From assembly GCF_000975135.1 (NCBI RefSeq), contig NZ_BBRF01000001.1:1552380-1616379 (forward strand): a DNA stretch of 64,000 nucleotides, given 5' to 3'. The stretch is from Demequina aurantiaca. Its GTDB lineage: Bacteria > Actinomycetota > Actinomycetes > Actinomycetales > Demequinaceae. Position 1 is the stretch's first letter. The number at the start of each line of letters is the position of its first letter. Shown here piece by piece: positions 1-64,000 of the stretch. Under the pieces are notes generated by a model. It did not search any database. It was not told where the DNA came from and saw nothing but the letters and a program-made list of their open reading frames with translations. The position numbers and the translations under genes are program-made.

Positions 1-2192
1 ACTTCGAGCGCCTTGGTGTGGTCGTACGCGGTGAGCGCCTTGGTTGAGGCGTCAACCACCTCGGCCAGGCCGGCGAGCATGGCGCGGTCCAGCGGTTCAG
101 TCACGATGCCGGGCACAGCGTCGTTGGCCGCGTCACCCGAGCCGCGCAGGGCGCCCCCGGTCACGTGAGCCGCGGCCTCAACGCCGGCCTCAAGGGATGA
201 GTCAGCGGCGGTCGAAATTCCCGTCGCGCCCAGCACGAACTTGGAGGCGTTCAGCACCTTCATCGCGAGGCGACGGCCGATCTTCATCATGCCGGTGTCG
301 AACGCCGCGTCCGTGCCCAAGCGAGCCGAGGCCGCCCAGTAGCGGACAGCATCGGAGCCGTGCTCCTCGAGCAGCCCCATGGGGGTGACGACGTTGCCCT
401 TGGACTTGGACATCTTCTTGCGGTCGGGGTCCAGGATCCAGCCTGAGATGGCCGCGTGTTTCCACGGCAACTCGCCGTGCTCGAGGTGCGAGCGCACCAC
501 GGTGGAGAAGAGCCATGTGCGGATGATGTCCTGGCCCTGAGGGCGCAGGTCCATGGGGAAGGTCTTCGCGAACAGCTCTGGGTTGTCGCGCCAGCCGCAC
601 ACGATCTGAGGGGTGAGCGAAGACGTCGCCCACGTGTCCATGATGTCCTTCTCGCCAGTGAAGCCGTTGGGCTGGTCACGCTGCGACTCGTCGAAGCCTG
701 CGGGCACGTCGGCCTGCGGGTCCACGGGAAGCATGTCCTCGGAAGGAGCCAGGGGCGAGTTGAAGTCGGGGTTGCCGTCGCCGTCGACGCGGTACCAGAC
801 GGGGATGGGCACACCAAAGAAACGCTGACGCGAAATCAGCCAGTCTCCGGTCAGTCCCTTGACCCAGTTCTCGTAGCGCACGCGCATGAAGTCGGGAACG
901 AAGTCGACGTTCTTGCCGGCCGCGACCAGCTCGGCGTTGAGGTCTGCATCGCGGCCGCCGTTGCGGATATACCACTGGCGGGTGGTGACGATCTCGAGCG
1001 GCTTGTCGCCCTTCTCGAAGAACTTCACCGGGTGGCTGATCTTGCGCGGCTCGCCCTCGATCAGGTCCGCCTCGGTGAGCATCTCGATAATGCGAGCCTT
1101 CGCGGAGAAGACGGTCTTTCCGGCGAGTTCCGCGTAGGCGGCCGTGGCTGCGGGCGTCTCAAGCCCCTGAGGAGGCTCGGACACGAATCGCCCGTCCCAA
1201 CCCATCACCGGCCGCGTCGGCAACTGCAATTCGCGCCACCAGGTGACGTCGGTGATGTCGCCAAACGTACAGATCATCGCGATGCCGGAGCCCTTGTCGG
1301 GCGAGGCCAGGTGGTGCGCCAGCACCGGCACCTCGACATCGAACAGCGGGGTACGCACGTGCTTGCCGAAGAGTGGCTTGTAGCGTTCGTCATCGGGGTG
1401 CGCGACCAGGGCGACGCATGCGGGGAGCAGTTCGGGGCGAGTCGTCTCGATGTACACCGAATCGAACGAGCCGGTGGCCTCCTCAGCATCGGCCGCCTTC
1501 TCGAATGCAAGGCGGTGATACGCACCTGGCTGCTCGCGGTCCTCGAGCTCGGCCTGCGCCACGGCGGTGCGGAAGGTCACGTCCCACAGGGTGGGTGCCT
1601 CGGCCTGGTATGCCTCGCCGCGGGAGAGCGAACGTAGGAAGGCCTGCTGCGCGACGGCCTGCGAGGACGGTGAGATGGTCTGGTAGGTCAGTGACCAGTC
1701 CACGGACACACCCAGGTGGCGCCACAGCGCCTCGAACTGCTTCTCGTCCTCCTCGGTCAGCCGCTCGCACAGCTCAATAAAGTTGCGGCGCGAGATGGGC
1801 TGCTGGTCCGCGGCGCGCACGGACTTACCGTCCCCGCCGTCGTGCGGGGGCACAAAGCCCTCCTGGTACGCGAGGGTCGGGTCGCATCGGACGCCGTAGT
1901 AGTTCTGGACGCGGCGCTCGGTGGGCAGGCCGTTGTCGTCCCAGCCCATCGGGTAGAACACCTCTTTGCCCTGCATGCGCTGGAAGCGCGCGATCACGTC
2001 AGTGTGCGTGTAGCTGAAGACGTGGCCGACGTGGAGCGAGCCCGAGACGGTCGGCGGGGGAGTGTCGATCGAGTACACCTGCTCGCGCGTCACGTCATCG
2101 TTGAAGCGGTAGGTGCCCTGGGATTCCCAGGCCGCGTTCCAGCGGTCCTCGAGTCCGTCGACGGTGGCCTTTTCCGGAATACGCGAAGTCAT
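1..2192 (-). CDS. valS: Valyl-tRNA synthetase, 5' part (gene runs off the window start)
   Basis: This is a class I aminoacyl-tRNA synthetase that charges tRNA-Val in the cytoplasm. The protein starts [18 protein letters not shown]. The class I signature [20 protein letters not shown] follows at about residue 45, with HVGH as the HIGH box. The second signature, [12 protein letters not shown], is encoded near positions 390-413. About 730 codons are present; the anticodon-binding and C-terminal regions lie outside the window. The frame stays open throughout, and the long reading frames on the opposite strand here are shadows. The ATG at 2190-2192 is the only sensible start. It has only a weak GAAAGAA purine run upstream. 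It lies 189 bp downstream of the anti-sigma factor gene on the same strand. Confidence 0.97.
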
Positions 2193-2311
2193 GGGGTCAT
2201 TCTTTCAGACGTCGGCCGATGCGCCTACCGGCCTGGCTACTTGGGTCGCGGTGGGAATCGGACCAGCAGGGCGCCCCGACCCCTCATAAGCGTGCGAAAT
2301 CGGACCAATAC

Positions 2312-2350
2312 GGGGAGGGGCAGTGGGGAGTGGGGAGGGGCAGTGGGGAG
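2312..2350. repeat. Two direct 19-bp G-rich repeats
   Basis: The unit GGGGAGGGGCAGTGGGGAG occurs at 2312-2330 and again, unchanged, at 2332-2350, separated by one T. Related CTGGGCGG motifs follow to 2374. The plus strand has several four-G runs with loops of 1-4 nt, so a G-quadruplex is possible. The block lies between the anti-sigma factor gene and valS, in the leader/promoter region of valS, which reads it as C-rich. Confidence 0.8.
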
Positions 2351-2381
2351 CTGGGCGGCAGGGGAGCTGGGCGGGAGCCAG

Positions 2382-3284
2382 TTAGAGCTCGGCTGCCGCG
2401 ATGGGGTCCGTGGTGGGCTGCAGTGAGCCACCGTCGGGCTCCACGGACACCGCGATCGCGGTCACGCTGGACATGTCGGCCAGCACCGCGGTCTCAAAGT
2501 CGCCGGCCTCGAAGGTGGGGCCAGCGGAGATCGTGCCATCCGTGTTCACCATCCACAGTTGGTACTCCTCGCCCGTGGGCAGGTCTGGTGCCGTGCCAGT
2601 GGCCGCGAAGCCGCCGGCCTCGTCGGAGACGGTGATCTGCGCATCGCCTACGCCGAGGTCGATGACGCGTGCGTCGGGAGCCGTGAGCACCGCGTCGATC
2701 GCCGCAATGTTGGAGTCGGGCGATCCGTTCGAGACCAGGAAGCCGATTCCCACCGCAGCCACCGCAACGGTGGCCGCCGCAGTGGCGAGCATCATGGTCA
2801 ATCGCGAGCGCCGGCCAACGGGGTCGGCGTGCGTGCGCTCCCCGGAGGTCTTGGGGCTATCGGCAGAGACGGCGCGGTCAAAGGACACCACGTTCGCGCT
2901 CTGCGCGGAGGTGTCGTTGATCTCGGCCTCGACGCGGGGAAGGTCTGCGGTGTTGCCGTCGCTGACGGGAGCGCCGCCCACGGTCGCGCCATCGAGATGG
3001 TCGACGTCGTCGGAGGTGACGCCGGATGTCGACGACGGAGAGGCAACCTGAGGGGTCAGCGCAATCTGCGCGCCGATGCGGTCGGCGAGGCCGGCCGGGG
3101 CCTGGACCTGGTCGTCGGCATCGTCTGCAAGTGCGTCGAGCACGTCGCCAAAGCTGGCGAGCTCCTCGCGGCACTGGGCGCACTCGTCGAGGTGGGCCTC
3201 GAACGTGACGCGCTCGGCGTCGTCGATGGCGTTGAGCGCGTACGCGCCAACCAGGTCGTGGATGGACTCCTGTGAATCGTTCAT
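2382..3284 (-). CDS. rskA: RskA-type anti-sigma factor
   Basis: This is a 300-aa single-span membrane anti-sigma factor. The cytoplasmic N-terminus carries the zinc-binding anti-sigma motif H31-x3-C35-x2-C38. A variable acidic linker follows, then one membrane helix at about 163-186 and an extracytoplasmic RskA-like C-terminal domain (GEEYQLWMVNTDG and following). In this family the protein holds its ECF sigma factor inactive until the extracytoplasmic domain is cut. It lies 4 bp downstream of the sigma factor gene, with a strong GGAGG Shine-Dalgarno sequence before the ATG at 3282-3284. The pair is therefore co-transcribed and is the likely cognate pair. The symbol is by family resemblance. 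Confidence 0.9.
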   Translation of the reverse strand: MNDSQESIHDLVGAYALNAIDDAERVTFEAHLDECAQCREELASFGDVLDALADDADDQVQAPAGLADRIGAQIALTPQVASPSSTSGVTSDDVDHLDGATVGGAPVSDGNTADLPRVEAEINDTSAQSANVVSFDRAVSADSPKTSGERTHADPVGRRSRLTMMLATAAATVAVAAVGIGFLVSNGSPDSNIAAIDAVLTAPDARVIDLGVGDAQITVSDEAGGFAATGTAPDLPTGEEYQLWMVNTDGTISAGPTFEAGDFETAVLADMSSVTAIAVSVEPDGGSLQPTTDPIAAAEL

Positions 3285-3288
3285 GGCT

Positions 3289-3957
3289 CTACACCTCCTC
3301 CAATGCGTCGCGCAGTTTGGTCAATGCGTCTCTGATGCGGGTCTTTGCTGTGCCCAGCGGAATGCCGAGCTGTTCTGACACTTCCACGTGCGTTTGCCCC
3401 TGGTAAAAGGCAAGTTCTACCGCCTCGCGTTGCTTGTCGCTCAGCGTGGCTACCGCGGTTCGAACACGTGCGTTCTGGAACTCGGCGAAGTCACGCTCAA
3501 CGACGGCGTCCTGCTCGGCCGGTGTGGCCTCGCGCTCGGCGACGGCCGCCTCGGCCTCCATCTGCTGGCGCTGACGCTGCTCCCGGCGAACGCGATCCAC
3601 GGCGCGCCGGTGGGCGATAGTCAGTACCCACGACTTTGCGGAGCCCCGGCTCGGTTCAAACGTAGGAGCCTTGCGCCACGCCTCGACGAGGGCCTCCTGA
3701 GCGATGTCCTCGGCCATGCCTGGGTCTCGCACCACGCGCAATGCCAGGCGATACACCTGGTTGAGCATGGTCGTGTACACGCCCTCGAAAGCCTGGGCGG
3801 AGCCACGACCGGAGGCGACCAGGAGGTCGTCAAGGCGCTGCGCCGATGCGGGATCCGGTGCGTGTCGCGAAACCGTGGGCGGGCTGTCGGGAACAGCGCG
3901 CAGGTGCTGGCTGGGTTCCATGCCCACCTTTCGGTACTCGAGAACGGCGACACTCAT
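3289..3957 (-). CDS. sigK: ECF RNA polymerase sigma factor, SigK-like
   Basis: This is a 222-aa extracytoplasmic-function sigma factor. The sigma-2 region spans about residues 55-120 (YRLALRVVRDPGMAEDIAQE, then the RGSAKSWVLTIAHRRAVDRV region). The sigma-4 helix-turn-helix is C-terminal (LSDKQREAVELAFYQGQTHV, then IPLGTAKTRI). It is paired with the RskA-like anti-sigma gene 4 bp downstream, the arrangement known for SigK/RskA. Its ATG overlaps the stop of a small upstream reading frame (ATGA). A second in-frame ATG at 3919-3921 has an even better ribosome site (AAAGGTGG), so a form 12 residues shorter is possible. Confidence 0.92.
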   Translation of the reverse strand: MSVAVLEYRKVGMEPSQHLRAVPDSPPTVSRHAPDPASAQRLDDLLVASGRGSAQAFEGVYTTMLNQVYRLALRVVRDPGMAEDIAQEALVEAWRKAPTFEPSRGSAKSWVLTIAHRRAVDRVRREQRQRQQMEAEAAVAEREATPAEQDAVVERDFAEFQNARVRTAVATLSDKQREAVELAFYQGQTHVEVSEQLGIPLGTAKTRIRDALTKLRDALEEV

Positions 3958-4088
3958 CGCGTGTCACCTATCCAAGCACCCCGGGGGCCCAGATCCAACC
4001 TTTCGGACATGGCGGCGATTCGTGTTGCTCGTGCCAGGGGTCCGTCGTCCCCGCGATTCGGGGGCCTGCGGCCATGAGGATTGCTCAT
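3954..4088 (-). CDS. 44-aa reading frame coupled to sigK
   Basis: This small reading frame starts MSNPHGRRPPNRGDDGPLAR and ends IGDTR. It has a strong Shine-Dalgarno sequence (AAAGGAG, 8 nt before the ATG at 4086-4088). Its TGA overlaps the sigma factor's ATG by 4 nt, the classic arrangement for translational coupling. The peptide is Arg/Gly/Pro-rich with no recognised domain. It may be a real small protein or a translated leader that sets sigma factor output. I infer expression from the ribosome site and overlap only; no homology is recognised. Confidence 0.6.
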   Translation of the reverse strand: MSNPHGRRPPNRGDDGPLARATRIAAMSERLDLGPRGAWIGDTR

Positions 4089-4219
4089 GATCAGGCTCCT
4101 TTCACGCGGCCGATGCGGTCGCGGGCTTCCGCGGCCGGGTGCCCCCGCCCCACACTCGGGGGCATTGAGTGTGAGGCGAGGTACGTGAATGATTCGTGCG
4201 CCGGGGGCGGTCGGATTGG

Positions 4220-4247
4220 TTGAAAAGTCAGAAGTTCTTGTTAGCCT
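4220..4247 (+). promoter_or_regulatory. Candidate leaderless promoter of the AhpD-like gene
   Basis: TTGAAA (4220-4225), a 16-nt spacer, then TAGCCT (4242-4247). The -10 ends 6 nt before the GTG start at 4254, and no Shine-Dalgarno sequence is present. Transcription would begin at or next to the start codon. Confidence 0.55.
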
Positions 4248-4253
4248 CAACCA

Positions 4254-4670
4254 GTGAGCGAAGCGACAATGCGACCCCAGTTCCTCAAAGCCATGGAAAG
4301 CCTCGACGCGCGCATCGGCAAGGGCGTCGAACCGCGGGTCCGCGAGATGGTGAGACTGCGGTGTTCCTACATCAACGGCTGCGCGTATTGCATCCGCCTG
4401 CACTCCGAGCAGCTCGCCTCACTTGGTGCGAGCACGCACCTGATCAGCGCGCTTGCACGCCCGGTCAAGCTCATGCGCGATGACCTGGTCAGCCCGGCCG
4501 AGGCCGCGGCGCTGCGCTTCGCGGAGGTGCTGACCGACTACCCGCGCGGGCTGGAGATCGAGACTCGCGACGAGGCCGGCAAGTATTTCGATGCCGAGGC
4601 CCTGGGCTCCCTCGTGGAGATCATCGCGGTGGTGAATGCCTGGAACCGCGTGACGCGCGGCAGCGAGTAA
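4254..4670 (+). CDS. Carboxymuconolactone decarboxylase/AhpD-like protein
   Basis: This 138-aa protein has the CMD-family core: EMVRLRCSYINGCAYCIRLH at about 31-50, giving C43-x2-C46 and H50. In AhpD-type members these form the peroxidase or thiol-relay centre. The family includes alkylhydroperoxidase partners and many small redox proteins, so the exact substrate cannot be read from sequence. The start is GTG at 4254, with a -10-like hexamer 6 nt upstream. The gene diverges from the sigK operon across about 165 bp. SigK regulons often contain redox genes, but control by this sigma factor is only a guess. Confidence 0.85.
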   Translation: MSEATMRPQFLKAMESLDARIGKGVEPRVREMVRLRCSYINGCAYCIRLHSEQLASLGASTHLISALARPVKLMRDDLVSPAEAAALRFAEVLTDYPRGLEIETRDEAGKYFDAEALGSLVEIIAVVNAWNRVTRGSE

Positions 4671-4721
4671 CCGCATCGCTCATCAAGTAGTCATGAACCT
4701 GCGGTGATACGTCAGCAGGGG

Positions 4722-4727
4722 TAGTCT
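4722..4727 (+). promoter_or_regulatory. Candidate -10 (TAGTCT), leaderless
   Basis: TAGTCT lies 7 nt before the ATG at 4735, which has no Shine-Dalgarno sequence. It fits the same TANNNT-start layout seen at several other genes in this window. Confidence 0.45.
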
Positions 4728-4734
4728 CCACTGC

Positions 4735-5118
4735 ATGATTAGATTCCTCATCCGTGCCGCCATCTTCGTGGGGTCGGCCGCGCTCGCCGTATGGGTGACG
4801 TCGCTCATTGTCGACGGTTTCGAGGTCACCTTCGAGGGCCTGGTCTTTGTCGCGATCATCTTCGCGGTGCTCCAGGCGCTGTTGGCGCCGCTCATTCTTA
4901 AGGCCGCGCGCAAGTACGCGGACGGGTTCATTGGCTTGGTGGGGGTGGTCTCCACCTTCGTGGCGCTGTTGCTCACCGACCTGTTCCTCGAGGGCCTCAG
5001 CATCAGCGGCATCGTCGCGTGGGTGTTTGCCACGCTGCTGGTGTGGGCCATCACGGCGCTCGCGGCCTGGCTGCTGCCTAAGTTCCTGCTCAAGGACCAA
5101 GCGCAGAAGCGCACGTAG
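4735..5118 (+). CDS. Phage-holin-4/YvlD-like membrane protein
   Basis: This 127-aa hydrophobic protein has four predicted membrane helices (about 5-26, 33-53, 62-82 and 92-115) and a short basic tail. Length and layout match the phage_holin_4_2 (YvlD) family of bacterial membrane proteins. Despite its name, that family is widespread outside phages and has no settled function. The next gene starts 3 nt after the stop codon, so the two are probably co-transcribed. Nothing else here suggests a prophage, so a lysis role is unlikely. Confidence 0.8.
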   Translation: MIRFLIRAAIFVGSAALAVWVTSLIVDGFEVTFEGLVFVAIIFAVLQALLAPLILKAARKYADGFIGLVGVVSTFVALLLTDLFLEGLSISGIVAWVFATLLVWAITALAAWLLPKFLLKDQAQKRT

Positions 5119-5121
5119 CCC

Positions 5122-5904
5122 GTGACACTCACGTCGATGCGCGTACAGCCTCGGGCCTGGATCCCGATTGCTCTCTTCGTCACGTATGTGGGTGTGGTTT
5201 TCACGCTGTGGAAGATCAACGACGTCGACTACCTGGCCATCTCGGACTCCGCGGCCACCATTCGGGATGCCCTGATTGTTCCCATTGGCGCCGGTGCCGT
5301 CTTGCTCGTGGTGGCGACGACCTACCTGGGGTGGTGGAAGCCCGCCATGGTGGAGGGGCGCACCGCGCCCAAGTGGATGATCGCACTTCCCCTTCTCCTA
5401 CTCCTGCCCATCGGTTTTAGCCTGGTGGCCACGGACTGGGGCAACGTCGGGTCGGACCTGTTACTCAACCTCGCCGTCGGCGTCCTGCTGGTGGGATTCT
5501 CCGAGGAATTGGTGACCAGGGGAGTGATGCTCGTCGGCCTGCGCGCACGCTTTGGCGAGCGCCTCGTGTGGCTCATCTCAACGGTGCTTTTTTCCCTGTT
5601 GCACGCGATTAACGCGTTCGTGGGCCAAGGAGTGAGCGCCACCATCTCTCAGATGGTGATCGTGTTCTTCCTCGGCTCGGCGTTCTATGTCACCCGGCGT
5701 GTGACCGGTTCGCTGATCTGGGCCATGCTGCTGCACGCCGCGTGGGATTTTTCCTCGTTTGCGTACGAGGCGTCGGACAGCGACCTCGCAAATGTTGGAG
5801 GGCTCGTCACCCTCCCCCTGGTGGGGTTGACCGTCGTCGCGGTGATCGTCCTGCTGGCGAGGCCCTACCCGGGTAAGGCCTCGCCTGGAAGCGTCGCGCG
5901 CTAG
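5122..5904 (+). CDS. CPBP-family intramembrane protease
   Basis: This 260-aa polytopic membrane protein carries the CPBP/Abi metalloprotease motifs in order: E128-E129-x3-R133 (FSEELVTRG), H161-x2-N164 (LLHAINAF) and H205-x3-D209 (LLHAAWDF). These glutamates and histidines form the membrane-embedded metal site in the family, whose members process prenylated proteins or confer bacteriocin self-immunity. The substrate is unknown. The start is GTG at 5122, 3 bp after the preceding membrane gene. The stop overlaps the stop of the convergent gene by 4 bp (CTAG), leaving no room for a terminator. Confidence 0.9.
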   Translation: MTLTSMRVQPRAWIPIALFVTYVGVVFTLWKINDVDYLAISDSAATIRDALIVPIGAGAVLLVVATTYLGWWKPAMVEGRTAPKWMIALPLLLLLPIGFSLVATDWGNVGSDLLLNLAVGVLLVGFSEELVTRGVMLVGLRARFGERLVWLISTVLFSLLHAINAFVGQGVSATISQMVIVFFLGSAFYVTRRVTGSLIWAMLLHAAWDFSSFAYEASDSDLANVGGLVTLPLVGLTVVAVIVLLARPYPGKASPGSVAR

Positions 5905-7250
5905 GACTTTGCGCGGGCCCGGAAGGCGTGCACAAAGCCCAGCGTGACACCGATGAACCAGAACACGGCCATCGCAATCGCGGCCCAATCCTCCATCTGG
6001 GCCGGCGGAAGGTTGTCGCTCGGCCAGCCCACCTGGTCAAAGAAGGCGTCGTTGAGCAGCGAGTGGTCGACCAGCATCCATGCCAGCAGGCCGTAGATCC
6101 CGGTCAGCAACGCGAGGTTGCCGAAGGCGGCGCGCATGGCCCAATAGCCACGCACGTGGCGGCCGATGGCGACCAGTGCATTGATCCCCAGCAACACCAC
6201 CACTGCACTCCACGCGAGGGGCCAGTGGTCGGGGTTCAAGAACGTCACCGGTTCGCCCTGGTCCGAGAAGAGCGAGGGGTCGAGCTGCTGCAGGATGATG
6301 GCGGTCGCGACCACCAGGGACATGACCACTGCGAAGGCCGTCTGCGAGGTGGAGATGACCGTGCGTGCGGGCGTCGGTAGGCGGTCGATAGTCCAGTCCG
6401 CGCTCGAGACCTCGGAGCGATGGCGAGCCACCCGCTCCGCGATGGCAAAGCCCAGCGTGACCCACATTGCCGCGTAGACCGCGGCGGTGAGGGCGACGGC
6501 CAAGCCGTGCTCGATCATCGGCCGTAGTTCCGCGTTCTCCTGTGCGGTGGAGACCATTGCCAGCGCGGCGGACACCGGGATGACCATCGCGAGGGCCCAC
6601 AGCAGTATGCGCTTGTAGTCGACGTAGAAGCGGGCGCCCACCAGGACCTTGGGTCGGTGGGTCATGGCCGCTGCGACCTGCTCGGGATCTCCCATCTCCT
6701 CGAGGACATCCACCTCGATGTCGCTCTTGGTGATCCCCTCCTCACCCAGCAACTGGTCGTGGCGGTGCTCGATCTCGTCCTCGATGGCCGCGCGCAGGGC
6801 CGGCTCGGCGAACTCTCGCTGCGCCACCGGAACCAGCCCGAGCGTGACCGCGACGTAGCGCTCCGTCAGGGGAGCCGATGCTGGGGCCGGCGCTGGCTCG
6901 CTTTCCTCCTCCGCCGTAGTGACGGTTTCAGGGGCGGGTTCAGCCACGGGTTGAGTCACGGGTTCGGCGACGGGGCCGGGAGTCCCGGCGGCGCGTGACG
7001 GCATGGGTGCAGGAGTCGCGGCGACAGGCGCGGGGGAGGAGCCGTCCGCAGCGGGGGACTGCGACACCGTGGGTGTCGCCTGCGTGGTGGGGCGGTACTC
7101 GAAGTCGTTGTCAGGGACATTGAACTGCGGTCCCGTGGGCGAGTGCGACTCCACCGGCTGCCCCGGCGTGCCGGTTTCCTCTGGAGTGCTGCCGTCGCGA
7201 GGGGTGTCGCTGTCCTCGTGGGGTCCTGCGGGCGTCGAGGGGTCGGTCAT
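5901..7250 (-). CDS. Multispanning membrane protein with HAAS-like domain
   Basis: This is a 449-aa protein. Residues 1-145 are a disordered Pro/Thr/Glu/Ala-rich tail. Next comes a helical region (about 148-215, ...AAIEDEIEHRHDQLLGEEGI...) resembling the HAAS/DUF1700 alpha-helical signalling domain. About seven hydrophobic helices follow between 220 and 445. HAAS domains usually sit next to membrane permease-like modules and PadR regulators; no PadR gene is adjacent here. The ATG at 7248-7250 follows a GAAAGG ribosome site. The function is unknown. Confidence 0.75.
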   Translation of the reverse strand: MTDPSTPAGPHEDSDTPRDGSTPEETGTPGQPVESHSPTGPQFNVPDNDFEYRPTTQATPTVSQSPAADGSSPAPVAATPAPMPSRAAGTPGPVAEPVTQPVAEPAPETVTTAEEESEPAPAPASAPLTERYVAVTLGLVPVAQREFAEPALRAAIEDEIEHRHDQLLGEEGITKSDIEVDVLEEMGDPEQVAAAMTHRPKVLVGARFYVDYKRILLWALAMVIPVSAALAMVSTAQENAELRPMIEHGLAVALTAAVYAAMWVTLGFAIAERVARHRSEVSSADWTIDRLPTPARTVISTSQTAFAVVMSLVVATAIILQQLDPSLFSDQGEPVTFLNPDHWPLAWSAVVVLLGINALVAIGRHVRGYWAMRAAFGNLALLTGIYGLLAWMLVDHSLLNDAFFDQVGWPSDNLPPAQMEDWAAIAMAVFWFIGVTLGFVHAFRARAKS

Positions 7251-7392
7251 GCGTGTTGCCTTTCACTACGTGCGCCCCACGGGTGGGACGCCGGCTCGGC
7301 TCAAATGCGGCCAGGGTTCGACGTCGAATCTACGTCATTGCCGAGGTCGCTCCTTCGCCTACTCTGACTGATTTGGCGAGTGCGCGCGAACG

Positions 7393-9018
7393 CTAGTGTG
7401 TGGCGTCGTGGGGCAGGGCCGCCTGCTGCACGATGAGATCGGCGACTTCGTGGACTCCCACGAGGACCTGCGAGGCGCCCAATTCGGTGAGGTAGGCGAT
7501 GTCGACGTCGCGGTGGCCGCGGGCTAGGATGACGGCCTCGGGTCGCAGCGCTCGCGCCTTGGACACGACGGCGCCGGCGTTGAGGGGATCGGGAATGGCC
7601 ACGACCACCATCCGTGCCTCGTCGATGCCGGCCGCGTGCAACACCTTGGATCGCACGCCGTTGCCGAGGATTGCCTCGCGCCCCTCGTCGCGCATGACCT
7701 TGACGCGGTTCTCGTTGTCATCGACCACGACGACGGGGATGTCGCGCTCCCACAGCCCGGCGGCCACCCGAGATCCCACGCGCCCAAACCCGACCACGAT
7801 CACGTGTCCGCGTCCCTCGTATTCGCGGGGGGCGGCATCGTCCGCCTCGGAGGCCCGGTAGGCGCGCGACGCCCACGCGAACAGGAACGGATTGATGACG
7901 ATCGAGACGATGGCGCCTGCGAGCACCAGATCGCCGGCATCGCCCGGCAGGATCTCGTACTCGGTGCCCAGCGTGACGAGAATGAAGGAGAACTCGCCGA
8001 TCTGCGCGAGGGACGCCGCGACCACCAGCGACATCCGCCGCGAGTACTTGAGGACGCGCACGACCAGGTACGCGATGGCGAACTTGCCGCCCACAATGAC
8101 CAGCACCGTGGCGAGTAGCGCGAGCGGTTGCTCGATGAACACGGCGGGGTCCACGAGCATGCCGACCGAGACAAAGAACAGCACGGCGAATGCGTCGCGC
8201 AGGGGCAGAGAATCCTCGGCGGCGCGCTGCGACAGCTCGGACTCGCGCAGGATCATGCCGGCGAAGAACGCGCCGAGGGCAAAGGAGACGTCGAACATCC
8301 ACGCCGCGCCCACGGCGACGCCAATGCCGAGGGCGAGGACGGCGAGAGTGAACAATTCACGCGAGCCGGTGTCCGCGACCTTGGCCAGCAACCAAGGGAT
8401 GACGCGGCGACCCACGACGACCATGAGAGCGACGAACGCGCCCACCTTGAGGCCGGTGATGGCCAACTCCTTGGTCAATTCCAGCGGACCCACGGCATCG
8501 GCTGCGACGACGGGGATGATGACGAGCGCGATGACCATCGCGAGGTCCTCGACGATCAGCCAGCCGATCGCGATGTGTCCCGCGCGGGTGTCGAGAAGTT
8601 GGCGGTCCTCGAGCGCTCGCAGCATGACGACGGTCGATGCGACGGACAGGGCGAGGCCGAACAGCAGGGCGGCACCGAGGCTCCAGCCTAGGAAAAGGCC
8701 CAGACCGGTTCCGGCGGCGGACGCGACGAGCATCTGGATGAGAGCACCAGGGAGGGCGACCTTGCGGACGGCGAGGAGTTCCTTGAAGGAGAAGTGCAGG
8801 CCAACGCCGAACATCAGCAGGATGACGCCAATCTCGGACAGTTGCATCGCGATCTCGGGGTCGCCCACGAAGCCGGGAGTGAAGGGGCCGATGGCCATTC
8901 CTGCGGCGAGGTATCCGACGATGGGGGACAGGCGCAGTTTCTGCGCAATCAGGCCAAGAATGAAAGCGGCGCCAAGTCCCGCCGCGATGGTGGTCAGCAG
9001 GGGCGCATGGTGCAACAT
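7393..9018 (-). CDS. CPA2 cation/proton antiporter with RCK/TrkA-N domain (KefB/YbaL type)
   Basis: This is a 541-aa transporter. Residues 1-385 form a Na+/H+-exchanger-like membrane domain of about 12 helices, with VEDLAMVIALV carrying the family's acidic residue. A cytoplasmic Rossmann RCK/TrkA-N domain runs from about 400 to 535 (GHVIVVGFGRVGSRVAAG, the GxGxxG NAD site). Its domain order and length match the YbaL/KefB group, which moves K+ or Na+ against protons. There is no separate KefF/KefG-like partner nearby. It diverges from the haem oxygenase gene. Its ATG (9016-9018) lacks a Shine-Dalgarno sequence and has TAGAAT 6 nt upstream. Confidence 0.93.
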   Translation of the reverse strand: MLHHAPLLTTIAAGLGAAFILGLIAQKLRLSPIVGYLAAGMAIGPFTPGFVGDPEIAMQLSEIGVILLMFGVGLHFSFKELLAVRKVALPGALIQMLVASAAGTGLGLFLGWSLGAALLFGLALSVASTVVMLRALEDRQLLDTRAGHIAIGWLIVEDLAMVIALVIIPVVAADAVGPLELTKELAITGLKVGAFVALMVVVGRRVIPWLLAKVADTGSRELFTLAVLALGIGVAVGAAWMFDVSFALGAFFAGMILRESELSQRAAEDSLPLRDAFAVLFFVSVGMLVDPAVFIEQPLALLATVLVIVGGKFAIAYLVVRVLKYSRRMSLVVAASLAQIGEFSFILVTLGTEYEILPGDAGDLVLAGAIVSIVINPFLFAWASRAYRASEADDAAPREYEGRGHVIVVGFGRVGSRVAAGLWERDIPVVVVDDNENRVKVMRDEGREAILGNGVRSKVLHAAGIDEARMVVVAIPDPLNAGAVVSKARALRPEAVILARGHRDVDIAYLTELGASQVLVGVHEVADLIVQQAALPHDATH

Positions 9019-9024
9019 TTGCTG

Positions 9025-9030
9025 ATTCTA
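9025..9030 (-). promoter_or_regulatory. Candidate -10 (TAGAAT) of the antiporter gene, leaderless
   Basis: Read on the minus strand, TAGAAT ends 6 nt before the ATG at 9018, which has no ribosome-binding sequence. It fits the leaderless layout found repeatedly in the window. Confidence 0.5.
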
Positions 9031-9133
9031 CCGGACGCAGATTTCCTGGGCGTTGCCGATCTCGACACGGTGATACCAAGGGATTTAGCCAGGATTTCGG
9101 CTCATGAATTTAGGGAACTGTACTCTTACGTAA

Positions 9134-9152
9134 TTAAGGTAAGGTAACCCTT
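9134..9152 (+). promoter_or_regulatory. DtxR/IdeR-like box over the haem oxygenase promoter
   Basis: The 19-bp sequence TTAAGGTAAGGTAACCCTT matches the DtxR/IdeR consensus TTAGGTTAGGCTAACCTAA at about 12 of 19 positions. It ends immediately before the ATG of the haem oxygenase. It contains TAAGGT (9140-9145), a TANNNT -10 lying 7 nt from the start codon. An iron-loaded repressor here would cover the -10 and the first transcribed bases of a leaderless mRNA. This predicts expression of the haem operon when iron is scarce. Confidence 0.75.
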
Positions 9153-9806
9153 ATGACGACCATTGAAGCCGCCGTACAAGCCTCCGCCCCCGGCATTGCC
9201 GAGCGTGTCCGCAACGCCACTGCGATGGAGCACAAGGACACCGAGTCGCGCTCGTTCATCACGCAGTTGATGAGTGGTGAACTGTCGCTTGATCACTATG
9301 TGACCTATCTCGCTCAGTACGCGTATGTGTACCGAGCCCTCGAGTCCCGGGCGGCCCAGCCCGGCGACCCCGCCTTCGTAAACGACCCCGCGCTCAACCG
9401 CGCGGCGAGCATCGAGTCCGACCTCGCCGCGTTGGGTGCCCCAGACTGGGAGAGCGCGCACCCAGCACTTCCAGCCACGGCCGCGTACGTTGCGCGCTTG
9501 CATCAGATTGGGAGCGACGACCTGCCGTGCTACGTCGCGCACCACTACACCCGGTACCTGGGCGACATGTCCGGCGGCCAGGCAATCTCCAAGCTCGTGG
9601 CACGTCACTACGGCGCTACGGCGGACCAGCTCGCGTTCTACGACTTTGCCGACGTCCCCAGCACCGTTCAGTACAAGCGGGACTACCGCGACCAGCTTGA
9701 TGCGCTGCCCTTCAGTGAGGATCAGATCGATGCGATGATCGCCGAGGCGAAGAGTGCGTTCGTCTACAACGGCGACATCTTTAACGCCCTAGGCGCCTCC
9801 GCGTAG
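9153..9806 (+). CDS. hmuO: Haem oxygenase
   Basis: This 217-aa enzyme opens haem to biliverdin, CO and iron in the cytoplasm. The proximal ligand is probably H27 (MEHKDTE). The distal-helix signature AHHYTRYLGDMSGGQ is at about 129-143, with the conserved glycines that contact haem. Length and motifs match HmuO-type enzymes. It is the first gene of a tight operon with hmuT, hmuU and hmuV, so imported haem would be degraded directly. The start codon directly abuts the DtxR-like box, so a leaderless transcript is likely. Confidence 0.95.
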   Translation: MTTIEAAVQASAPGIAERVRNATAMEHKDTESRSFITQLMSGELSLDHYVTYLAQYAYVYRALESRAAQPGDPAFVNDPALNRAASIESDLAALGAPDWESAHPALPATAAYVARLHQIGSDDLPCYVAHHYTRYLGDMSGGQAISKLVARHYGATADQLAFYDFADVPSTVQYKRDYRDQLDALPFSEDQIDAMIAEAKSAFVYNGDIFNALGASA

Positions 9807-9821
9807 TCCTGTAGCCGCTTC

Positions 9822-10949
9822 GTGTCCCCGAACGTTTCTCGACTCTCGCGCCACAAGGCGGGGATCGTTGCTGCAGCTGTCGCGCTGGCCCTCGCCGGCT
9901 GCGCTCAGGCCGCGCCGGACGTGACCGTCGACCGAGCATCGGGCGCCGTCACACAGGCGTTACAGCCCCTCGACCAGGTCCAGGCGCTCGCGGACCCAGC
10001 CGCATACGAGGGTCCGACCACGGCGTCGATACCCGACGCGGACATTGATCCCATCGACCTGACCTTGACTCAGGTCTTGCCCGCGACGGTCACATCGCGA
10101 GAACGCGACGGGGATATTCAGGTCACAGTCGAGGACACGTCCCGGGTCATCGCGATGGACATCTCCGGGTCGATCGCGGGCACCGTGTATGGCCTTGGCT
10201 TTGGCGACACTCTCGTGGCGCGAGACGTGTCGACCGAGTTCCTCAGTGCCGTGAATCTGCCCATCGCGACGGCGGCAAGCCACACCATTAACCCCGAGGC
10301 AGTGCTCGAGTTCAACCCTACGGTTGTGATTACCGACGGCAGCATTGGCCCGTCCGACTCCTTCCAGCAGCTGCGCGACGCGGGCATCACTGTCGTGTAC
10401 GTCGACAACGATCCGTCATTTGCAGGAGCGCAGGAGATGGCGCGCCAGGTGGGCGCCGTCTTTGGGGCGGACGATGCTGGGGAGGCGTTGGCCCAGCGCA
10501 TCGGTTCCGAAGTGGCGGAGGTGCAGGCGCAGATTGATGAGATCGCGCCACCCGACGCAGACAGGCTCAGGATTGCGTTCCTCTACCTCCGCGGTAGCTC
10601 TGGGGTGTACTACCTCTTTGGCGACGAGTCCGGCGCCGACCAGCTCATCGACGCGCTTGGCGGTGTCGACGCGGGTGGGGACGCGGGAATCGAGGGCATG
10701 ATGCCACTCACCGATGAAGCCATGTTGGCGGCGGATCCCGACGTGATCATGGTGATGTCGCACGGTCTCGAATCCGTGGGCGGCGTGGATGGTCTCTTGG
10801 CCGCCAAGCCCGCGATCGCGCTCACGAGCGCCGGCCAGCATCGCCGCTTCGTCGAGATGGCAGACGGCGACATTCTGTCCTTTGGGCCGCGATCGGCTCA
10901 GATCGTTGGCGCGCTGGCGCGTGCGATCTACGCGCCGGATAGCGAGTGA
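9822..10949 (+). CDS. hmuT: Haemin ABC transporter, substrate-binding lipoprotein
   Basis: This 375-aa lipoprotein has a signal peptide with lipobox LAGC (Cys27), so it is anchored outside the membrane. It then has a periplasmic-binding-protein fold of the TroA/FepB type (RVIAMDISGSIAGTVYGLG..., NPEAVLEFNPTVVITDGS...). Such proteins take haem from surface HtaA proteins and pass it to the permease. The start is GTG at 9822, 15 bp after hmuO. The stop overlaps the hmuU start (GTGA), implying translational coupling. Confidence 0.93.
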   Translation: MSPNVSRLSRHKAGIVAAAVALALAGCAQAAPDVTVDRASGAVTQALQPLDQVQALADPAAYEGPTTASIPDADIDPIDLTLTQVLPATVTSRERDGDIQVTVEDTSRVIAMDISGSIAGTVYGLGFGDTLVARDVSTEFLSAVNLPIATAASHTINPEAVLEFNPTVVITDGSIGPSDSFQQLRDAGITVVYVDNDPSFAGAQEMARQVGAVFGADDAGEALAQRIGSEVAEVQAQIDEIAPPDADRLRIAFLYLRGSSGVYYLFGDESGADQLIDALGGVDAGGDAGIEGMMPLTDEAMLAADPDVIMVMSHGLESVGGVDGLLAAKPAIALTSAGQHRRFVEMADGDILSFGPRSAQIVGALARAIYAPDSE

Positions 10950-11989
10950 GCCGGTTGCATAGGCGGCACGTCGCCGTCGTCGTCATACTTGTCGCCGTGC
11001 TGATCGGCGGTGTCCTATTGAGTGCGGTCGTGGGTCAGCTCACGATGTCGCCGACCGACGTGGTCGGGACTGTCCTGCAGAGCATGGGCATCCATACGTC
11101 GTGGGCGCCCGCCGACGATGTGACCGTGCAAGCGCTCTGGCAAATTCGCTTCCCTCGGATTGCGATGTCGCTGCTGGTGGGGGCAGCGCTCGCGGTCGCC
11201 GGGGCCGTCATGCAGGCCATCTTTGGCAATCCCCTTGCCGAGCCAGGCGTGGTGGGAGTGTCCTCGGGTGCAGCCCTGGGCGCGGCGGTCGCCATCGTCA
11301 CCGGCTTCACCCTGGGTGGAGCCACCGGGATCGCGCTACTCGCCTTTGTGGGTGGCCTGGGCGCCACGCTGCTCGTGTACTTCATGGCGCGGTCCAATGG
11401 GCGTACTGAGGTGGTGACCCTCCTGCTCACAGGCATCGCCATCAACGCCTTCGCGGGTGCCGGGCTGGCAATGCTGCTGTTTGTGGGCGACACCGCCTCG
11501 CGCGAGCAGATCGTGTTTTGGCAACTGGGCACCATGAATGGGTCGCGCTGGAACGAAGTTGCTGTGGTGGCTGTCGTCACGGTGCTGGGCACGGCGGCGG
11601 CGTTGTACCTCGCTAAGCAGTACGACCTGCTGTCGCTGGGCGAGCGCACCGCGGGACACCTGGGAGTGCGCGTCGAGCGTCTGCGCATCGTGTCGATCGT
11701 GGTGGTCGCGGTGCTCACCGCAGGCGCCGTCGCGTTCGTTGGAATCATCGCGTTCGTGGGTCTCGTGATTCCGCACCTGATGCGCATGCTGCTGGGGCCC
11801 GCCCACCGTGGGCTGATTCTGACATCGTGCCTGGGCGGTGCCGCCCTGCTGGTCTACTCGGACGTGCTGGCACGCACACTTGTGACGGGAGCCGACCTGC
11901 CCATCGGCTTGCTTACCTCCCTCATCGGTGGACCGTTCTTCTTTTACCTCCTGCGCTCCGCGCGGACCAAGGCCGGGGGGTGGGCATGA
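10946..11989 (+). CDS. hmuU: Haemin ABC transporter permease (FecCD family)
   Basis: This 347-aa integral membrane protein of the FecCD/BtuC family has about ten predicted helices. The family hallmarks are visible (RFPRIAMSLLVGAALAVAGA, NPLAEPGVVGVSSGAALGA, and FVGLVIPHLMRMLLGPAHR in the coupling region). It forms the membrane channel for haem import with HmuT and HmuV. It overlaps both neighbours by 4 bp (GTGA upstream, ATGA downstream), so the operon is tightly coupled. Confidence 0.95.
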   Translation: MSRLHRRHVAVVVILVAVLIGGVLLSAVVGQLTMSPTDVVGTVLQSMGIHTSWAPADDVTVQALWQIRFPRIAMSLLVGAALAVAGAVMQAIFGNPLAEPGVVGVSSGAALGAAVAIVTGFTLGGATGIALLAFVGGLGATLLVYFMARSNGRTEVVTLLLTGIAINAFAGAGLAMLLFVGDTASREQIVFWQLGTMNGSRWNEVAVVAVVTVLGTAAALYLAKQYDLLSLGERTAGHLGVRVERLRIVSIVVVAVLTAGAVAFVGIIAFVGLVIPHLMRMLLGPAHRGLILTSCLGGAALLVYSDVLARTLVTGADLPIGLLTSLIGGPFFFYLLRSARTKAGGWA

Positions 11990-12786
11990 GTTCTGCCAGT
12001 CGCATGGACACTTCGGTGCCTGCGCTTCGCGCCGCAGACGTCAGCGTCGAACTGGGCCACAAGGCCATTCTGAGCGGTGTCACGGTAGAGGTGCAGCACG
12101 GTGAAGTTCTCGCACTCGTGGGCCCCAACGGTGCGGGCAAGTCCACGCTGCTCAGCGTGCTCACCGGCGACCGGGCCGCGGGGCAGGGGCGCGTCCAGGT
12201 CGACGGCGAGGATCTTGCGCACTGGCACCACGGTGATCTAGCGCGCCGCCGCGCGGTGCTGACGCAGGAGAATCAAGTGTCGTTCCCGTTCACGGTGCGC
12301 GACGTCGTTGCGATGGGCCGCGCTCCCTGGCAAGGCAGGCCCGAGGCCGATGGCGACGAAGTGGCGGTGGACGCCGCATTGGCGGCGACAGATGTCGCCC
12401 ACCTGTCCGAGAGGTCCTTCCCCTCGCTGTCTGGGGGCGAGAAGGCGCGCGTCTCGCTCGCTCGAGTCCTCGCGCAGCAAACGGACATCGTGTTGCTCGA
12501 CGAACCCACCGCTGCGCTTGACCTGCGTCACCAAGAGGACGTCATGGGTATTGCGCGCGAACGGGCGTCGGCCGGGTGCGCCGTCGTGGTGGTGCTGCAC
12601 GACCTGAGCCTCGCCGCAGCGTACGCGGACAGCATCGCGATCCTCGACGGGGGAGAGCTGGCGGCGTTCGGTGTTCCCTCCGACGTCATGACCGCGGAGC
12701 TGCTCGAGCGCGTCTATGGCATCGCGGTTCGGGTTCTCGACGACCCCGTTGGCGGCTCGCCCGTCATCGTGCCCGTGCGGCGTTGA
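11986..12786 (+). CDS. hmuV: Haemin ABC transporter ATP-binding protein
   Basis: This 266-aa ABC ATPase has Walker A GPNGAGKST at about 44-52, signature LSGGEKARVSLAR, Walker B IVLLDEPTAALD and switch His in VVLHDLSLA. It powers haem import through HmuU. The reading frame is open further upstream, but the ATG at 11986 overlaps the hmuU stop (ATGA) and gives the normal HmuV length, so that start was chosen. It is the last gene before the bidirectional terminator. Confidence 0.95.
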   Translation: MSSASRMDTSVPALRAADVSVELGHKAILSGVTVEVQHGEVLALVGPNGAGKSTLLSVLTGDRAAGQGRVQVDGEDLAHWHHGDLARRRAVLTQENQVSFPFTVRDVVAMGRAPWQGRPEADGDEVAVDAALAATDVAHLSERSFPSLSGGEKARVSLARVLAQQTDIVLLDEPTAALDLRHQEDVMGIARERASAGCAVVVVLHDLSLAAAYADSIAILDGGELAAFGVPSDVMTAELLERVYGIAVRVLDDPVGGSPVIVPVRR

Positions 12787-12885
12787 ACGACTTCTCCGAC
12801 GGGTCCGCGCGTCGGCCTCCACCCCTTCCTGCGCACAAGCGCGCAGATGCGGACTCGATCAGAGGTTGCGCCCCGCAGACAAAGA

Positions 12886-12913
12886 AACGGGGCCGCCTCT
12901 CGGCGACCCCGTT
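12886..12913. terminator. Bidirectional terminator between hmuV and the HtaA gene
   Basis: AACGGGGCCGCC, a 4-nt loop TCTC, then GGCGACCCCGTT form an 11-pair stem with one C/A mismatch. Flanking ATCAGAGG (from 12857) and CCTCTGAT (to about 12921) can extend the structure. It lies between the convergent hmuV and HtaA-domain genes and is flanked by A-rich sequence on one side. Confidence 0.8.
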
Positions 12914-12967
12914 CCTCTGATGCGTCCCTTGTGGAGCGTGTGTCCCAAGCCCGCGAGGACGCAGGTC

Positions 12968-15900
12968 TTACTCCCTGCCGCGGCGGACGAGGAAGATCCC
13001 GCCAGCGGCAATGATCAGCGCCAGCGCGCCAGCCCCAATCCACAGCCAGGTGCTGCTGCCGCCCTCCTCGTCAGCGACCTCGACACTCGTCACCTCGGCG
13101 GCTGCGGGCTCCTCGGTGGGCGAAGCCTCGACTGCGGGCTCCTCGACCACGACGCCGGCCAGGGTGGCGAGGCAGCCGTCGGCGCCGGTCGCGACCAGGG
13201 TGAGCGCGTCGAGCGCTTCACCCTCAGGGTAGGTGCCGAAGGCGCTGGCGCCGTCTGCGGTGAGGGTAACCGGGGCATCGGCGATGGTGACGGTGTTCCC
13301 GTCAGCGCTGATGGTGGCGGAGTCCAGGTCGATGGTGCCGAAGCGCACCGCCTGGAGGTTGATCGGCTCGCCCTGTTGGGTTTCGCCGTTGACGTCGAGT
13401 AACAGGTAAGCGCCGTCGGAGGAGAACTCGATCACGGGGTTCGAGACCGTGGTGTCGAGAGCGCCCTCGTGGCCGGTGAACTCAATGCCGGCCTCGAAGC
13501 CAATGGTGCCGGTAGCCGCTTCGGTGAGCGAACCCGAGCCGCCGGTGAACTGGTAGCCGCCGGTGACCTCGGCGACGTTGCCTGACAATGTCCATTCGCC
13601 ATGGGCGATTCCCTCGACGTAGGCACGGAAGCCTTCCTTGAAGCCCCAATCGAGCGTGGCATCGGTCGCGAGGCACATGCCCACGGTGGAGGTGGGGATG
13701 TCGAGCACAATGCCCTTGTCCACGGACCCCTGGAACGTCAGCGTGTGCTCACCGGTCAGTGAGGCAGGGAGCGAACCCGTCCAGGTGACGACTCCGCTTG
13801 CGTCCGCGTTGAGATCCGCCGCGAGGATGGTGGGGGTGGAGTAGATGACGACCATGATGCCCTGTTCGTTGGGCTCGAAGCCGGGCACCGAGATGGTGAC
13901 CTGTTCGCCGGCGATCAGCGCCGCGAGGGTCGCGTCGTCGAGCTCGATTCCGGTGGACGACGGAGGTGTGTCAGGGATTGCCTGCGCGGCAGGCGCGCGG
14001 GTGATGGATGCGGCGACGACTCGTGTTCCGCTGCTCGAGGTTGCCTCTGCGGCGGCACCGAAGGTGACGGATAGCGAGTCCAGGCGAGTTCCGGCGCTGT
14101 AGTAACCCTGGAAGGCCGTCGCTCCGGCAGCGGTCAGTGTCACGGGAGCCCCGGTGAATCGGGTCGCACCGCTCTTGGTGGTCTGCGATGCCGCACCCAG
14201 ATCGACGGTGGCGAAGTCGACGCGAGAGCCACCCACATCGAGGGAGAGCATTGCGCTGTCTGGACCAGTGAGTCGGATGTGCGGGTCAGAGAACCGCAGA
14301 TTGAGGTCACCATGGTGACCCGAGAATGTCACCGCGCCGCCGTACGAAGCGGTGCCCGTTCCCTTGGCGGGGTCGGCCTCGCCGCCGTTTTGGATGAACG
14401 TGAAGGTCAGGCCGTTGAAGCTGGCGCCGGAGACGGAGATGGCGCCGCTTGCGATGGGGCCGGTGACATAGTTGCGGAACGCGCTCGAGATTCCCCAGGT
14501 GAGGGAGCCGACCGCGGTAGTGGAGGGCGTGCTCGTGCTGGTCGAGGTGCCTCCGCCGGTAGTGGTTGATCCGCCGGTGGAACCGCCACTACCCGTGTTT
14601 CCGTTATCAGGGGTGGTGGGCGTAGTCGGCTTTTCGGGAGTGGTCGGCACCGTGGTGTCCGATGCGCCGATGGTGAACGTGAGGTCATCCAGCCGAGTGC
14701 CGGCTGGGTAGAAGTTCTGGAACGCCGATGCTCCGGCGGACGTGAGCGTTGCCTTCGCGCCTGAGTAGGTGGTCGCGCCGTCCTTAACCTTCTTGGTGGC
14801 AGCGGCCAGGTTGATCGTCGCGAAGGTTGCCCGGGTGCCATCGACCAGCAGCGAGACCGTTGCCGTCGTCGTGCTGGTGAGTACCACGTGGGGATCGGCA
14901 AGGGCGAGGTTCAGGGCGCCGTGGTGACCGGTGAAGGTCACCGAGCCAGCGTAGGTGGCGGTGCCCGTTCCAGCGGGCGCATTGGCGTTGCCGCCCGACT
15001 GGGTGAAGCCGAATACGTCACCCGTGCGGGTGGCACCCACAGTGGTGACGGTGCCGGCTGCGCCGGGGCCCTCGACGTAGTCGGTGAACGGCCCGTAGAT
15101 GCCCCAGGTCAGGTCGCCCACAGGGGTCTCCGGCTCGGGATCTGGCCCTGGAGTCACGGGTGTCGAGGCGAACGAGACCGGTGTGTACGTCTCGTATGGG
15201 GCGTAGACAGCCCCACCTCCGGGATAGGTGTAGATGCCGTAGTTGCCATTGGCGTTTGGCGCGAGGTCGGAGACCTTGATGGTGGCTGTGAAGGCGCCGT
15301 CAGCGTCGATGGGAATCCCGCTTGCGGCGACTGTTGCCTGGAAGCGGGGGTCGATGGGGTTGGTGGGATCGCCGACGTTGAGGAAGCTGGGGTCGAGTGC
15401 CCATTGTTGCTGTCCGTCGAGGACGGTGCGGTCGGTGGCCGGGGCGCCAGTCGAAGGCTGCCAAGCGTCTGCGAACTTGCCGAACACGACGTACGTGCCG
15501 CCAAACAGCCCTGACAGTGGCGGGCGTGCCGATGAGTTGGTGGCGGGGGCCTGGGGGGAGAATCCGGTGCCCGTGACCGTCACGGTTTCACCGTCTCCAT
15601 CAAGGCCGGTGGTCTTTGACACGGTCACGGTGGGGGTGGGCGCCGTGAAAGTGATGGGGGTGAAGGTCTCGAAAGGCGCGTACGTCGAGCCCCCCGCGGC
15701 GTAGGTGTAGATGCCGTAGTTGCCGCTTCCGGTGTTGGCCGCGAAGTCGTCGGTGACGGACAGGGTGGCATCGAAGCTGCCGTCGGCATTGAGGGTAATC
15801 GCGCCCGCCGCCGCGCCGCCAATGGTGGCGACATCCTCCGCGAGGAGCGCCCACCTGTTGTCGCCGTTGCGACGCGAGTCTCGCGGCGCCGCCTCGCTGG

Positions 15901-17266
15901 GCTTCCAGACGTCGTCATAGCGTCCGAATGCGACGTAGGTACCGGTGAACTTGCCGAGCAGTGGGGGGCGTGTACCCGACGTGGCGGGGTCGGACGGCAA
16001 GAAGTTCTCGCCATGGACCGTCACTGTCTCGCCGTCAGCGTCGAGCCCCTGAGTCTTAGAAACTGTGACCGTGGGGGTGGGTGCCGCGAATGTCACGGGC
16101 ACCAACTGGTCGTGGACATAGGGGTTGGCGCTGTTGCTCGCGGTGAACGTGTGAGGCAGCCGGACGAAAATTCCGCACTCGTCCCCGTCCTGGGACGCGG
16201 TGGTGCAGACCTTGTCTCCAAAAGCGTCGGTGACATTGAGGGTGGTGCTGAACGTCCAGATGCCGTCGGTAACCGTGCCGGTAGTGGGCTGTCCGTAGAC
16301 GGAGGTGTGCATGAGCCACTGCTGTGAACCGTCGCAGTCGGCGCCGCTGAGGCGTCCTGCGGCGGTGCCGATCTCGTCCTCGCCGTTGGCGCAGAACAAA
16401 ACGTAGACCGAGGTGTTGAGGCCGTCGGTGAGGGCCGGCAGGGTGCCGTGGAGAGTGACGCTGTCGCCATCGGCGAGTCCCGTTGCGGGGGCAACGGTCA
16501 CCCCGAACTGCTGGTCCGTCACGGGCGCCTCGTCGTCGCCTTCGCCAGCACCGTCGCCGGTGTCCTGGCCATCGCCGGGAGCCGAGTCGTCGCCACCAGC
16601 GGGGTTGCCGTCTTCGCCATCGCCGGCGTCATCTCCGGTCTCATCGCCGTCACCGGTGGCGTCGTCGCCTGTGCCCACTTCGTCCTCGATAGGCGAGGCG
16701 AAGGAGAACGTCAGGTCGTCCATCGCCGTGCCTTCGCTGTACTGCTGAAAAATCGGTACACCAGCGGCCGTGATTGCGGTGGACGCGCCACGCACCGTGG
16801 TGATGCCGTCGACGTCGGCGATGGTGGCCGTGGTGAGATCGACCTCAACCAGCGCCACGGTGGCGTCGTCGTAGGTGACGTCGAGTACTGCCGTGTCGGA
16901 GCCGGTCATGCGCACGACCGGGTACCCCAACGTGATGTCGACGCCGTGGCTCGCAACGGTGAAGTTGACGGTCCCGTAGTACGAGGCGGAGCCGGTTCCA
17001 GCGTCGAGGTCGATAGTGCTGTCCACGGCACCATAGTTGGTGGCGGTGCCATTGTCCGCGGCTCCCTGGCCTCCGATGACGCTCCCGCCCGAGCCCACGA
17101 CGTAGCCACGGAAGGATGACTTGGTGCCCCACGTAAGTGAACCGGCGGCGGCATCGGCTGCCTGTGCGGGAAATCCGACGAACAGGGAAGATACCAGCGC
17201 AAATATGGTTGTTAGGGTTACCAAGACAGCGGCACGAGGGCGCGCTGAAGTAGAGACGTGAGGCAC
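12968..17266 (-). CDS. htaA: Large cell-surface haem-binding protein with four HtaA domains
   Basis: This 1432-aa secreted, membrane-anchored protein has HtaA domains opening with LTWGTKSSFRGYV, LTWGIYGPFTDYV, LTWGISSAFRNYV and LDWGFKEGFRAYV. Each keeps the Tyr/His-containing haem-binding region (GHHGALNL, GHHGDLNL, GHEGALDT). Between domains 1 and 2 lie an Asp/Gly-rich stretch and three related beta-rich modules (FGVTVAPATGLADG, PTVTVSKTQGLDADG, PTVTVSKTTGLDGDG). Domains 2 and 3 are near duplicates joined by a Thr/Ser/Gly linker. One C-terminal helix (about 1402-1425) and RRGRE form the anchor. The chosen GTG at 17264-17266 has a TGGAG ribosome site and directly precedes the signal peptide. 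An in-frame GTG at 17323 would add 19 unlikely residues. Corynebacterial HtaA proteins capture haem and pass it to HmuT. The symbol is by family. Confidence 0.9.
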   Translation of the reverse strand: MPHVSTSARPRAAVLVTLTTIFALVSSLFVGFPAQAADAAAGSLTWGTKSSFRGYVVGSGGSVIGGQGAADNGTATNYGAVDSTIDLDAGTGSASYYGTVNFTVASHGVDITLGYPVVRMTGSDTAVLDVTYDDATVALVEVDLTTATIADVDGITTVRGASTAITAAGVPIFQQYSEGTAMDDLTFSFASPIEDEVGTGDDATGDGDETGDDAGDGEDGNPAGGDDSAPGDGQDTGDGAGEGDDEAPVTDQQFGVTVAPATGLADGDSVTLHGTLPALTDGLNTSVYVLFCANGEDEIGTAAGRLSGADCDGSQQWLMHTSVYGQPTTGTVTDGIWTFSTTLNVTDAFGDKVCTTASQDGDECGIFVRLPHTFTASNSANPYVHDQLVPVTFAAPTPTVTVSKTQGLDADGETVTVHGENFLPSDPATSGTRPPLLGKFTGTYVAFGRYDDVWKPSEAAPRDSRRNGDNRWALLAEDVATIGGAAAGAITLNADGSFDATLSVTDDFAANTGSGNYGIYTYAAGGSTYAPFETFTPITFTAPTPTVTVSKTTGLDGDGETVTVTGTGFSPQAPATNSSARPPLSGLFGGTYVVFGKFADAWQPSTGAPATDRTVLDGQQQWALDPSFLNVGDPTNPIDPRFQATVAASGIPIDADGAFTATIKVSDLAPNANGNYGIYTYPGGGAVYAPYETYTPVSFASTPVTPGPDPEPETPVGDLTWGIYGPFTDYVEGPGAAGTVTTVGATRTGDVFGFTQSGGNANAPAGTGTATYAGSVTFTGHHGALNLALADPHVVLTSTTTATVSLLVDGTRATFATINLAAATKKVKDGATTYSGAKATLTSAGASAFQNFYPAGTRLDDLTFTIGASDTTVPTTPEKPTTPTTPDNGNTGSGGSTGGSTTTGGGTSTSTSTPSTTAVGSLTWGISSAFRNYVTGPIASGAISVSGASFNGLTFTFIQNGGEADPAKGTGTASYGGAVTFSGHHGDLNLRFSDPHIRLTGPDSAMLSLDVGGSRVDFATVDLGAASQTTKSGATRFTGAPVTLTAAGATAFQGYYSAGTRLDSLSVTFGAAAEATSSSGTRVVAASITRAPAAQAIPDTPPSSTGIELDDATLAALIAGEQVTISVPGFEPNEQGIMVVIYSTPTILAADLNADASGVVTWTGSLPASLTGEHTLTFQGSVDKGIVLDIPTSTVGMCLATDATLDWGFKEGFRAYVEGIAHGEWTLSGNVAEVTGGYQFTGGSGSLTEAATGTIGFEAGIEFTGHEGALDTTVSNPVIEFSSDGAYLLLDVNGETQQGEPINLQAVRFGTIDLDSATISADGNTVTIADAPVTLTADGASAFGTYPEGEALDALTLVATGADGCLATLAGVVVEEPAVEASPTEEPAAAEVTSVEVADEEGGSSTWLWIGAGALALIIAAGGIFLVRRGRE

Positions 17267-17323
17267 GGTTAGGCTCCAGGTGTGGGGTGTGGTCGGTGCG
17301 TAAAAAGGCGTTGCATGGCCCAC

Positions 17324-17372
17324 TTAGGCGAGCCTTACCTGGAGACTATCGGCAAGTCATTAATAAACGCAA
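17324..17372 (-). promoter_or_regulatory. Promoter and DtxR/IdeR-like box of the HtaA gene
   Basis: On the minus strand: TTGCGT (17367-17372), 18-nt spacer, TAGTCT (17343-17348). Immediately downstream at 17324-17342 lies TTAGGCGAGCCTTACCTGG (plus-strand reading), matching the DtxR/IdeR consensus at about 13 of 19 positions. The box would cover the transcription start, predicting iron repression in parallel with the hmu operon. Confidence 0.75.
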
Positions 17373-17406
17373 CTCCGTGGTTGCGTAATTTCATCTGGAA
17401 GGCTTG

Positions 17407-18723
17407 CTACGCCTCGCGCACCAGTGGTTGGGTCATGCAGTGTGCCCCGCCGCGACCGCGCCCCAGCTCAGCCCCAGTGATCTCGAGGACCTCCACGCCC
17501 GCCGCGCGCAGGCGGTCGTTGGTGGACGTGTTGCGGTCGTACGCGACCACCACGCCGGGCTCCAGCGCGAGCACGTTGTTGCCGCTGTCCCACTGCTGGC
17601 GTTCCGATGCGTAGCGGTCGCCGCCCGTCTCGATCACGTTGAGCGACCCGAGGCCCAGCGCCTTGGCCACCACGTGGGTCAGAGACTCGGACTCGCGGCG
17701 CACGTCGAGGACGACCGGTGCGCTCTCGGGCCGGATGGAGTAGGTCTCGATGCCGTCCACGATGCCGGGGAAAACAGTGGCCACGTCGCGGTCAGCGAGC
17801 GTGAACACGGTGTCCAAGTGCATGGCTGCCCGTAGGCGTGGCATCTTGGCGACGATGACCCGGTCCGCAGCATCGGCGATGAAGAGCTCGGCCGCGAGCT
17901 GCGTGATGGCCTGGCGCGAGCTGCGCTCGGACATGCCGACCAGGACGGTGCGATTGCCGATGGGCATCACGTCGCCACCTTCCAACGACGCCATGCCGGT
18001 GTCCACCTCGGGGTCTCCCCACCAGACCTTCACCCCGGCCGAATCTCGCGAATCCGGCTGGGCCACGGCATCGGCGCCGCCGGCACCTGCGAAGTCCGGG
18101 TGGAACGAGTAGATGGCCTTCATGATGAGCGTCTCGGCATGGCGGGCGGGCCAGAACAGCGGGTTGAGGGTGACGCCGCCGTAGACCCAGGAGGTGGTGT
18201 CGCGGGTGAACAGCGTGTTGGGCAGCGGCGGCAGCAGGTAGTCCCGCATGCCGGACTCCTCGCGGACTAGTTGCACCGTGGGCGGCGCGAAGTCGCGGGG
18301 TAGATCCTGCGTGGACAGGCCGCCGACCAGGTACGTGGCGAGTTCCATGGAGTCCAGCTCATCGAGGTACTGCCGCACGTCCGCGACCAGGCCGAGGCCG
18401 AGCTCGTTGGGCGTCACCTTGCGGTTGAGCAGCCACTCGCGGGCCGCGGGGAAGGCCATGGTCTCGGCGAGCAGTGTGTGCAGCTCCAGCACCTCGATGT
18501 TGCGCTCGCGCATCAGGTCCACGAATTGCGCGTGGTCGCGGCGGGCGTTCTCCACCCACATGACGTCGTCGAACAGCAGGTCGTGGCAGTTGGACGGAGT
18601 CAGGCGATTGTGCGCGAGCCCCGGGGAGCAGACCAGCACCTTGTGCAGTTTGCCTACCTCGGAGTGGACGCCAAAACGCTCCCGCAGACCCGGGTCGGCA
18701 GGAGCATCAATGGAGTACGTCAT
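17407..18723 (-). CDS. arcA: Arginine deiminase
   Basis: This 438-aa enzyme converts arginine to citrulline and ammonia. The guanidinium-modifying fold shows [36 protein letters not shown] and the catalytic C429 in [10 protein letters not shown]. Length matches bacterial ArcA. The reading frame is open upstream to 18861, but the ATG at 18721-18723 ([10 protein letters not shown]) has a GAAGGGA ribosome site and fits the family N-terminus. No arcB, arcC or arcD is adjacent, so this is not a complete ADI operon in this window. A 12-bp inverted repeat flanks its upstream region. Confidence 0.95.
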
Positions 18724-18737
18724 GGGGGGAGTCCCTT

Positions 18738-18790
18738 CGTGGGGGTTCGCGGTTTCAGTCTGATTCGACTCTAACCAACGAACCCCCACG
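18738..18790 (-). promoter_or_regulatory. Perfect 12-bp inverted repeat upstream of arcA
   Basis: CGTGGGGGTTCG (18738-18749) and CGAACCCCCACG (18779-18790) are exact reverse complements 29 nt apart. On the arcA strand the downstream arm abuts the ribosome site. The loop holds TAGAGT, a possible -10. Either the leader RNA folds and affects ribosome loading, or two half-sites flank the promoter for a looping regulator. Confidence 0.65.
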
Positions 18791-18862
18791 CGGGCACGCA
18801 ATCGCGCCCACCCGTTTCGCGAGTCGGCGCTCGCGACCCATCGGTACGCAGTGCATGACAAA

Positions 18863-18891
18863 GGCCCCCATTGCGACGTGCAATGAGGGCC
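18863..18891 (-). terminator. Terminator of the microprotein/TM2 operon
   Basis: GGCCCCCATTGC, loop GACGT, GCAATGAGGGCC: an 11-pair stem with one mismatch. It begins 22 bp past the stop of the TM2 gene and separates that operon from arcA. On the minus strand the stem is followed by TTTGTC. Confidence 0.8.
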
Positions 18892-18913
18892 CTCGGGGTG
18901 TCGATGTCGAGTT

Positions 18914-19144
18914 CTAGCCGATGCCGACCGCGCGCTGAGCGTTGACCTCGCGCAGCTGGCCGGGAATGGTGAAGAGGTCGATGATCCACATGATGCCGAA
19001 CACTCCGCCGGTCAACAGGTAGAGGATTCCGCGGCCAATCTTGCCCATGTAGAACTGGTGGATGCCGAGGATCCCGAGAAAGAACCAGAGCACGTAGGTG
19101 ACGCCGGTGGACTTGGGGGGAAGTACTGCATTGACGTAGGCCAT
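18914..19144 (-). CDS. TM2-domain membrane protein
   Basis: This 76-aa protein has the TM2 pattern: a first helix followed by [20 protein letters not shown], then a second helix [15 protein letters not shown]. The His/Gln-Phe-Tyr motif and the Asp near the second helix are typical. The biochemical role of bacterial TM2 proteins is unknown. The start has an AAGGAG ribosome site that overlaps the stop region of the Cys-rich microprotein gene 9 bp upstream, so the two form an operon ending at the hairpin at 18863-18891. Confidence 0.85.
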
Positions 19145-19153
19145 CGCGACTCC

Positions 19154-19282
19154 TTAGGCGTCAACGCGTTCGCACGCGCAACGGTCCTGCTCGGCGACAC
19201 CCTCGAGCGCCTCGTCGATGTGGAGGCCGCAGCCCTTCCAGGTGGTCTTGCCGCAGGTGTCGCAGTTGGCGGGGGAGCACAT
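19154..19282 (-). CDS. 42-aa Cys-rich zinc-ribbon-like microprotein
   Basis: The peptide MCSPANCDTCGKTTWKGCGL...QDRCACERVDA has seven cysteines, including C7-x2-C10 and C18, and a C-x-C near the end (C35, C37). This suggests a small metal-binding fold. I recall similar short proteins beginning MCxPxxCxxCGKxTWxGCG as common in bacteria, but their role is unknown. A GAAGGA ribosome site lies 8 nt before the ATG at 19280-19282. The TM2 gene follows after 9 bp. Confidence 0.8.
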   Translation of the reverse strand: MCSPANCDTCGKTTWKGCGLHIDEALEGVAEQDRCACERVDA

Positions 19283-19324
19283 AGGTGATTCCTTCAGTCG
19301 TGGGAGTCTGTTGCAAACGTGCCC

Positions 19325-19639
19325 TCAGTCTAAACGGGGCTCACTGGTGTGCTCGTCGTGGATGGCGTCGAGCTTGGCGCCCAGGATCTCCTGGTTGTGG
19401 CCCACGCGTCGCAACGCCTCGAATCCCATGACGATGGGGAGGAACATGATGCCGCTCAGCGCGAAGCCCCCGAGCGCCCAGATCCACGAGAACATGAGCG
19501 ACCCGTCGTCCCTCTTGTCGCCCAAGACCAGTCCGGCGACGAGGCCAAAGATCACGGCGGCGATGAGGGCCCAGAAGATGGCGGCGGTGAAGAAGGCGCC
19601 GACGGGGCGAAGCGGGGCAGTGGGGGAGAGACGCGTCAT
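19325..19639 (-). CDS. Small membrane protein, unknown function
   Basis: This 104-aa protein starts MTRLSPTAPLRPVGAF. It has two hydrophobic helices (about 14-36 and 50-70) and a charged C-terminal tail (RRVGHNQEILGAKLDAIHDE). The frame is open to 19687, but the ATG at 19637-19639 gives a normal small membrane protein. The longer start would overlap the promoter of the divergent RraB-like gene. No family is recognised. Confidence 0.6.
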   Translation of the reverse strand: MTRLSPTAPLRPVGAFFTAAIFWALIAAVIFGLVAGLVLGDKRDDGSLMFSWIWALGGFALSGIMFLPIVMGFEALRRVGHNQEILGAKLDAIHDEHTSEPRLD

Positions 19640-19675
19640 CACCCAACTCTGGCACAGTCGATGCCGGATGAGGGT

Positions 19676-19681
19676 TAGCGT
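19676..19681 (+). promoter_or_regulatory. Candidate -10 (TAGCGT), leaderless
   Basis: TAGCGT ends 6 nt before the ATG at 19688, which has no Shine-Dalgarno sequence. CTGGCA at 19649-19654 is a weak -35 candidate. Confidence 0.45.
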
Positions 19682-19687
19682 GGGCAC

Positions 19688-20071
19688 ATGGGATTGTTCT
19701 CTTCATCGAAGAAGCGTGTTGAGCCGCATGGCCTGCTCAAGGACGACGCCGAACAGTTGGCTCGCCTCGAGTCGCGCGGGGTAGACATCACGGCGCCACG
19801 CGAGAGCGAGTTTGCCGTCTGTTTTAAGACCCAAGCCACGGCCGATGCTGCGGCGGATTCCCTGCGCACGGATCGCGTGTGCCACGAGGTGGTGCTACCC
19901 AGCCACGACGTTCCCGAGTGGACCATCATGCTGACTGTCAGGAATCAGCCGCTGGTGCCCGACTTCCTCCGTGATCGCGTGGACCTGTGCATCGCCCTAG
20001 CCGATGCTCACAAGGGAGAGTACGAAGGCTGGGTTGCCCTGCTGACCGACGATGAGAAAGACGCCATATAG
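19688..20071 (+). CDS. RraB-like protein
   Basis: This 127-aa protein resembles the RraB fold: GLLKDDAEQLARLESRGVDI, then ESEFAVCFKTQATADAAADSL and the C-terminal GEYEGWVALLT. In Escherichia coli RraB binds RNase E and dampens its activity; in actinomycetes the family is poorly studied, so the role is inferred. Start at the ATG with a TANNNT hexamer 6 nt upstream. A small membrane-protein gene follows 3 bp after the stop. Confidence 0.7.
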   Translation: MGLFSSSKKRVEPHGLLKDDAEQLARLESRGVDITAPRESEFAVCFKTQATADAAADSLRTDRVCHEVVLPSHDVPEWTIMLTVRNQPLVPDFLRDRVDLCIALADAHKGEYEGWVALLTDDEKDAI

Positions 20072-20074
20072 CCA

Positions 20075-20332
20075 ATGATCATCAACGAGGTCCTCATCGT
20101 CGTTGTCGTGGCTGTCGCCTCGTGGTGGCTGGTGCGGTCCATCGCTCACCTGCGCGACCCGGACATCGGCCGCAACGGTCGGCTGGATGTGGAGGCCTCG
20201 GCCCTGCTGCTGGTGCTCGGAATTGCGGGCGTGGCGCTGAGTTTCAACCTGGCGGTGCAGATCTCGGGAGGGGTTGCGCTCCTGGTGGGCCTGGGCGCGG
20301 GGTATGCGTTGGTGCGGCGTCGCTCGAATTAG
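20075..20332 (+). CDS. Small membrane protein, unknown function
   Basis: This 85-aa protein has three hydrophobic segments (about 2-22, 42-60 and 63-79) and ends in RRRSN. It starts with ATG at 20075, 3 bp after the RraB-like gene, and is probably translated from the same mRNA. It converges with the lacI-type gene, whose stop lies 8 bp away. No family is recognised. Confidence 0.6.
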   Translation: MIINEVLIVVVVAVASWWLVRSIAHLRDPDIGRNGRLDVEASALLLVLGIAGVALSFNLAVQISGGVALLVGLGAGYALVRRRSN

Positions 20333-20340
20333 GGAGTTCG

Positions 20341-21363
20341 CTACGCGCTTTCGCGAGTGACAATTCGCGAATCTATACGTCGAATACCCGGTTCCACGGT
20401 GCCACTCATCATCCCAAAAAGAAGACTCGCAGCTTCCCTTCCCACAAGTTCAAAGTTCAAATCCACGCTACTCAACTGAGGTCTCGAACCGGTGGTGAGC
20501 ACCTCCCAGTTGTCGAATCCTAAGAGAGCGACACGAGAAGGCACGTTCCAGCCCGCACGTTGCAGCGCGTCGAGCGCTCCACGTGAAATCTGATCATTGC
20601 CACATACGATGCCGTCGAGGTCGGGGTGGCGCTCAATCAGCCGTTCGGTTGCTGAGCGACCCCATTGCTCGGACCAACTCCCAAAATGGGTCATATCGTC
20701 GAGGAGCGTTAGCCCGCGCTCTTGCAGCGCCGCTGTTACCCCCTGTGAGCGCTCAATGGCTGCTGTGTAGTTCGAGACGCCCGAGATATGTGCGATCCGT
20801 GTGCGGCCCTGATCGAGCAGGTACCGAACTGCATCAGCGCCGGCGGCGACGTCATTGGGCACGACAGAAACATCGTTAGGGTCCTCTGACGGGGCGTACG
20901 CGTAAACCACCGGCACGGGAAGATCGCGTCCAATTGGCTTGCGAGCGTTGGTGAGGGCTCCGACGACGATGATTCCGTCGACATTTCTACGTAAAAGTGC
21001 GTCCAGATGGTACTGCTCGCGAATTGAATCGCCGCGCGCGTCGCATAGAAACACTGACATTCGTCCGGTTCCGAACGCGTCCTCCGCTCCCATGAGAATT
21101 GGAAGACTAAAGCGGCCCTCGAGGTCACCTGTGATCAGTCCCACCGTGCCGGTCTGTCCCATGGAAAGGCTGCGCGCTTGCTCGTTTGGGCTAAACCTCA
21201 ATTGCGCGGCTGCGTCCAACACGCGTTGGCGTGTCGACGCGCGCACATGTACGCGGTCGTTAAGAGCCTTGGAGGCGGTTGCGATTGAGACGTCCGCGAG
21301 CTGCGCCACCTGCTTGAGGGTCGCACGGGTGTTGGTTTGTTCGGACGATGGTGTTGCCGACAT
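20341..21363 (-). CDS. LacI-family transcriptional regulator of the arabinoside operon
   Basis: This 340-aa repressor-type regulator has an N-terminal LacI helix-turn-helix at about 15-60 (TLKQVAQLADVSIATASKAL, then the hinge SPNEQARSLSMG). A periplasmic-binding-protein-like ligand domain follows (VGLITGDLEGRFS..., VALLGFDNWEV). The ATG at 21361-21363 has a GAGGAGG site. It diverges from the sugar ABC operon, and LacI-type inverted repeats sit between them, so it very likely controls that operon in response to the imported sugar. Codon usage here is less GC-biased than upstream genes. Confidence 0.9.
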   Translation of the reverse strand: MSATPSSEQTNTRATLKQVAQLADVSIATASKALNDRVHVRASTRQRVLDAAAQLRFSPNEQARSLSMGQTGTVGLITGDLEGRFSLPILMGAEDAFGTGRMSVFLCDARGDSIREQYHLDALLRRNVDGIIVVGALTNARKPIGRDLPVPVVYAYAPSEDPNDVSVVPNDVAAGADAVRYLLDQGRTRIAHISGVSNYTAAIERSQGVTAALQERGLTLLDDMTHFGSWSEQWGRSATERLIERHPDLDGIVCGNDQISRGALDALQRAGWNVPSRVALLGFDNWEVLTTGSRPQLSSVDLNFELVGREAASLLFGMMSGTVEPGIRRIDSRIVTRESA

Positions 21364-21427
21364 CCTTGCGCCTCCTCATTTGAATCCGCATGGCACATCG
21401 AGGTGCCCTCGCCCATTATGCACGGGG

Positions 21428-21523
21428 TTTCGGAAGTTTCGCAAATGTTCACACGGATTCAGTTTGACTGCCCGTAAAACCGGTGTTAGTTTACAGAAAC
21501 CCGTTTCGGTAGAGTTTCCGAAA
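21428..21523 (+). promoter_or_regulatory. Promoter and LacI-type operators of the sugar ABC operon
   Basis: TTGACT (21464-21469), 17-nt spacer and TAGTTT (21487-21492) form a good promoter. GAAAC-CC-GTTTC (21496-21507) sits at the expected start. TTTCGG-N8-CCGAAA (21504-21523) overlaps it downstream. A looser repeat, TTTCGGAAGTTTCGCAAA (21428-21445), lies upstream on the lacI side. The shared GAAA/TTTC half-sites suggest one regulator binding several sites. Confidence 0.7.
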
Positions 21524-21592
21524 TTGGGCAGCGGTGGTTCGCATGGTGGCCATCGAGCTGCACATCAACGACGATAAGAGGCAGGTAGGCAA

Positions 21593-22873
21593 ATGACCAA
21601 TCACAGTTCCCCACGCCGACGCAGCGCGGCTCTTGCAGCTGCGGCTTTCGCGACAGGCGCCTTGGTGATCGCTGGATGCACTCCCGACAATGGGGACGCC
21701 AGTGACGCAGCTAGTGGTTCTAGCGACAGTGGTACTCAAACCATCACGGTGTGGCACTACTTCAGCGACGACAATCAGGTCAAGGTCATGGATGATTATA
21801 AGGACCTATTCGAGGCCAACAACGAAGGTGCCACTGTCGAGAATGTTTTCGTTCCTTACGATCAACTCAATTCACGGCTAATCACCGGTGCCAGCACTGA
21901 AACTGGACCCGATGTGGTCGTATTCAACGGCGCAGATGCGAGCACGCTCGCGCTTGGTGACGTCCTTGCTCCAATCGATGACTATTGGGCAGACTTTGCA
22001 GATGCGGGACAATTCCCGGAGTCGGTTGTTCACAGTCTTGATGGATCCGCATATGCGGTCCAGGGCTATGTGAACCTGCTCGGACTTTGGTACAACGCAG
22101 ACATCCTCGCCGAGGTGGGCGTCGAACCGCCTACGTCCATTGACGAACTCAACTCAGCACTGGACAAGGTTGTCGCCGCTGGCTACTCAGGCATTACCTT
22201 GTCAGGACTTCCTAACTCGCAGGGCGAGTGGCAAGGCTATCCATGGATGTCAGCGTTCGGTTTCAACTACGACGACCCACAGGTGCAGCCACTGACTGAT
22301 GCGTTCTCAATGATTCAGAACTGGACAGACTCCGGAGCATTGACTGCCGAGGCAGTGACGTGGGACCAGACCGTCCCGTTCCAGACGTTCGCGGCAGGAA
22401 ACGTTGCCTTCGCCGAGAATGGGAACTGGCAGATGGGTACCGCGGCTGCGACAGCTGACTTCGAGTACGGCGTTGTTCCATTGCCGGTGGGAGAAACTGG
22501 ACAGGTATACCTGGGTGGCGAAGGGGAAGGTATTGGTGCCTTCAGCCAGAACCCCGATCTCGCGTGGAAGTACCTGTCTGAAACTTACTTCAGCACCGAG
22601 GGCCAGCTGATCGCGGCAGATGTCGTAGGGAGCATCCCTGCCCGTGCGGATGCTGCGCAGGACGACGCGGTCACCAGCAATGCGCTTTTGGATGCGTTTG
22701 CAACGTCTATCGACAGCAACGGTGCGAACTACCCGTCCCCTGCCATTGCACCCGAGTCGGTCGCAGATCAGCAGTTGGAGGTAGGTCAGGTGTGGAGTTC
22801 CGTCATTGGCGGCCAGCTCACACCTGATGCTGCAGCTGAACAGGTTGTCACCGCGCTCGCAGGTCTGAAGTAA
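21593..22873 (+). CDS. Sugar ABC transporter substrate-binding lipoprotein
   Basis: This 426-aa type 1 extracellular solute-binding protein (MalE/UgpB group) has a signal peptide with lipobox VIAGC (Cys29), followed by a Ser/Asp-rich linker. The binding fold starts at about ITVWHYFSDDNQ. It captures the sugar outside the cell for the two permeases that follow. With a GH127 enzyme in the same operon, an L-arabinofuranose-containing oligosaccharide is the likely ligand. No ATPase gene is present; CUT1 systems often share an MsmK-like ATPase encoded elsewhere. Confidence 0.92.
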   Translation: MTNHSSPRRRSAALAAAAFATGALVIAGCTPDNGDASDAASGSSDSGTQTITVWHYFSDDNQVKVMDDYKDLFEANNEGATVENVFVPYDQLNSRLITGASTETGPDVVVFNGADASTLALGDVLAPIDDYWADFADAGQFPESVVHSLDGSAYAVQGYVNLLGLWYNADILAEVGVEPPTSIDELNSALDKVVAAGYSGITLSGLPNSQGEWQGYPWMSAFGFNYDDPQVQPLTDAFSMIQNWTDSGALTAEAVTWDQTVPFQTFAAGNVAFAENGNWQMGTAAATADFEYGVVPLPVGETGQVYLGGEGEGIGAFSQNPDLAWKYLSETYFSTEGQLIAADVVGSIPARADAAQDDAVTSNALLDAFATSIDSNGANYPSPAIAPESVADQQLEVGQVWSSVIGGQLTPDAAAEQVVTALAGLK

Positions 22874-22916
22874 CAGACACCATAATTCGCTCCCGAGCTT
22901 AGGAGACATCGCTGTC

Positions 22917-23876
22917 ATGGCAATAGAACCTCAGGCGACTCGGCCCTCCCACCACGGCGCCCACCGTGGTGGGAGGCGGGGCGTGCCTCACTCCATCCGC
23001 CGTCTCGCGTCGCGCAGGCAGTTGCTCTTCGCTGCGCCGGCGGCCGTTTTCCTGACAATCTTCGCGATCTATCCGCTCCTGCAATTAATGCGGATGAGTG
23101 TCAGCGATGTCACCGTTTCCACGCTCAATGATCCGTGGCAGTACTCGGGCCTAGAGAATTTCCAAACGGACTTCGCTAGCCCCGCGTTTGGTGAGACGGT
23201 ACTCAACACGGTTATCTTCGTCACAATCGTCACATTGCTTGGTCTGGCAGGTGGCCTGGGTGCGGCAATTCTGCTGTCGAAATCGGGCAGGTGGACCGGC
23301 TTCATCCTGGGCCTATTGGTCTTCATCTGGGCATTGCCGCCGGTCGTCAATGGCTCAGTGTGGAAGTTTCTCTTGGGAAGCTCTGGCCTGTTCAATTCCA
23401 TAGGCCTTGAGACTGGGTTGACGACACAACCCATTCCTTTCCTCTTCGACGACTCGATTGCACTGTATTCCGTTGCCTTAGTGAATGCTTGGGCGGTAAT
23501 CCCCTTCAACGCGCTGGTGTTTCGCGCGTCGATTATGGGCATCTCGCCAGAAGTGTTTGAGGCCGCGAGGATGGATGGGGCCTCGCGTTGGGAAGAGATT
23601 CGCCACATTATCGTTCCCGTCGTGAAGCCCACCACGCTCGTGCTGCTAGTTCTCACGGTGGTCTATGGCTTTAGATCCTTCGACTTCATATATGTCATGA
23701 CCTTCGGCGGGCCAGGGGTGGCCACCACCACATTGCCGTTCTTGGGTTATATCCAGGCATTTGTTCGTTTCGATTTTGGTCTAGGAGCAGCGACCGCCGT
23801 GATAGCTGTCGCGATGGTGATTGTGCTGGCAGTCCTCTATGCCCGAAGCGTCCGCCGTGAGGAGGCGAATTCGTGA
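22917..23876 (+). CDS. Sugar ABC transporter permease (MalF type)
   Basis: This 319-aa CUT1-family inner-membrane permease has six predicted helices. The EAA loop that docks the ATPase is present (EAARMDGASRWEEIRHIIV). The Arg-rich N-terminal tail is cytoplasmic. It lies 43 bp after the binding protein, and its stop overlaps the next permease start (GTGA). Confidence 0.92.
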   Translation: MAIEPQATRPSHHGAHRGGRRGVPHSIRRLASRRQLLFAAPAAVFLTIFAIYPLLQLMRMSVSDVTVSTLNDPWQYSGLENFQTDFASPAFGETVLNTVIFVTIVTLLGLAGGLGAAILLSKSGRWTGFILGLLVFIWALPPVVNGSVWKFLLGSSGLFNSIGLETGLTTQPIPFLFDDSIALYSVALVNAWAVIPFNALVFRASIMGISPEVFEAARMDGASRWEEIRHIIVPVVKPTTLVLLVLTVVYGFRSFDFIYVMTFGGPGVATTTLPFLGYIQAFVRFDFGLGAATAVIAVAMVIVLAVLYARSVRREEANS

Positions 23877-24754
23877 ACACCGCAGTGAATGAATCGGTTG
23901 CCAAGTCCGGCGACTCGAGTCGACCGTCGGGAATCAAAGCACGGTTTAAGTCGCCCGTGGCAACACCGCTACGGTTCGTTCTCTTCCTCATCTATGGCAT
24001 CCCGATGCTGTGGATTGTGTTGACATCGCTGAAGTCACCGAGTGACGTAATTTCTTCGCAGTCCTCGTTCGTGTTCATACCTACCCTCGACGCGTACTCC
24101 GAGGCGCTCAGCAATTCCGGGCTGTACACCGCGCTTCAGCAATCGTTGGTAATTGCGACGGGCACAGTGGTGCTCACGTTGCTGCTGGCAATTCCCGCTG
24201 GCTATGGGTTGGCTCGAGTGGACTCGCGCATTACAACTGTCGGCCTAGGAATGTTGATCGTCCTGCAGATGCTGCCACAAACCTCCAACGTCATTCCGCT
24301 CTACCAGATCTTTGGCCAGTGGAACTTGTTGAATACCAACGCGGGCGTGATTATCGCGGACACCGCCATGCTGGTTCCGTTTGGGGTGTTGCTTATGCGG
24401 CCGTTCTTCCGCGCCGTGCCGGTGGCACTTGAAGAGGCTGCAAAGCTGGACGGTGCGGGCACGTTTCGTACCTTCTTTTCCATCATGATGCCCATCGCGC
24501 GCAATGGAATTGCGACCACAGGCACGTTGATTTTCCTGCTCGCATGGGGGGAATTCCTCTATGCGGTCAACTTCTTCCTTACCCCAAACAATTACCCGCT
24601 CAGCGCGCTACTGGCACAGCAGGTGTCTGCATTTGGCATCGACTGGCCCGGTCTTATGGCGCTCGCGGTCATCACATCGATTCCGATCATGGTGTTGTTC
24701 GCCTTTACCTACCGATTGCTTCGCGAGGGACTCACGTTAGGAGCCGTCAAGTGA
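23873..24754 (+). CDS. Sugar ABC transporter permease (MalG type)
   Basis: This 293-aa CUT1-family permease carries the EAA loop (LEEAAKLDGAGTFRTFFSI) and six helices. It starts with GTG at 23873, overlapping the upstream permease by 4 bp. It ends with a 4-bp GTGA overlap into the glycosidase gene, so transport and hydrolysis are translationally coupled. Confidence 0.92.
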   Translation: MNTAVNESVAKSGDSSRPSGIKARFKSPVATPLRFVLFLIYGIPMLWIVLTSLKSPSDVISSQSSFVFIPTLDAYSEALSNSGLYTALQQSLVIATGTVVLTLLLAIPAGYGLARVDSRITTVGLGMLIVLQMLPQTSNVIPLYQIFGQWNLLNTNAGVIIADTAMLVPFGVLLMRPFFRAVPVALEEAAKLDGAGTFRTFFSIMMPIARNGIATTGTLIFLLAWGEFLYAVNFFLTPNNYPLSALLAQQVSAFGIDWPGLMALAVITSIPIMVLFAFTYRLLREGLTLGAVK

Positions 24755-26727
24755 CAGCTTCATCCCACATCTCAGCCACCGATTTCATAAGGAACCTCAC
24801 ATTGAACTCTCCGTCACAAGTCCGTCTCGTCCCAGTCCAGCCGTCGAGGGGAATGCTCCACCCTCTTGGCATAGAGCAAGTGCGTATCGAGAGTGGCTTC
24901 TGGGCGGAGATGCAGAACCTTAACTCGACAGCGATGATCCAGCATTGTGAGGAATGGATGGAGCGCCTCGGCTGGATCGGCAACTTTGACGCCGTTGTCG
25001 ACGGCCGTATCGTTACCGAGCGGCAAGGTCGTGAGTTCTCAGACTCTGATGTTTACAAACTCATGGAAGCGATGGCATGGGAAATTGGCCGCAGCGGCGA
25101 TGGGTCGCTGGACTCGAGGTTCACGGCACTCGTTGGGCGGATCCAACCGGTGCAAGAAGCAGACGGTTATCTGAACACCCGCTTTGGTCGCGCTGGGCAG
25201 CCACCGCGGTACAGCGACCTTGAGTGGGGTCACGAGCTCTACTGCTACGGTCACCTTCTGCAAGCCGCGGTGGCTCGGGGACGCACGCGCGGCCTAGATG
25301 ACCCCTTCGTTGACATTGCGCGACGCGCAGCAGACCACGTGTGCGACACCTTTGGTCCGGACGGAATTCTGTCAGTCTGTGGACACGCGGAGGTCGAAGT
25401 CGCACTCGTCGAATTTGGCCGAATGACAGACCAGGAGCGCTACATCGATCAGGCGAAACTGTTTGTCGATCGACGCGGCCATGGCGTGCTGGAAGACATC
25501 GAATTTGGTCGTGCGTACTACCAGGATGACGAGCCGATCCGGGACTCGGTCGTACTCCGAGGTCACTCGGTGCGCGCGACATACCTCGCTGCAGGGGCTA
25601 TCGATTTGAGTATTGAGCAGGGCGACGATGAGCTATTCAGCGCCGTGAAGCAACAGATGGATGCAACGCTGGCGCGCCGCACGTACATTACCGGTGGAAT
25701 GGGCGCGCACCACGAGGGGGAGTCCTTCGGGGCTGATTTTGAGCTTCCCTCTGATCGTGCCTATGCCGAGACGTGTGCTGGCATCGGATCAATGATGACC
25801 AACTATCGGTTGTTGTTGGCAACAGGTGACATGAAGTACGCCGACGTGATTGAGCGGACACTATTTAACGTGCTCGCCACGTCGCCGGCTGAGGACGGCC
25901 GTAGTTTCTTCTACGCGAATACGCTGCACCAACGTGAGCCAGGAACTGTCCCGGCAGAAGACGAAGTTTCCGCACGTGCTTCATCGAGCATGCGTGCGCC
26001 TTGGTTCGCCGTGTCCTGTTGCCCGACGAACGTGTCCCGGACTGTTGCTTCATTGGGCGCGTATGTCGCGACGTCGACAGCAGACGGCGTACAGGTGTTG
26101 CAGTACGCCGAGGGTGAGATTGCTGCAGAGCTATCCAACGGCCGAGTGGCACTGCGCGTTGAGACGGACTATCCGAATGACGGCACGATAGTCGTTACCG
26201 TGGCCAAGACCATCGACCATGCGTGGACTATCGGACTTCGTGTTCCGGCCTGGGCAGGTGAGTCAGCAATACTGCGAGTACGCGGTGAAGAGCAGCGCGT
26301 CCAGCCGGGTTTAGTTGAAGTAGCCGGACCATTTGCTGTGGGTGAGGTGATTGAACTTGAGCTACCGCTCGGCGTGCGCGTCGTGAGGCCAGATGTACGT
26401 GTCGACGCCCTGCGCGGGCAAATTGCCTTTGAGCGTGGGCCTTTAGTTCTATGCGTGGAGTCTGTCGATGCGCCCGATGTGCAGAAGGTGGATGAATTGC
26501 GTGTCGCAGGTGCGCCAATGGTGGACGAATACGGGGTGGTGCGTGTGCCCATGATTTCGATCAACACCCCCGAACGTGCATGGCCATACACAGACGAAAT
26601 CAGCGCGTCCCCAGTTGGGGGAGCCAGCGGCGTGCCGCTCGTCCCGTACTTTAGTTGGGGCAACCGGGGGTCTTCTACTATGAGGGTTTGGATCCCAACC
26701 ACGGATGATGTGTTGGGAAGGGCCTAG
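24751..26727 (+). CDS. GH127-family beta-L-arabinofuranosidase
   Basis: This 658-aa glycoside hydrolase resembles HypBA1. YAETCAGIG provides the Glu-x-Cys of the zinc/nucleophile site, and SCCPTNVSRT provides the paired cysteines, one of which is the catalytic nucleophile in this family. It has no signal peptide, so it acts on imported sugar in the cytoplasm. The start is GTG at 24751 overlapping the permease stop; the frame is open further upstream but without support. Its stop overlaps that of the convergent MFS gene (CTAG). It is the last gene of the LacI-controlled operon. Confidence 0.9.
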   Translation: MTASSHISATDFIRNLTLNSPSQVRLVPVQPSRGMLHPLGIEQVRIESGFWAEMQNLNSTAMIQHCEEWMERLGWIGNFDAVVDGRIVTERQGREFSDSDVYKLMEAMAWEIGRSGDGSLDSRFTALVGRIQPVQEADGYLNTRFGRAGQPPRYSDLEWGHELYCYGHLLQAAVARGRTRGLDDPFVDIARRAADHVCDTFGPDGILSVCGHAEVEVALVEFGRMTDQERYIDQAKLFVDRRGHGVLEDIEFGRAYYQDDEPIRDSVVLRGHSVRATYLAAGAIDLSIEQGDDELFSAVKQQMDATLARRTYITGGMGAHHEGESFGADFELPSDRAYAETCAGIGSMMTNYRLLLATGDMKYADVIERTLFNVLATSPAEDGRSFFYANTLHQREPGTVPAEDEVSARASSSMRAPWFAVSCCPTNVSRTVASLGAYVATSTADGVQVLQYAEGEIAAELSNGRVALRVETDYPNDGTIVVTVAKTIDHAWTIGLRVPAWAGESAILRVRGEEQRVQPGLVEVAGPFAVGEVIELELPLGVRVVRPDVRVDALRGQIAFERGPLVLCVESVDAPDVQKVDELRVAGAPMVDEYGVVRVPMISINTPERAWPYTDEISASPVGGASGVPLVPYFSWGNRGSSTMRVWIPTTDDVLGRA

Positions 26728-28112
26728 TTTTCACGTACGGCGGGATTCCTGATTCCCAGCCACGACACGACGCCTCCGGCGGCGAGCAGCGCGGCCGTCA
26801 CGATCATCGCCTGATGGAAGCCCGCGAGATCCAGTTGGCCACCCACGATGGTTCCGATGAGCGCGATCGCCACGAGCCCCGCGATACGGCTGACCGCATT
26901 ATTGACGGCCGATGCGATGCCTGAGCGGGACGTGTCGATCGCCCCAAGGATTGCGGAGGTCAGCGGGGAGACGGTGGCGGTCAGGCCCAGCCCGAACACG
27001 ATGATGCCGGGCAGCACTTGCCACCAATAGTTGAAGTCGGTGTCGACGGCGAGCATCAGTAGGGCGCCCGCCGCCATCGCGATGGGTCCGGCCGTCATGA
27101 AGATGCGCGGCCCCAACCGCCCGGCCAGTCCGCCCACGCGCGAGCTGAGCAGGATCATGATGACGGTGATGGGCAGGCTCGCCAGGCCCGCAGCGGTAGC
27201 CGACAGTCCGGCCTGTTCCTGCAGGTAGACGGCAAGGACAAAGCCGTTGAGGGACAGGGCGCCGTAGACCAGGAACGTGGAAAGGTTCCCCCAGGCGAAG
27301 TTGCGCGCGGTGAACAAATCCAGCGGCATCATCGGCCGCTCGACCACGGCCTGGCGCCAGATGAAGGCGACGAACGCCGCGACGCCAACGGCCGCTGGCA
27401 GCCAGATCTGCGCCGAACCCCAGCCGTAATTAGGTTCCTCGATCAGCGCGAACACCATGCCGCCTAATCCGACCGCGCACAGGATGGCGCTGATGGCGTC
27501 GATGTGGGCGCCGTCGACACGCACGTCCTTCTGCGTGAGGCGGGTTAGCAGCCAGAGGGTGACCGCGATGGGCAGCACGTTGATGAGGAATGCGAAGCGC
27601 CACGACGCGAAGTCCACGAATAGCCCGCCGATGACGGGGCCCACGATCATCGCGCCCGCGGTCATGCCGGTCCAGGTGCCGATCGCGCGCGACTGTGCGG
27701 CGCCCCGGAAGTTGGTCATGATCAGCGCGAGGCTGGAGGGGACCAGCAGCGCGCCAGCCGCGCCCTGGAGCAGGCGGGCGCCGATGAGCACCTCGGCGGT
27801 GGGGGCGAGCGCGACGGTCACAGAGGTGAGGCCAAAGCCGATCAGCCCCCAGCGGATCACCCGCAGGCGACCGTAGGTGTCGGACACCGAGCCCGCCACC
27901 AGGATCAGGCTGCCCAGGGTGAGAAGGTAGGCGTCCACGGTCCACTGCTGGGTGGAGATGCCGCCGCCAAAGTCGTCCAGGATCGCGGGCAGTGCGACAT
28001 TGACAATAGTCCCGTCGAGGAAGCTGACGAAGGACGCGATGATCGCGATCCACAGGACTATCTTCTGTTCGCGGGTGGCCTTGTCCGGGGCGGCCGATGC
28101 TGGGGTGGGCAC
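26724..28112 (-). CDS. MFS drug-exporter-type transporter (DHA2 group)
   Basis: This 462-aa protein has about 14 helices, the DHA2 (EmrB/QacA) arrangement. Motif A/D1 is visible early (SFLDGTIVNVALPAI) and GSVSDTYGRLRVI is the loop 2-3 motif. Members export drugs or dyes using the proton gradient; the substrate is unknown. The start is GTG at 28110-28112, without a Shine-Dalgarno sequence but with TACCCT 6 nt upstream. The 3' end overlaps the glycosidase gene by 4 bp in convergent orientation. Confidence 0.9.
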   Translation of the reverse strand: MPTPASAAPDKATREQKIVLWIAIIASFVSFLDGTIVNVALPAILDDFGGGISTQQWTVDAYLLTLGSLILVAGSVSDTYGRLRVIRWGLIGFGLTSVTVALAPTAEVLIGARLLQGAAGALLVPSSLALIMTNFRGAAQSRAIGTWTGMTAGAMIVGPVIGGLFVDFASWRFAFLINVLPIAVTLWLLTRLTQKDVRVDGAHIDAISAILCAVGLGGMVFALIEEPNYGWGSAQIWLPAAVGVAAFVAFIWRQAVVERPMMPLDLFTARNFAWGNLSTFLVYGALSLNGFVLAVYLQEQAGLSATAAGLASLPITVIMILLSSRVGGLAGRLGPRIFMTAGPIAMAAGALLMLAVDTDFNYWWQVLPGIIVFGLGLTATVSPLTSAILGAIDTSRSGIASAVNNAVSRIAGLVAIALIGTIVGGQLDLAGFHQAMIVTAALLAAGGVVSWLGIRNPAVREN

Positions 28113-28118
28113 ACTCTC

Positions 28119-28124
28119 AGGGTA
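28119..28124 (-). promoter_or_regulatory. Candidate -10 (TACCCT) of the MFS gene, leaderless
   Basis: On the minus strand TACCCT ends 6 nt before the GTG at 28112, and there is no ribosome site. It fits the recurring leaderless layout. Confidence 0.45.
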
Positions 28125-28170
28125 CGGCCGTAGGTGCGATCAGTTCTCATCCCAAGCCGAGACGCCGCCT

Positions 28171-28258
28171 TTAAGGGCGGAGGGCAGAGACGACGTCGGT
28201 GTGCGAGAAACCATCGCCCACGTAGAGGAGTGGCTCGCTTGTCGCCGCGGCGCGCGCG
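28171..28258 (-). pseudogene. vapC: C-terminal remnant of a VapC-type PIN toxin
   Basis: Directly after the vapB stop, another frame reads ATSEPLLYVGDGFSHTDVVS then ALRP and a TAA at 28171-28173. EPLLYVGDxFxxTDV is the usual end of VapC toxins that pair with Rv0623-like antitoxins. The rest of the toxin, including the N-terminal Asp/Glu active-site residues, is absent. An internal deletion removed it. Confidence 0.7.
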
Positions 28259-28261
28259 TCT

Positions 28262-28477
28262 CTACGCCGACTGCGGCTCCGGCGACTGCTGTGCGTCTAG
28301 AGCGCGGGCGCGGACCCGCGAGTTGCGGCGCTCGCGGTACGAGGTGCCCTGCGCATCGAGCGCGCTAAGGGCCTTGAGAACGGCGGCCTCTACGGCGAGT
28401 TCTTCCGAGTGGCCGGTGCGCGCGGCGAGCGCACGGATGAGCTCGATGGTCTCTGGGTCCCGAATCTCGATGGTCAT
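28262..28477 (-). CDS. vapB: VapB-type antitoxin, probably orphan
   Basis: This 71-aa protein has the PSK/Rv0623-like antitoxin start MTIEIRDPETIELIRALAAR, then TGHSEELAVEAAVLKAL. These form a short DNA-binding N-terminus and a helix that would wrap the toxin. The C-terminal part (RRNSRVRARALDAQQSPEPQ) departs from the family and may have been altered by the deletion that removed most of vapC. Start ATG at 28475-28477 with TAAACT 6 nt upstream. With no intact toxin beside it, it may be non-functional or act in trans. Confidence 0.75.
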   Translation of the reverse strand: MTIEIRDPETIELIRALAARTGHSEELAVEAAVLKALSALDAQGTSYRERRNSRVRARALDAQQSPEPQSA

Positions 28478-28483
28478 GCTCTC

Positions 28484-28511
28484 AGTTTACGCCCGGTGAA
28501 CTGAATTGTAA
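28484..28511 (-). promoter_or_regulatory. Candidate leaderless promoter of vapB
   Basis: On the minus strand: TTACAA (28506-28511), 16-nt spacer, TAAACT (28484-28489), then 6 nt to the ATG. Confidence 0.45.
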
Positions 28512-28540
28512 TTGGCGTTTGCGAGGGCGTTGACGGGAAC

Positions 28541-29074
28541 TCAGGCGCGGAGCTTGAGATACTCCACCGTTGCCGCCCAGTCGATACAAGGCGTGATGTT
28601 GCTGGTGCGCTCGCATTCATGGTCCTTTGGCAATTGGTCGTTCAGATCTTCCTTGCCAAACCAGATCACCTCGCCCTCAAACCCGCACGCGCCATTGTGG
28701 TGAAGGCGGTCATCGATCAGGAAGTCGCCGCGGTTGAGCTCCTTGTGATGAGACAGGATGAGGCGCTTGAAGGCCGGCGAACTCTTGTCGAATCCCAGGT
28801 GGAGCTTGACCCAGTCGACCTTGTTTTCCCACGCTGAGGGGTTTCCCCAGGGTGCCGTTGAAAGGATGTAAATGTCGAAGACTTCGGAGAGTTCCTTAAA
28901 CGCCTCGATCGCGCCAGGCATCGGCGGCATGAGCGCGAACATTCCCGGGATCTCGTCATAGCGGCCCTCGTACTGCTCGAGCACCGACGGCGCGACGTGG
29001 CCAACCTTCGCGCCAAAGTCGACGAGAGTGTTGTCCATGTCGACGTAGAGGATCTTCTTCTTGTGGCTGGTCAT
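28541..29074 (-). CDS. 5'(3')-deoxyribonucleotidase-like HAD phosphatase
   Basis: This 177-aa HAD-superfamily phosphatase belongs to the NT5C group. Motif I is VDMDNTLVDF at about 10-19 (nucleophile D11, acid/base D13). Motif II is the Ser/Thr in IYILSTAPWGN. Motif III/IV is K...DFLIDDRLHHN. Such enzymes remove phosphate from deoxyribonucleotides and help balance precursor pools. The ATG at 29072-29074 has a GAGGGAG ribosome site. A role in nucleotide-depletion defence is possible but not indicated by the sequence. Confidence 0.85.
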   Translation of the reverse strand: MTSHKKKILYVDMDNTLVDFGAKVGHVAPSVLEQYEGRYDEIPGMFALMPPMPGAIEAFKELSEVFDIYILSTAPWGNPSAWENKVDWVKLHLGFDKSSPAFKRLILSHHKELNRGDFLIDDRLHHNGACGFEGEVIWFGKEDLNDQLPKDHECERTSNITPCIDWAATVEYLKLRA

Positions 29075-29137
29075 CTTGGGGCTCCCTCAGTGAGCTGCAT
29101 CGTCTCATCGTGGCACCTATCGCTGACGGTACAGCGG

Positions 29138-30214
29138 CTAGACAGCCACTTCCACTCGCCGCAAGTAGTCATTTCCCCAACTGTAGGGTTTGAGTCTGCG
29201 ATGGTGAAGTTGTCCGACTGCGATTCCGGGTGACACACCTAGACGATTCGCGACGTCTTCTAAATCCGCGAAGGTTTGGACTAGTTCCAGGAGATGCGCC
29301 TTCTCGGGAGGTATGAGGGTGTCGGTTGCGAAGGCATCTGCCCTGAGCTCTGCTTCCGACCCCTGGCCCTTGGTGGATCCACCATTGATATAAATAGCAT
29401 CGGTGGGCCCCTCAAGCACGTGGCACAACTCGTGAAGGAGCGTGAACCACCAGATGTCCTCTCGCTTGCCACGGTCGGTGATCGCGACAATGACTCGGTC
29501 ATTGTCCCACAGCGTGACGCCGTTGCAGTGGGCTTTCGGGACATTGGGCAGGAATACCAAAGCGACGCCTGCGTGAGCAAGCATCTCACGCGCAGCGATG
29601 GCACCTCTGGCCGGCTGTTCAAGGGTCAGCGGAGGAATCCTTCCGATGCAGTCACGAACTCTGTCCAGATCGATGGGACTAGTGGTGAGGTGGTCCGCCT
29701 GACGCCTCGATAGCGCGAGAGTCACCTCGGTGGCGACAGGATCCGGAGTGAACGCATTCGACGTGCGGAAAGCGGCAGCTCGTCGTGTGGTCACGTGCGC
29801 AAGTGCGCTAGCTGATGTGACCCCCAAAAATTCATAGACCTGAATTGCCTGCTCGCCTCGATTGCCACGGGGCGCCGTGATAACTCCGCATGATCGGAGC
29901 AGGCGCATGAGTTGAGCCTCCACGGGAGACTCTGCAGTCGCCGCTTCCGCGATCGCGGCCGTACGTTTACGCGCAGCTCGATAGGCACCTTCCATGCGTA
30001 GCCAGGACTCAGCGGAGACCTGCGTGATCAGTTCGAGGTCGTGAGCCGTGTTGTCGGAAAGCGTTGCCTTTCCGTTGATCAGCTGACTCACGAACTTTTC
30101 AGACTTATCTATTCGATCTGCAAGATCGCGCTGAGACATGTTTCTCTCATCGAGCCATTCGTCCAGGATGGCGCCTGGGGAGGCGACGAGATGTGTAGGA
30201 ATAGCGGTATTCAT
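29138..30214 (-). CDS. higA: HigA-type antitoxin fused to an ImmA/IrrE metalloprotease domain
   Basis: This 358-aa protein has an XRE helix-turn-helix at about 15-65 (MSQRDLADRIDKSEKFVSQL), a helical linker, and a C-terminal ImmA/IrrE zinc protease domain with intact HExxH (LLHELCHVLEG). It lies 25 bp downstream of a HigB/RelE-like toxin gene. In such pairs the helix-turn-helix protein neutralises the toxin and represses the operon, while the protease domain may process regulators under stress. The inverted repeat at 30590-30608 is the likely operator. Confidence 0.85.
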   Translation of the reverse strand: MNTAIPTHLVASPGAILDEWLDERNMSQRDLADRIDKSEKFVSQLINGKATLSDNTAHDLELITQVSAESWLRMEGAYRAARKRTAAIAEAATAESPVEAQLMRLLRSCGVITAPRGNRGEQAIQVYEFLGVTSASALAHVTTRRAAAFRTSNAFTPDPVATEVTLALSRRQADHLTTSPIDLDRVRDCIGRIPPLTLEQPARGAIAAREMLAHAGVALVFLPNVPKAHCNGVTLWDNDRVIVAITDRGKREDIWWFTLLHELCHVLEGPTDAIYINGGSTKGQGSEAELRADAFATDTLIPPEKAHLLELVQTFADLEDVANRLGVSPGIAVGQLHHRRLKPYSWGNDYLRRVEVAV

Positions 30215-30239
30215 AATGAGCCTCCAATTCAGGGACCGG

Positions 30240-30572
30240 CTACGAGTAATGTTTGGAAATTTCTACGACGGTGACGCGAGTCACCGAGTTGATGTCGATC
30301 CCGCCATCTTGCAGCGTCGGAACGGGGTCAGTGGGGCGGATAATCAATCGGAATCCTTGAGGGAGTTCCATTGCGTACTGGCCGGATCGATTGCCCTTAA
30401 GTGGGTGGGTGCGTCCTGGAAGCCGATGTAGTTCAGCTAGAGAAGACGCCGCGTTGATTGCAGAAAACCGGATTCCGAGGCGGCCGGCAATGGGTGCTCC
30501 GAATCCTTTGCGAAGGGCGCGTTCATCGCCAAGCAGGGCCTCAAGTTTGGGGTCGTCATAGGCCACCTCCAT
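30240..30572 (-). CDS. higB: HigB/RelE-like toxin
   Basis: This 110-aa protein has the RelE/HigB layout: an N-terminal helix pair, the LHRLPGRTHPLKGNRSGQYA region and the terminal strand GFRLIIRP. Such toxins cut mRNA on the ribosome. Toxin-first order with a HigA-type gene next is typical. The start ATG at 30570-30572 has TATCCT 6 nt upstream and no Shine-Dalgarno sequence, so the mRNA is probably leaderless. Confidence 0.8.
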   Translation of the reverse strand: MEVAYDDPKLEALLGDERALRKGFGAPIAGRLGIRFSAINAASSLAELHRLPGRTHPLKGNRSGQYAMELPQGFRLIIRPTDPVPTLQDGGIDINSVTRVTVVEISKHYS

Positions 30573-30578
30573 TCAGGC

Positions 30579-30608
30579 AGGATACCAGTCTTTACCGATT
30601 AGGTAAAG
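30579..30608 (-). promoter_or_regulatory. Promoter and palindromic operator of the higBA pair
   Basis: On the minus strand: TTTACC (30602-30607), 17-nt spacer, TATCCT (30579-30584), then 6 nt to the toxin ATG. The exact inverted repeat CTTTACC-GATTA-GGTAAAG at 30590-30608 covers the -35 and most of the spacer, ideally placed for autorepression by the antitoxin. Confidence 0.8.
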
Positions 30609-30643
30609 ACACTCAGTGCTGCTTTGGGCTCGTCTGGGAGGAC

Positions 30644-31534
30644 CTAGCCCACTAGCCGGTCCACGCCGTCGACTGTCTCTACGATCCCGCGCTCGCGCAG
30701 GCTCGCGATGTACTTCTTGGCGCCGCGCTCGCCCTTGCCGCGAAACAGCGGCATGAGGCGGGGGAGTTGGTTCGGAACCAGCAGGGCGGTGCGCACCAGC
30801 CACGATTCGCTGGGCCGCGGGTAGATTTCCAGCCGCGGCTTGTCCAGCAACTTGATCATTGTCGCCGCCACGTGTTCTGGGCTCTGCGGCGGGTCCTGGA
30901 ACTGCAACTCGTTGCCGCCCTCGAGCGCCTCGTAGCGCAGCATTCGCGTGTCCGTCGCGCTGGGCAACACCGAGCCCGCGGTGATTCCCTTGTCCCGCAG
31001 GTACAACGAGATCGCCAGCATCGCCCCACGTAGGCCGAACTTAGACGCAGTGTAGATGGGTGTCTCGCCCAGCGGGAAGATTCCCCCGAGCGACACCGTG
31101 GTCACCACGCGCGGGTCGGTGCCGGCGCGCAGCAGCGGGATGGCCAGGTTGGTCAGCATCAGCGGCGCGTACAGGTTGACATCCAATTCCAGTTCGATGG
31201 ACTCCACGGAGCGCTCGTCGAAGCGCTCGGCGGACGTCATGCCGGCGTTGTTCACCAGCACGTCGATGCGGCCCTCGTTCGCCTCGATGTCCGCCAGGAT
31301 GCGCTCCACGTCCGCGCGCGACGTGAGGTCTCCCACCAGCACCCGGTGAGCGGACACCCCGGAGGTGTCGGCGAGGGAGGCGACCACGGCATCGGCCGCC
31401 TCTGGACGGATGTCTACCAAGATGACCGTGGCGCCGCGCTCGGCGATCTGGCGGGCGAACGCGCCGCCGATGCCGCCGCCGCCTCCCGTGACGACCACCA
31501 CTTTGCCGGTGGCGTCGAACGGTTGCTTGCTCAT
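30644..31534 (-). CDS. Short-chain dehydrogenase/reductase
   Basis: This 296-aa classical SDR has the cofactor motif TGGGGGIGGAFA at about 16-27, NNAG in VLVNNAGMTS, and the catalytic YxxxK in YTASKFGLRGA. The upstream Ser is in TTVSLGGIF. The substrate is unknown. Its ATG overlaps the stop of the flavin monooxygenase upstream by 4 bp. The pair may act in sequence on one alcohol or ketone: SDR plus Baeyer-Villiger/FMO-type operons oxidise alcohols and ketones, but that is inference. Confidence 0.88.
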   Translation of the reverse strand: MSKQPFDATGKVVVVTGGGGGIGGAFARQIAERGATVILVDIRPEAADAVVASLADTSGVSAHRVLVGDLTSRADVERILADIEANEGRIDVLVNNAGMTSAERFDERSVESIELELDVNLYAPLMLTNLAIPLLRAGTDPRVVTTVSLGGIFPLGETPIYTASKFGLRGAMLAISLYLRDKGITAGSVLPSATDTRMLRYEALEGGNELQFQDPPQSPEHVAATMIKLLDKPRLEIYPRPSESWLVRTALLVPNQLPRLMPLFRGKGERGAKKYIASLRERGIVETVDGVDRLVG

Positions 31535-32913
31535 GCGTTCGCCTCCACCTGGGAGGCGGGCGGCTCGTCACCGATCTCCGGGAAGTCCCACCCCATACGG
31601 CGTGAGAGCTTGCGCATGTACTTGGTGATCGCGACGCCGTCCACGTAGCCCGTGTGGCGCGGCGAGTCGACGAACTTGATGCCGCGCTGGAGGTCGGGCT
31701 CGTCGGTCGCGATGACCTGCTCGAATGCTCTCCAGCGCTTGGGCAGCTTGGTGCGATCCTCGATGTGCTGGGCGACCATGGCCGCGAGCTGCGACATGAT
31801 TACGTAGGCGGCGCCGTTGGTCTCGATGAAGCTGAGCGCGAAGATGCCCTCGTGCTTGGAGAACGCGGTGAGGTACACGTCGGGCTGCTGTTCGTCGCCC
31901 GCAAGTTCCTGCGCGTAGGGAACCGCGTGCTTGTATCCCGTGGCGAGCAGGATGAGGTCAAAGTCGGCGCTGGTCTGCTCGCCCGTCGTGACGTCCGCGA
32001 AGGTGACCGTCTTGCCCTTGGTGTCCGCGATGGCGCCGCGCGCGGTGATGTCGCCGTGCTGCAGGTGGTGCAACAGCTGCGTGTTCAGCAGGGGGTGGGT
32101 CTCGAAGAGTTTGTGGTCGGGCTTGGGTAGGCCGAGCCGCGTGACGTCGCCGTTGATGAGGCGCAGCATGCGGCCAAACGCGGCCTGTTCGAGCCACATC
32201 GGTATGTCGGGGCCGCCGTCCGCGAACACGTCCACGGGCATGCCGAAGATGTGTTTGGGGATGAACCAATAGCCGCGGCGCACGCTGATGGAGGCCTCTT
32301 TGGCGGAGCGGGCGGCGTCGCACGCGATGTCGGCGCCGGAGTTTCCCGCGCCCACCACCAGGACGCGCTTACCCTTGAACTCGGACGGGTCGCGGTAGGT
32401 GGAGCTGTGACGGATCTCGCCGGTGAAGTTGCCCGGTAGGTCGGGGATGTTGGGGGTCCACTGGACGCCGCTGGCGATGATCACCTGGGCGTATTTTGTG
32501 GTCTTGGGCTTAGCCCGGCCCTTCTTGGTCGTGACCAGGTAGGCCCCAGCATCGTCTTTCTGCACGTCGGTGACGGTGGTGCCGAAGTCGATGCGCTCGG
32601 TGAGGCCACGAGCATCGGCGAAGCTGCGCAGGTAAGCCAGGATTTGGCGGTGGCTGGGGTAGTCCGGGTAGTCGTCGGGCATGGGGAAGTCGGGGAACGC
32701 GGACAGGGTCTTGGAGGAGATGAAGTGCGCGGATTCGTACATGGGCGAGCCGGGGTTGCCGATGTCCCAGATGCCGCCCACGGCGCTGTGGCGCTCGACG
32801 TGCGTGTAGGGCAGGCCGCGCGCGGCGAGGGCGTTCGCGGCGGCGAGGCCGGCGGGGCCCGCGCCGATGATCAGGCTGTGGTGAGTTGTCGCAGTGTCCG
32901 GCGTTGTCGCCAT
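31531..32913 (-). CDS. FMO-like flavin monooxygenase
   Basis: This 460-aa two-dinucleotide-fold oxidoreductase has an FAD motif near the start (IGAGPAGLAAANAL) and the FMO fingerprint FTGEIRHSSTY. The NADPH motif is VVGAGNSGADIA. Class B flavin monooxygenases insert one oxygen into N, S or carbonyl substrates. The frame is open to 33006, but the ATG at 32911-32913 (MATTPDTATTHH) has a GAGGGAG site and the right N-terminus. It overlaps the SDR gene by 4 bp. Confidence 0.9.
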   Translation of the reverse strand: MATTPDTATTHHSLIIGAGPAGLAAANALAARGLPYTHVERHSAVGGIWDIGNPGSPMYESAHFISSKTLSAFPDFPMPDDYPDYPSHRQILAYLRSFADARGLTERIDFGTTVTDVQKDDAGAYLVTTKKGRAKPKTTKYAQVIIASGVQWTPNIPDLPGNFTGEIRHSSTYRDPSEFKGKRVLVVGAGNSGADIACDAARSAKEASISVRRGYWFIPKHIFGMPVDVFADGGPDIPMWLEQAAFGRMLRLINGDVTRLGLPKPDHKLFETHPLLNTQLLHHLQHGDITARGAIADTKGKTVTFADVTTGEQTSADFDLILLATGYKHAVPYAQELAGDEQQPDVYLTAFSKHEGIFALSFIETNGAAYVIMSQLAAMVAQHIEDRTKLPKRWRAFEQVIATDEPDLQRGIKFVDSPRHTGYVDGVAITKYMRKLSRRMGWDFPEIGDEPPASQVEANA

Positions 32914-33048
32914 TGGTGGTGCTCCCTCGACTTTGTGTACTGAGGGCCATCGTATGGCGCGGTTTTGGGTGCGAAAGGTACGCGCGGCCGATGCCGTGGC
33001 GGCCATGTGGCCAAGGTCACCTTGGGGCGGTAGCGACGTCGCAGGGCT

Positions 33049-33333
33049 TTAGTGTGTGGACTCCAGGATGCGCATCTGCGCGTTGGTGTCGGCTGGGGTG
33101 GGGGAGCGGTGATGGCGGTGTCTGCCGCTGAGGGCGCCCACGAACACGATGGCGACTCCACCCAGGAACAGCACTGGACTGATGAAGAACGTCCCCCAGT
33201 CCATACTCGAAAGCATGCCGCTGCCGTTGGGCGGGGTCTCGGCGCCTGACAGGTTCCAGAACCTGGCGAAGAGGTAGAGGCCGGCGGCGGCCAATACGGC
33301 GCCGGAGCAAATCAAGAGGTACTTGCGCGTCAT
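33049..33333 (-). CDS. Small membrane protein, unknown function
   Basis: This 94-aa protein starts MTRKYLLICSGAVLAAAG. It has two hydrophobic segments (about 5-24 and 48-68) and a His/Arg-rich tail. The ATG at 33331-33333 has a strong GGAGGAG ribosome site, so the longer frame up to 33387 was not used. No family is recognised. Confidence 0.6.
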   Translation of the reverse strand: MTRKYLLICSGAVLAAAGLYLFARFWNLSGAETPPNGSGMLSSMDWGTFFISPVLFLGGVAIVFVGALSGRHRHHRSPTPADTNAQMRILESTH

Positions 33334-33493
33334 TGCGACTCCTCCACGATGGACCGTCACCATGGCATACGGTGTGGCCTGGAGCATCAGGGTAAGACGG
33401 GAAGGGTTCGAGCGAAAGCCCCCTCTTATGGGGGCAGTGCTGAACGCTGGTTGGCTCTCCGCGCCAGATCCGGATCAGTGGCACGATGAGTCC

Positions 33494-34285
33494 ATGGCAG
33501 ATACCACGCACGACGCCCGGCTCGCGGTACTCATCGACGCGGACAACGCGAGCGCCCAGCACGTTGAGCGACTGCTGGTGGAGATCGCGAAGTACGGCAC
33601 GGCGACGGTGCGCAGGGCGTATGGCGACTGGACGTCGTCGCAGTTGGCGAAGTGGAAGAACGAATTGCTGGAGCATTCGGTTCAGCCGATCCAGCAGTTT
33701 GCTTATACGACCGGAAAGAATTCGACCGACAGCGCTTTGATCATTGACGCGATGGACCTGCTGCACGGCGGCACTGTGGATGGTTTTTGCCTGGTGTCCA
33801 GCGACAGCGACTTTACGCGGCTGGCCGCGCGGATCCGCGAGCAGGGCCTGATGGCCTATGGCTTTGGTCAGATGAAGACGCCCAAGCCGTTCGTGGCGGC
33901 ATGCACCAAGTTTGTGTACGTGGAGAACCTGGCCGGAAAGGACGTCTCGGCGAAGCCGAAGGCCGCGCCTCAAGTGGGGGCAACGGCAGCGTCCACGGCG
34001 CCGAAGGCGAAGGCCAAGGCGACGCCCACCCTGAACAGCGATAAGAAGCTCGCCAAGCTCTTGACTGAGGCCGTCGAGACATCGGCTGACGACGACGGCT
34101 GGGCAAATCTGGGAACTGTAGGTTCCAAGCTTTCGAAGCTCGCTTCAGACTTCGATACCCGTACGTGGGGCTACGCGAAGCTCACGGACCTACTCAAGGC
34201 ACATCCTGGATACGATGTGGAGCTACGCTCGCCGGGAGATGGGAAACAGAAGGTTTCGGTGGTGCGGAGCAAACCTCGGAAGTGA
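33494..34285 (+). CDS. NYN-domain (LabA-like) protein with OST-HTH domain
   Basis: This 263-aa protein has an N-terminal NYN/PIN-like nuclease domain: LAVLIDADNAS (first Asp pair), NSTDSALIIDAMDLL and FCLVSSDSDF, the usual acidic residues of the fold. A Lys/Ala-rich linker leads to a C-terminal OST-HTH/LOTUS-like RNA-binding domain (DDDGWANLGTVGSKLSK...). LabA-like proteins are thought to act on RNA. Start ATG at 33494; the upstream open frame has no support. It stands alone, with a second, unrelated NYN-like gene at 62.4 kb. Confidence 0.85.
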   Translation: MADTTHDARLAVLIDADNASAQHVERLLVEIAKYGTATVRRAYGDWTSSQLAKWKNELLEHSVQPIQQFAYTTGKNSTDSALIIDAMDLLHGGTVDGFCLVSSDSDFTRLAARIREQGLMAYGFGQMKTPKPFVAACTKFVYVENLAGKDVSAKPKAAPQVGATAASTAPKAKAKATPTLNSDKKLAKLLTEAVETSADDDGWANLGTVGSKLSKLASDFDTRTWGYAKLTDLLKAHPGYDVELRSPGDGKQKVSVVRSKPRK

Positions 34286-34370
34286 ACATCAGTGGCGTGA
34301 TGCTGGCCGCATCCCTGCCAGGATGAGTGCTGTTGCCCGCCAATAGAGCGGGTCGGGGAGGACGTGAGAC

Positions 34371-35792
34371 ATGAGCAGCGAAGCGGCCGAGAGTCTCGAC
34401 ATTCTCAATGACACTGACCGGAACGCGTACGAGTCGCTACGCAGGCGTTCGAGTCCCCGCGCCGAGCGATACGCGGTGGGTCGGTCACTCCGGAAGAAGG
34501 TTCCACGGTCCTCGCTGGGCGAGTGGCGCATCGGCCGTGACGACCGGGACCCCATCGCGCTCGTCGAGGCGAGTCACGAAGGCCGTATTTCGGATTTGAT
34601 TCCCGTGCGGGTCGCTCGGATGGCGGACTCGCCATACGGCTTTCTTCGCGGCTCCGCGGTGGTCATGGCTAGCGACGTGGCGGGTCTACCCGCGACAGGC
34701 ATCATGCCGGTGGTGTGCGGCGACGCCCACCTCGGCAACGTCGGATTCTACGCTTCACCCGAGCGCGACCTGGTGCTGGACCTCAACGACTTCGACGAGG
34801 CGCACACTGGCTCGTGGGAGTGGGACCTGCGCCGGCTGGTCGCGAGCACCTGGGTAGCGGGCCGCCACAACGGCTCCACCGAGGAGCAGTGCGAGGAGGC
34901 AGTGCTCACGTGCGCTCGGTCGTATCGCGAGGAGATGCGCCACCTCGCTAACCAGCCGCTCTTCACTCGCTCGTTCGAGCGGATCGACATCACCCGGATG
35001 GCCGAGCACGCTCCGGACAGCCCGCTCACGGTCGAGCTTGAGCGGGCGGCCAAGCGGGCGCGTGAGCGCACCTCGGACCGCGCCCTGCCCCGCTTCACCA
35101 CCGAGCACCAAGGAGAGCGCCAGATCGTCGAGGAACCGCCGCTCATCACCCGGCTGTCGTCTGCGGAAGCCGGCATGCTCGCCGACGGGCTCGATGAGTA
35201 CCTGAACACCCTCGATGCGCACTGGAGGCGCGTGCTGGGGGGCTACACGCTGGTGGACGTGGCTCACAAGGTCGTGGGCGTGGGGTCCGTGGGCCTGCGC
35301 GCGTACGTTGCGCTGCTGGAGGGATCGAGCGAGGACGACGTGATCTTCCTTCAGCTCAAGCAGGCTCGCAGGTCGGTGCTCGCGAAGTATGTGCACGGCG
35401 ACAACGCGTGGCACCGCCACCAGGGTGAGCGCGTGGTGGAGTACCAGCGCGCCCTACAGACGGTGAGTGACCCGCTGCTCGGGTGGACCACCGTGGATGA
35501 CAGGCAGTTCTACGTGCGCCAATTCCGCAACATGAAGGGCTCGGTCTCACTCGACGAGATTTCCGCGCGGTCGCTCGCGGAGTACGCGGGCATCGCCGGT
35601 CACCTGCTCGCCAAGGGCCACGCTCGCACCAGCGGAGCGTCAATTATTGCTGGCTACGTAGGAGGCGGCACCGTGCTGGACAATGCGATGGCGCGATTTG
35701 CTCAGGCATATGCCGACCAGACGGAAGCCGATCACGAGGCACTGCTGGCCGCGGTCAAGAGCGGCCGGATGCCGATCGCCGAGGGGACATAG
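34371..35792 (+). CDS. DUF2252 protein
   Basis: This 473-aa protein has the DUF2252 pattern: FLRGSAVVMASD, VVCGDAHLGNVGF and LVLDLNDFDEAHTGSWEWDL. The HLGN and DFDE motifs resemble the catalytic and metal loops of aminoglycoside-phosphotransferase-like kinases, which suggests a kinase-like fold. The function is unknown. The ATG has a GGGGAGG site. Confidence 0.88.
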   Translation: MSSEAAESLDILNDTDRNAYESLRRRSSPRAERYAVGRSLRKKVPRSSLGEWRIGRDDRDPIALVEASHEGRISDLIPVRVARMADSPYGFLRGSAVVMASDVAGLPATGIMPVVCGDAHLGNVGFYASPERDLVLDLNDFDEAHTGSWEWDLRRLVASTWVAGRHNGSTEEQCEEAVLTCARSYREEMRHLANQPLFTRSFERIDITRMAEHAPDSPLTVELERAAKRARERTSDRALPRFTTEHQGERQIVEEPPLITRLSSAEAGMLADGLDEYLNTLDAHWRRVLGGYTLVDVAHKVVGVGSVGLRAYVALLEGSSEDDVIFLQLKQARRSVLAKYVHGDNAWHRHQGERVVEYQRALQTVSDPLLGWTTVDDRQFYVRQFRNMKGSVSLDEISARSLAEYAGIAGHLLAKGHARTSGASIIAGYVGGGTVLDNAMARFAQAYADQTEADHEALLAAVKSGRMPIAEGT

Positions 35793-35884
35793 CGGGCGCG
35801 GTGTTGCGCCCGCACTCACACCCGGGTGCCCGGACACTCGTCGCGGTCGCGATGCCCGTGACGCGCCGGGTCGATGGCGCCACA

Positions 35885-36370
35885 GGATGTGTCGCGCAGC
35901 GGAGTTCCGTCGGGGTCGACTGCGCGGCGAAGCCGTTCGAGATCCAACTAGGTTATCGTGTCGTCCAGCATCCCCCACTGTCCGGTTCTTCCACATACGA
36001 AGCGCGCCGGCGGCGCACTGCGACATCCAGGATTGCCGCATGGTCGTACGCAAATTCGCCGATGCCGCGGATGGACAGCGTTCTCGCCTCGCCCACGGCC
36101 TAGGGCGCCATGGCGACCAGGTGAGCCGCGGTCAGCACCCACCCGCTCTCGTCGCGGTCTGGGGCGTCGAATACCTTAATTGGAGCTGGAAACCAGGCCA
36201 TAGAAGCCGGCCTTGTTGGCGAGCGACCTGCGCACGGCACCGGCGAGCGTCTCGTGCTCGTGCTCGTGATCGTGCAGGACGGTGCCTGGTAGGCGGTGGG
36301 TACCGCGCGGCCCGTTAACGACCACGACGGTCAGCTCGGCCTCGAAATACTCGCCAAGTCCTGCGTGAAC
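35885..36370 (-). pseudogene. Broken NUDIX (NrtR-like) regulator/hydrolase
   Basis: Pieces of one protein lie in different minus-strand frames: ELTVVVVNGPRGTHRLPGTV...HETLAGAVRRSLANKAGFYG, stop TAA at 36176-36178; then IKVFDAPDRDESGWVLTAAH...MAP, in-frame TAG at 36100-36102; then TLSIRGIGEFAYDHAAILDV; then MLDDTIT, TAG at 35948-35950, and LDLERLRRAVDPDG. The order fits a NUDIX domain followed by a winged-helix part. At least two frameshifts and two internal stops make it a clear pseudogene. The exact ends are uncertain. Confidence 0.75.
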
Positions 36371-36594
36371 CTACTGCCAGGCCTCAACACCGAAGAGGTG
36401 AACTACACACGTGGTACTCAGTGCCTAATGAAGAAAACCGCCACACCACTCCACGGGACTTGACTAGTGGTGCAGGTTTTCTGGGGTTTGGCTGGGCCAC
36501 GATTGTCGGACCCGCCGCCCAGAATGAGGCAAATGGAGATTGCCGGGCGATGGGCAAGCGCCAATCCGGCTTCAAGTAGTGCTAACGTCCGTGT

Positions 36595-37002
36595 ATGCAC
36601 TCCGACGCCGGTCGACCAAGTGGCTGCCCGCCGGAAGGCGCGGTACCCGAGTCCGGTTCGTTCTACCGGCTATCCGCCCCACGCCACTCGCCTGGCGACT
36701 CGACAACCGAGGACAGTTGGGTCCTGCCACTTAACACCCGCAAGGGTCCTCACTACGGAAACTCCTCGCGCTGCGGCGCTCATGCCTTCTCGCTCTTCAG
36801 AGACCTTGAGTCACTGCGGCAAGCTCGGGAACTCAATGCTTGGGCGGCGCGGAAGTCGATCGCAATGGTCGATCTCGACGAAGACCACGGCCTCGTGCTC
36901 GACACACCCAGCGAGGTCGGCGACTCGCACTGCGACTGGTGGCCGGAGCCGCCCAGTCGAGTGCCGGACGCGACGATAGTGGAGTCGCGTCATGATCGAT
37001 AA
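36595..37002 (+). CDS. Uncharacterised 135-aa protein, first gene of a two-gene module
   Basis: This protein starts MHSDAGRPSGCPPEGAVPES. Conserved-looking blocks are SFYRLSAPRH, EDSWVLPLNTRKGPHY, CGAHAFSLFRDLESLRQA and DWWPEPPS, the last near the C-terminus. No catalytic motif is recognised. Its end overlaps the start of the 412-aa gene by 11 bp, so the two are translated together. TAACGT lies 6 nt before the ATG with no ribosome site, consistent with a leaderless mRNA. It begins the defence-type island. Confidence 0.6.
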   Translation: MHSDAGRPSGCPPEGAVPESGSFYRLSAPRHSPGDSTTEDSWVLPLNTRKGPHYGNSSRCGAHAFSLFRDLESLRQARELNAWAARKSIAMVDLDEDHGLVLDTPSEVGDSHCDWWPEPPSRVPDATIVESRHDR

Positions 37003-38230
37003 GGCGTCAAAACTACTCCCTTACGGTCCGCTCGTCATGCACGAGGTTTACTTCGCTCACGACGGCCCGAAGCTCTTTTCCATGCGAGCTCAAGGGCTCC
37101 CACTTTATGTTCTCGCGAACTGCGTTGACGAGAACGACGAAGGCTTTGACTTTCTTTGCCTCGTGCTCGACCAATCCCGATTTGAACAACTGCGGTCAGG
37201 TGCGATCGCCATGCGCGACGCCATAGTTCAGTCCGACCCCGGCACTCTGTGGATGCTCCGTGACGGTGACACCTTCGAGCAGGATTTGTCACGACAGGTG
37301 CGTGTCGACGAAGTCCCTGAGTGGCAGCTTCCTCGCCCTGGTGCGGCACTGAACCTTCCGACGCACACCCTCAAGCCTCTCGACGAGTTGGAGTTGCGCA
37401 GGAAGGCACGGTCATCCATGCGCCACGTGATTGTGGTCGAGCTGAACGCTGAGGGGCAAGGTGCTTCGGAGTTTGGAGCGCGCGAACTGGGCAGCATCCT
37501 GATCGAGACACAGGGCACCGCTGACGCGCTTGCGCAGGAAGCGTTTGGGATCGCTACGACTAGGGGCGCCATTCCTAGCGACGTCAAGGCGGGTGTGCAA
37601 CTCTCATTCGTCGGCGCACAGGCTGCATCGTTCGCCGCGATCTTGAGTGCCAATACTCAAGGCGCTATGTTCGCTCCGCCGGGCAAGCTCGAAGCAGTGA
37701 TCGGAGACCTCCTCGACCTCCTCGAAGCAAGCCAGACTCCTGGTCACATACTCGAAATTTTGGGTGGGCACTCCCCTCGGGTGAAAGGCCGGTTCCGGGA
37801 TCTACTAGCGGCACTTGAACGGGGCAAAACGGGTTTGACTCTAATGTCTGCCCCCCAAGATGGCGGCGAACTTGCGAAGTCCACAGTCACCCGTGCCCAA
37901 GTGGAACGCACACTCGCCGAGGTGGAGGCCGCGCCGACCGAGGAAGTCGGAATCGAGGTCCGCCGCGGAGCCCTGGTTGGCTCAGTCGTACCGAGCGAGT
38001 CTTTCGTTCTTTACGACAACACTCTCGGGAAAACATATAAAGGTAAAGTCTCATCCGAGGCGAAAACCAAAATCGACGGTCAGCGCGTTGGCAGCCATAA
38101 TTATGTTCGCGCGCGCCTGATCGAGGAGATACCCTTTGCGGGCGAACCCGGCGATATCGGGAATCGTTACACGTTGGTTGAGATTGAACCGTTCGAGGAC
38201 ACGGGTGGAAGAGCCAGCGTCTCAAAGTAG
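36992..38230 (+). CDS. Uncharacterised 412-aa protein (DUF6575-like N-terminus)
   Basis: The N-terminal part (VMHEVYFAHDGPKLFSMRAQ, then FEQLRSGAIAMRDAI) resembles the DUF6575 domain as I remember it; this needs a profile search. The middle (about 140-235) holds a separate domain, and 250-290 has a helical segment with RVKGRFRDLLAALERG. The C-terminal region (about 310-405) is beta-rich (ALVGSVVPSESFVLYDN, GKTYKGKVSSEAK). No catalytic residues are obvious. It overlaps the 135-aa gene and lies beside a type I restriction system. Confidence 0.65.
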   Translation: MIDKASKLLPYGPLVMHEVYFAHDGPKLFSMRAQGLPLYVLANCVDENDEGFDFLCLVLDQSRFEQLRSGAIAMRDAIVQSDPGTLWMLRDGDTFEQDLSRQVRVDEVPEWQLPRPGAALNLPTHTLKPLDELELRRKARSSMRHVIVVELNAEGQGASEFGARELGSILIETQGTADALAQEAFGIATTRGAIPSDVKAGVQLSFVGAQAASFAAILSANTQGAMFAPPGKLEAVIGDLLDLLEASQTPGHILEILGGHSPRVKGRFRDLLAALERGKTGLTLMSAPQDGGELAKSTVTRAQVERTLAEVEAAPTEEVGIEVRRGALVGSVVPSESFVLYDNTLGKTYKGKVSSEAKTKIDGQRVGSHNYVRARLIEEIPFAGEPGDIGNRYTLVEIEPFEDTGGRASVSK

Positions 38231-38645
38231 AGGTAGCATCATCCGGTTGGCGGTTAGGGTTGCACTAGGGGCAAACCAGTGTCTAACCGGCCTTCTTGCA
38301 GGCGGTGGACGCCATGGATGATTTTCGCTCCCAGGTTACGGCTGTGTTGCTGCACTGCGTGCAGGCCTATTCGAGGACACCCTCCGTGGCAACCGCGTAT
38401 CCGGCAAACCACTGCGGCGTGGAGACTATGGGGCACGCGCTCGCCATATAGTGCGGGGTGTTGTTGAGCAGTTAACGCGTTGAGGAAGTGCCGGGAGGTG
38501 TTGACACTTGGGCGCATGGTGATTTCGACCTTGATTGCGAATTGGAGGTCGAATCGATCACGGAGCAGACTCCCCATAACTCGCCAGCCGTGATCCAAGT
38601 CTGTGGGATTGAGGATCGAAATAGTGGTTGGTGGGCACTCCGAGT
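38231..38645. other. Non-coding gap with a candidate terminator
   Basis: No convincing gene in these 415 bp. CGGTTAG (38250-38256) and CTAACCG (38283-38289) are exact inverted repeats around a smaller GGTTGC/GCAAACC hairpin. They begin 20 bp after the stop of the 412-aa gene and could end its mRNA. Confidence 0.5.
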
Positions 38646-39164
38646 CTATTCGGGGTAGTTCTCTTGCCAGATGTCATCGAGCGCTTCTCGCGTATCTCTC
38701 GCAATCGAAGTATTAGGTAGCGCCGACTCAGATGCAACGGCACTCAAGTAGGCGCGACTCAGCTCGAAAAGTGGGTAGGTAGTTTCGCCTACGCTTACGG
38801 ACCGCGACTCGCCGATCGGAGCGTGCATGAGGCACCAACCCACGTCTTCGAACAGAGTTGCGGGCTCCGGGCCCGGGAGTACCGCGGCGACGATCTGCAA
38901 ATTTCTGACAGACTCGCGAATTTTATCGTACGGGTATGACCCGTGGTCAGCCTTTTGGTACAGGCGGATTGCATCTTCAGCTGCGTTCAAGCTCTCGGAG
39001 ATTTCCTTGATCGCTGCTTTGATCACCTGGCGCTTTTCACTGTTGATCTCGTCCTTGCGCTTGCGGGTGTATAGACGGGATCCCGAGTAGGCCGTGATTG
39101 CACCGCCGCCCACGCCAGCGAGCAGACTAGTGCTCAGCAAAGCAACCCAATCGGGGGCGTTCAT
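38646..39164 (-). CDS. Membrane-anchored helical protein, fourth gene of the type I operon
   Basis: This 172-aa protein starts MNAPDWVALLSTSLLAGVGG. It has one N-terminal membrane helix (about 7-26), a basic stop-transfer (RLYTRKRKDE) and a largely helical body that may form coiled coils (about 30-70). The ATG at 39162-39164 overlaps the hsdR stop (ATGA) and has a TGGAG ribosome site, so it is translationally coupled to the restriction subunit. No family is recognised. A regulatory or membrane-tethering role in the system is a guess. Confidence 0.65.
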   Translation of the reverse strand: MNAPDWVALLSTSLLAGVGGGAITAYSGSRLYTRKRKDEINSEKRQVIKAAIKEISESLNAAEDAIRLYQKADHGSYPYDKIRESVRNLQIVAAVLPGPEPATLFEDVGWCLMHAPIGESRSVSVGETTYPLFELSRAYLSAVASESALPNTSIARDTREALDDIWQENYPE

Positions 39165-42106
39165 GTTGCTCCATTGTAGGTTTGGCGGAAGACAGAGTCC
39201 TCGAGCCACTGCTTGAAGCTTTCATTGTCCGAGTACTGCTTGAACAGTTGTGTCTCGTCGGACAGCAGACCGAACATCACGCCTTGTAGCGCCCGGACCA
39301 TTTCGACCTTCGCATTCGCCTTGTCATTGTTCGCGATTGCGAGCTTGTAGCGCTCATCCTGCGCGACTTTCTCGGGCACCTCATTGGTGATGCGCTCCAT
39401 GATGCGGTCGCGGTCCTCCCAGGGGATGTTCCCAAAGTGGGCATTGAACGAGTCGAGGATCTCCGACAAGCGTGAGAACTCGGGATCGACGCGACCGCCC
39501 CCACCGCTATTCGGCACCGGATCCAACTCTCCGTCGTCCTCGTCAAGCGCGATCTTCATCGCCTCCCGCTTCTCCGCGCGGAACGAGTCCAGGTCGATTG
39601 TCTCTAGGAGCTCGTCAGAAGGGTTCTCGTACGGCGGCGACGGCAGCTTGGGCACCAAGAATCCCAGGAAGATCGACAACTTCTCCCAGGAGGCATTCGT
39701 ATAGGGAAGCACGGCACTCAAGAATCCATAGGTCCGCACGAACGCCTTGGCCGAGCCCTTGAACTCGACCTGATCATCCTCGTCGCGTTCGTTGTACTCC
39801 GCGACGCACGCGTCGAGCAACGGGTGGAGTTCGTCGATAGGCGCATCGCTCAGATACAGCGAGACAAACTCATCGACGTCCTCCGCCGTGTAGATCCCGG
39901 AGGCATTCAGTACAGCAGCCAGGTCGTTCAGCTTGTTCGGATCAGTCTCATCCGCCAGCACCGTCGTCTGGTAGTACGGCTGGAAGGAGACCTCGATACC
40001 TTCAACGTCATTCGCGAAGTCCAGTACCGCGCAGTCGTGCTTCTTGGGATGGGCCCGGTTCAGCCGCGACAGCGTCTGCACTGCCTTGACGCCCGACAGC
40101 GGCTTGTCCACATACATCGTGTGCAGCAGCGGCTCGTCGTACCCGGTCTGGAACTTGTCCGCGACAATCAGGAACCGGTAGGGGTCCTCGCGGATCATCG
40201 ACGGAATCTGCGCGCTCGGGAAGCCGTTGTACTGCGACTCCGTCACCTTGACGCCGTCACGCTCAACATCGGAGAACGCCACGATCGCCTTATAGGGCCG
40301 CTTGGTCTCAGCCAGGTACGCGGTCACGGCCTCGTAGTAATCAATCGCCCGGTCGATCGACGTCGTCACGATCATCGCGCGTGCCTCGCCACCGATCTTG
40401 CGCGGCTGGTACACCTGCGAGTGGAAGTGATCCACCATGATCTGCGCCTTCTGGCGAATCGCGTGCTTCTGACTCTCCACGTAGGTGCGCAGCTTCTGCG
40501 AAGCACGCTTGGCGTCGAACTCCGGGTCATCCTCGACGGTCTTGATGAGCTTGTAATACGTGTCCACGGGAATGTAGTTCGCCAGCACGTCCAGGATGAA
40601 CTTCTCCTGGATCGCCTGCTTCATGGTGTAACTGTGGAACGGCCGATGCTTCACCACGCCGTCTACGTCGAGTGGCTCGCCGAACGTCTCGAGAGTCTTG
40701 TTTTTGGGCGTCGCGGTGAACGCGAAATACGACGCATTCGGCAGCATCTTCTTGGACGACATGAGGCGGTTCAGCGCGTCCTCGACGTCCTCCACATCCG
40801 TATCCAGGCCGTCCTTGGACAGTGCCCGCGCCAGCGCCGCGGAAACCTTTCCGCCCTGACTGGAGTGAGCCTCGTCGATGATCACGGCAAAGTTCTTGTC
40901 GCGCTGTGCACCGCCCAGGTCCCGCACGATAAAGGGGAACTTCTGGACCGTGGTGATGATGATCTTTTTGCCACTCTCGATGGCCACGCGTAGGTCACTG
41001 GAGGACTCCGCGTGCACCACCGTCGAGCCAACCTGGGTGAACCCCGTGATGGTGTCGCGAATCTGACCGTCCAGAATCACGCGGTCCGTGACCACGATGA
41101 CCGAATCAAAGGCGTTCGAGCCCTGATGCTTGACCCCCACCAACTGATGAGCCAACCACGCGATCGAGTTCGACTTACCCGAGCCTGCCGAATGCTGAAT
41201 CAGGTAGCGCTTACCGCTTCCGACAGCCGACACGTCGGCGAGCAGAGCGCGCACCACGTCAAGTTGATGAAAGCGCGGGAAGATCGCCGATGCTGTCTTC
41301 TTCCCCGTCTTCGCGTCCTTGGTGCGGACGATGCTGGCATAGTTTTCGATGAGGTTCGCCAGGCTGCGTGGCTCGAGTATTTCGCGCCACAGGTAGTCCG
41401 TCATCACGCCGTCGGGGTTGGGCGGGTTGCCCGCGCCACCCTTGTACCCGCGATCAAACGGCAGGAACCACGACTGCGTGCCCGCGAGCTTGGTGCAGAA
41501 GCGCACGTGCGAGTCATCCACGGCGAAGTGCGCCATGCACCGCCCAAACTGGAAGATCAACTCCCGCGGGTCTCGATCTGTTTTGTACTGCTTGACCGCA
41601 TCCTCGACTGTCTGGTGGGTGATCGCGTTCTTCAGTTCGAATGTCGCGATGGGCAGGCCATTAACCGATGCGACCAGGTCCAGCGACTTCAACGTGTCGG
41701 TGGGGCTGTAGTGCACCTGGCGGGTAATGGTCAGCAGGTTGGCCGCAAAGCGTGCCTCGGCCTTCGCGTTGCCCGTCGTCGGCGAGGGGTAGTAGAGGTC
41801 GACGTGGTGCGGTCCATGAGAGACGCCATCTCGCAGGCAGGCGACGATGCCGTGCTTGGTGATCTCACCCTGCAGCCTCGCAAGGAACTTATGAACCGTG
41901 GGGGAGTCGCCACCAAGTGCGAGGGCCTCGAACTTCTCTGGCTGGGTGTCGCGGACGAACTCACGGAACGTAGCGAGGTCGACGCAGTAGGAGGCGTTGA
42001 AGTCCTTGGGGTCGCCCTGCTTCCAAGCAGGTGTGGAGGTCGAGCCACCGACCATCTGCGCAACGATGAGCTCCTCGAGGCTGGCTTCGTTCATGTTGGC
42101 TGGCAT
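39161..42106 (-). CDS. hsdR: Type I restriction endonuclease subunit R
   Basis: This 981-aa restriction and translocation subunit has a PD-(D/E)xK nuclease domain with D143 and E157-L-K159 (LPIATFELKN). SF2 helicase motifs follow: Walker A at 305-312 (HSAGSGKS), DEAH at 411-414, FTATPKNKTL, and the late motifs DKFQTGYDEP and QTLSRLNRAH. Length matches HsdR. It cuts unmethylated DNA after translocation. Its ATG overlaps the hsdS stop by 1 bp (TGATG). All key residues appear intact. Confidence 0.96.
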   Translation of the reverse strand: MPANMNEASLEELIVAQMVGGSTSTPAWKQGDPKDFNASYCVDLATFREFVRDTQPEKFEALALGGDSPTVHKFLARLQGEITKHGIVACLRDGVSHGPHHVDLYYPSPTTGNAKAEARFAANLLTITRQVHYSPTDTLKSLDLVASVNGLPIATFELKNAITHQTVEDAVKQYKTDRDPRELIFQFGRCMAHFAVDDSHVRFCTKLAGTQSWFLPFDRGYKGGAGNPPNPDGVMTDYLWREILEPRSLANLIENYASIVRTKDAKTGKKTASAIFPRFHQLDVVRALLADVSAVGSGKRYLIQHSAGSGKSNSIAWLAHQLVGVKHQGSNAFDSVIVVTDRVILDGQIRDTITGFTQVGSTVVHAESSSDLRVAIESGKKIIITTVQKFPFIVRDLGGAQRDKNFAVIIDEAHSSQGGKVSAALARALSKDGLDTDVEDVEDALNRLMSSKKMLPNASYFAFTATPKNKTLETFGEPLDVDGVVKHRPFHSYTMKQAIQEKFILDVLANYIPVDTYYKLIKTVEDDPEFDAKRASQKLRTYVESQKHAIRQKAQIMVDHFHSQVYQPRKIGGEARAMIVTTSIDRAIDYYEAVTAYLAETKRPYKAIVAFSDVERDGVKVTESQYNGFPSAQIPSMIREDPYRFLIVADKFQTGYDEPLLHTMYVDKPLSGVKAVQTLSRLNRAHPKKHDCAVLDFANDVEGIEVSFQPYYQTTVLADETDPNKLNDLAAVLNASGIYTAEDVDEFVSLYLSDAPIDELHPLLDACVAEYNERDEDDQVEFKGSAKAFVRTYGFLSAVLPYTNASWEKLSIFLGFLVPKLPSPPYENPSDELLETIDLDSFRAEKREAMKIALDEDDGELDPVPNSGGGGRVDPEFSRLSEILDSFNAHFGNIPWEDRDRIMERITNEVPEKVAQDERYKLAIANNDKANAKVEMVRALQGVMFGLLSDETQLFKQYSDNESFKQWLEDSVFRQTYNGAT

Positions 42107-43539
42107 CAGTCTTCTGCTCCCTCAACGGACTCCTCGGCGATGTCCTCCAGCGAGTCTCCTGCATCGTCGCTGGAGTTTGCAAGCATGTCGTCGGAAAGTT
42201 CCGGCAGCGTGGCCGCGATCTCGCGCACGTCGACCTGACCGGTGACGACATCCGAGATTAATCGGGTGCGGAACTCTCGCAGCAGCTCGATTTCCTGGGT
42301 GGTTCGATGCTGGGCTCTGCTGGCAACGCCACACTCAGTTTCGACGTGCTCGGCAATTTGAAGTTGTTCTTGGAAGGGGGGTAGCGGTAGCAACTGATTC
42401 TTGATCGCCGCGTGTTGAAGGCCATAGCGCGTCACGCCATTCGCGCGCACATGCAGTTGAGAGGCCAGAATTTCCGATTGAAGGACTCGGAGCAAGTAGG
42501 CGCCGGAGAGGGATCCCTGGTCAGGGCGCAGAAGCGCAAGGTGGTAGCCCGAGACTAGGTCTGGGCCGGGATCGACTACCAATGCGGGAACGCCAATGTC
42601 ACGCCAGTCCTCAGAGTCCTTTGTGATTAGCACGTCGCCATCTCTTAGCGCATAGCGCGAAATTTCATTGTCTGTGGCAGTGCAGGTCATGTACTCGAGC
42701 GAGTCTGTAAGGAATTCATTCTTGTAAACGTCGACGTAGTTGCAGAGACGTACTGGGGATTCGTCTACGGATGGAACCTTGTCGATGCTGCTCACACGCA
42801 TCTCTACGACACTTCGCAATCGAGTAACGCCCCAGGTGGCAGGTATCGTACCGAGCCAGGGGATGCCCGAGTCCTTGAGCGGCACGGTCGGGTCGAGGCC
42901 GCGGGTGACTGCCTGGTGGATTATGGCCTGCTTCTGTTCCTCGAGCAGCGCGATCAGCTTGCGCTTGGCGGCGATCGCCCGGTCGATCCGCGCGTGGGCG
43001 TGCCCAAGGTACTTGACGATGGCGGCCTGCTCGTCGGCGGGGGGTATTGGGAAGTAGATCATTTTGAAGTGCTCGGGTCGGAGACTCCACATGTCCGACG
43101 TAATTCCGTACGACCAACGTTCTGCCTCTTTGGCGAATGCCGGCGTTCGCATCAGATTCTCGAGGTACCTCGCGTCCGTGTCGCGAGGGCGCACAACCAC
43201 GTAGGCAGGACTCACGATTCCTCGGTGTTTGGAGAGTCCGATGGCACCTTGCCAAGCGCGCATCTTGTTGTAGGCGATGTCGCCGACTTCAACGAGTTTG
43301 TACTTGGACTTGTCGAGGTTCGAACTGTCTTTCTTCGACGAGCCAGCGAGCAACGTTGCCTGCGGGATGACACCACGGCTGATCGTTACCGAAAGCATCG
43401 GCTCGTTCTCGTGGCCGGGGATCTTCGACTCGTCGAACACAGCGCGGCCGGGCAGTACTCGCCACCGTGAAGGTGTTGCGCCGAACCAGTTTTTCTGGTT
43501 GCCGATCAGATCCTCGGACCGCTGCAAACCGTTGAACAT
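42106..43539 (-). CDS. hsdS: Type I restriction specificity subunit S
   Basis: This 477-aa subunit has two target-recognition domains separated by long helical spacers (first repeat ...FPIPPADEQAAIVKYLGHAH, second ...LLPLPPFQEQLQIAEHVETE), the usual half-subunit duplication. The repeats set a two-part DNA target; the target itself cannot be read from sequence. It overlaps both hsdM (TGATG) and hsdR. An acidic C-terminal tail follows the second repeat. Full length, no frameshift seen. Confidence 0.95.
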   Translation of the reverse strand: MFNGLQRSEDLIGNQKNWFGATPSRWRVLPGRAVFDESKIPGHENEPMLSVTISRGVIPQATLLAGSSKKDSSNLDKSKYKLVEVGDIAYNKMRAWQGAIGLSKHRGIVSPAYVVVRPRDTDARYLENLMRTPAFAKEAERWSYGITSDMWSLRPEHFKMIYFPIPPADEQAAIVKYLGHAHARIDRAIAAKRKLIALLEEQKQAIIHQAVTRGLDPTVPLKDSGIPWLGTIPATWGVTRLRSVVEMRVSSIDKVPSVDESPVRLCNYVDVYKNEFLTDSLEYMTCTATDNEISRYALRDGDVLITKDSEDWRDIGVPALVVDPGPDLVSGYHLALLRPDQGSLSGAYLLRVLQSEILASQLHVRANGVTRYGLQHAAIKNQLLPLPPFQEQLQIAEHVETECGVASRAQHRTTQEIELLREFRTRLISDVVTGQVDVREIAATLPELSDDMLANSSDDAGDSLEDIAEESVEGAED

Positions 43540-45488
43540 CAGCCGACGATCTCGTTCAGCAGGTCGTCAGTCTCTTCCTCAAGCGCGCGGATGTCGGCGC
43601 GGATCTCGTCGAGGGTGCGCATCGGTGTGGGCTTATAGAAGTGGCGGGTGAAGCTCACCTCGTAACCAATCTTGGTTTTGGAGTCGTCGATCCACGCATC
43701 GGCCGCGTAGGGGTGGACCTCGCGCGCGACGAAAGCCTCTATACCGTTCGCGTACTGGCCCGCGGGCTCGGTCAGAGGCACCTGCTCGGTGTCGCTGAGA
43801 TCGCTGTCGCGCTCGTACTCCACCACGCGCGTCTTGCCCGCGATCTCGATCTCGAATAGTCCGCGCATCGGGTCTGCTGCCGTGCCCACCCTATGAACCT
43901 TCTTGGTGACGGCGGGAGCATCGGCCGATCGTTTGGAGGTTTCCTTGAGCGCCTTGATCTCGGCTGCCTTGTAGACCCGGCCGGGCTCGGCATCGGCCAA
44001 ACGTAGAGGCCTGTCGACCGCAACCTTGTAGTAGCCAAAGTCGGCGTTGGAGAAGACCTTGGAGACGTCGGCATCGGCCTCGTCAAAGGCGTGGAAGGCC
44101 TCCATGATCTGCTCGATATTGGCGGTGGAGACTTCGCAGTTCTTGCTGCCCAGGTTCTTGCGCAGCGGCGTGAACCACTTGGTGGCGTCGATGAGCTGAA
44201 CCTTGCCCTTGCGGCGCTCCTGCTTGCGGTTGCTCACCACCCAGATGTAGGTGGCGATGCCCGTGTTGTAGAAGAGGTTGAGGGGCAGCGCGACGATCGC
44301 CTCGAGGTGGTCATTCTCGATGACGTAGCGACGGATGTTGGACTCGCCTTGGCCGGCGTCGCCCGTGAAGAGGCTGCTGCCGTTGTGAATCTCCGCGATG
44401 CGGCTACCCGTAGGGGTGTTGTGCTTCATCTTCGCGATCAGGTTGGCGAGGAAGAGCATCTGGCCGTCGCTGGACCGGGTGACGAGGCTGAACTCTGAGT
44501 CTCCCGCGTGAGTGACCTTGAAGCGGGGGTCGGTGATGTTCTTGGCGCCGCCCATGCGCTCCTGGTCGGTCTTCCACGACTTGCCGTACGGAGGGTTGGA
44601 GAGCATGAAGTCGAACTCCATGTTGCCGAACGCGTCATTGGACAGGGTGCTGTACTCGGGCCCGCCCTTGATGTTGTCCGCCGCGCGACCGTCTCCCTTG
44701 AGGATTAGGTCGGCTTTGGCGATGGCGTAGGTCTCAGCGTTGATCTCCTGGCCGTAGAGGTGGGTGGAGAGCTTCTTGTCGCCGGTGAGTTCGTTGAGGG
44801 TGTCCTCGGCGACGGTGAGCATTCCGCCGGTTCCCATGGCTCCGTCATACAGGAGATAGGTGCCCTCGGGGACGGTGTCGGCGATTGGTTCGAACATGAG
44901 GCGGGTCATGAGCTTGACGACGTCGCGAGGGGTCCAGTGCTCGCCGGCCTCCTCGTTGTTGGCCTCGTTGAACTTGCGCACCAGTTCCTCGAAGACGCTG
45001 CCCATGCCGTGATTGTCGAGGGCGTCTGGGGAGAGGTCTACCGACGGGTCGAGGAACTTCTCGATAAGGGTGCCCAGGGCGTCCGCTTTGGTGAGGCGGG
45101 GGATCTGATTGCGAAACTCGAAGTTCTCGAGAATCTCCTGGACGTTGGGGGAGAAGCCATCGAGGTAGGCCTCGAAGTCTTGGCGAAGCTGCGCTTGGCT
45201 GGTGGCCGATCGGAGGTCCTTGAGCGTGAACTGGCTGGTGTTGTAGAAGTCCTGCTGGGCTGCCTGGCGGAGCGGGGCGTCTTGGTTGGTGATGCCTGCG
45301 TTGTCGAGGCTTGTCTTTGCTTGCAGGACTTGTGCTTTGGTGGGTACGAGGACCGCGTCGAGGCGACGCAGGACGACCATAGGGAGAATGACGTCGCGGT
45401 ACTTGCCGCGGACGTACAGGTCGCGGAGGACGTCATCCGCGATGGACCAGATGAGGGACGCCATGCGGGCGTTGGTGGTGGCGTTCAT
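43539..45488 (-). CDS. hsdM: Type I DNA methyltransferase subunit M
   Basis: This 649-aa N6-adenine methyltransferase has an N-terminal helical HsdM_N-type domain, AdoMet motif I DGAMGTGGM (215-223) and catalytic NPPY at 298-301. It is longer than many HsdM proteins, with a C-terminal extension of about 130 residues rich in Lys/Glu/Asp. The ATG at 45486-45488 has a GAGGAG ribosome site. It is the first gene of the operon hsdM-hsdS-hsdR-membrane protein, so methylation is made first. Confidence 0.96.
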   Translation of the reverse strand: MNATTNARMASLIWSIADDVLRDLYVRGKYRDVILPMVVLRRLDAVLVPTKAQVLQAKTSLDNAGITNQDAPLRQAAQQDFYNTSQFTLKDLRSATSQAQLRQDFEAYLDGFSPNVQEILENFEFRNQIPRLTKADALGTLIEKFLDPSVDLSPDALDNHGMGSVFEELVRKFNEANNEEAGEHWTPRDVVKLMTRLMFEPIADTVPEGTYLLYDGAMGTGGMLTVAEDTLNELTGDKKLSTHLYGQEINAETYAIAKADLILKGDGRAADNIKGGPEYSTLSNDAFGNMEFDFMLSNPPYGKSWKTDQERMGGAKNITDPRFKVTHAGDSEFSLVTRSSDGQMLFLANLIAKMKHNTPTGSRIAEIHNGSSLFTGDAGQGESNIRRYVIENDHLEAIVALPLNLFYNTGIATYIWVVSNRKQERRKGKVQLIDATKWFTPLRKNLGSKNCEVSTANIEQIMEAFHAFDEADADVSKVFSNADFGYYKVAVDRPLRLADAEPGRVYKAAEIKALKETSKRSADAPAVTKKVHRVGTAADPMRGLFEIEIAGKTRVVEYERDSDLSDTEQVPLTEPAGQYANGIEAFVAREVHPYAADAWIDDSKTKIGYEVSFTRHFYKPTPMRTLDEIRADIRALEEETDDLLNEIVG

Positions 45489-45982
45489 GTGGTGAAACTC
45501 CTCAGCGTGGATGCCGCGACTGTGCGGCGTCCTGTGGACATCGGTGGTGGTCTGTCGTTCATCCTATTGGGGGTGGGTGACACGCGGGCGCGCGGACGTA
45601 CAGCCGGTAGTCCATGGGACGTTCCGCGAAACTGGTCGGCTTTGGCGTTTCGGGGAACTAGCGTTGCAGGACTTTGTCGATGTCGTGCTCGGGCGCCGGT
45701 GTGGGTTGCCTATAGCCCTGGCCGACATCAAGTATGGCCTCTTCTACATCGTCAACTTGCCTGCCGGCCGCTAAGTCTGACCAGTAAGTCGGGAAGGCGA
45801 CGTACGTTGCGTAGCGATCCGCATGTTCCGCAGCGCAGGAGGCTCCAAACTATGACCCCACAATCATCTGCGAAGGGCCTCGAAATCGCATCGCGATAAC
45901 TGAGGCAGTCGGCAACTCTTATGACACGACGCCCGAAGAGGCCGCGTGAGAGTCCAGCGCACGGCAAAGCCCCGAAAGACCA
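45489..45982. other. Intergenic region upstream of hsdM
   Basis: No supported gene in these 494 bp between the hsd operon and the OLD nuclease gene, which lies upstream on the same strand. It must hold the hsdM promoter; TAGGAT near 45563-45568 (minus strand) is a weak -10 candidate. No clear hairpin terminator for the OLD gene was found. Confidence 0.4.
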
Positions 45983-47860
45983 CTACGATTCGCGGGTAAG
46001 TGCACTCAGCATCCTCATTGCATCGGCCAAATCCGCTGGCACATCGGATGCATTTGCAAGATGCTTCACTATTTCGTTCATCATTGCGGGCTTTGTGCGC
46101 GGGCCGTTCTCGGACCCGTTGCCGAGCATCAATAGCACATCGGATGAAAACTTGACGCCCTCCCGGTGCACCGAGAAATCGCTATTCGCCCAATCCTTGC
46201 CATCAACACGCCGCCACACAGAATTGGCGACTGAAGCCCACGTCGCGTCGGAGAACAGGTCTTCAAGTTCTAATTTGCCTAGGTATGTTACGTCTACCAA
46301 TGGGTCGATTCCAACCCTTCTTAGCATGTTGGGCCTGAACATCCTCTTCGTGCTGTCTTGGGCCTTTGTGTCGGCGTCGATAACTAAATGGACTGTGCGG
46401 CCCAGTTTCTTGAGATGACCGGCTACCTTAATCGCGCCTTCATTTCCGTCTGCCGCCATAAGCACGAGTCCGACTGACTGCAACGGAAGGCCCACTACAA
46501 GCCTGAACAGCACGGGAAAGCACTGCTGCTCTGTAGCACCCTCGACTACGACGAAGCATTGCTCGTGTAGCAATACACTATTCCTGAGACCCATCGCCGA
46601 CGAGACATCTGACAGGTACGTAGCGATGTCGCGATCCTCAGTTCCGATCAGCCGGTCGACTCGCGTTAGCCCCGCCTCAAGTCCGAAGTGGGCGACATCG
46701 CTGATGTCTACTCGATCAATGAGATTTAGCGAGTGAGTTGCGACAACCATTCGGACATTTTCGCGCGAGCACTGGAGATGGAACAGGTCCATCAGTCGCC
46801 GCTGGCGACCGTAGTCGAGGTGTGTGTCTGGCTCGTCATAGGCAATGACGACACCGGGATCGTCTGGGTCAGATCCGCCGAGGATCTTAGATGACCATTC
46901 CCACACAGCCAACGTAACAAGACGTTTTCGCCCCGCGCCGGACTGCGCTAAAGATACGGTCGCGTTGCCCTCGCGCCCAGCGCTGAAGTCGACATTCTTG
47001 AAGCTCTCCGTTAGCGACACTGATGGGGCAATCTCAAGACTCGTGAGGTCGTCAACGGAAGTAAGTACATGTTCCTTGAGATCTTCAATCTCTTTCGCCA
47101 GCATTGCGTTCAGGTTCGATTCAATTGTGGCGATGCTGTCTCGAACTGACGGTTCGGCCATGTGAACCTTGAAGCTCGCCGCAAGCGCAGTTCTCACGTC
47201 GGCGGCAGGATCCGGCTCCGCAGTGCTCGAGAACAACACAAAGCGCGGCAATCGCTCCAACACCGTTTTCGGGCACTCGGCCCAATCGGTGGACTTCTTG
47301 GCTGCAGTGGCCGCAGCGCGGAGCGGCTCCAAGAAACTCGTCTTGGTGTTGGCCGGTCCCGTTGGGGCAATCCCTAGTTCATGGCACCGCTTCTTCAATT
47401 CGGTGAGTGACAAGTTCTCGAAGCCTCGAAGTCGTTCTTCGAGAGGGAACTCGCCCTCCAGTTCATACCGCGGGGCGCAACCGCGCTCTACAGATCGGCG
47501 CAAACGTAGCCGCTTTGCCAATTCGAGAGACGCGACCTCGCTATCTCGAAGTTGGAAGGTTCCAGTAACCGCGACTCGGGGGACCGGGCCCATCGGAAGC
47601 GCATCGTTGCCGTTTAATCCTCGTGCAACCATTGTGGCTTCGGCGTCGAGGTCTTCGTCTGAGTTTCCCTCCGTGACGTCAAACCTTGTGTAGTCGTGCT
47701 CCCCAATCAACCCTTCGCCGAGCAAGAACCCGAGAGCCCGCAGCGACGCGCTCTTCCCTGCGTCGTTGTGGCCCGTGAGAATCGCTGGCTTACCCACAGG
47801 GATGTTCTTTACATCTGCGAGCGCGCGATAGCCCTCTACGTCAAAATGAACGAGATCCAT
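45983..47860 (-). CDS. OLD-family ATPase/TOPRIM nuclease
   Basis: This 625-aa protein has Walker A GHNDAGKS (30-37), an ABC-type signature region (AQSGAGRKRLV) and Walker B/D-loop (VVIAYDEPDTHLD). A C-terminal TOPRIM domain follows (VVVEGATEQQCFPVLF, then VLMAADGNEG and VIDADTK), carrying the metal-binding Glu/Asp. This SMC-like ATPase plus TOPRIM layout defines OLD nucleases; relatives include Gabija GajA and other phage-defence proteins. No UvrD-like GajB partner is next to it. A KTSC gene 29 bp upstream is probably in the same operon. Confidence 0.9.
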   Translation of the reverse strand: MDLVHFDVEGYRALADVKNIPVGKPAILTGHNDAGKSASLRALGFLLGEGLIGEHDYTRFDVTEGNSDEDLDAEATMVARGLNGNDALPMGPVPRVAVTGTFQLRDSEVASLELAKRLRLRRSVERGCAPRYELEGEFPLEERLRGFENLSLTELKKRCHELGIAPTGPANTKTSFLEPLRAAATAAKKSTDWAECPKTVLERLPRFVLFSSTAEPDPAADVRTALAASFKVHMAEPSVRDSIATIESNLNAMLAKEIEDLKEHVLTSVDDLTSLEIAPSVSLTESFKNVDFSAGREGNATVSLAQSGAGRKRLVTLAVWEWSSKILGGSDPDDPGVVIAYDEPDTHLDYGRQRRLMDLFHLQCSRENVRMVVATHSLNLIDRVDISDVAHFGLEAGLTRVDRLIGTEDRDIATYLSDVSSAMGLRNSVLLHEQCFVVVEGATEQQCFPVLFRLVVGLPLQSVGLVLMAADGNEGAIKVAGHLKKLGRTVHLVIDADTKAQDSTKRMFRPNMLRRVGIDPLVDVTYLGKLELEDLFSDATWASVANSVWRRVDGKDWANSDFSVHREGVKFSSDVLLMLGNGSENGPRTKPAMMNEIVKHLANASDVPADLADAMRMLSALTRES

Positions 47861-47889
47861 GACTACCGCAGCTCTTGAGTTCTGTCCGC

Positions 47890-48132
47890 CTAGGCGAGTT
47901 TCTGGTTCGGGTACTTTTTTATTGCATTCGCAATCGCTTTGCTCACGTATCCAGAGGATCGGACCTCGGCGATAACACTTGAAGGCACGCCCAAGTACTC
48001 GTAAGTAGCCCCCGCGGTGAAGACTACGTACGCTGACTTCGTTTCGACGTCATACGCCCACGAAACGGTGTTGCCTGTCTTGCTGTCACTGACAGGCCAC
48101 ACATCTAGGTGCGCTGGGATTCTCCCTCTCAC
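47890..48132 (-). CDS. KTSC-domain protein
   Basis: This 80-aa protein has the KTSC-type core: SWAYDVETKSAYVVFTAGAT, then YEYLGVPSSVIAEVRSSGYV and a C-terminal SKAIANAIKKYP. The KTSC domain is small, often linked to lysyl-tRNA-synthetase or phage-related genes, and has no settled function. The start is GTG at 48130-48132 with an AGAGGA ribosome site. It precedes the OLD nuclease gene by 29 bp on the same strand. Confidence 0.75.
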   Translation of the reverse strand: MRGRIPAHLDVWPVSDSKTGNTVSWAYDVETKSAYVVFTAGATYEYLGVPSSVIAEVRSSGYVSKAIANAIKKYPNQKLA

Positions 48133-48662
48133 AATTCCTCTTTCACTAGTGGCTACTCGTCCTATGGTTGCACGCGAGTGCGTGACCCAGGGATAGAGAA
48201 CCCTGGCGCCGCTCGAAGGTCACGAGCACTATCGCGACTCCAACTGACTACGGTTAACTGGGAAAACCGACTTAAACCGCCCTCGGGGCAACGAAAACCC
48301 ATCCTCGAGTTTGACGAACTGAGGACGGGTGCTCCGCCAGCACAGTGATGCGCACGGATCGGAAGTGCTCCTTGGGGGCGGATCGACCTAGAGCATTTCA
48401 TCGCCCAACCGGACTTCTTTCGCGTCGCAGCGCCACGACCTCAGCGAGCAGTGACTCCGCCACTTCCCAAGCCGTCCACCGCTCGAACCATGATCGATGC
48501 AACCCCGTGTGGGATGCCGCTAGACCAGGTGCGTCGTCATCTGGGTATTTTCTTGCCAGCGCCTTTTCGAACCAAACGGCGCATTCGTTGCCCACATGGA
48601 CGGCCTCGCCTTTATTTCATCCACGCGCCGAAACCTGCTCATAGAGGCTACGCGCATGATCA
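48133..48662. other. Mostly non-coding stretch, one doubtful small frame
   Basis: Apart from the doubtful 65-aa frame at 48398-48595 nothing coding is supported. CCAGGG-N8-CCCTGG (48187-48206) is a perfect 6-bp inverted repeat in the upstream region of the KTSC gene. Confidence 0.4.
48398..48595 (-). CDS. Possible 65-aa hypothetical protein
   Basis: GTG-initiated frame reading ECAVWFEKALARKYPDDDAP, ending LRRERSPVGR. It has a plausible helical, charged composition. There is no good ribosome site and a stop lies nine codons upstream. It could be the remnant of a longer gene. Reported with low confidence. Confidence 0.3.
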   Translation of the reverse strand: MGNECAVWFEKALARKYPDDDAPGLAASHTGLHRSWFERWTAWEVAESLLAEVVALRRERSPVGR

Positions 48663-48679
48663 TCATCGACGCCGCCCAA

Positions 48680-49376
48680 CTAGTTGAAATGAACCGCCAA
48701 CGACTTTAACGCGACGCTCCAGCGGGCCTTCAGCTTCATCAGACTTGAAAGAGTGACCCTTCCCTGGGCAACCCTCCTCCGGATCCTTCAGAATCGAGTC
48801 GCCAGGCATTAGGAACGCCGACGCAAAGCGGTGCGCCCGGCGCTCTACGCGACGAGACTCGCCCGAGTCCGTTGGAGGAGGGCAGCCCGAGTGTAAAAGC
48901 AGGTGACCAAGTCCGTGAGCGACAGTAGACCGCTGACGATCGCCCGGAAGGTCCGCGTCCGGACGACCGACGCGCATTACGGGAATCTCCGCAACTTGCC
49001 TCAACATGCCGAGATGCCGCCCACGTTCGCTCTCGAGAGGCAACACGATAGCCCCGAGACGTTCCACCGCGCGGGTGATGTCTAGGATTACACCACCTTC
49101 ATCAACCTGCGCCGCGCTACGAGCTACGATCACGAGCTCCTCGATCAAGTTGACGTCGTTCACGTCGTCGTCGAGCGTCGGGAATCGGTCCCGCACCTTT
49201 CGGAGCCCGAGCGTGTAAACCGCCTCGATAGCGACCAGCGTATGAGCCAAGTACCTGTCGACGATCTTCTTTGGTGCATCGGCGTACGCCCTCAGCCATG
49301 GACGAGTGTGACTCAGTGGCGCGGGCGTTCGAGGCAGGCTGTCAACGTCGCAAACTAAGGCTCGCGCAAGCGCGAA
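48680..49376 (-). pseudogene. Decayed ImmA/IrrE metallopeptidase
   Basis: The frame reads WLRAYADAPKKIVDRYLAHT...AVERLGAIVLPL...STVAHGLGHLLLHSG...AHRFASAFLMPGDSILKD. This is an ImmA/IrrE domain with HGLGH instead of HExxH, so the catalytic Glu is lost. After ...SILKDPEEG the family sequence continues in another frame (GRVTLSSLMKLKARWSVALK, ending HFN at TAG 48680-48682), showing a frameshift near 48770. No ATG or GTG exists at the 5' end, so the helix-turn-helix usually found there is lost. A palindrome TCGCGC-AA-GCGCGA lies at 49362-49375. Confidence 0.75.
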
Positions 49377-49456
49377 CTAGTCCGTGCGTAACCGAGTACT
49401 TTAATGGTGTCTTTTCGGAGAGGGCTACAGGCAAGCGGATTTGAATGAAAATTCGA

Positions 49457-51574
49457 TCAATTACAGTTGGATTCGAGTGCGCAGTAGACTCCTACGGAGT
49501 CTGCCCCAAACGCTAGCATTCCGGCAATTGTCACTAGGAGGATGGCCCAGTAGGATCTACTTTCAGAAAGGCACCACCGCCAGCCAGCAAGAATCGATCC
49601 AAAGAATGTTCCTCCGCTAACAATCTTTATAATTGGAGCGACATCAAAATAGAGGACGGCAATGAAGCCCGCCAGCATCAGCAGAGACGAGCACACGGAA
49701 AGCAGCAACCGCGTGAATCGTCGTTGACTCCATGCGTATTTATCGCTGAGCTTGGCTAGTTCCGCAGTCTGAGTTGCTGCTGACGCACGGGCGCTCGCGG
49801 CCTCATTATCGGCGTGTTGGGCAGCCGCCTTCGCCGCGAGAACATTCTGCTCAGCGTTGGTCCTCCTGCGCCTTTCGCTAACCAACTCTTGATTTTTAAG
49901 CCACTCGATTCTCTTAACCCGTGATTCAAGTACCTCAGAAGCAAGTGAGGCCCCCGATCGCTTGTGTCCGGCCTCGTCCAAGACCGAGTTTAGAGAGAGC
50001 TGCGCGAGCCTGAAGTCCATCTCGGAGCCTCCTCGTTCCGGCGAAAGTTGCCGCGCGAGGTCCATCGCTACATCCGCTGGAAAGCGCGCGGGTAGTAGAA
50101 GCATTGCCTCATCAATTAGCTGGCTTGCAGCTGCTTGGGCAAGGTCCACGATGCTAGTAGGCTCGATAGACGCGGAATGCAGCGTCGACCACTGAGCCAA
50201 CGTAAGTGCGAGCGGGATGCTGTCGGATGCTTCAACGGCCGCGTATGCAGGTGAGACATGTTTGTCCGAAGTTACAATCCAACCCCCGGGCCAAGTCTTG
50301 CCTTTCTCGCGACGACGACGACGCGCGACCATCGCCATAGAATTGGCATCGCGTTGCAGCACCTCATCGGACCGAGTACGTCCGGTACCGAGATCTCTTC
50401 GCAGCGCTCGCTCGAAAAGCTCAACGGACGACTGATCGCGGTCATTGCCATGTGGTCGCACCTCGACCCCGAGGCGTTCCAACGTCTCGCGCATTTCGTT
50501 GGATGCTGAAATCATATCGTCGAGGCTTGAGTACGTTCCGTCCCGGAGACCTTCGACGCAGTAGCTTGGAAGCTGATCTTCAACCAATGATGCATACCAT
50601 TCATTGCGCACGCCGTTTTCGTGAGCTTCAGTGAAAGCACGCTTGATTCTTGGTACTTCGCGTTCTATAAGCTGAGATAGTTCATCGAGTGAATGCTCGC
50701 AGACGACTAATTCCCAACCTGCTTGGACTGCCTGAGCGATGGTGAACTCGGCGGGTTTCAAGACCCGGCGCGGGCCAAGGAGGTCGACTAGTACAGGAGT
50801 GTCGATGAGTGCCCGTTGACCAACGGGTTTGCCAAGCCTGCTTCGAGCGGCGGCACCATCTCGGCCCGCCACGTACGAGTGGAGGACGCACCCAACCGTG
50901 ATATGCGACACAAGTTCATTGCCAAAAGTGTCGAGTGGGTCTAACGCTGCCACCGCAAGAGATTTGAGGAAGTCGACATCGGAACTGTTGCTTAGCTTGT
51001 TTTCGAGGGACTGAATAACAAGTTTCGGATCAAGTCCGCGCGGGCTAAGAGTGTCTCGACCGACCCTACCGATTTGGCCCATGTACGCGTCCTGTGATGC
51101 CTGGATACCCTCAACGAGTGAGCGCACAAGCGCGTCGAGCCAAAGCTCGGCTTTGTCGAGATCGATCTCGATCCGGAGTCCCACCCATGCGCGCACGACT
51201 ATCTCTTTGCAAGTTTGTTCTCTGATGCCGGTGACCCAAGTTTCATGCCGGGCGACATCTTCAAGACCTGTCGCAGTTAGCGCCCACAGGCTTTCCTGGA
51301 GGCCTTGCTCTTGGTGGACGTGCCGAAGTTCTTTGCCTAGTAATAGCGCACGTTCGATATCGGCCTGAGATGTTCTAGAGCCAGGCCAAATCTGAGCGAC
51401 TACCTCATGCAGGTCAGTAGCGGACTTGCTTCCTGGTCGCAATGCATGGCAGATAGCGGACAGTATGAGATCAGCTGTTGTCGATGCTCGACGAGAGTCG
51501 ACCAATTCGTGGACAGCACTAACAAACGCGAAATCCGTTTGATTGGGACTCGATAGCATCTCAGCGGTTGTCAT
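49457..51574 (-). CDS. Membrane-anchored PIN-like nuclease candidate
   Basis: This is a 705-aa protein. Residues 1-240 are helical and unrecognised. A PIN-like region spans about 255-440: ALIDTPVLVDLLG (D258), VVCEHSLDEL (E293), RDANSMAMVAR near 415 and GWIVTSDKH near 435, the usual spaced acidic residues. A long coiled coil (about 560-620) precedes two or three C-terminal membrane helices (about 628-650, 656-672 and 680-698). The gene is less GC-rich than the host genes. Start ATG at 51572-51574 with an AGGGGA site. It stands alone at the edge of the island. Confidence 0.65.
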   Translation of the reverse strand: MTTAEMLSSPNQTDFAFVSAVHELVDSRRASTTADLILSAICHALRPGSKSATDLHEVVAQIWPGSRTSQADIERALLLGKELRHVHQEQGLQESLWALTATGLEDVARHETWVTGIREQTCKEIVVRAWVGLRIEIDLDKAELWLDALVRSLVEGIQASQDAYMGQIGRVGRDTLSPRGLDPKLVIQSLENKLSNSSDVDFLKSLAVAALDPLDTFGNELVSHITVGCVLHSYVAGRDGAAARSRLGKPVGQRALIDTPVLVDLLGPRRVLKPAEFTIAQAVQAGWELVVCEHSLDELSQLIEREVPRIKRAFTEAHENGVRNEWYASLVEDQLPSYCVEGLRDGTYSSLDDMISASNEMRETLERLGVEVRPHGNDRDQSSVELFERALRRDLGTGRTRSDEVLQRDANSMAMVARRRRREKGKTWPGGWIVTSDKHVSPAYAAVEASDSIPLALTLAQWSTLHSASIEPTSIVDLAQAAASQLIDEAMLLLPARFPADVAMDLARQLSPERGGSEMDFRLAQLSLNSVLDEAGHKRSGASLASEVLESRVKRIEWLKNQELVSERRRRTNAEQNVLAAKAAAQHADNEAASARASAATQTAELAKLSDKYAWSQRRFTRLLLSVCSSLLMLAGFIAVLYFDVAPIIKIVSGGTFFGSILAGWRWCLSESRSYWAILLVTIAGMLAFGADSVGVYCALESNCN

Positions 51575-51718
51575 GCTTATCCCCTTTTACACTTTTGGAT
51601 TCCCGGTGATCTTCCGGTAGCTTTTTGAAATTTCCAATACCGTACCGTGTCGGAGCGATCCGCGTATGTCCTGCTTCAGGTGCCGCGTCTCGTCGTGCCT
51701 TCTGAGTAAGACTCGGTA

Positions 51719-52063
51719 ATGGGCCCGACTCCATTGGAAGAGCACCAAGTGAGCTTCGGAATCGACCTCGCCACGGTCGACCGTCTGCTGGTCTCTGAAT
51801 ACTCGATTCCATTGCAGCTTCGCATGCACGAGGACCTGGACGAGGGTGCTTACAGCGAGCTCACCGACGTGTTTGATCGGCTCACCGATCACTACGCCAA
51901 CCGAACAGATATGCCCAAGTGCCTGGCGCGACCTTTCGTGGACATCGGCACTGCCTTCTACTTCCAAGCGGGCGCTTACCCGGGCGATGAGCTCGAACGG
52001 ATCGAGGACGTGGGGAAGGAGTCGTCCCAGATGGGTCAGCGGTTGTATAGGGACAAGGACTGA
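51719..52063 (+). CDS. Hypothetical 114-aa protein
   Basis: This acidic protein reads MGPTPLEEHQVSFGIDLATV then an alpha-helical part including FDRLTDHYANRTDMPKCLAR and ending GQRLYRDKD. No family is recognised. An in-frame GTG at 51749 is an alternative start. Long minus-strand frames over it lack coding character. Confidence 0.45.
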   Translation: MGPTPLEEHQVSFGIDLATVDRLLVSEYSIPLQLRMHEDLDEGAYSELTDVFDRLTDHYANRTDMPKCLARPFVDIGTAFYFQAGAYPGDELERIEDVGKESSQMGQRLYRDKD

Positions 52064-52101
52064 AACGAGGGCCCGCCTACCCAAAAAGTGACTGCTCCCG
52101 T

Positions 52102-52356
52102 TCACTCTACGGCAGCATCGTAGGCCTTCCTGTTGCCTTGAACATCCCCCAAGTGATTGTGCGCCCAACCACGAATGTGACGTGTGGCCTGGTACAGCGA
52201 AGCGTCGAGTTCGGTGAGCGAGTAGGAGGTGGTCACCGGCACAGTAGGGACCACCTCGCGGGTGATGGGACCGTCGCGCTCCAGGGATCGCAGGATCTGG
52301 GTCTGCATCTTTTTGCCGACCCCGGCGATCAGGCGCGAGAGTTCTGAATAGCGCAT
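52102..52356 (-). pseudogene. Truncated HxlR-type transcription regulator
   Basis: The frame MRYSELSRLIAGVGKKMQTQ...LERDGPITREVVPTVPVTTS matches the recognition helix and wing of HxlR regulators. The N-terminal third (normally about 35 residues, including the conserved Trp-Lys) is missing. In-frame sequence upstream is unrelated, and the C-terminal part is atypical. The ATG happens to fall at the break, so a short product is possible, but a decayed gene is more likely. Confidence 0.55.
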
Positions 52357-52584
52357 TGCCTGAGGTTCGCCTGGATGCCCGGTCGTTATGGCGCACGTCT
52401 GAGGCAGAACATTGAGGGAACCGGGGTGTCGCTCTGTCCTGACGACATGGCGACCCTCGACGCTATCGGCGGCTTAGCGTATGGGAGTTAGAGGATCGGT
52501 GCGGTCTGCTACTGCTTTGGCTCAAATGTGGGACCCACTGTCGCAAGGCCGTACCAGCCTGCCCGCGCATAGGCTCCCTCCCGT

Positions 52585-52590
52585 CATAAT
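52585..52590 (+). promoter_or_regulatory. Candidate -10 (CATAAT), leaderless
   Basis: CATAAT ends 6 nt before the GTG start at 52597, and no Shine-Dalgarno sequence is present. Confidence 0.45.
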
Positions 52591-52596
52591 GATTTC

Positions 52597-53898
52597 GTGG
52601 CTTCCCAATGGATCTACCAGCGACTCATCCACACCGACGAGTCCGACCTCGACACACTCGCCGAGGAGGCGCGCCCACACGTCGCCGGCAACGCTCTCCG
52701 TCAAATGGGCGCCCTCACGCTGCAGTCCATTGGCGACCAGGTGGTCAATGCCAAGACGGTGCTGCCCTGGCTCCTGAGCGCGCTCGGTGCTCCCGGGGCG
52801 TTCGTCGCCTTCCTGGTGCCCATCCGTGAGTCGGGATCGATGCTGCCCCAGGCCGCGTGGGCCCCACGGGTGCAGGCGCGGCGCGAGCGCAAGCAGGTCT
52901 GGGTGTTGGGCGCGGCAGGCCAGGCCTTCGCGGCTGCCGGCCTGGCAGCGGTAGCCGCCACGGCATCGGGCTGGATCGCGGGTGCGGGCGTACTTGCCTT
53001 CCTGGCCGTCTTCGCCCTTGCCCGCTCGCTCAGTTCGATCGCGAGCAAGGACGTGCTGGGCCGCACCGTGCCCAAGGGGCAGCGAGGCCAGATCAAGGGA
53101 GTGACCACCGTCGCATCGGCCGCCGTGGCCCTGACCTTGGGCCTCGCGCTGCGGCTCTGGGGCGGCGACAACCTGGGCGCCGGGGTGCTGGCCGCACTGC
53201 TCGGTGGCGCGGCGCTCGCGTGGGTGGTGGCGGCCCTCATCTACGCGACCATTCGCGAACCCGCCGGCGACGTCGAGACCGGCGCAGAGGACCGTCCCGG
53301 CTGGGTCGCCCAAGCACGGGATCTGTGGCGCGGCGACGCGGTGTTCCAGCGCTTCGTGATCGCGCGGGCGCTCCTGCTGGTCGCGGCGCTCAGCCCGCCG
53401 TTCGTTATCGCTTTGGGTATCCAGCAGGGCGCCTGCGGGCTGTCCTCGCTGGGCCTGTTCGTGATGGCGCAGGGCATCGCGGGACTGCTCGGCGGGCAGC
53501 TGTCCGGCAGGCTCGCGGACAAGTCGTCGCGGCGGCTAATGATCGGCGCCTCGCTCGCATCGTCCGCGGTCATCGTCGTGTTCCTCGGCCTGCTGATGGT
53601 GGGCGACCTCGCCAAGGCGTTCTGGCTCGCACCCGCCACCTACCTACTGCTGGCCCTGGTCCATGTGGGCGCCCGGTTGGCCCGCAAGACCTACGTGGTG
53701 GACATCGCCGAGGGCGACCAGCGCACGCAATATGTGGCCGTGTCCAACACGCTGATGGGGGTGCTGCTGCTCGCCGTCGGCGCGATCACCGCAGGGCTGG
53801 CGGTGCTGGGCAACCAGTGGGCGCTGCTGCTACTCGCGGCGCTGGGCATCGCCGGAGCGGTGGTGGGCAGGAGCCTGCCGGAGGCCGAGCGCGCGTAG
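52597..53898 (+). CDS. MFS transporter
   Basis: This 433-aa membrane protein has about 12 helices in two halves. It has an N-terminal cytoplasmic segment (MASQWIYQRLIHTDESDLDT...) and the MFS-like loop GRLADKSSRRLMIGAS between helices. The substrate is unknown. The start is GTG at 52597, without a ribosome site. The gene carries normal high-GC codon use, so host-type sequence resumes here. It converges with the dehydrogenase gene 37 bp away. Confidence 0.8.
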   Translation: MASQWIYQRLIHTDESDLDTLAEEARPHVAGNALRQMGALTLQSIGDQVVNAKTVLPWLLSALGAPGAFVAFLVPIRESGSMLPQAAWAPRVQARRERKQVWVLGAAGQAFAAAGLAAVAATASGWIAGAGVLAFLAVFALARSLSSIASKDVLGRTVPKGQRGQIKGVTTVASAAVALTLGLALRLWGGDNLGAGVLAALLGGAALAWVVAALIYATIREPAGDVETGAEDRPGWVAQARDLWRGDAVFQRFVIARALLLVAALSPPFVIALGIQQGACGLSSLGLFVMAQGIAGLLGGQLSGRLADKSSRRLMIGASLASSAVIVVFLGLLMVGDLAKAFWLAPATYLLLALVHVGARLARKTYVVDIAEGDQRTQYVAVSNTLMGVLLLAVGAITAGLAVLGNQWALLLLAALGIAGAVVGRSLPEAERA

Positions 53899-53935
53899 GT
53901 TGCGTTGTGGTCGGCTGCGCTCGCCGATGCTGTGG

Positions 53936-54811
53936 CTAGTTTCCCTCGAAGCTCGCGAAGTACGCCGCGGCCATGTCCTCGCCGCCGTGGCCTTGCTCCA
54001 CGGCGCGGGCAAAGCGGTCGGCCGATGCTTGGGCCCCGTCCAGCCGGACGCCTCGGTTTTGCGCCGCGGCGACGATCAGCGCCGCGTCCTTGCCCGCAGC
54101 ATCGGCCGAGAAGCTCGGGGGAGTGAGCGCGTCGTCCATGATGAGGCCCGCCTTCACGCGTAGGTAGCCGCTGTCGAGCGGGCCTCCTTCGATGAGGTCG
54201 AGGAACTGGCGCGGGTCCACGTCCAGCGCCTCGGCCAGTGCGACCATCTCGCCCGCGGCGTTGGAGACCGCGAGCACCCAACTGTTGGCGACCAGCTTCA
54301 GTCTTGTCGATGCGGCCTGTGCGCCGTCCTCGCCGGTCCAGACGGTTTTGCTGGCGATGGCATCAAGCACGGGGTCGAGCGTTTCGCGGGCGTCGAGCGG
54401 TCCGGCGGCCAGGACGGTGAGTTGCCCCGCCTCCGCGGGCGCGCGCGTGCCGAGCACGGGGGCGTCCACGTAGGTCACGCCCAGGTCGTTGGCCAGTGCC
54501 GCCATCGCTGGGACCTCGTCCACGCCCACCGTGGTGCTCTGCATCCACACGGCGCCCTCGCGCATGGCTGGGCCCGCTTCCGCCATCACCTCGCGTACCG
54601 CCGTGCCATCAAAAGGCATGGTGAGGACCACGTCGGCCCCGGCCACGGCATCGGCCGCATGTAAGGCGACCGTGGCGCCGTCGGCCCCCAGGGGGAGCGC
54701 GCGTTCGCGCGTGCGGTTCCACACGCGCACCTCGAGCCCGGCGCGTAGGAGGTTGCGGGCCATCGCGGCGCCCATGATTCCGGTTCCCAGGACTGCAACG
54801 GTGGTGGTCAT
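53936..54811 (-). CDS. Beta-hydroxyacid dehydrogenase (3-hydroxyisobutyrate dehydrogenase family)
   Basis: This 291-aa NAD(P)-dependent enzyme has Rossmann motif VAVLGTGIMGAAMARNL at about 5-21, the substrate-binding region DAPVLGTRAPAEAGQL (the family has DAPVSGG) and the catalytic Lys in LKLVANSWVL. It oxidises a small beta-hydroxy acid such as 3-hydroxyisobutyrate, tartronate semialdehyde or glyoxylate-type substrates. The changed loop (LGTR for SGG) leaves the substrate open. Confidence 0.87.
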   Translation of the reverse strand: MTTTVAVLGTGIMGAAMARNLLRAGLEVRVWNRTRERALPLGADGATVALHAADAVAGADVVLTMPFDGTAVREVMAEAGPAMREGAVWMQSTTVGVDEVPAMAALANDLGVTYVDAPVLGTRAPAEAGQLTVLAAGPLDARETLDPVLDAIASKTVWTGEDGAQAASTRLKLVANSWVLAVSNAAGEMVALAEALDVDPRQFLDLIEGGPLDSGYLRVKAGLIMDDALTPPSFSADAAGKDAALIVAAAQNRGVRLDGAQASADRFARAVEQGHGGEDMAAAYFASFEGN

Positions 54812-54898
54812 TTGCCCATCTTTACACGCGGTGGCGCGAGGTGCTGCGGCGTTGTCGGGCCCGGGCTCTAGACTCGGCAGTCAAAGGAGACAGCCACT

Positions 54899-56254
54899 AT
54901 GCATGAGATTGTTTGCCCTCACTGCGGGAAAGCGTTCAAGATCGACGAGGCCGGCTACGCGGACATCCTGAAGCAGGTCCGCGACCGCGAATTCGAGAGC
55001 GCCCTGCACGAGCGTCTCGAGATGGCCGAGCAGGACAAAGCCAGCGCCGTCGAACTCGCCAAGGCTCAGCTCGCCGCCGAGCAGCAGAAAGCCGCCGCGG
55101 CCAAGGAAGCCGAGCAGCAGAAGGCCGCAGCCGCCAAGGACGCCGAGATCCAGGACCTCAAGGCCAAGCTGGGCGCGGGGGAGTCCTCGCAGAAGCTCGC
55201 TGTCGCGGAGGCGCTCGGTGCGGTGGAGAAGGAACGCGACGCGCTCGCCAGCCAACTCGAGCAGGCGCGTCTTGCCGAGAAGGCATCGGCCGAATTGGCG
55301 GCGGCCAAGCTCGCCAACGAACTGCAAGAGGCCAAGGCCAAGACGAGCGCCGAGATTCAGGAACTGAAGAGCGGCCTGGAGCGCGCCGAGTTCGAGAAGA
55401 AGTTGGCGGAGAGCAGCCTCAAGGACAAGTACGAGACGCAGCTCAAGGACCGCGACGAGGCGATCGAGCGACTGCGGGACATGAAGGCCAGGCTGTCCAC
55501 CAAGATGGTGGGCGAGACGCTGGAACTGCACTGCGAGAACACGTTCAATCAGCTCCGCGCGACCGCCTTCCCCAAGGCGTACTTCGAGAAGGACAACGAC
55601 GCGCGCTCGGGCAGCAAGGGCGACTACATCTTCCGCGAGTCGGACGATGCCGGTGTCGAGTTGGTCTCCATCATGTTCGAGATGAAGAACGAGGCCGATG
55701 CGACGGCCACCAAGAAGCGCAACGAGGACTTCTTCAAGGAGTTGGATAAGGACCGTAACGAGAAGGGCTGCGAATACGCGGTGCTGGTGTCGTTGCTGGA
55801 GCCCGAGAGCGAGCTGTACAACGGCGGGATCGTGGACGTTTCCCACCGCTACCCCAAGATGTATGTGGTGAGGCCGCAGTCGTTCATCACTGTAATTTCT
55901 TTGCTGCGCAACGCCGCTCAGGGTGCGATGGAGTACAAGACCCAGCTCGAGCTGGTGCGAGAGCAGAGCGTTGACATCACCAACTTTGAAAACGAGCTCG
56001 ACAGCTTCAAGGCGGCGTTCGGTAAGAACTACGACCTCGCGTCGCGGCGGTTCCAGACGGCGATCGACGAGATCGACAAGTCGATCGACCACCTGCAGAA
56101 GACCAAGGATGCGCTGCTTGGGTCGGAGCGCAACCTCCGCCTGGCCAACGACAAGGCTCAGGACGTGACTATCAAGAAGCTCACGCGGGGCAACCCGACG
56201 ATGGCGGGGAAGTTTGCGGAGCTCGAAAGCGGGGAAACCGCGCGCGAGGAGTGA
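54899..56254 (+). CDS. DUF2130 protein
   Basis: This 451-aa protein starts with a short zinc-ribbon-like CPHCGK motif (C6-x2-C9). A long Ala/Gln/Lys/Glu coiled coil covers about 25-200. The DUF2130 domain follows ([42 protein letters not shown]). The GDY and EMK spacing resembles restriction-like (PD-(D/E)xK) folds. A second coiled coil lies at about 360-425. The function is unknown; DNA repair or defence has been suggested by fold. SD AAAGGAG before the ATG; TAGACT about 25 nt further up is a possible -10. Confidence 0.85.
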
Positions 56255-56293
56255 AGGCGCCCCAGCATCGGCGAACGATGTGCCGGGGCGCCT
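56255..56293. terminator. Bidirectional terminator
   Basis: AGGCGCCCC (56255-56263) and GGGGCGCCT (56285-56293) are exact complements. Inside, CATCG (56266-56270) pairs with CGATG (56276-56280). It lies between the convergent DUF2130 and quinone-oxidoreductase genes. The inner arm and loop carry the octamer GCATCGGC (56265-56272). Confidence 0.8.
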
Positions 56294-56311
56294 CCATGGC
56301 AATAGCTGTAG

Positions 56312-57289
56312 TTACGGGCGTAGCAGAATCTTGCCCGCGCGACCGGGGGTGAAGTGGGCGCGTGCAGCATCGGCGATCTCGCTGAGCGGGAAGGTGGCCT
56401 CCACCGGCAAGGTGATGGTGCCATCGGCGAGCCGTGCGAAGAGTTCCTGCATGAGGCGGGTGCGGTGGTCCGCCGGCATGTTTTCGCTGACCTTCTTGCC
56501 CCAGAAACCGCGCACGGTGGCCTGCTTGAAGATCACGTCGCCTGAGCTGAGGTTCAGGACGGGCGAGGCCATCGCCCCGAACACTACGAGCGTGCTGTCC
56601 TCTGCGAGCAGCGACAGGACGTCGCCAGCGGACTCGCCGCCCACCGACTCGACGCCTACCTTGACGGGTGCGCCGCCGGTGATCTGGGCGACGCGGTCCT
56701 TCCAGCCGTCGGAGTCCGTCGCGACGATGCGCTCGATGCCCTGAGCGGCGAGCTCCTCGATGCCGTCGGCGCGACGGACCAGGCCCACCACGTTGATGCC
56801 GCGGCCCTTGGCGAGCTGTGCGACCAGGCGGCCCACGGCGCCATTAGCGGCGTTCTGGATCAGCCAGTCGCCCTCGGCCAGGTCGAGCGAGTCGAGCAGG
56901 CTGATCGCGGAGAACGGCATGGACACCAGTTGTGCGGCGACCTCGTCCGGGATCTGGTCCGACACCGGGATGAGTGCAGCGGCGTCTGCCACGAACTGCT
57001 CGGCCCACACGCCAAAGGTGCCGGCGCTGGCGACCCGCTGGCCCACCTCGAGGTTAGTGACGCCGTCGCCCAGCTCCTCCACGACGCCGACGGCCTCGGT
57101 GCCTGCCTGTGCGGGCATCTGGGGCTTGAAGCCGTAGTTGCCGCTGACCGTCCACAGGTCGTGATTGTGGATGGGCGACAGCACGAGGCGGACGCGCGCC
57201 TGACCGGGGCCGGGCGTGGGCGTGGGGACGTCCTCGACGGCTAGGGCGGTGGTGGGATCTCCGAATTCGTGCTGAACAAGTGCATGCAT
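56312..57289 (-). CDS. Zinc-independent quinone oxidoreductase-like (MDR) enzyme
   Basis: This 325-aa medium-chain reductase has the NAD(P)H motif in ANGAVGRLVAQLAKGRG, preceded by a GroES-like N-terminal domain (TPTPGPGQARVRLV, GTEAVGVVEELGDG). It lacks the Cys residues of zinc alcohol dehydrogenases, so it fits the quinone reductase/enoyl reductase group. The frame is open to 57502, but the ATG at 57287-57289 (MHALVQHEFG) has a GGAAGG site and the proper start. The substrate is unknown. Confidence 0.88.
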   Translation of the reverse strand: MHALVQHEFGDPTTALAVEDVPTPTPGPGQARVRLVLSPIHNHDLWTVSGNYGFKPQMPAQAGTEAVGVVEELGDGVTNLEVGQRVASAGTFGVWAEQFVADAAALIPVSDQIPDEVAAQLVSMPFSAISLLDSLDLAEGDWLIQNAANGAVGRLVAQLAKGRGINVVGLVRRADGIEELAAQGIERIVATDSDGWKDRVAQITGGAPVKVGVESVGGESAGDVLSLLAEDSTLVVFGAMASPVLNLSSGDVIFKQATVRGFWGKKVSENMPADHRTRLMQELFARLADGTITLPVEATFPLSEIADAARAHFTPGRAGKILLRP

Positions 57290-57624
57290 GATGAGGCCTT
57301 CCGGGTGGGATGGGAGCGCGCAGCGTCCCGGGTGGGGACGGGGAGCGCAGGGGGTTACCTCTGGGCAACGCGGGCGAGAGGTGAGGTATTTCCTCGGCCA
57401 GTGTGGTTGCCGGGCCAAGCCACAGCATCGGCGCATCTTTTTTGGGGAGCCACGGTGAGAATCGCCCATGCCCGCCGAGGCGACCAGTGGCATAGTCCAC
57501 ATGCCAAGACTGTCCTATTGACCGGACCGTGCGGTCCTGGTTTGATGGACTGATGGCCACCGCTGAGGAGTGGTCACGCGCATTCATCGCGGTTGATGAG
57601 GGTGCCTAATGGGGATGAGTCGCA
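57290..57624. other. Divergent intergenic region
   Basis: The 335 bp between the quinone-oxidoreductase gene and the surface protein gene hold no gene. They contain the promoter and palindrome at 57518-57546 and one GCATCGGC octamer at 57425-57432, next to a run of six T. Confidence 0.6.
57518..57546 (+). promoter_or_regulatory. Promoter with palindrome in the spacer, surface protein gene
   Basis: TTGACC (57518-57523), 17-nt spacer and TTTGAT (57541-57546). The spacer is mostly a 14-bp palindrome GGACCG-TG-CGGTCC (57524-57537), a good operator position. It would drive the gene starting at 57625 with a leader of about 70 nt. Confidence 0.5.
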
Positions 57625-60096
57625 ATGCTGTTGAAGTCCGTTCACCTGTCTGTGTCCCGAGCGGTGGCGATGCTACTGGCCCTCGTGCTGGTCGTCGGGA
57701 GTGCAGTTGCTGTAGCAGCTCCCGCACGGGCCGCGACTGGAGATTCCGTTACCGATGGAAACGTCACTGCTACGTGGCTCGACACCACGTTTCACACGGA
57801 CGGCAACAATAACGGCCGCCCTGACGCGGGCGACGTCGTCGTGGTGCACTACGAGATCTCGGCGGCGCTAGGCTCTGGTCTGACGGAAATCACGCTCGAA
57901 TCCTTGCAGGTTGGAGGCGACCACGAGCCCGTCGGCCCCCAGGTTGTCGCGCTGCCGCACACCGTCAACTTTTCGGCACTGGTGACCGCGGACGACCTCG
58001 ACCCGTTGGGTGGCGGCCCTCATTACAGCCCAGTGAACTTCAGGTACCGCATCGGTTCGGGCGCCACACTGCGGGTGCCCCTGAGCCCGCCTCCGTTGAT
58101 CTATACGCCTCCGACGCCAGTGACCGTCGCAAGCTTCGTTGAACTCGAAGGAGGCGGCACACTGCCAAGCGACGGGCTGGTGGAGGGCGACCGCGTCCGG
58201 TTCGCCGCCACGGTGAGCAACGAGTCGGCAGTGGCCGTCTCGCTGGGAGGCGCCGCGAGGCTTGACTCATCGCCTTCGCTTCCTACGTCACTAGCCGCCG
58301 GCGATACGACCACCCTCCACGGCGCGTGGCACACGGTCACGTTCGCGGATATGCGTGCTGGCTCAGTGCAGTTTGCCGCAACTTCGGTGGAGTGGAGCGT
58401 GGAGAGCTTGAGCGGATCGGCACCTGTCGCCGCAGTGAGCGCGACAACTGCGGTGCCTGTGGTCAGCTACACCACCCACTTTGACACGGTGATCCATAGC
58501 CCCGGATATGGCGTGGAACGCGCCTTCGGTGACGCGCAAGTCGGCGATCTCCTGGACCGCACCTACGTGGCCACCAACACGGGCAACGTGGTTCTCAATT
58601 ATTTCGCCATGACTAACTCCCACTCGGGGTACTTTTTCTACGATGTGGGCCTGAAACCTGGAGAGTCGATTCCCGAATCCGGTCTCAGTACGTCTAACGA
58701 TCTCGCAAAAGGCACGAGCCTGCCGGGTGGCTACTTCGAATCCGACCGCCACACTCTCACAGCGGCAGACATTCAACGAGGCTACGTCGATGTGTCCGGG
58801 CGAATGGGGGTATCTCCCTCGTTCGATGAGCAAGCGTGGGGAAGTTCTGGGCCAGTGACCACGCGTGTATTTCTGCGCGAGTTGACGGCTGACGTGAGCT
58901 GGACCGCCGACGCCGAGCTTCAGGACACCAATGGCGACGGTGTGGGCCAGTCGGGCGAGGAGGTCAAACTCACGTGGACCGCCGCCCTTCCGGCCGATGC
59001 TGACCAGAGTGTGACGCTCGGCGCGGTGACCGAGTCGGGTCAGTTTGGTGCCGTGGGGGCCGCGTTTGATGGCGTTCAGTTGGCGCCCGGCGAGTCGTCG
59101 ACGCACACCGACACCGTCACGATCGATGCCGCCTGGCTTGCCTCCGGCGCGCTCGACTACACCGCGACGCTGTCCTATTCAGGTGACATCGACGATGCGG
59201 AGGGTAAAGCGGTTGCCGGCGCCGATGCTGTGGCTCTCGGCGAGTACGTGGCACCTCCCGTGTCACTCGCGGTTGTCGGCTCATTTGACGACCTGAACGG
59301 CGACGGCAAGGCGTCGCTGGGCGAAACGGTGACCTTCGACGTCACTGTCGCCAACGACGGGACCTACCCGCTGACCGGGGTGACCTTGGGTGAGGCCGGG
59401 GGTGCGACTCTTGATCCCGCCGTTCTTGCCGTGAATGCTGTGCTGCCTGGCGCATCGGCCGCCTGGAGTGCGACGCACGTGGTGACCCCAGCCGATCTTG
59501 CCGCCGGATCCGTGTCCTATTCGCCCACGGTGGACGCCGATGGCATGACGACGCTCACGAAGACTGGCTCGGTTTCGCCGCTGACCTTTGCCGCGTACGA
59601 GTCCGACCTTGATGGCGTCGCGCAAGGCGGCGTGGCGATTTGTTCCGCGGCGGGCGAGCATGTAGGTAGCGCCGTTCAGGGCGACTCCGTCACGGTGGTC
59701 TTGGACGCGTGTGGCGGTGCTGCGCTTGAGGACGATTCGCGGATTGTGGCGTTCTCGTCGCCGATACTCCTTGGGGTTGGCGCCGCACCCGTCACCATTC
59801 CTTCCGCGCTGGCCGCCGGCGACCACCGCATTGCTGTTTATGGCGCGGATGGTGGGCTGGTTGGTTGGGCGCCCGTCGCGATCACCGCACCGGTGACGGC
59901 GGAAGTGGCTCCGACCGTCACCGCGCAGGCAGCCGACCCGGTGGCCGACGGTGCCCCCGTCGCGACCGGAGGTGAGCTTTCGACGACCGGTGCCGAGGGC
60001 ATCGGCCCGATGCTGTGGCTCGCTGCCGCTTTGATGCTCGCCGGGGCCGGGGGGCTGGTCCTTGCACGCCGCCGATGGTCAGGGGTGGACGCGTAA
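57625..60096 (+). CDS. Cell-wall surface protein with sortase-type end and calcium-binding-like repeats
   Basis: This 823-aa exported protein has a signal peptide ending ARAATG. Repeated beta-sandwich modules each open with an EF-hand-like Asp loop: TDGNNNGRPDAGDVV, QDTNGDGVGQSGEEV and DLNGDGKASLGETV. Between them are CARDB/DUF11-type adhesin-like strands. The C-terminus reads LSTTGAEG, then a hydrophobic helix and ARRRW, the layout of a sortase signal with an LxxTG variant rather than LPxTG. It probably sits on the wall, taking up Ca2+ for rigidity. The partner sortase is not in the window. Confidence 0.8.
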   Translation: MLLKSVHLSVSRAVAMLLALVLVVGSAVAVAAPARAATGDSVTDGNVTATWLDTTFHTDGNNNGRPDAGDVVVVHYEISAALGSGLTEITLESLQVGGDHEPVGPQVVALPHTVNFSALVTADDLDPLGGGPHYSPVNFRYRIGSGATLRVPLSPPPLIYTPPTPVTVASFVELEGGGTLPSDGLVEGDRVRFAATVSNESAVAVSLGGAARLDSSPSLPTSLAAGDTTTLHGAWHTVTFADMRAGSVQFAATSVEWSVESLSGSAPVAAVSATTAVPVVSYTTHFDTVIHSPGYGVERAFGDAQVGDLLDRTYVATNTGNVVLNYFAMTNSHSGYFFYDVGLKPGESIPESGLSTSNDLAKGTSLPGGYFESDRHTLTAADIQRGYVDVSGRMGVSPSFDEQAWGSSGPVTTRVFLRELTADVSWTADAELQDTNGDGVGQSGEEVKLTWTAALPADADQSVTLGAVTESGQFGAVGAAFDGVQLAPGESSTHTDTVTIDAAWLASGALDYTATLSYSGDIDDAEGKAVAGADAVALGEYVAPPVSLAVVGSFDDLNGDGKASLGETVTFDVTVANDGTYPLTGVTLGEAGGATLDPAVLAVNAVLPGASAAWSATHVVTPADLAAGSVSYSPTVDADGMTTLTKTGSVSPLTFAAYESDLDGVAQGGVAICSAAGEHVGSAVQGDSVTVVLDACGGAALEDDSRIVAFSSPILLGVGAAPVTIPSALAAGDHRIAVYGADGGLVGWAPVAITAPVTAEVAPTVTAQAADPVADGAPVATGGELSTTGAEGIGPMLWLAAALMLAGAGGLVLARRRWSGVDA

Positions 60097-60286
60097 TTTC
60101 TGGCACGTGGCGCGTGGCGCGTGCTCGCTTGTCGCGTAGGGTGCCGGATGCGTAGTTCTTAGGGGCTTGGACGCGTGGTCTCTGCCGTGCCGGGCGGGTG
60201 TTCACAGGCCCGCGTTGCGCGGGGGTTGTCCACAGATTTCTGGGGCGCGCGGGCTGGCTGTCAGTCCCTTTTGGTTGAATTGTCCT

Positions 60287-61753
60287 ATGAGCACGACCGC
60301 CGGCATTGAAGCCGATCTCGACACTGATAGCAGGGACGATGCTGTCTGCGACGCGGTCGTGCGGGTGCGCGAGCGGTTGGTGTCGGGCACCGGGTGGACA
60401 GGCATAGATCTGGATTCATTGCCGAGCGATGATCTGCTCGCTTCCCACCGTGAATTGGCCCGCATGAGACGTCAACTTGACGCGATGGTTGCCTCCTCGA
60501 GCGCCGCGATCGCCCGGCGTTCCATGCGTGAGAACGGGCAGCAGGGGATGGCCAAGCGCCAGGGATACCGGACACCTGAAGAGCTATTGGCGAGCATCTC
60601 GGGTGGCAGCACGGGCGAGGCCCGCGGTCTCATCGAAGTGGGCGACATGTTGGCTTCCGATGAGCGCGAGGCGTGTGCTGGCGAAGGCTCAGGTGATTTG
60701 CAGGAGGCCGGGGTGGTTGAGATTTCCCCGCGGTTCGCCATAGTGAGTGACAGGGTGCGGGCCGGCAAGCTCCACACCGATGCGGGACGTCTCATCAAGC
60801 GAATGCTGACTCGGATCTGGGGCCGACGCAAGGACCTGGGCGTGAAACTGTGTGACATCGAGCGGGTGGAGCGCATGCTCGTGGAGCGAGCCCACGGTTT
60901 GTCGTCCAACAAGTTTGCACGCATCGTGCGTCAACTGGAGGCCCAGATGGATGCTGGGCGTCATGCGCTGACCGAGGAACTCCAGCGCCAGGAACGCTCG
61001 GTGACCATGTACGAGGACCAGGAGGGGATGTTCGTACTGCGGGCGCGGCTGGATGCGGAGACGGCAGCTCCGGTGCGGGCCGCCCTCGACTCGCTCGTGG
61101 GCAATGCCTTACACAACCGGCGCGACAACAACGGCGTGGCCACTGACGACGGCCAGGTGATGGCGGATGACCGATCCGTCCCGCAGATCCGCGCGGATGC
61201 CCTCGCCGCCCTTGCCCGCCACTGCCTGGGATGCAAGAGCGAGGACCTGCCCTTCGCGTCCACCACGGTAGTGGTGCGGTTGAGCCTGGCCGACCTGCAG
61301 GACGGCACCGGGGTCGCCGAGATCGACGGTGGAAGCCAGCCGGTCTGCATCTCCACCGCCCGCAGAATGGCCGCAAATGGTGCCGTGATTCCCGTTGTGC
61401 TCGGTGGCAAGGGCGAGATTCTTGACCTTGGACGCGGTTCACGGCCCTTCAGCTACGCGCAACGCATCGCTCTCATTGAACGCGATGGGGGCTGCGCCTT
61501 CTGCGGTGCTCCGCCGGCCTACACGGAGGCACATCACATCAGATGGTGGGCCAGAGACCGAGGCCGAACCGACCTGGAAAACGGTGTGTTGTTGTGCTCG
61601 GTTTGCCACCATCGCGTTCATCGCGACGACTGGGAAATAGGCGTCCGAGACAACCAGGTGTGGTTCAGGCCGCCTGCGGCCGTTGATCCCGAACGCAAAC
61701 CGCGACTAGGCGGCCGAGCAAGATTTGGGCCACCCAAGATCGAAGCCGCGTAG
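60287..61753 (+). CDS. DUF222/13E12-repeat HNH endonuclease
   Basis: This 488-aa protein has an N-terminal DUF222 region (about 20-330) and a C-terminal HNH nuclease with CAFCGAPPAYTEAHHI and LLCSVCHHRVHRDDW. It provides two CxxC zinc knuckles and the catalytic His pair. Such genes are multicopy in many actinomycetes and may be mobile or competence-related; function unproven. The chosen ATG at 60287 has no good ribosome site; the longer frame from 60167 is less likely. Confidence 0.88.
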   Translation: MSTTAGIEADLDTDSRDDAVCDAVVRVRERLVSGTGWTGIDLDSLPSDDLLASHRELARMRRQLDAMVASSSAAIARRSMRENGQQGMAKRQGYRTPEELLASISGGSTGEARGLIEVGDMLASDEREACAGEGSGDLQEAGVVEISPRFAIVSDRVRAGKLHTDAGRLIKRMLTRIWGRRKDLGVKLCDIERVERMLVERAHGLSSNKFARIVRQLEAQMDAGRHALTEELQRQERSVTMYEDQEGMFVLRARLDAETAAPVRAALDSLVGNALHNRRDNNGVATDDGQVMADDRSVPQIRADALAALARHCLGCKSEDLPFASTTVVVRLSLADLQDGTGVAEIDGGSQPVCISTARRMAANGAVIPVVLGGKGEILDLGRGSRPFSYAQRIALIERDGGCAFCGAPPAYTEAHHIRWWARDRGRTDLENGVLLCSVCHHRVHRDDWEIGVRDNQVWFRPPAAVDPERKPRLGGRARFGPPKIEAA

Positions 61754-61927
61754 TCACAGATACTTGGCGCCTGCGTATCGGTACTTCTTGAGGGGAATTG
61801 ACGTCGCGGAGCCTGCCGTCGAGCCCTTGTTTGGTGGGGCCGGGACGAATCCACGACCACAGAGGTGCGACCGATTCGTCAAGGTTTTTGCCCCTACGGG
61901 GCACTCGGACGAGGCGCCAATGTGGCC

Positions 61928-61993
61928 TTGACAGCATCGGCCGCAGTGGGTGTATGGTCCTGGCTTCTCGACGCCAATTGATTGGGTGTCGAG
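61928..61993 (+). promoter_or_regulatory. Consensus promoter followed by a 5' stem-loop
   Basis: TTGACA (61928-61933), 18-nt spacer and TATGGT (61952-61957). The spacer contains GCATCGGC (61934-61941). Transcription should start near 61964. At 61967-61993 CTCGACGCC...GGTGTCGAG folds into a stem of about nine pairs, placing a hairpin at the very 5' end of the mRNA for the operon starting at 62028. No gene is seen in 61754-62027. Confidence 0.65.
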
Positions 61994-62027
61994 CCCTCCC
62001 CACACCAACTGACGTCAGGAGAACTCT

Positions 62028-62306
62028 GTGAAATCGCACGCCGAAACGCAGCCATTTGCTCACCCGGAACATATCGAAATGCATGAGATTCAGCTCACCG
62101 TGACGCTGGCCTTCGACTCCCGGAGCGCTCTGTCCATCCTGACCAACGCGAAGTCGCCCATGGACCGGGAGTTCCTCCTGACCAAGACCGCATTCGAACT
62201 CTTCACGGGCTACCTCGATCACCTCAATGGCATGGACGAAAAAGGTCGCCCGGCCACGGAGGTGATTATTGGCCTACGGCCGCCCGGCACGTGTCAGACC
62301 CCCTAG
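62028..62306 (+). CDS. Uncharacterised 92-aa protein, first gene of the NYN operon
   Basis: This protein starts with GTG (MKSHAETQPFAHPEHIEMHE). Strand ITLxx-like segments (IQLTVTLAFDSRSALSIL) and a helix (EFLLTKTAFELFTGYLDHL) follow. No family recognised. AGGAGA lies 6 nt before the start. It follows the strong promoter and 5' stem-loop. The NYN gene starts 59 bp after its stop. Confidence 0.65.
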   Translation: MKSHAETQPFAHPEHIEMHEIQLTVTLAFDSRSALSILTNAKSPMDREFLLTKTAFELFTGYLDHLNGMDEKGRPATEVIIGLRPPGTCQTP

Positions 62307-62365
62307 ATACATTGAAATCACTGCACCACTACGTGCACCGCCAACGAGTCTGAGGGGACCACACC

Positions 62366-63010
62366 ATGAACGTCATCGGCATCACCGTCGCCAGTATTTC
62401 TGCCCACGAGGTCGTACCAGTCGACCGTAAAGTCGTACCAGTTGACCGTCAGGTCGTGCCGGTCGACCATAAAGTCGCACTGGTCGACCGTCGGGCCGCA
62501 CCGATCATTTCTGAGTTTGAACCGATCTCGCACGGCGGCGCTGCCGGTCGCCGCCTGATCGTCGCCGACCTCGAGAACCTGCTCGGCTGCAAGCCGGCCG
62601 ATGCCGAGCCTTCGCTGTGGGATGAGGCCTTCGAGGGTCTCGTTGACAGCATCGCGTTCGATGCCGAAGTCGACCAGCTCGTGATCGGCGTCGATCCCCA
62701 GTGGGCCTTCACGGTGTTCGACCTCGCACCAGCGGCGCGTCTCGTCACCAGGTCAGGGGAGTCGGGAGCCGACATCGCGCTGTGCGAGGTTCTGAGTGAC
62801 TACGACTTCATCGCCCGTCGTTTCACTGAGGTAGTGATCGCGAGTGGCGACCATGAGTTCGTGCGCTCCGTGGGGCAACTTCGCTACCGCAACGTCGTGA
62901 CGACTGTCGCCTCGAGGGGAGCCGGACTGAACTGCACGTTGGCCGAGATTGCCGACCGCGTCATCAACCTCGCCACTCCTATGCGCCACGAGCTCGCGCT
63001 CGCGGCCTAG
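62366..63010 (+). CDS. NYN/PIN-like nuclease with N-terminal VVPVDRK repeat
   Basis: This 214-aa protein has an N-terminal segment (about 16-43) of four tandem heptads (VVPVDRK, VVPVDRQ, VVPVDHK, VALVDRR). A NYN-like fold follows: LIVADLENLL (Asp/Glu pair), SGADIALCEVL and VVIASGDHEFV, the usual acidic residues of RNA-cutting NYN domains. It is probably an RNase. A GAGGGG ribosome site precedes the ATG. The gene for a 33-aa Cys-rich protein follows 14 bp after its stop. Confidence 0.75.
   Translation: MNVIGITVASISAHEVVPVDRKVVPVDRQVVPVDHKVALVDRRAAPIISEFEPISHGGAAGRRLIVADLENLLGCKPADAEPSLWDEAFEGLVDSIAFDAEVDQLVIGVDPQWAFTVFDLAPAARLVTRSGESGADIALCEVLSDYDFIARRFTEVVIASGDHEFVRSVGQLRYRNVVTTVASRGAGLNCTLAEIADRVINLATPMRHELALAA
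62411..62494 (+). repeat. Four 21-bp tandem repeats inside the NYN-like gene
   Basis: Units of 21 bp at 62411-62431, 62432-62452, 62453-62473 and 62474-62494, starting GTCGTACCAG, GTCGTACCAG, GTCGTGCCGG and GTCGCACTGG. Each encodes one heptad of the VxPVDRK type. The length is a multiple of three, so copy changes would keep the frame. Confidence 0.9.
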
Positions 63011-63024
63011 GTGGGGGAGCCGCA

Positions 63025-63126
63025 ATGGGAGACAAGCAGTTGTGCCCGGAGAAATGCGTCGTAACGTGGCATCCCAATGGCGACATCACGGTCGAGTGCC
63101 GCTGCCCGGGGGACTGCCGTGCCTAG
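63025..63126 (+). CDS. 33-aa Cys-rich microprotein
   Basis: The peptide reads MGDKQLCPEKCVVTWHPNGD then ITVECRCPGDCRA: cysteines at 7, 11, 25, 27 and 31 plus His16 in a likely metal-binding or disulfide-bonded fold. GGGGGAG lies 6 nt before the ATG at 63025, a strong ribosome site. It follows the NYN-like gene by 14 bp and probably shares its mRNA. No family recognised; too short for standard gene finders. Confidence 0.65.
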   Translation: MGDKQLCPEKCVVTWHPNGDITVECRCPGDCRA

Positions 63127-63205
63127 ACAACGGGACGCAAGGTAGGTACGACGGGAGCGACGAAGGCTCAACATGGACAACTCGCGATAGTAAGGCGAAG
63201 GCAGA

Positions 63206-63236
63206 AACTCCAGCGGAGCTGAAGGACGCTGGAGTT
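63206..63236 (+). terminator. Stem-loop after the NYN operon
   Basis: AACTCCAGCG (63206-63215), an 11-nt loop and CGCTGGAGTT (63227-63236) form a perfect 10-bp stem. It lies 80 bp after the microprotein gene and runs into the 9-bp tandem repeats; there is no T-run. It could be a terminator or an RNA end. Confidence 0.5.
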
Positions 63237-63309
63237 CCTGGAGTTCGTGGGTTCCTGGGGTTCCATGGAGTCCTTGGAGTCCTTGGAGTCCTTGAAGTCC
63301 CTGAAGTCG
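63229..63309. repeat. Nine-unit 9-bp tandem repeat
   Basis: Nine imperfect units of 9 bp, from CTGGAGTTC at 63229 through TTGGAGTCC units (63274-63291) to CTGAAGTCG ending at 63309. It is intergenic between the microprotein gene and the convergent gene at 63322, where each strand could run into it. Length may vary by slippage. Confidence 0.85.
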
Positions 63310-63321
63310 CCTGTGCTGCGA

Positions 63322-63918
63322 CTACTCGTCGTCGACGTCGTCCGCCACACGCACGTTGTCGGCGAGGAAACGTGACAACTGCGGGTGGAGAACTGCAGCG
63401 TGGTTGGTGCTTTGCGTGAGGTCCTCTCCGTCGAGCGCGTCGATCTGCGCAGTCTCCTCCGCGGTCAGCACTCGGTACGGGTCACGGACCAGCGAGATCG
63501 CGGCATCCTCGTCCAGCACCTCGAGGATCGACTGGATCTTGTCCTTGATCGCGAGAGCCTCGGGGTCTACCGCGACGGCGGCCTTGAAGAACGCGACGTA
63601 ATCCTCGCTGAGGAAGCGGTTTCCGCGCTCAGAGTCGAGCATGTGCTCCAGCCCGGTCGCCAGCAGAATCTCCGCGGGAACGAGTTCGCGCTCGGGGTCA
63701 TTGATCAGGAGAGTCGCGGCATCGGCCGGGAACGAGTCCAGCAGCGCCTGCACGTCACGCTTCATGCCCTCGAGAACCTTCTCAGCCGACGCCTGGAACT
63801 GCTGGGCGTAGGCATCCGCCTCGGCGGCATTCGTGGGGATGTTGGTGGGCGCCTCCGGGGCAGTGCCCGTCTGCGAGGCGTCGTCGCTGGATGAAGGGTC
63901 GTGGTTCTCAGAAGTCAT
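63322..63918 (-). CDS. Uncharacterised acidic protein, 198 aa
   Basis: This protein starts MTSENHDPSSSDDASQTGTA. The first 35 residues are disordered. The rest is mostly helical and acidic (YAQQFQASAEKVLEGMKRDV, then NDPERELVPAEILL), ending VADDVDDE. No family recognised. The ATG at 63916-63918 has TACGGT 6 nt upstream and no ribosome site. Confidence 0.6.
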   Translation of the reverse strand: MTSENHDPSSSDDASQTGTAPEAPTNIPTNAAEADAYAQQFQASAEKVLEGMKRDVQALLDSFPADAATLLINDPERELVPAEILLATGLEHMLDSERGNRFLSEDYVAFFKAAVAVDPEALAIKDKIQSILEVLDEDAAISLVRDPYRVLTAEETAQIDALDGEDLTQSTNHAAVLHPQLSRFLADNVRVADDVDDE

Positions 63919-63924
63919 ACATCC

Positions 63925-63930
63925 ACCGTA
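63925..63930 (-). promoter_or_regulatory. Candidate -10 (TACGGT), leaderless
   Basis: On the minus strand TACGGT ends 6 nt before the ATG at 63918, in the same layout as other leaderless genes here. No clear gene is seen in 63931-64000. Confidence 0.45.
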
Positions 63931-64000
63931 GTGGAGCGGCGAGTGCTGTCCACCCGCGTTGGCTGCCAGCGAAAAACAGAGGAAGGACGCCGGCGTGGAT

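Follow-up and report, generated by a model that had tools for sequence, protein, structure and literature searches.

A putative NYN-type nuclease of Demequina aurantiaca ends in Leu-Ala-Ala (LAA), and the same three residues close the protein in 12/12 members of its clade within the genus (the protein studied here, that of D. oxidasica, and those of ten further congeners). We consider the chances about even that this is a toxin-like, NYN-type nuclease with an inherent ClpXP C-degron, coming from a methylase-linked, defense-type family and standing here as an orphan. The gene lies in the 64,000-nucleotide stretch of DNA that was analyzed as a whole (the window), taken from a 2.57-Mb genome in 6 contigs. 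A sequence-only reading of the window had presented the gene as part of a possible RNA-processing operon, behind a promoter, a 5′-terminal stem-loop, and a 92-amino-acid (aa) protein and ahead of a 33-aa microprotein. The coordinates of all of these features held, in this order (Table 1), with ribosome sites ahead of the 92-aa and NYN ORFs.

Table 1. Features of the locus in the window
Feature	Position	Strand	Basis
Promoter-like pair TTGACA (61928-61933), spacer of 19, TATGGT (61953-61958)	61928..61958	+	Sequence
Leader hairpin, 9-bp stem, 9-nt loop, close to where the transcript is inferred to start	61967..61993	+	Fold
92-aa protein of no known family, with a GTG start	62028..62306	+	AGGAGA 5 nt upstream; counterpart in D. 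oxidasica
NYN-like nuclease, 214 aa	62366..63010	+	Pfam NYN below cutoff; family profile match; GAGGGG 8 nt upstream
Tandem repeat of 21-bp units that encodes four degenerate heptads	62411..62491	+	Repeat finding; 21 residues missing in D. oxidasica
Putative catalytic Asp D68 codon (DLEN motif)	62567..62569	+	Invariant in alignment A5
Putative catalytic Asp D136 codon (GAD motif)	62771..62773	+	≥90% conserved in A5
Putative catalytic Asp D162 codon (SGD motif)	62849..62851	+	≥90% conserved in A5
C-terminal Leu-Ala-Ala plus stop, inferred ssrA-like C-degron	62999..63010	+	12/12 clade members; tmRNA tag end
33-aa microprotein	63025..63126	+	14 nt past the NYN stop; dN/dS between two species

The window protein ends in ELALAA and then the stop codon, i.e., in an xAA end with nothing behind it, and the tmRNA tag of the same genome (ADSKRTDFALAA) ends in FALAA. 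The genome carries a ClpX gene (632 bits) as well as the tmRNA gene. Counted from the C terminus across the clade, positions −1 to −3 are identical in 12/12 members, positions −4 and −5 in 8/12, and the rest of the last 30 in ≤5/12; this count ignores gaps, and unequal linkers blur the positions ahead of the tail. The Leu codon is CTC in 10 members, CTA in 1, and CTG in 1, the Ala codons GCG/GCC are split 6/6 and 4/8, and the stop codon that follows is TAG (8), TGA (3), or TAA (1). From the SG[DS]H motif to the end, the proteins span 50 to 93 residues. Such varied codons and unequal linkers before a constant LAA point to selection on these residues as a peptide and as the last residues of the protein. 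The 12 clade members are not independent, as they share one ancestor; the clade has an SH-aLRT value of 99 in a quick tree, on which the ends change between AA and other residues at least 5 times.

For background, we counted 333 predicted genes in 464 kb of the source genome, of which 6 end in AA and 2, including the NYN gene, end in LAA, with the caution that the genes came from a heuristic gene finder and some ORFs may be spurious. On three actinobacterial plasmid stretches, the corresponding counts among 131 annotated genes were 7 and 2, a baseline from which we removed five coding sequences truncated at the edges of the stretches and an IS3 transposase with a length not divisible by three. 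Among NYN relatives outside the clade, 21/31 end in AA and 5/31 in LAA (nominal Fisher P = 2.5e-13 for AA, with kinship ignored and the relatives taken as independent). The other ends, found in 10/31, include three relatives that adjoin a methylase (L087, L113, and L116). L012, with an ORF cut by a contig end, was dropped before these counts, which also exclude L112, i.e., the window gene itself, and L130, a second fragment from a genome that is already represented; L127, which starts in another frame, is in the tail counts and not in the tree. Neither the alignment nor the counts include L083 and L084, in which the NYN match lies in a long ORF of a different type.

According to a passage of PMC7652416, no part of the ssrA tag matters more to ClpXP than Ala-Ala-COO−, and further proteins of the cell are targeted through AA degrons of a related kind; the same paper finds that Escherichia coli ClpXP did not degrade green fluorescent protein (GFP) with a bare LAA, whereas it degraded GFP with YALAA. 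Since bare LAA was insufficient on GFP, short tails may not work. The E. coli ClpXP substrates of the C-motif-1 type end in LAA, NAA, PAA, or EAA according to a section of PMC9775585. For mycobacteria, part of PMC3946367 reports that the last five residues of WhiB1 destabilize GFP in a ClpP2-dependent manner and that a WhiB1 fusion with a blocked C terminus is toxic; its authors found no consensus motif among the substrates of their mycobacterial Clp screen.

We then placed the protein by homology. On its own, it scored 21.2 bits against Pfam NYN (PF01936), below the cutoff of 24.2, and the PADLOC NYN model matched it weakly (E = 2e-4, residues 155-202). A profile built from 42 family sequences matched the NYN domain of MARF1 (5yaa, E = 3.4e-6 over 135 profile positions; 6fdl, 2.7e-5) and VPA0982 (2qip, E = 1.2e-3), and 31/42 of its members matched PF01936 at an E value of 0.01 or better. 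The acidic active-site residues, the absence of which would have refuted the sequence-only reading by its own account, are present: D68, D136, and D162 align with D358, D426, and D452 of MARF1, with identical spacings of 68 and 26, and the latter three are named as active-site Asp residues in a passage of PMC11346440. By its family profile and Asp triad, the window protein is assigned to the NYN/PIN-like superfamily. An AlphaFold2 model, for which the input was two near-identical sequences, had a pLDDT of 31 and was set aside. The relevant part of PMC6294520 describes the NYN domain of MARF1 as an endoribonuclease, and from homology to characterized NYN domains the window protein is most likely an RNase, with a DNA substrate also possible in view of the methylases beside its relatives. 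The RNA-processing role proposed for the locus is likewise an inference from NYN homology, and many distant relatives adjoin DNA methylases.

Between D. aurantiaca and D. oxidasica, the catalytic part of the NYN gene has a dN/dS (NG86) of 0.028, compared with 0.35 for the repeat-bearing N-terminal part. The latter contains the repeats that had been described as four VVPVDRK heptads. Four heptads do exist, but only one reads VVPVDRK exactly; the others are degenerate (VVPVDRQ, VVPVDHK, and VALVDRR), and together they form a 21-bp tandem repeat of 3.9 copies with 78% matches. No such heptads were seen in the NYN relatives of other congeners, and we read them as a copy-variable linker rather than a functional core. 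Three clade members (L006, L009, and L011) have lost D162, with SGSH in place of SGDH and DAQN or DAQT in place of D.EN. These three NYN proteins are probably inactive. They nevertheless keep LAA and a longer tail, which means that the tail does not go with an active nuclease only.

Many members of the wider family adjoin N-6 DNA methylases. Actinobacterial plasmids carry NYN proteins that are 27 to 37% identical to the window protein, share its motifs, and end in AA in 4/6 cases. By annotation, four of the six immediately precede an N-6 DNA methylase gene and the other two do not; one of the plasmid methylases matches PF02384 at 138 bits. We searched the window and 41 loci, 42 sequences in all, with these four methylases by tblastn and found one beside ten further relatives outside the clade: it follows the NYN gene in the same orientation in L077, L111, L113, and L116 and is divergent from it in L122-L126 and L129. 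The divergent loci (~1.3 to 2.2 kb) belong to another actinobacterial family, and their NYN proteins, divergent from the methylase relative, end in RAA, QAA, or CAA. Overall, a methylase adjoins 14/31 NYN relatives outside the clade, and 11 of those 14 end in AA. Unlike four of the six plasmid genes, the Demequina genes examined have no such partner beside them: no N-6 methylase was found within ~1.5 kb (contig permitting) of the window gene or of 13 other Demequina NYN loci. The only methylase match in the window is a type I HsdM gene ~17 kb from the NYN gene. These arrangements suggest that the NYN family belongs to a defense-type nuclease-methylase module of which the Demequina copies are orphans. 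As many relatives outside the genus end in AA and adjoin an N-6 methylase, the protein may be a toxin-like effector of such a methylase-linked module.

The HsdM gene (43539-45488) itself is part of a defense-like cluster on the minus strand (39161-47860). The cluster also holds a type I restriction HsdR gene (39161-42106), a 477-aa ORF between HsdR and HsdM at the place expected for HsdS, and an OLD-like AAA ATPase/TOPRIM protein (45983-47860).

To place the nuclease and its two small neighbors in the genus, we searched for their relatives. NYN relatives occur in 12/36 congeners searched: ten belong to the clade of the window protein, L012 is cut by the contig, and L013 is distant. All three ORFs recur, with their order unchanged, at the D. 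oxidasica locus L015 (3663-3941, 4001-4582, and 4591 onward). A second genome, G670, was set aside as a third species with the triad, being identical to L015 over 3,594 bases. In the ten other clade loci, the DUF222, 92-aa, 33-aa, and 198-aa neighbors of the window gene are all absent; some of these loci have common flanks, e.g., L004 with L005 and L006 with L011. The co-conservation of three genes that the operon idea called for therefore mostly fails: gene order is kept in D. oxidasica, but searches found neither small gene in the genomes of the ten other clade congeners. As far as searched, the triad appears to be a trait of two sister species, whereas the nuclease is more widespread, and a conserved operon is weakly supported. 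No phage record matched the NYN protein; in IMG/VR, 63 stretches fitted a pattern and none was confirmed.

Divergence from D. oxidasica is uneven along the locus. In a sliding comparison it is mostly 2 to 4% up to ~62210 and then jumps to ~15%, an abrupt change within the 92-aa gene that probably marks a recombination break. On the upstream side, ~4 kb of the window (58380-62210), including a DUF222-HNH gene, is 96% identical to L015 before the abrupt fall to ~85%. The low-divergence tract takes in the promoter-like pair, the hairpin, and codons 1 to 61 of the 92-aa gene, so that their identity between the species is weak evidence of constraint. Past the break, 14 codons of the 92-aa gene carry synonymous changes and 3 carry nonsynonymous ones. 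This ORF, an unknown protein in the sequence-only reading, has no family match; its predicted model, of low confidence (pLDDT 61), has two helices. It was not found at an E value of 0.001 or better in 58 other genomes, including those of the 10 other NYN-clade congeners; a further 296 genomes gave nothing convincing (best E = 0.037), and phages, plasmids, and IMG/VR gave no match. A minus-strand ORF at 61665-62222 is open in D. oxidasica too.

The ORF of the Cys-rich 33-aa microprotein recurs in D. oxidasica with a dN/dS (NG86) of 0.044, with 13 synonymous changes in 20 sites and 5 nonsynonymous changes in 79 sites (P = 7e-8 by Fisher's test). Their codon changes show that both this ORF and the NYN gene are translated. 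Cys 7, 11, 25, and 31 are kept in D. oxidasica and Cys 27 is not; with four shared Cys residues, the protein may bind metal. The genomes of the ten other clade members gave no match at an E value of 10 or better, and plasmids gave none; the phage search yielded two entries of one archaeal virus at E = 3. Among 59 relatives, there were 31 weak matches besides the protein itself (best E = 0.019); the 19 of these with loci were inspected by eye and rejected. A scan of the ten other clade loci for the four-Cys pattern, which recovered the D. oxidasica copy, gave look-alikes in L003, L004, L006, L007, and L011. Look-alikes of this kind are common by chance, the pattern occurring 268 times in 464 kb; the most similar one, just behind the L007 NYN gene, was rejected because it lacks a start codon and a different reading frame overlaps it.

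Upstream of the three genes, the "one strong promoter" of the sequence-only reading is present as a TTGACA/TATGGT pair that matches 10/12 consensus bases. Its strength is not supported: a promoter scan with spacers of 16 to 18 detected no promoter there because the spacer is 19. The 5′-terminal stem-loop exists as well. As a 35-nt piece it folds at −14.2 kcal/mol and beats shuffled sequences (z = −3.5), and the z score weakens with length, to −1.8 in 68 nt and −1.1 in 104 nt. Two Rfam candidates were rejected: a guanidine-III riboswitch at 61885-61929, upstream of the promoter-like site, scored 18.7 bits against a gathering score of 36 and is probably a chance match, and a mir-658 match was below threshold.

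In the reading that we favor, the protein would be an endonuclease of the NYN type that binds metal through three aspartates as MARF1 does and is most likely an RNase. Its ELALAA end would imitate the end of the tmRNA tag and thus serve as a ClpXP C-degron from birth, such that proteolysis keeps the nuclease scarce and it acts when something shields its C terminus or when Clp capacity runs out. Masking or steering it could be the part of the 92-aa and 33-aa proteins. A more specific version, in which the nuclease gauges ribosome-rescue load by competing with ssrA-tagged proteins for the same ClpXP, seems quite improbable to us. Under it, stalled ribosomes (from phage, antibiotics, or damaged mRNA) would flood the protease, the nuclease would survive and cut nucleic acid, and the resulting cleavage would arrest the cell or the invader; in methylase-adjoining relatives, the methylase or its DNA binding would shield the tail. 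A conserved ssrA-like end would be a way of holding a potentially toxic nuclease in check without a dedicated antitoxin, and it could link ribosome rescue to nuclease activation. The usual C-terminal tags on these NYN proteins could stabilize them and so mislead experiments.

The AA or LAA could instead be a structural or binding end, e.g., for packing of the last strand or docking of a partner, with no degron function. Two observations fit this: in a class-level group (L115 and L117-L120), the AA or LAA end follows close behind the last conserved hydrophobic stretch, and the three clade members with degenerate active sites retain LAA. In Demequina, however, LAA is constant despite a 43-residue spread in the length of what follows SG[DS]H, and it matches both the tmRNA tag end and the published C-motif-1 pattern; we think a structural or binding end rather unlikely. 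It is similarly not very likely that an ordinary orphan NYN gene has come to adjoin two unrelated small genes by accident. The restriction of the triad to two sister species among the genomes searched favors such a grouping, as does the finding that 0/10 other clade loci have the window's neighbors, but strong purifying selection acts on the catalytic part of the NYN gene and on the 33-aa ORF, and the order is kept in D. oxidasica.

A toxin-antitoxin pair, in which the 92-aa (or 33-aa) protein neutralizes an NYN toxin, would account for a small gene followed by a nuclease gene, each with a ribosome site, and for a short protein with two predicted helices. Type II pairs are expected to have a co-conserved partner, but the 92-aa gene was found in 0/58 other genomes and the NYN gene persists without it in the 10 other clade congeners; we think this reading unlikely. 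We regard as highly improbable the original proposal of a self-controlling RNA-processing operon whose nuclease cuts the 5′ hairpin. The hairpin alone does beat shuffles and the three Asp residues are intact; against this, its identity in D. oxidasica falls within the low-divergence tract, and a 5′ stem can be read more simply, as an operator dyad or as protection of the mRNA.

NYN nucleases and AA-ended Clp substrates are each already known. Among the former, MARF1 (5yaa and 6fdl) shares the Asp triad, its spacing, and the profile match with the window protein, but it is a large eukaryotic multidomain protein, unlike the 214-aa bacterial protein with its predicted activity. VPA0982 (2qip) and a Bacteroides fragilis CRISPR-associated NYN protein are bacterial and have three Asp residues as in the window protein; the latter, part of a type III CRISPR system, is an Mn-dependent RNase in the portion of PMC11346440 that treats it. 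Among the latter, C-motif-1 substrates of ClpXP, i.e., the ssrA tag and E. coli YdaM, LldD, Gcp, and RplJ, have LAA or xAA ends (section of PMC9775585), whereas here a single nuclease family conserves the AA end and the degron is predicted. The Acinetobacter baumannii Hcp protein also has a native AA end, which its authors speculate, in a passage of PMC11731876, to be an SsrA-like ClpXP signal; Hcp is a secretion tube protein and no nuclease. The nearest mechanistic likeness is Caulobacter SocB, a toxin held low by ClpXP (excerpt of PMC5422525). SocB requires the adaptor SocA, and its likeness to the window nuclease is one of proposed mechanism. A literature search, with most subscription papers outside its reach, found no family-wide pairing of NYN with an AA degron and nothing joining an NYN domain with an N-6 DNA methylase or Demequina with NYN; PMC10853773 has NYN only in its reference list.

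Downstream of the triad, on the minus strand (63322-63918), lies a 198-aa protein with no family match above cutoff. It is 95% identical in D. oxidasica (G670) and 34 to 36% identical in two more of 44 genus genomes, where its relatives adjoin an ORF that resembles SbcD by eye. In D. oxidasica, an extra gene (L015:4841-5422), an SNase-like lipoprotein by eye, separates the 33-aa ORF from the 198-aa gene, and no ORF resembling it occurs at the corresponding place in the window. Elsewhere in the window, a minus-strand gene (29138-30214) encodes a protein with a helix-turn-helix and an ImmA/IrrE-type metallopeptidase (Peptidase_M78).
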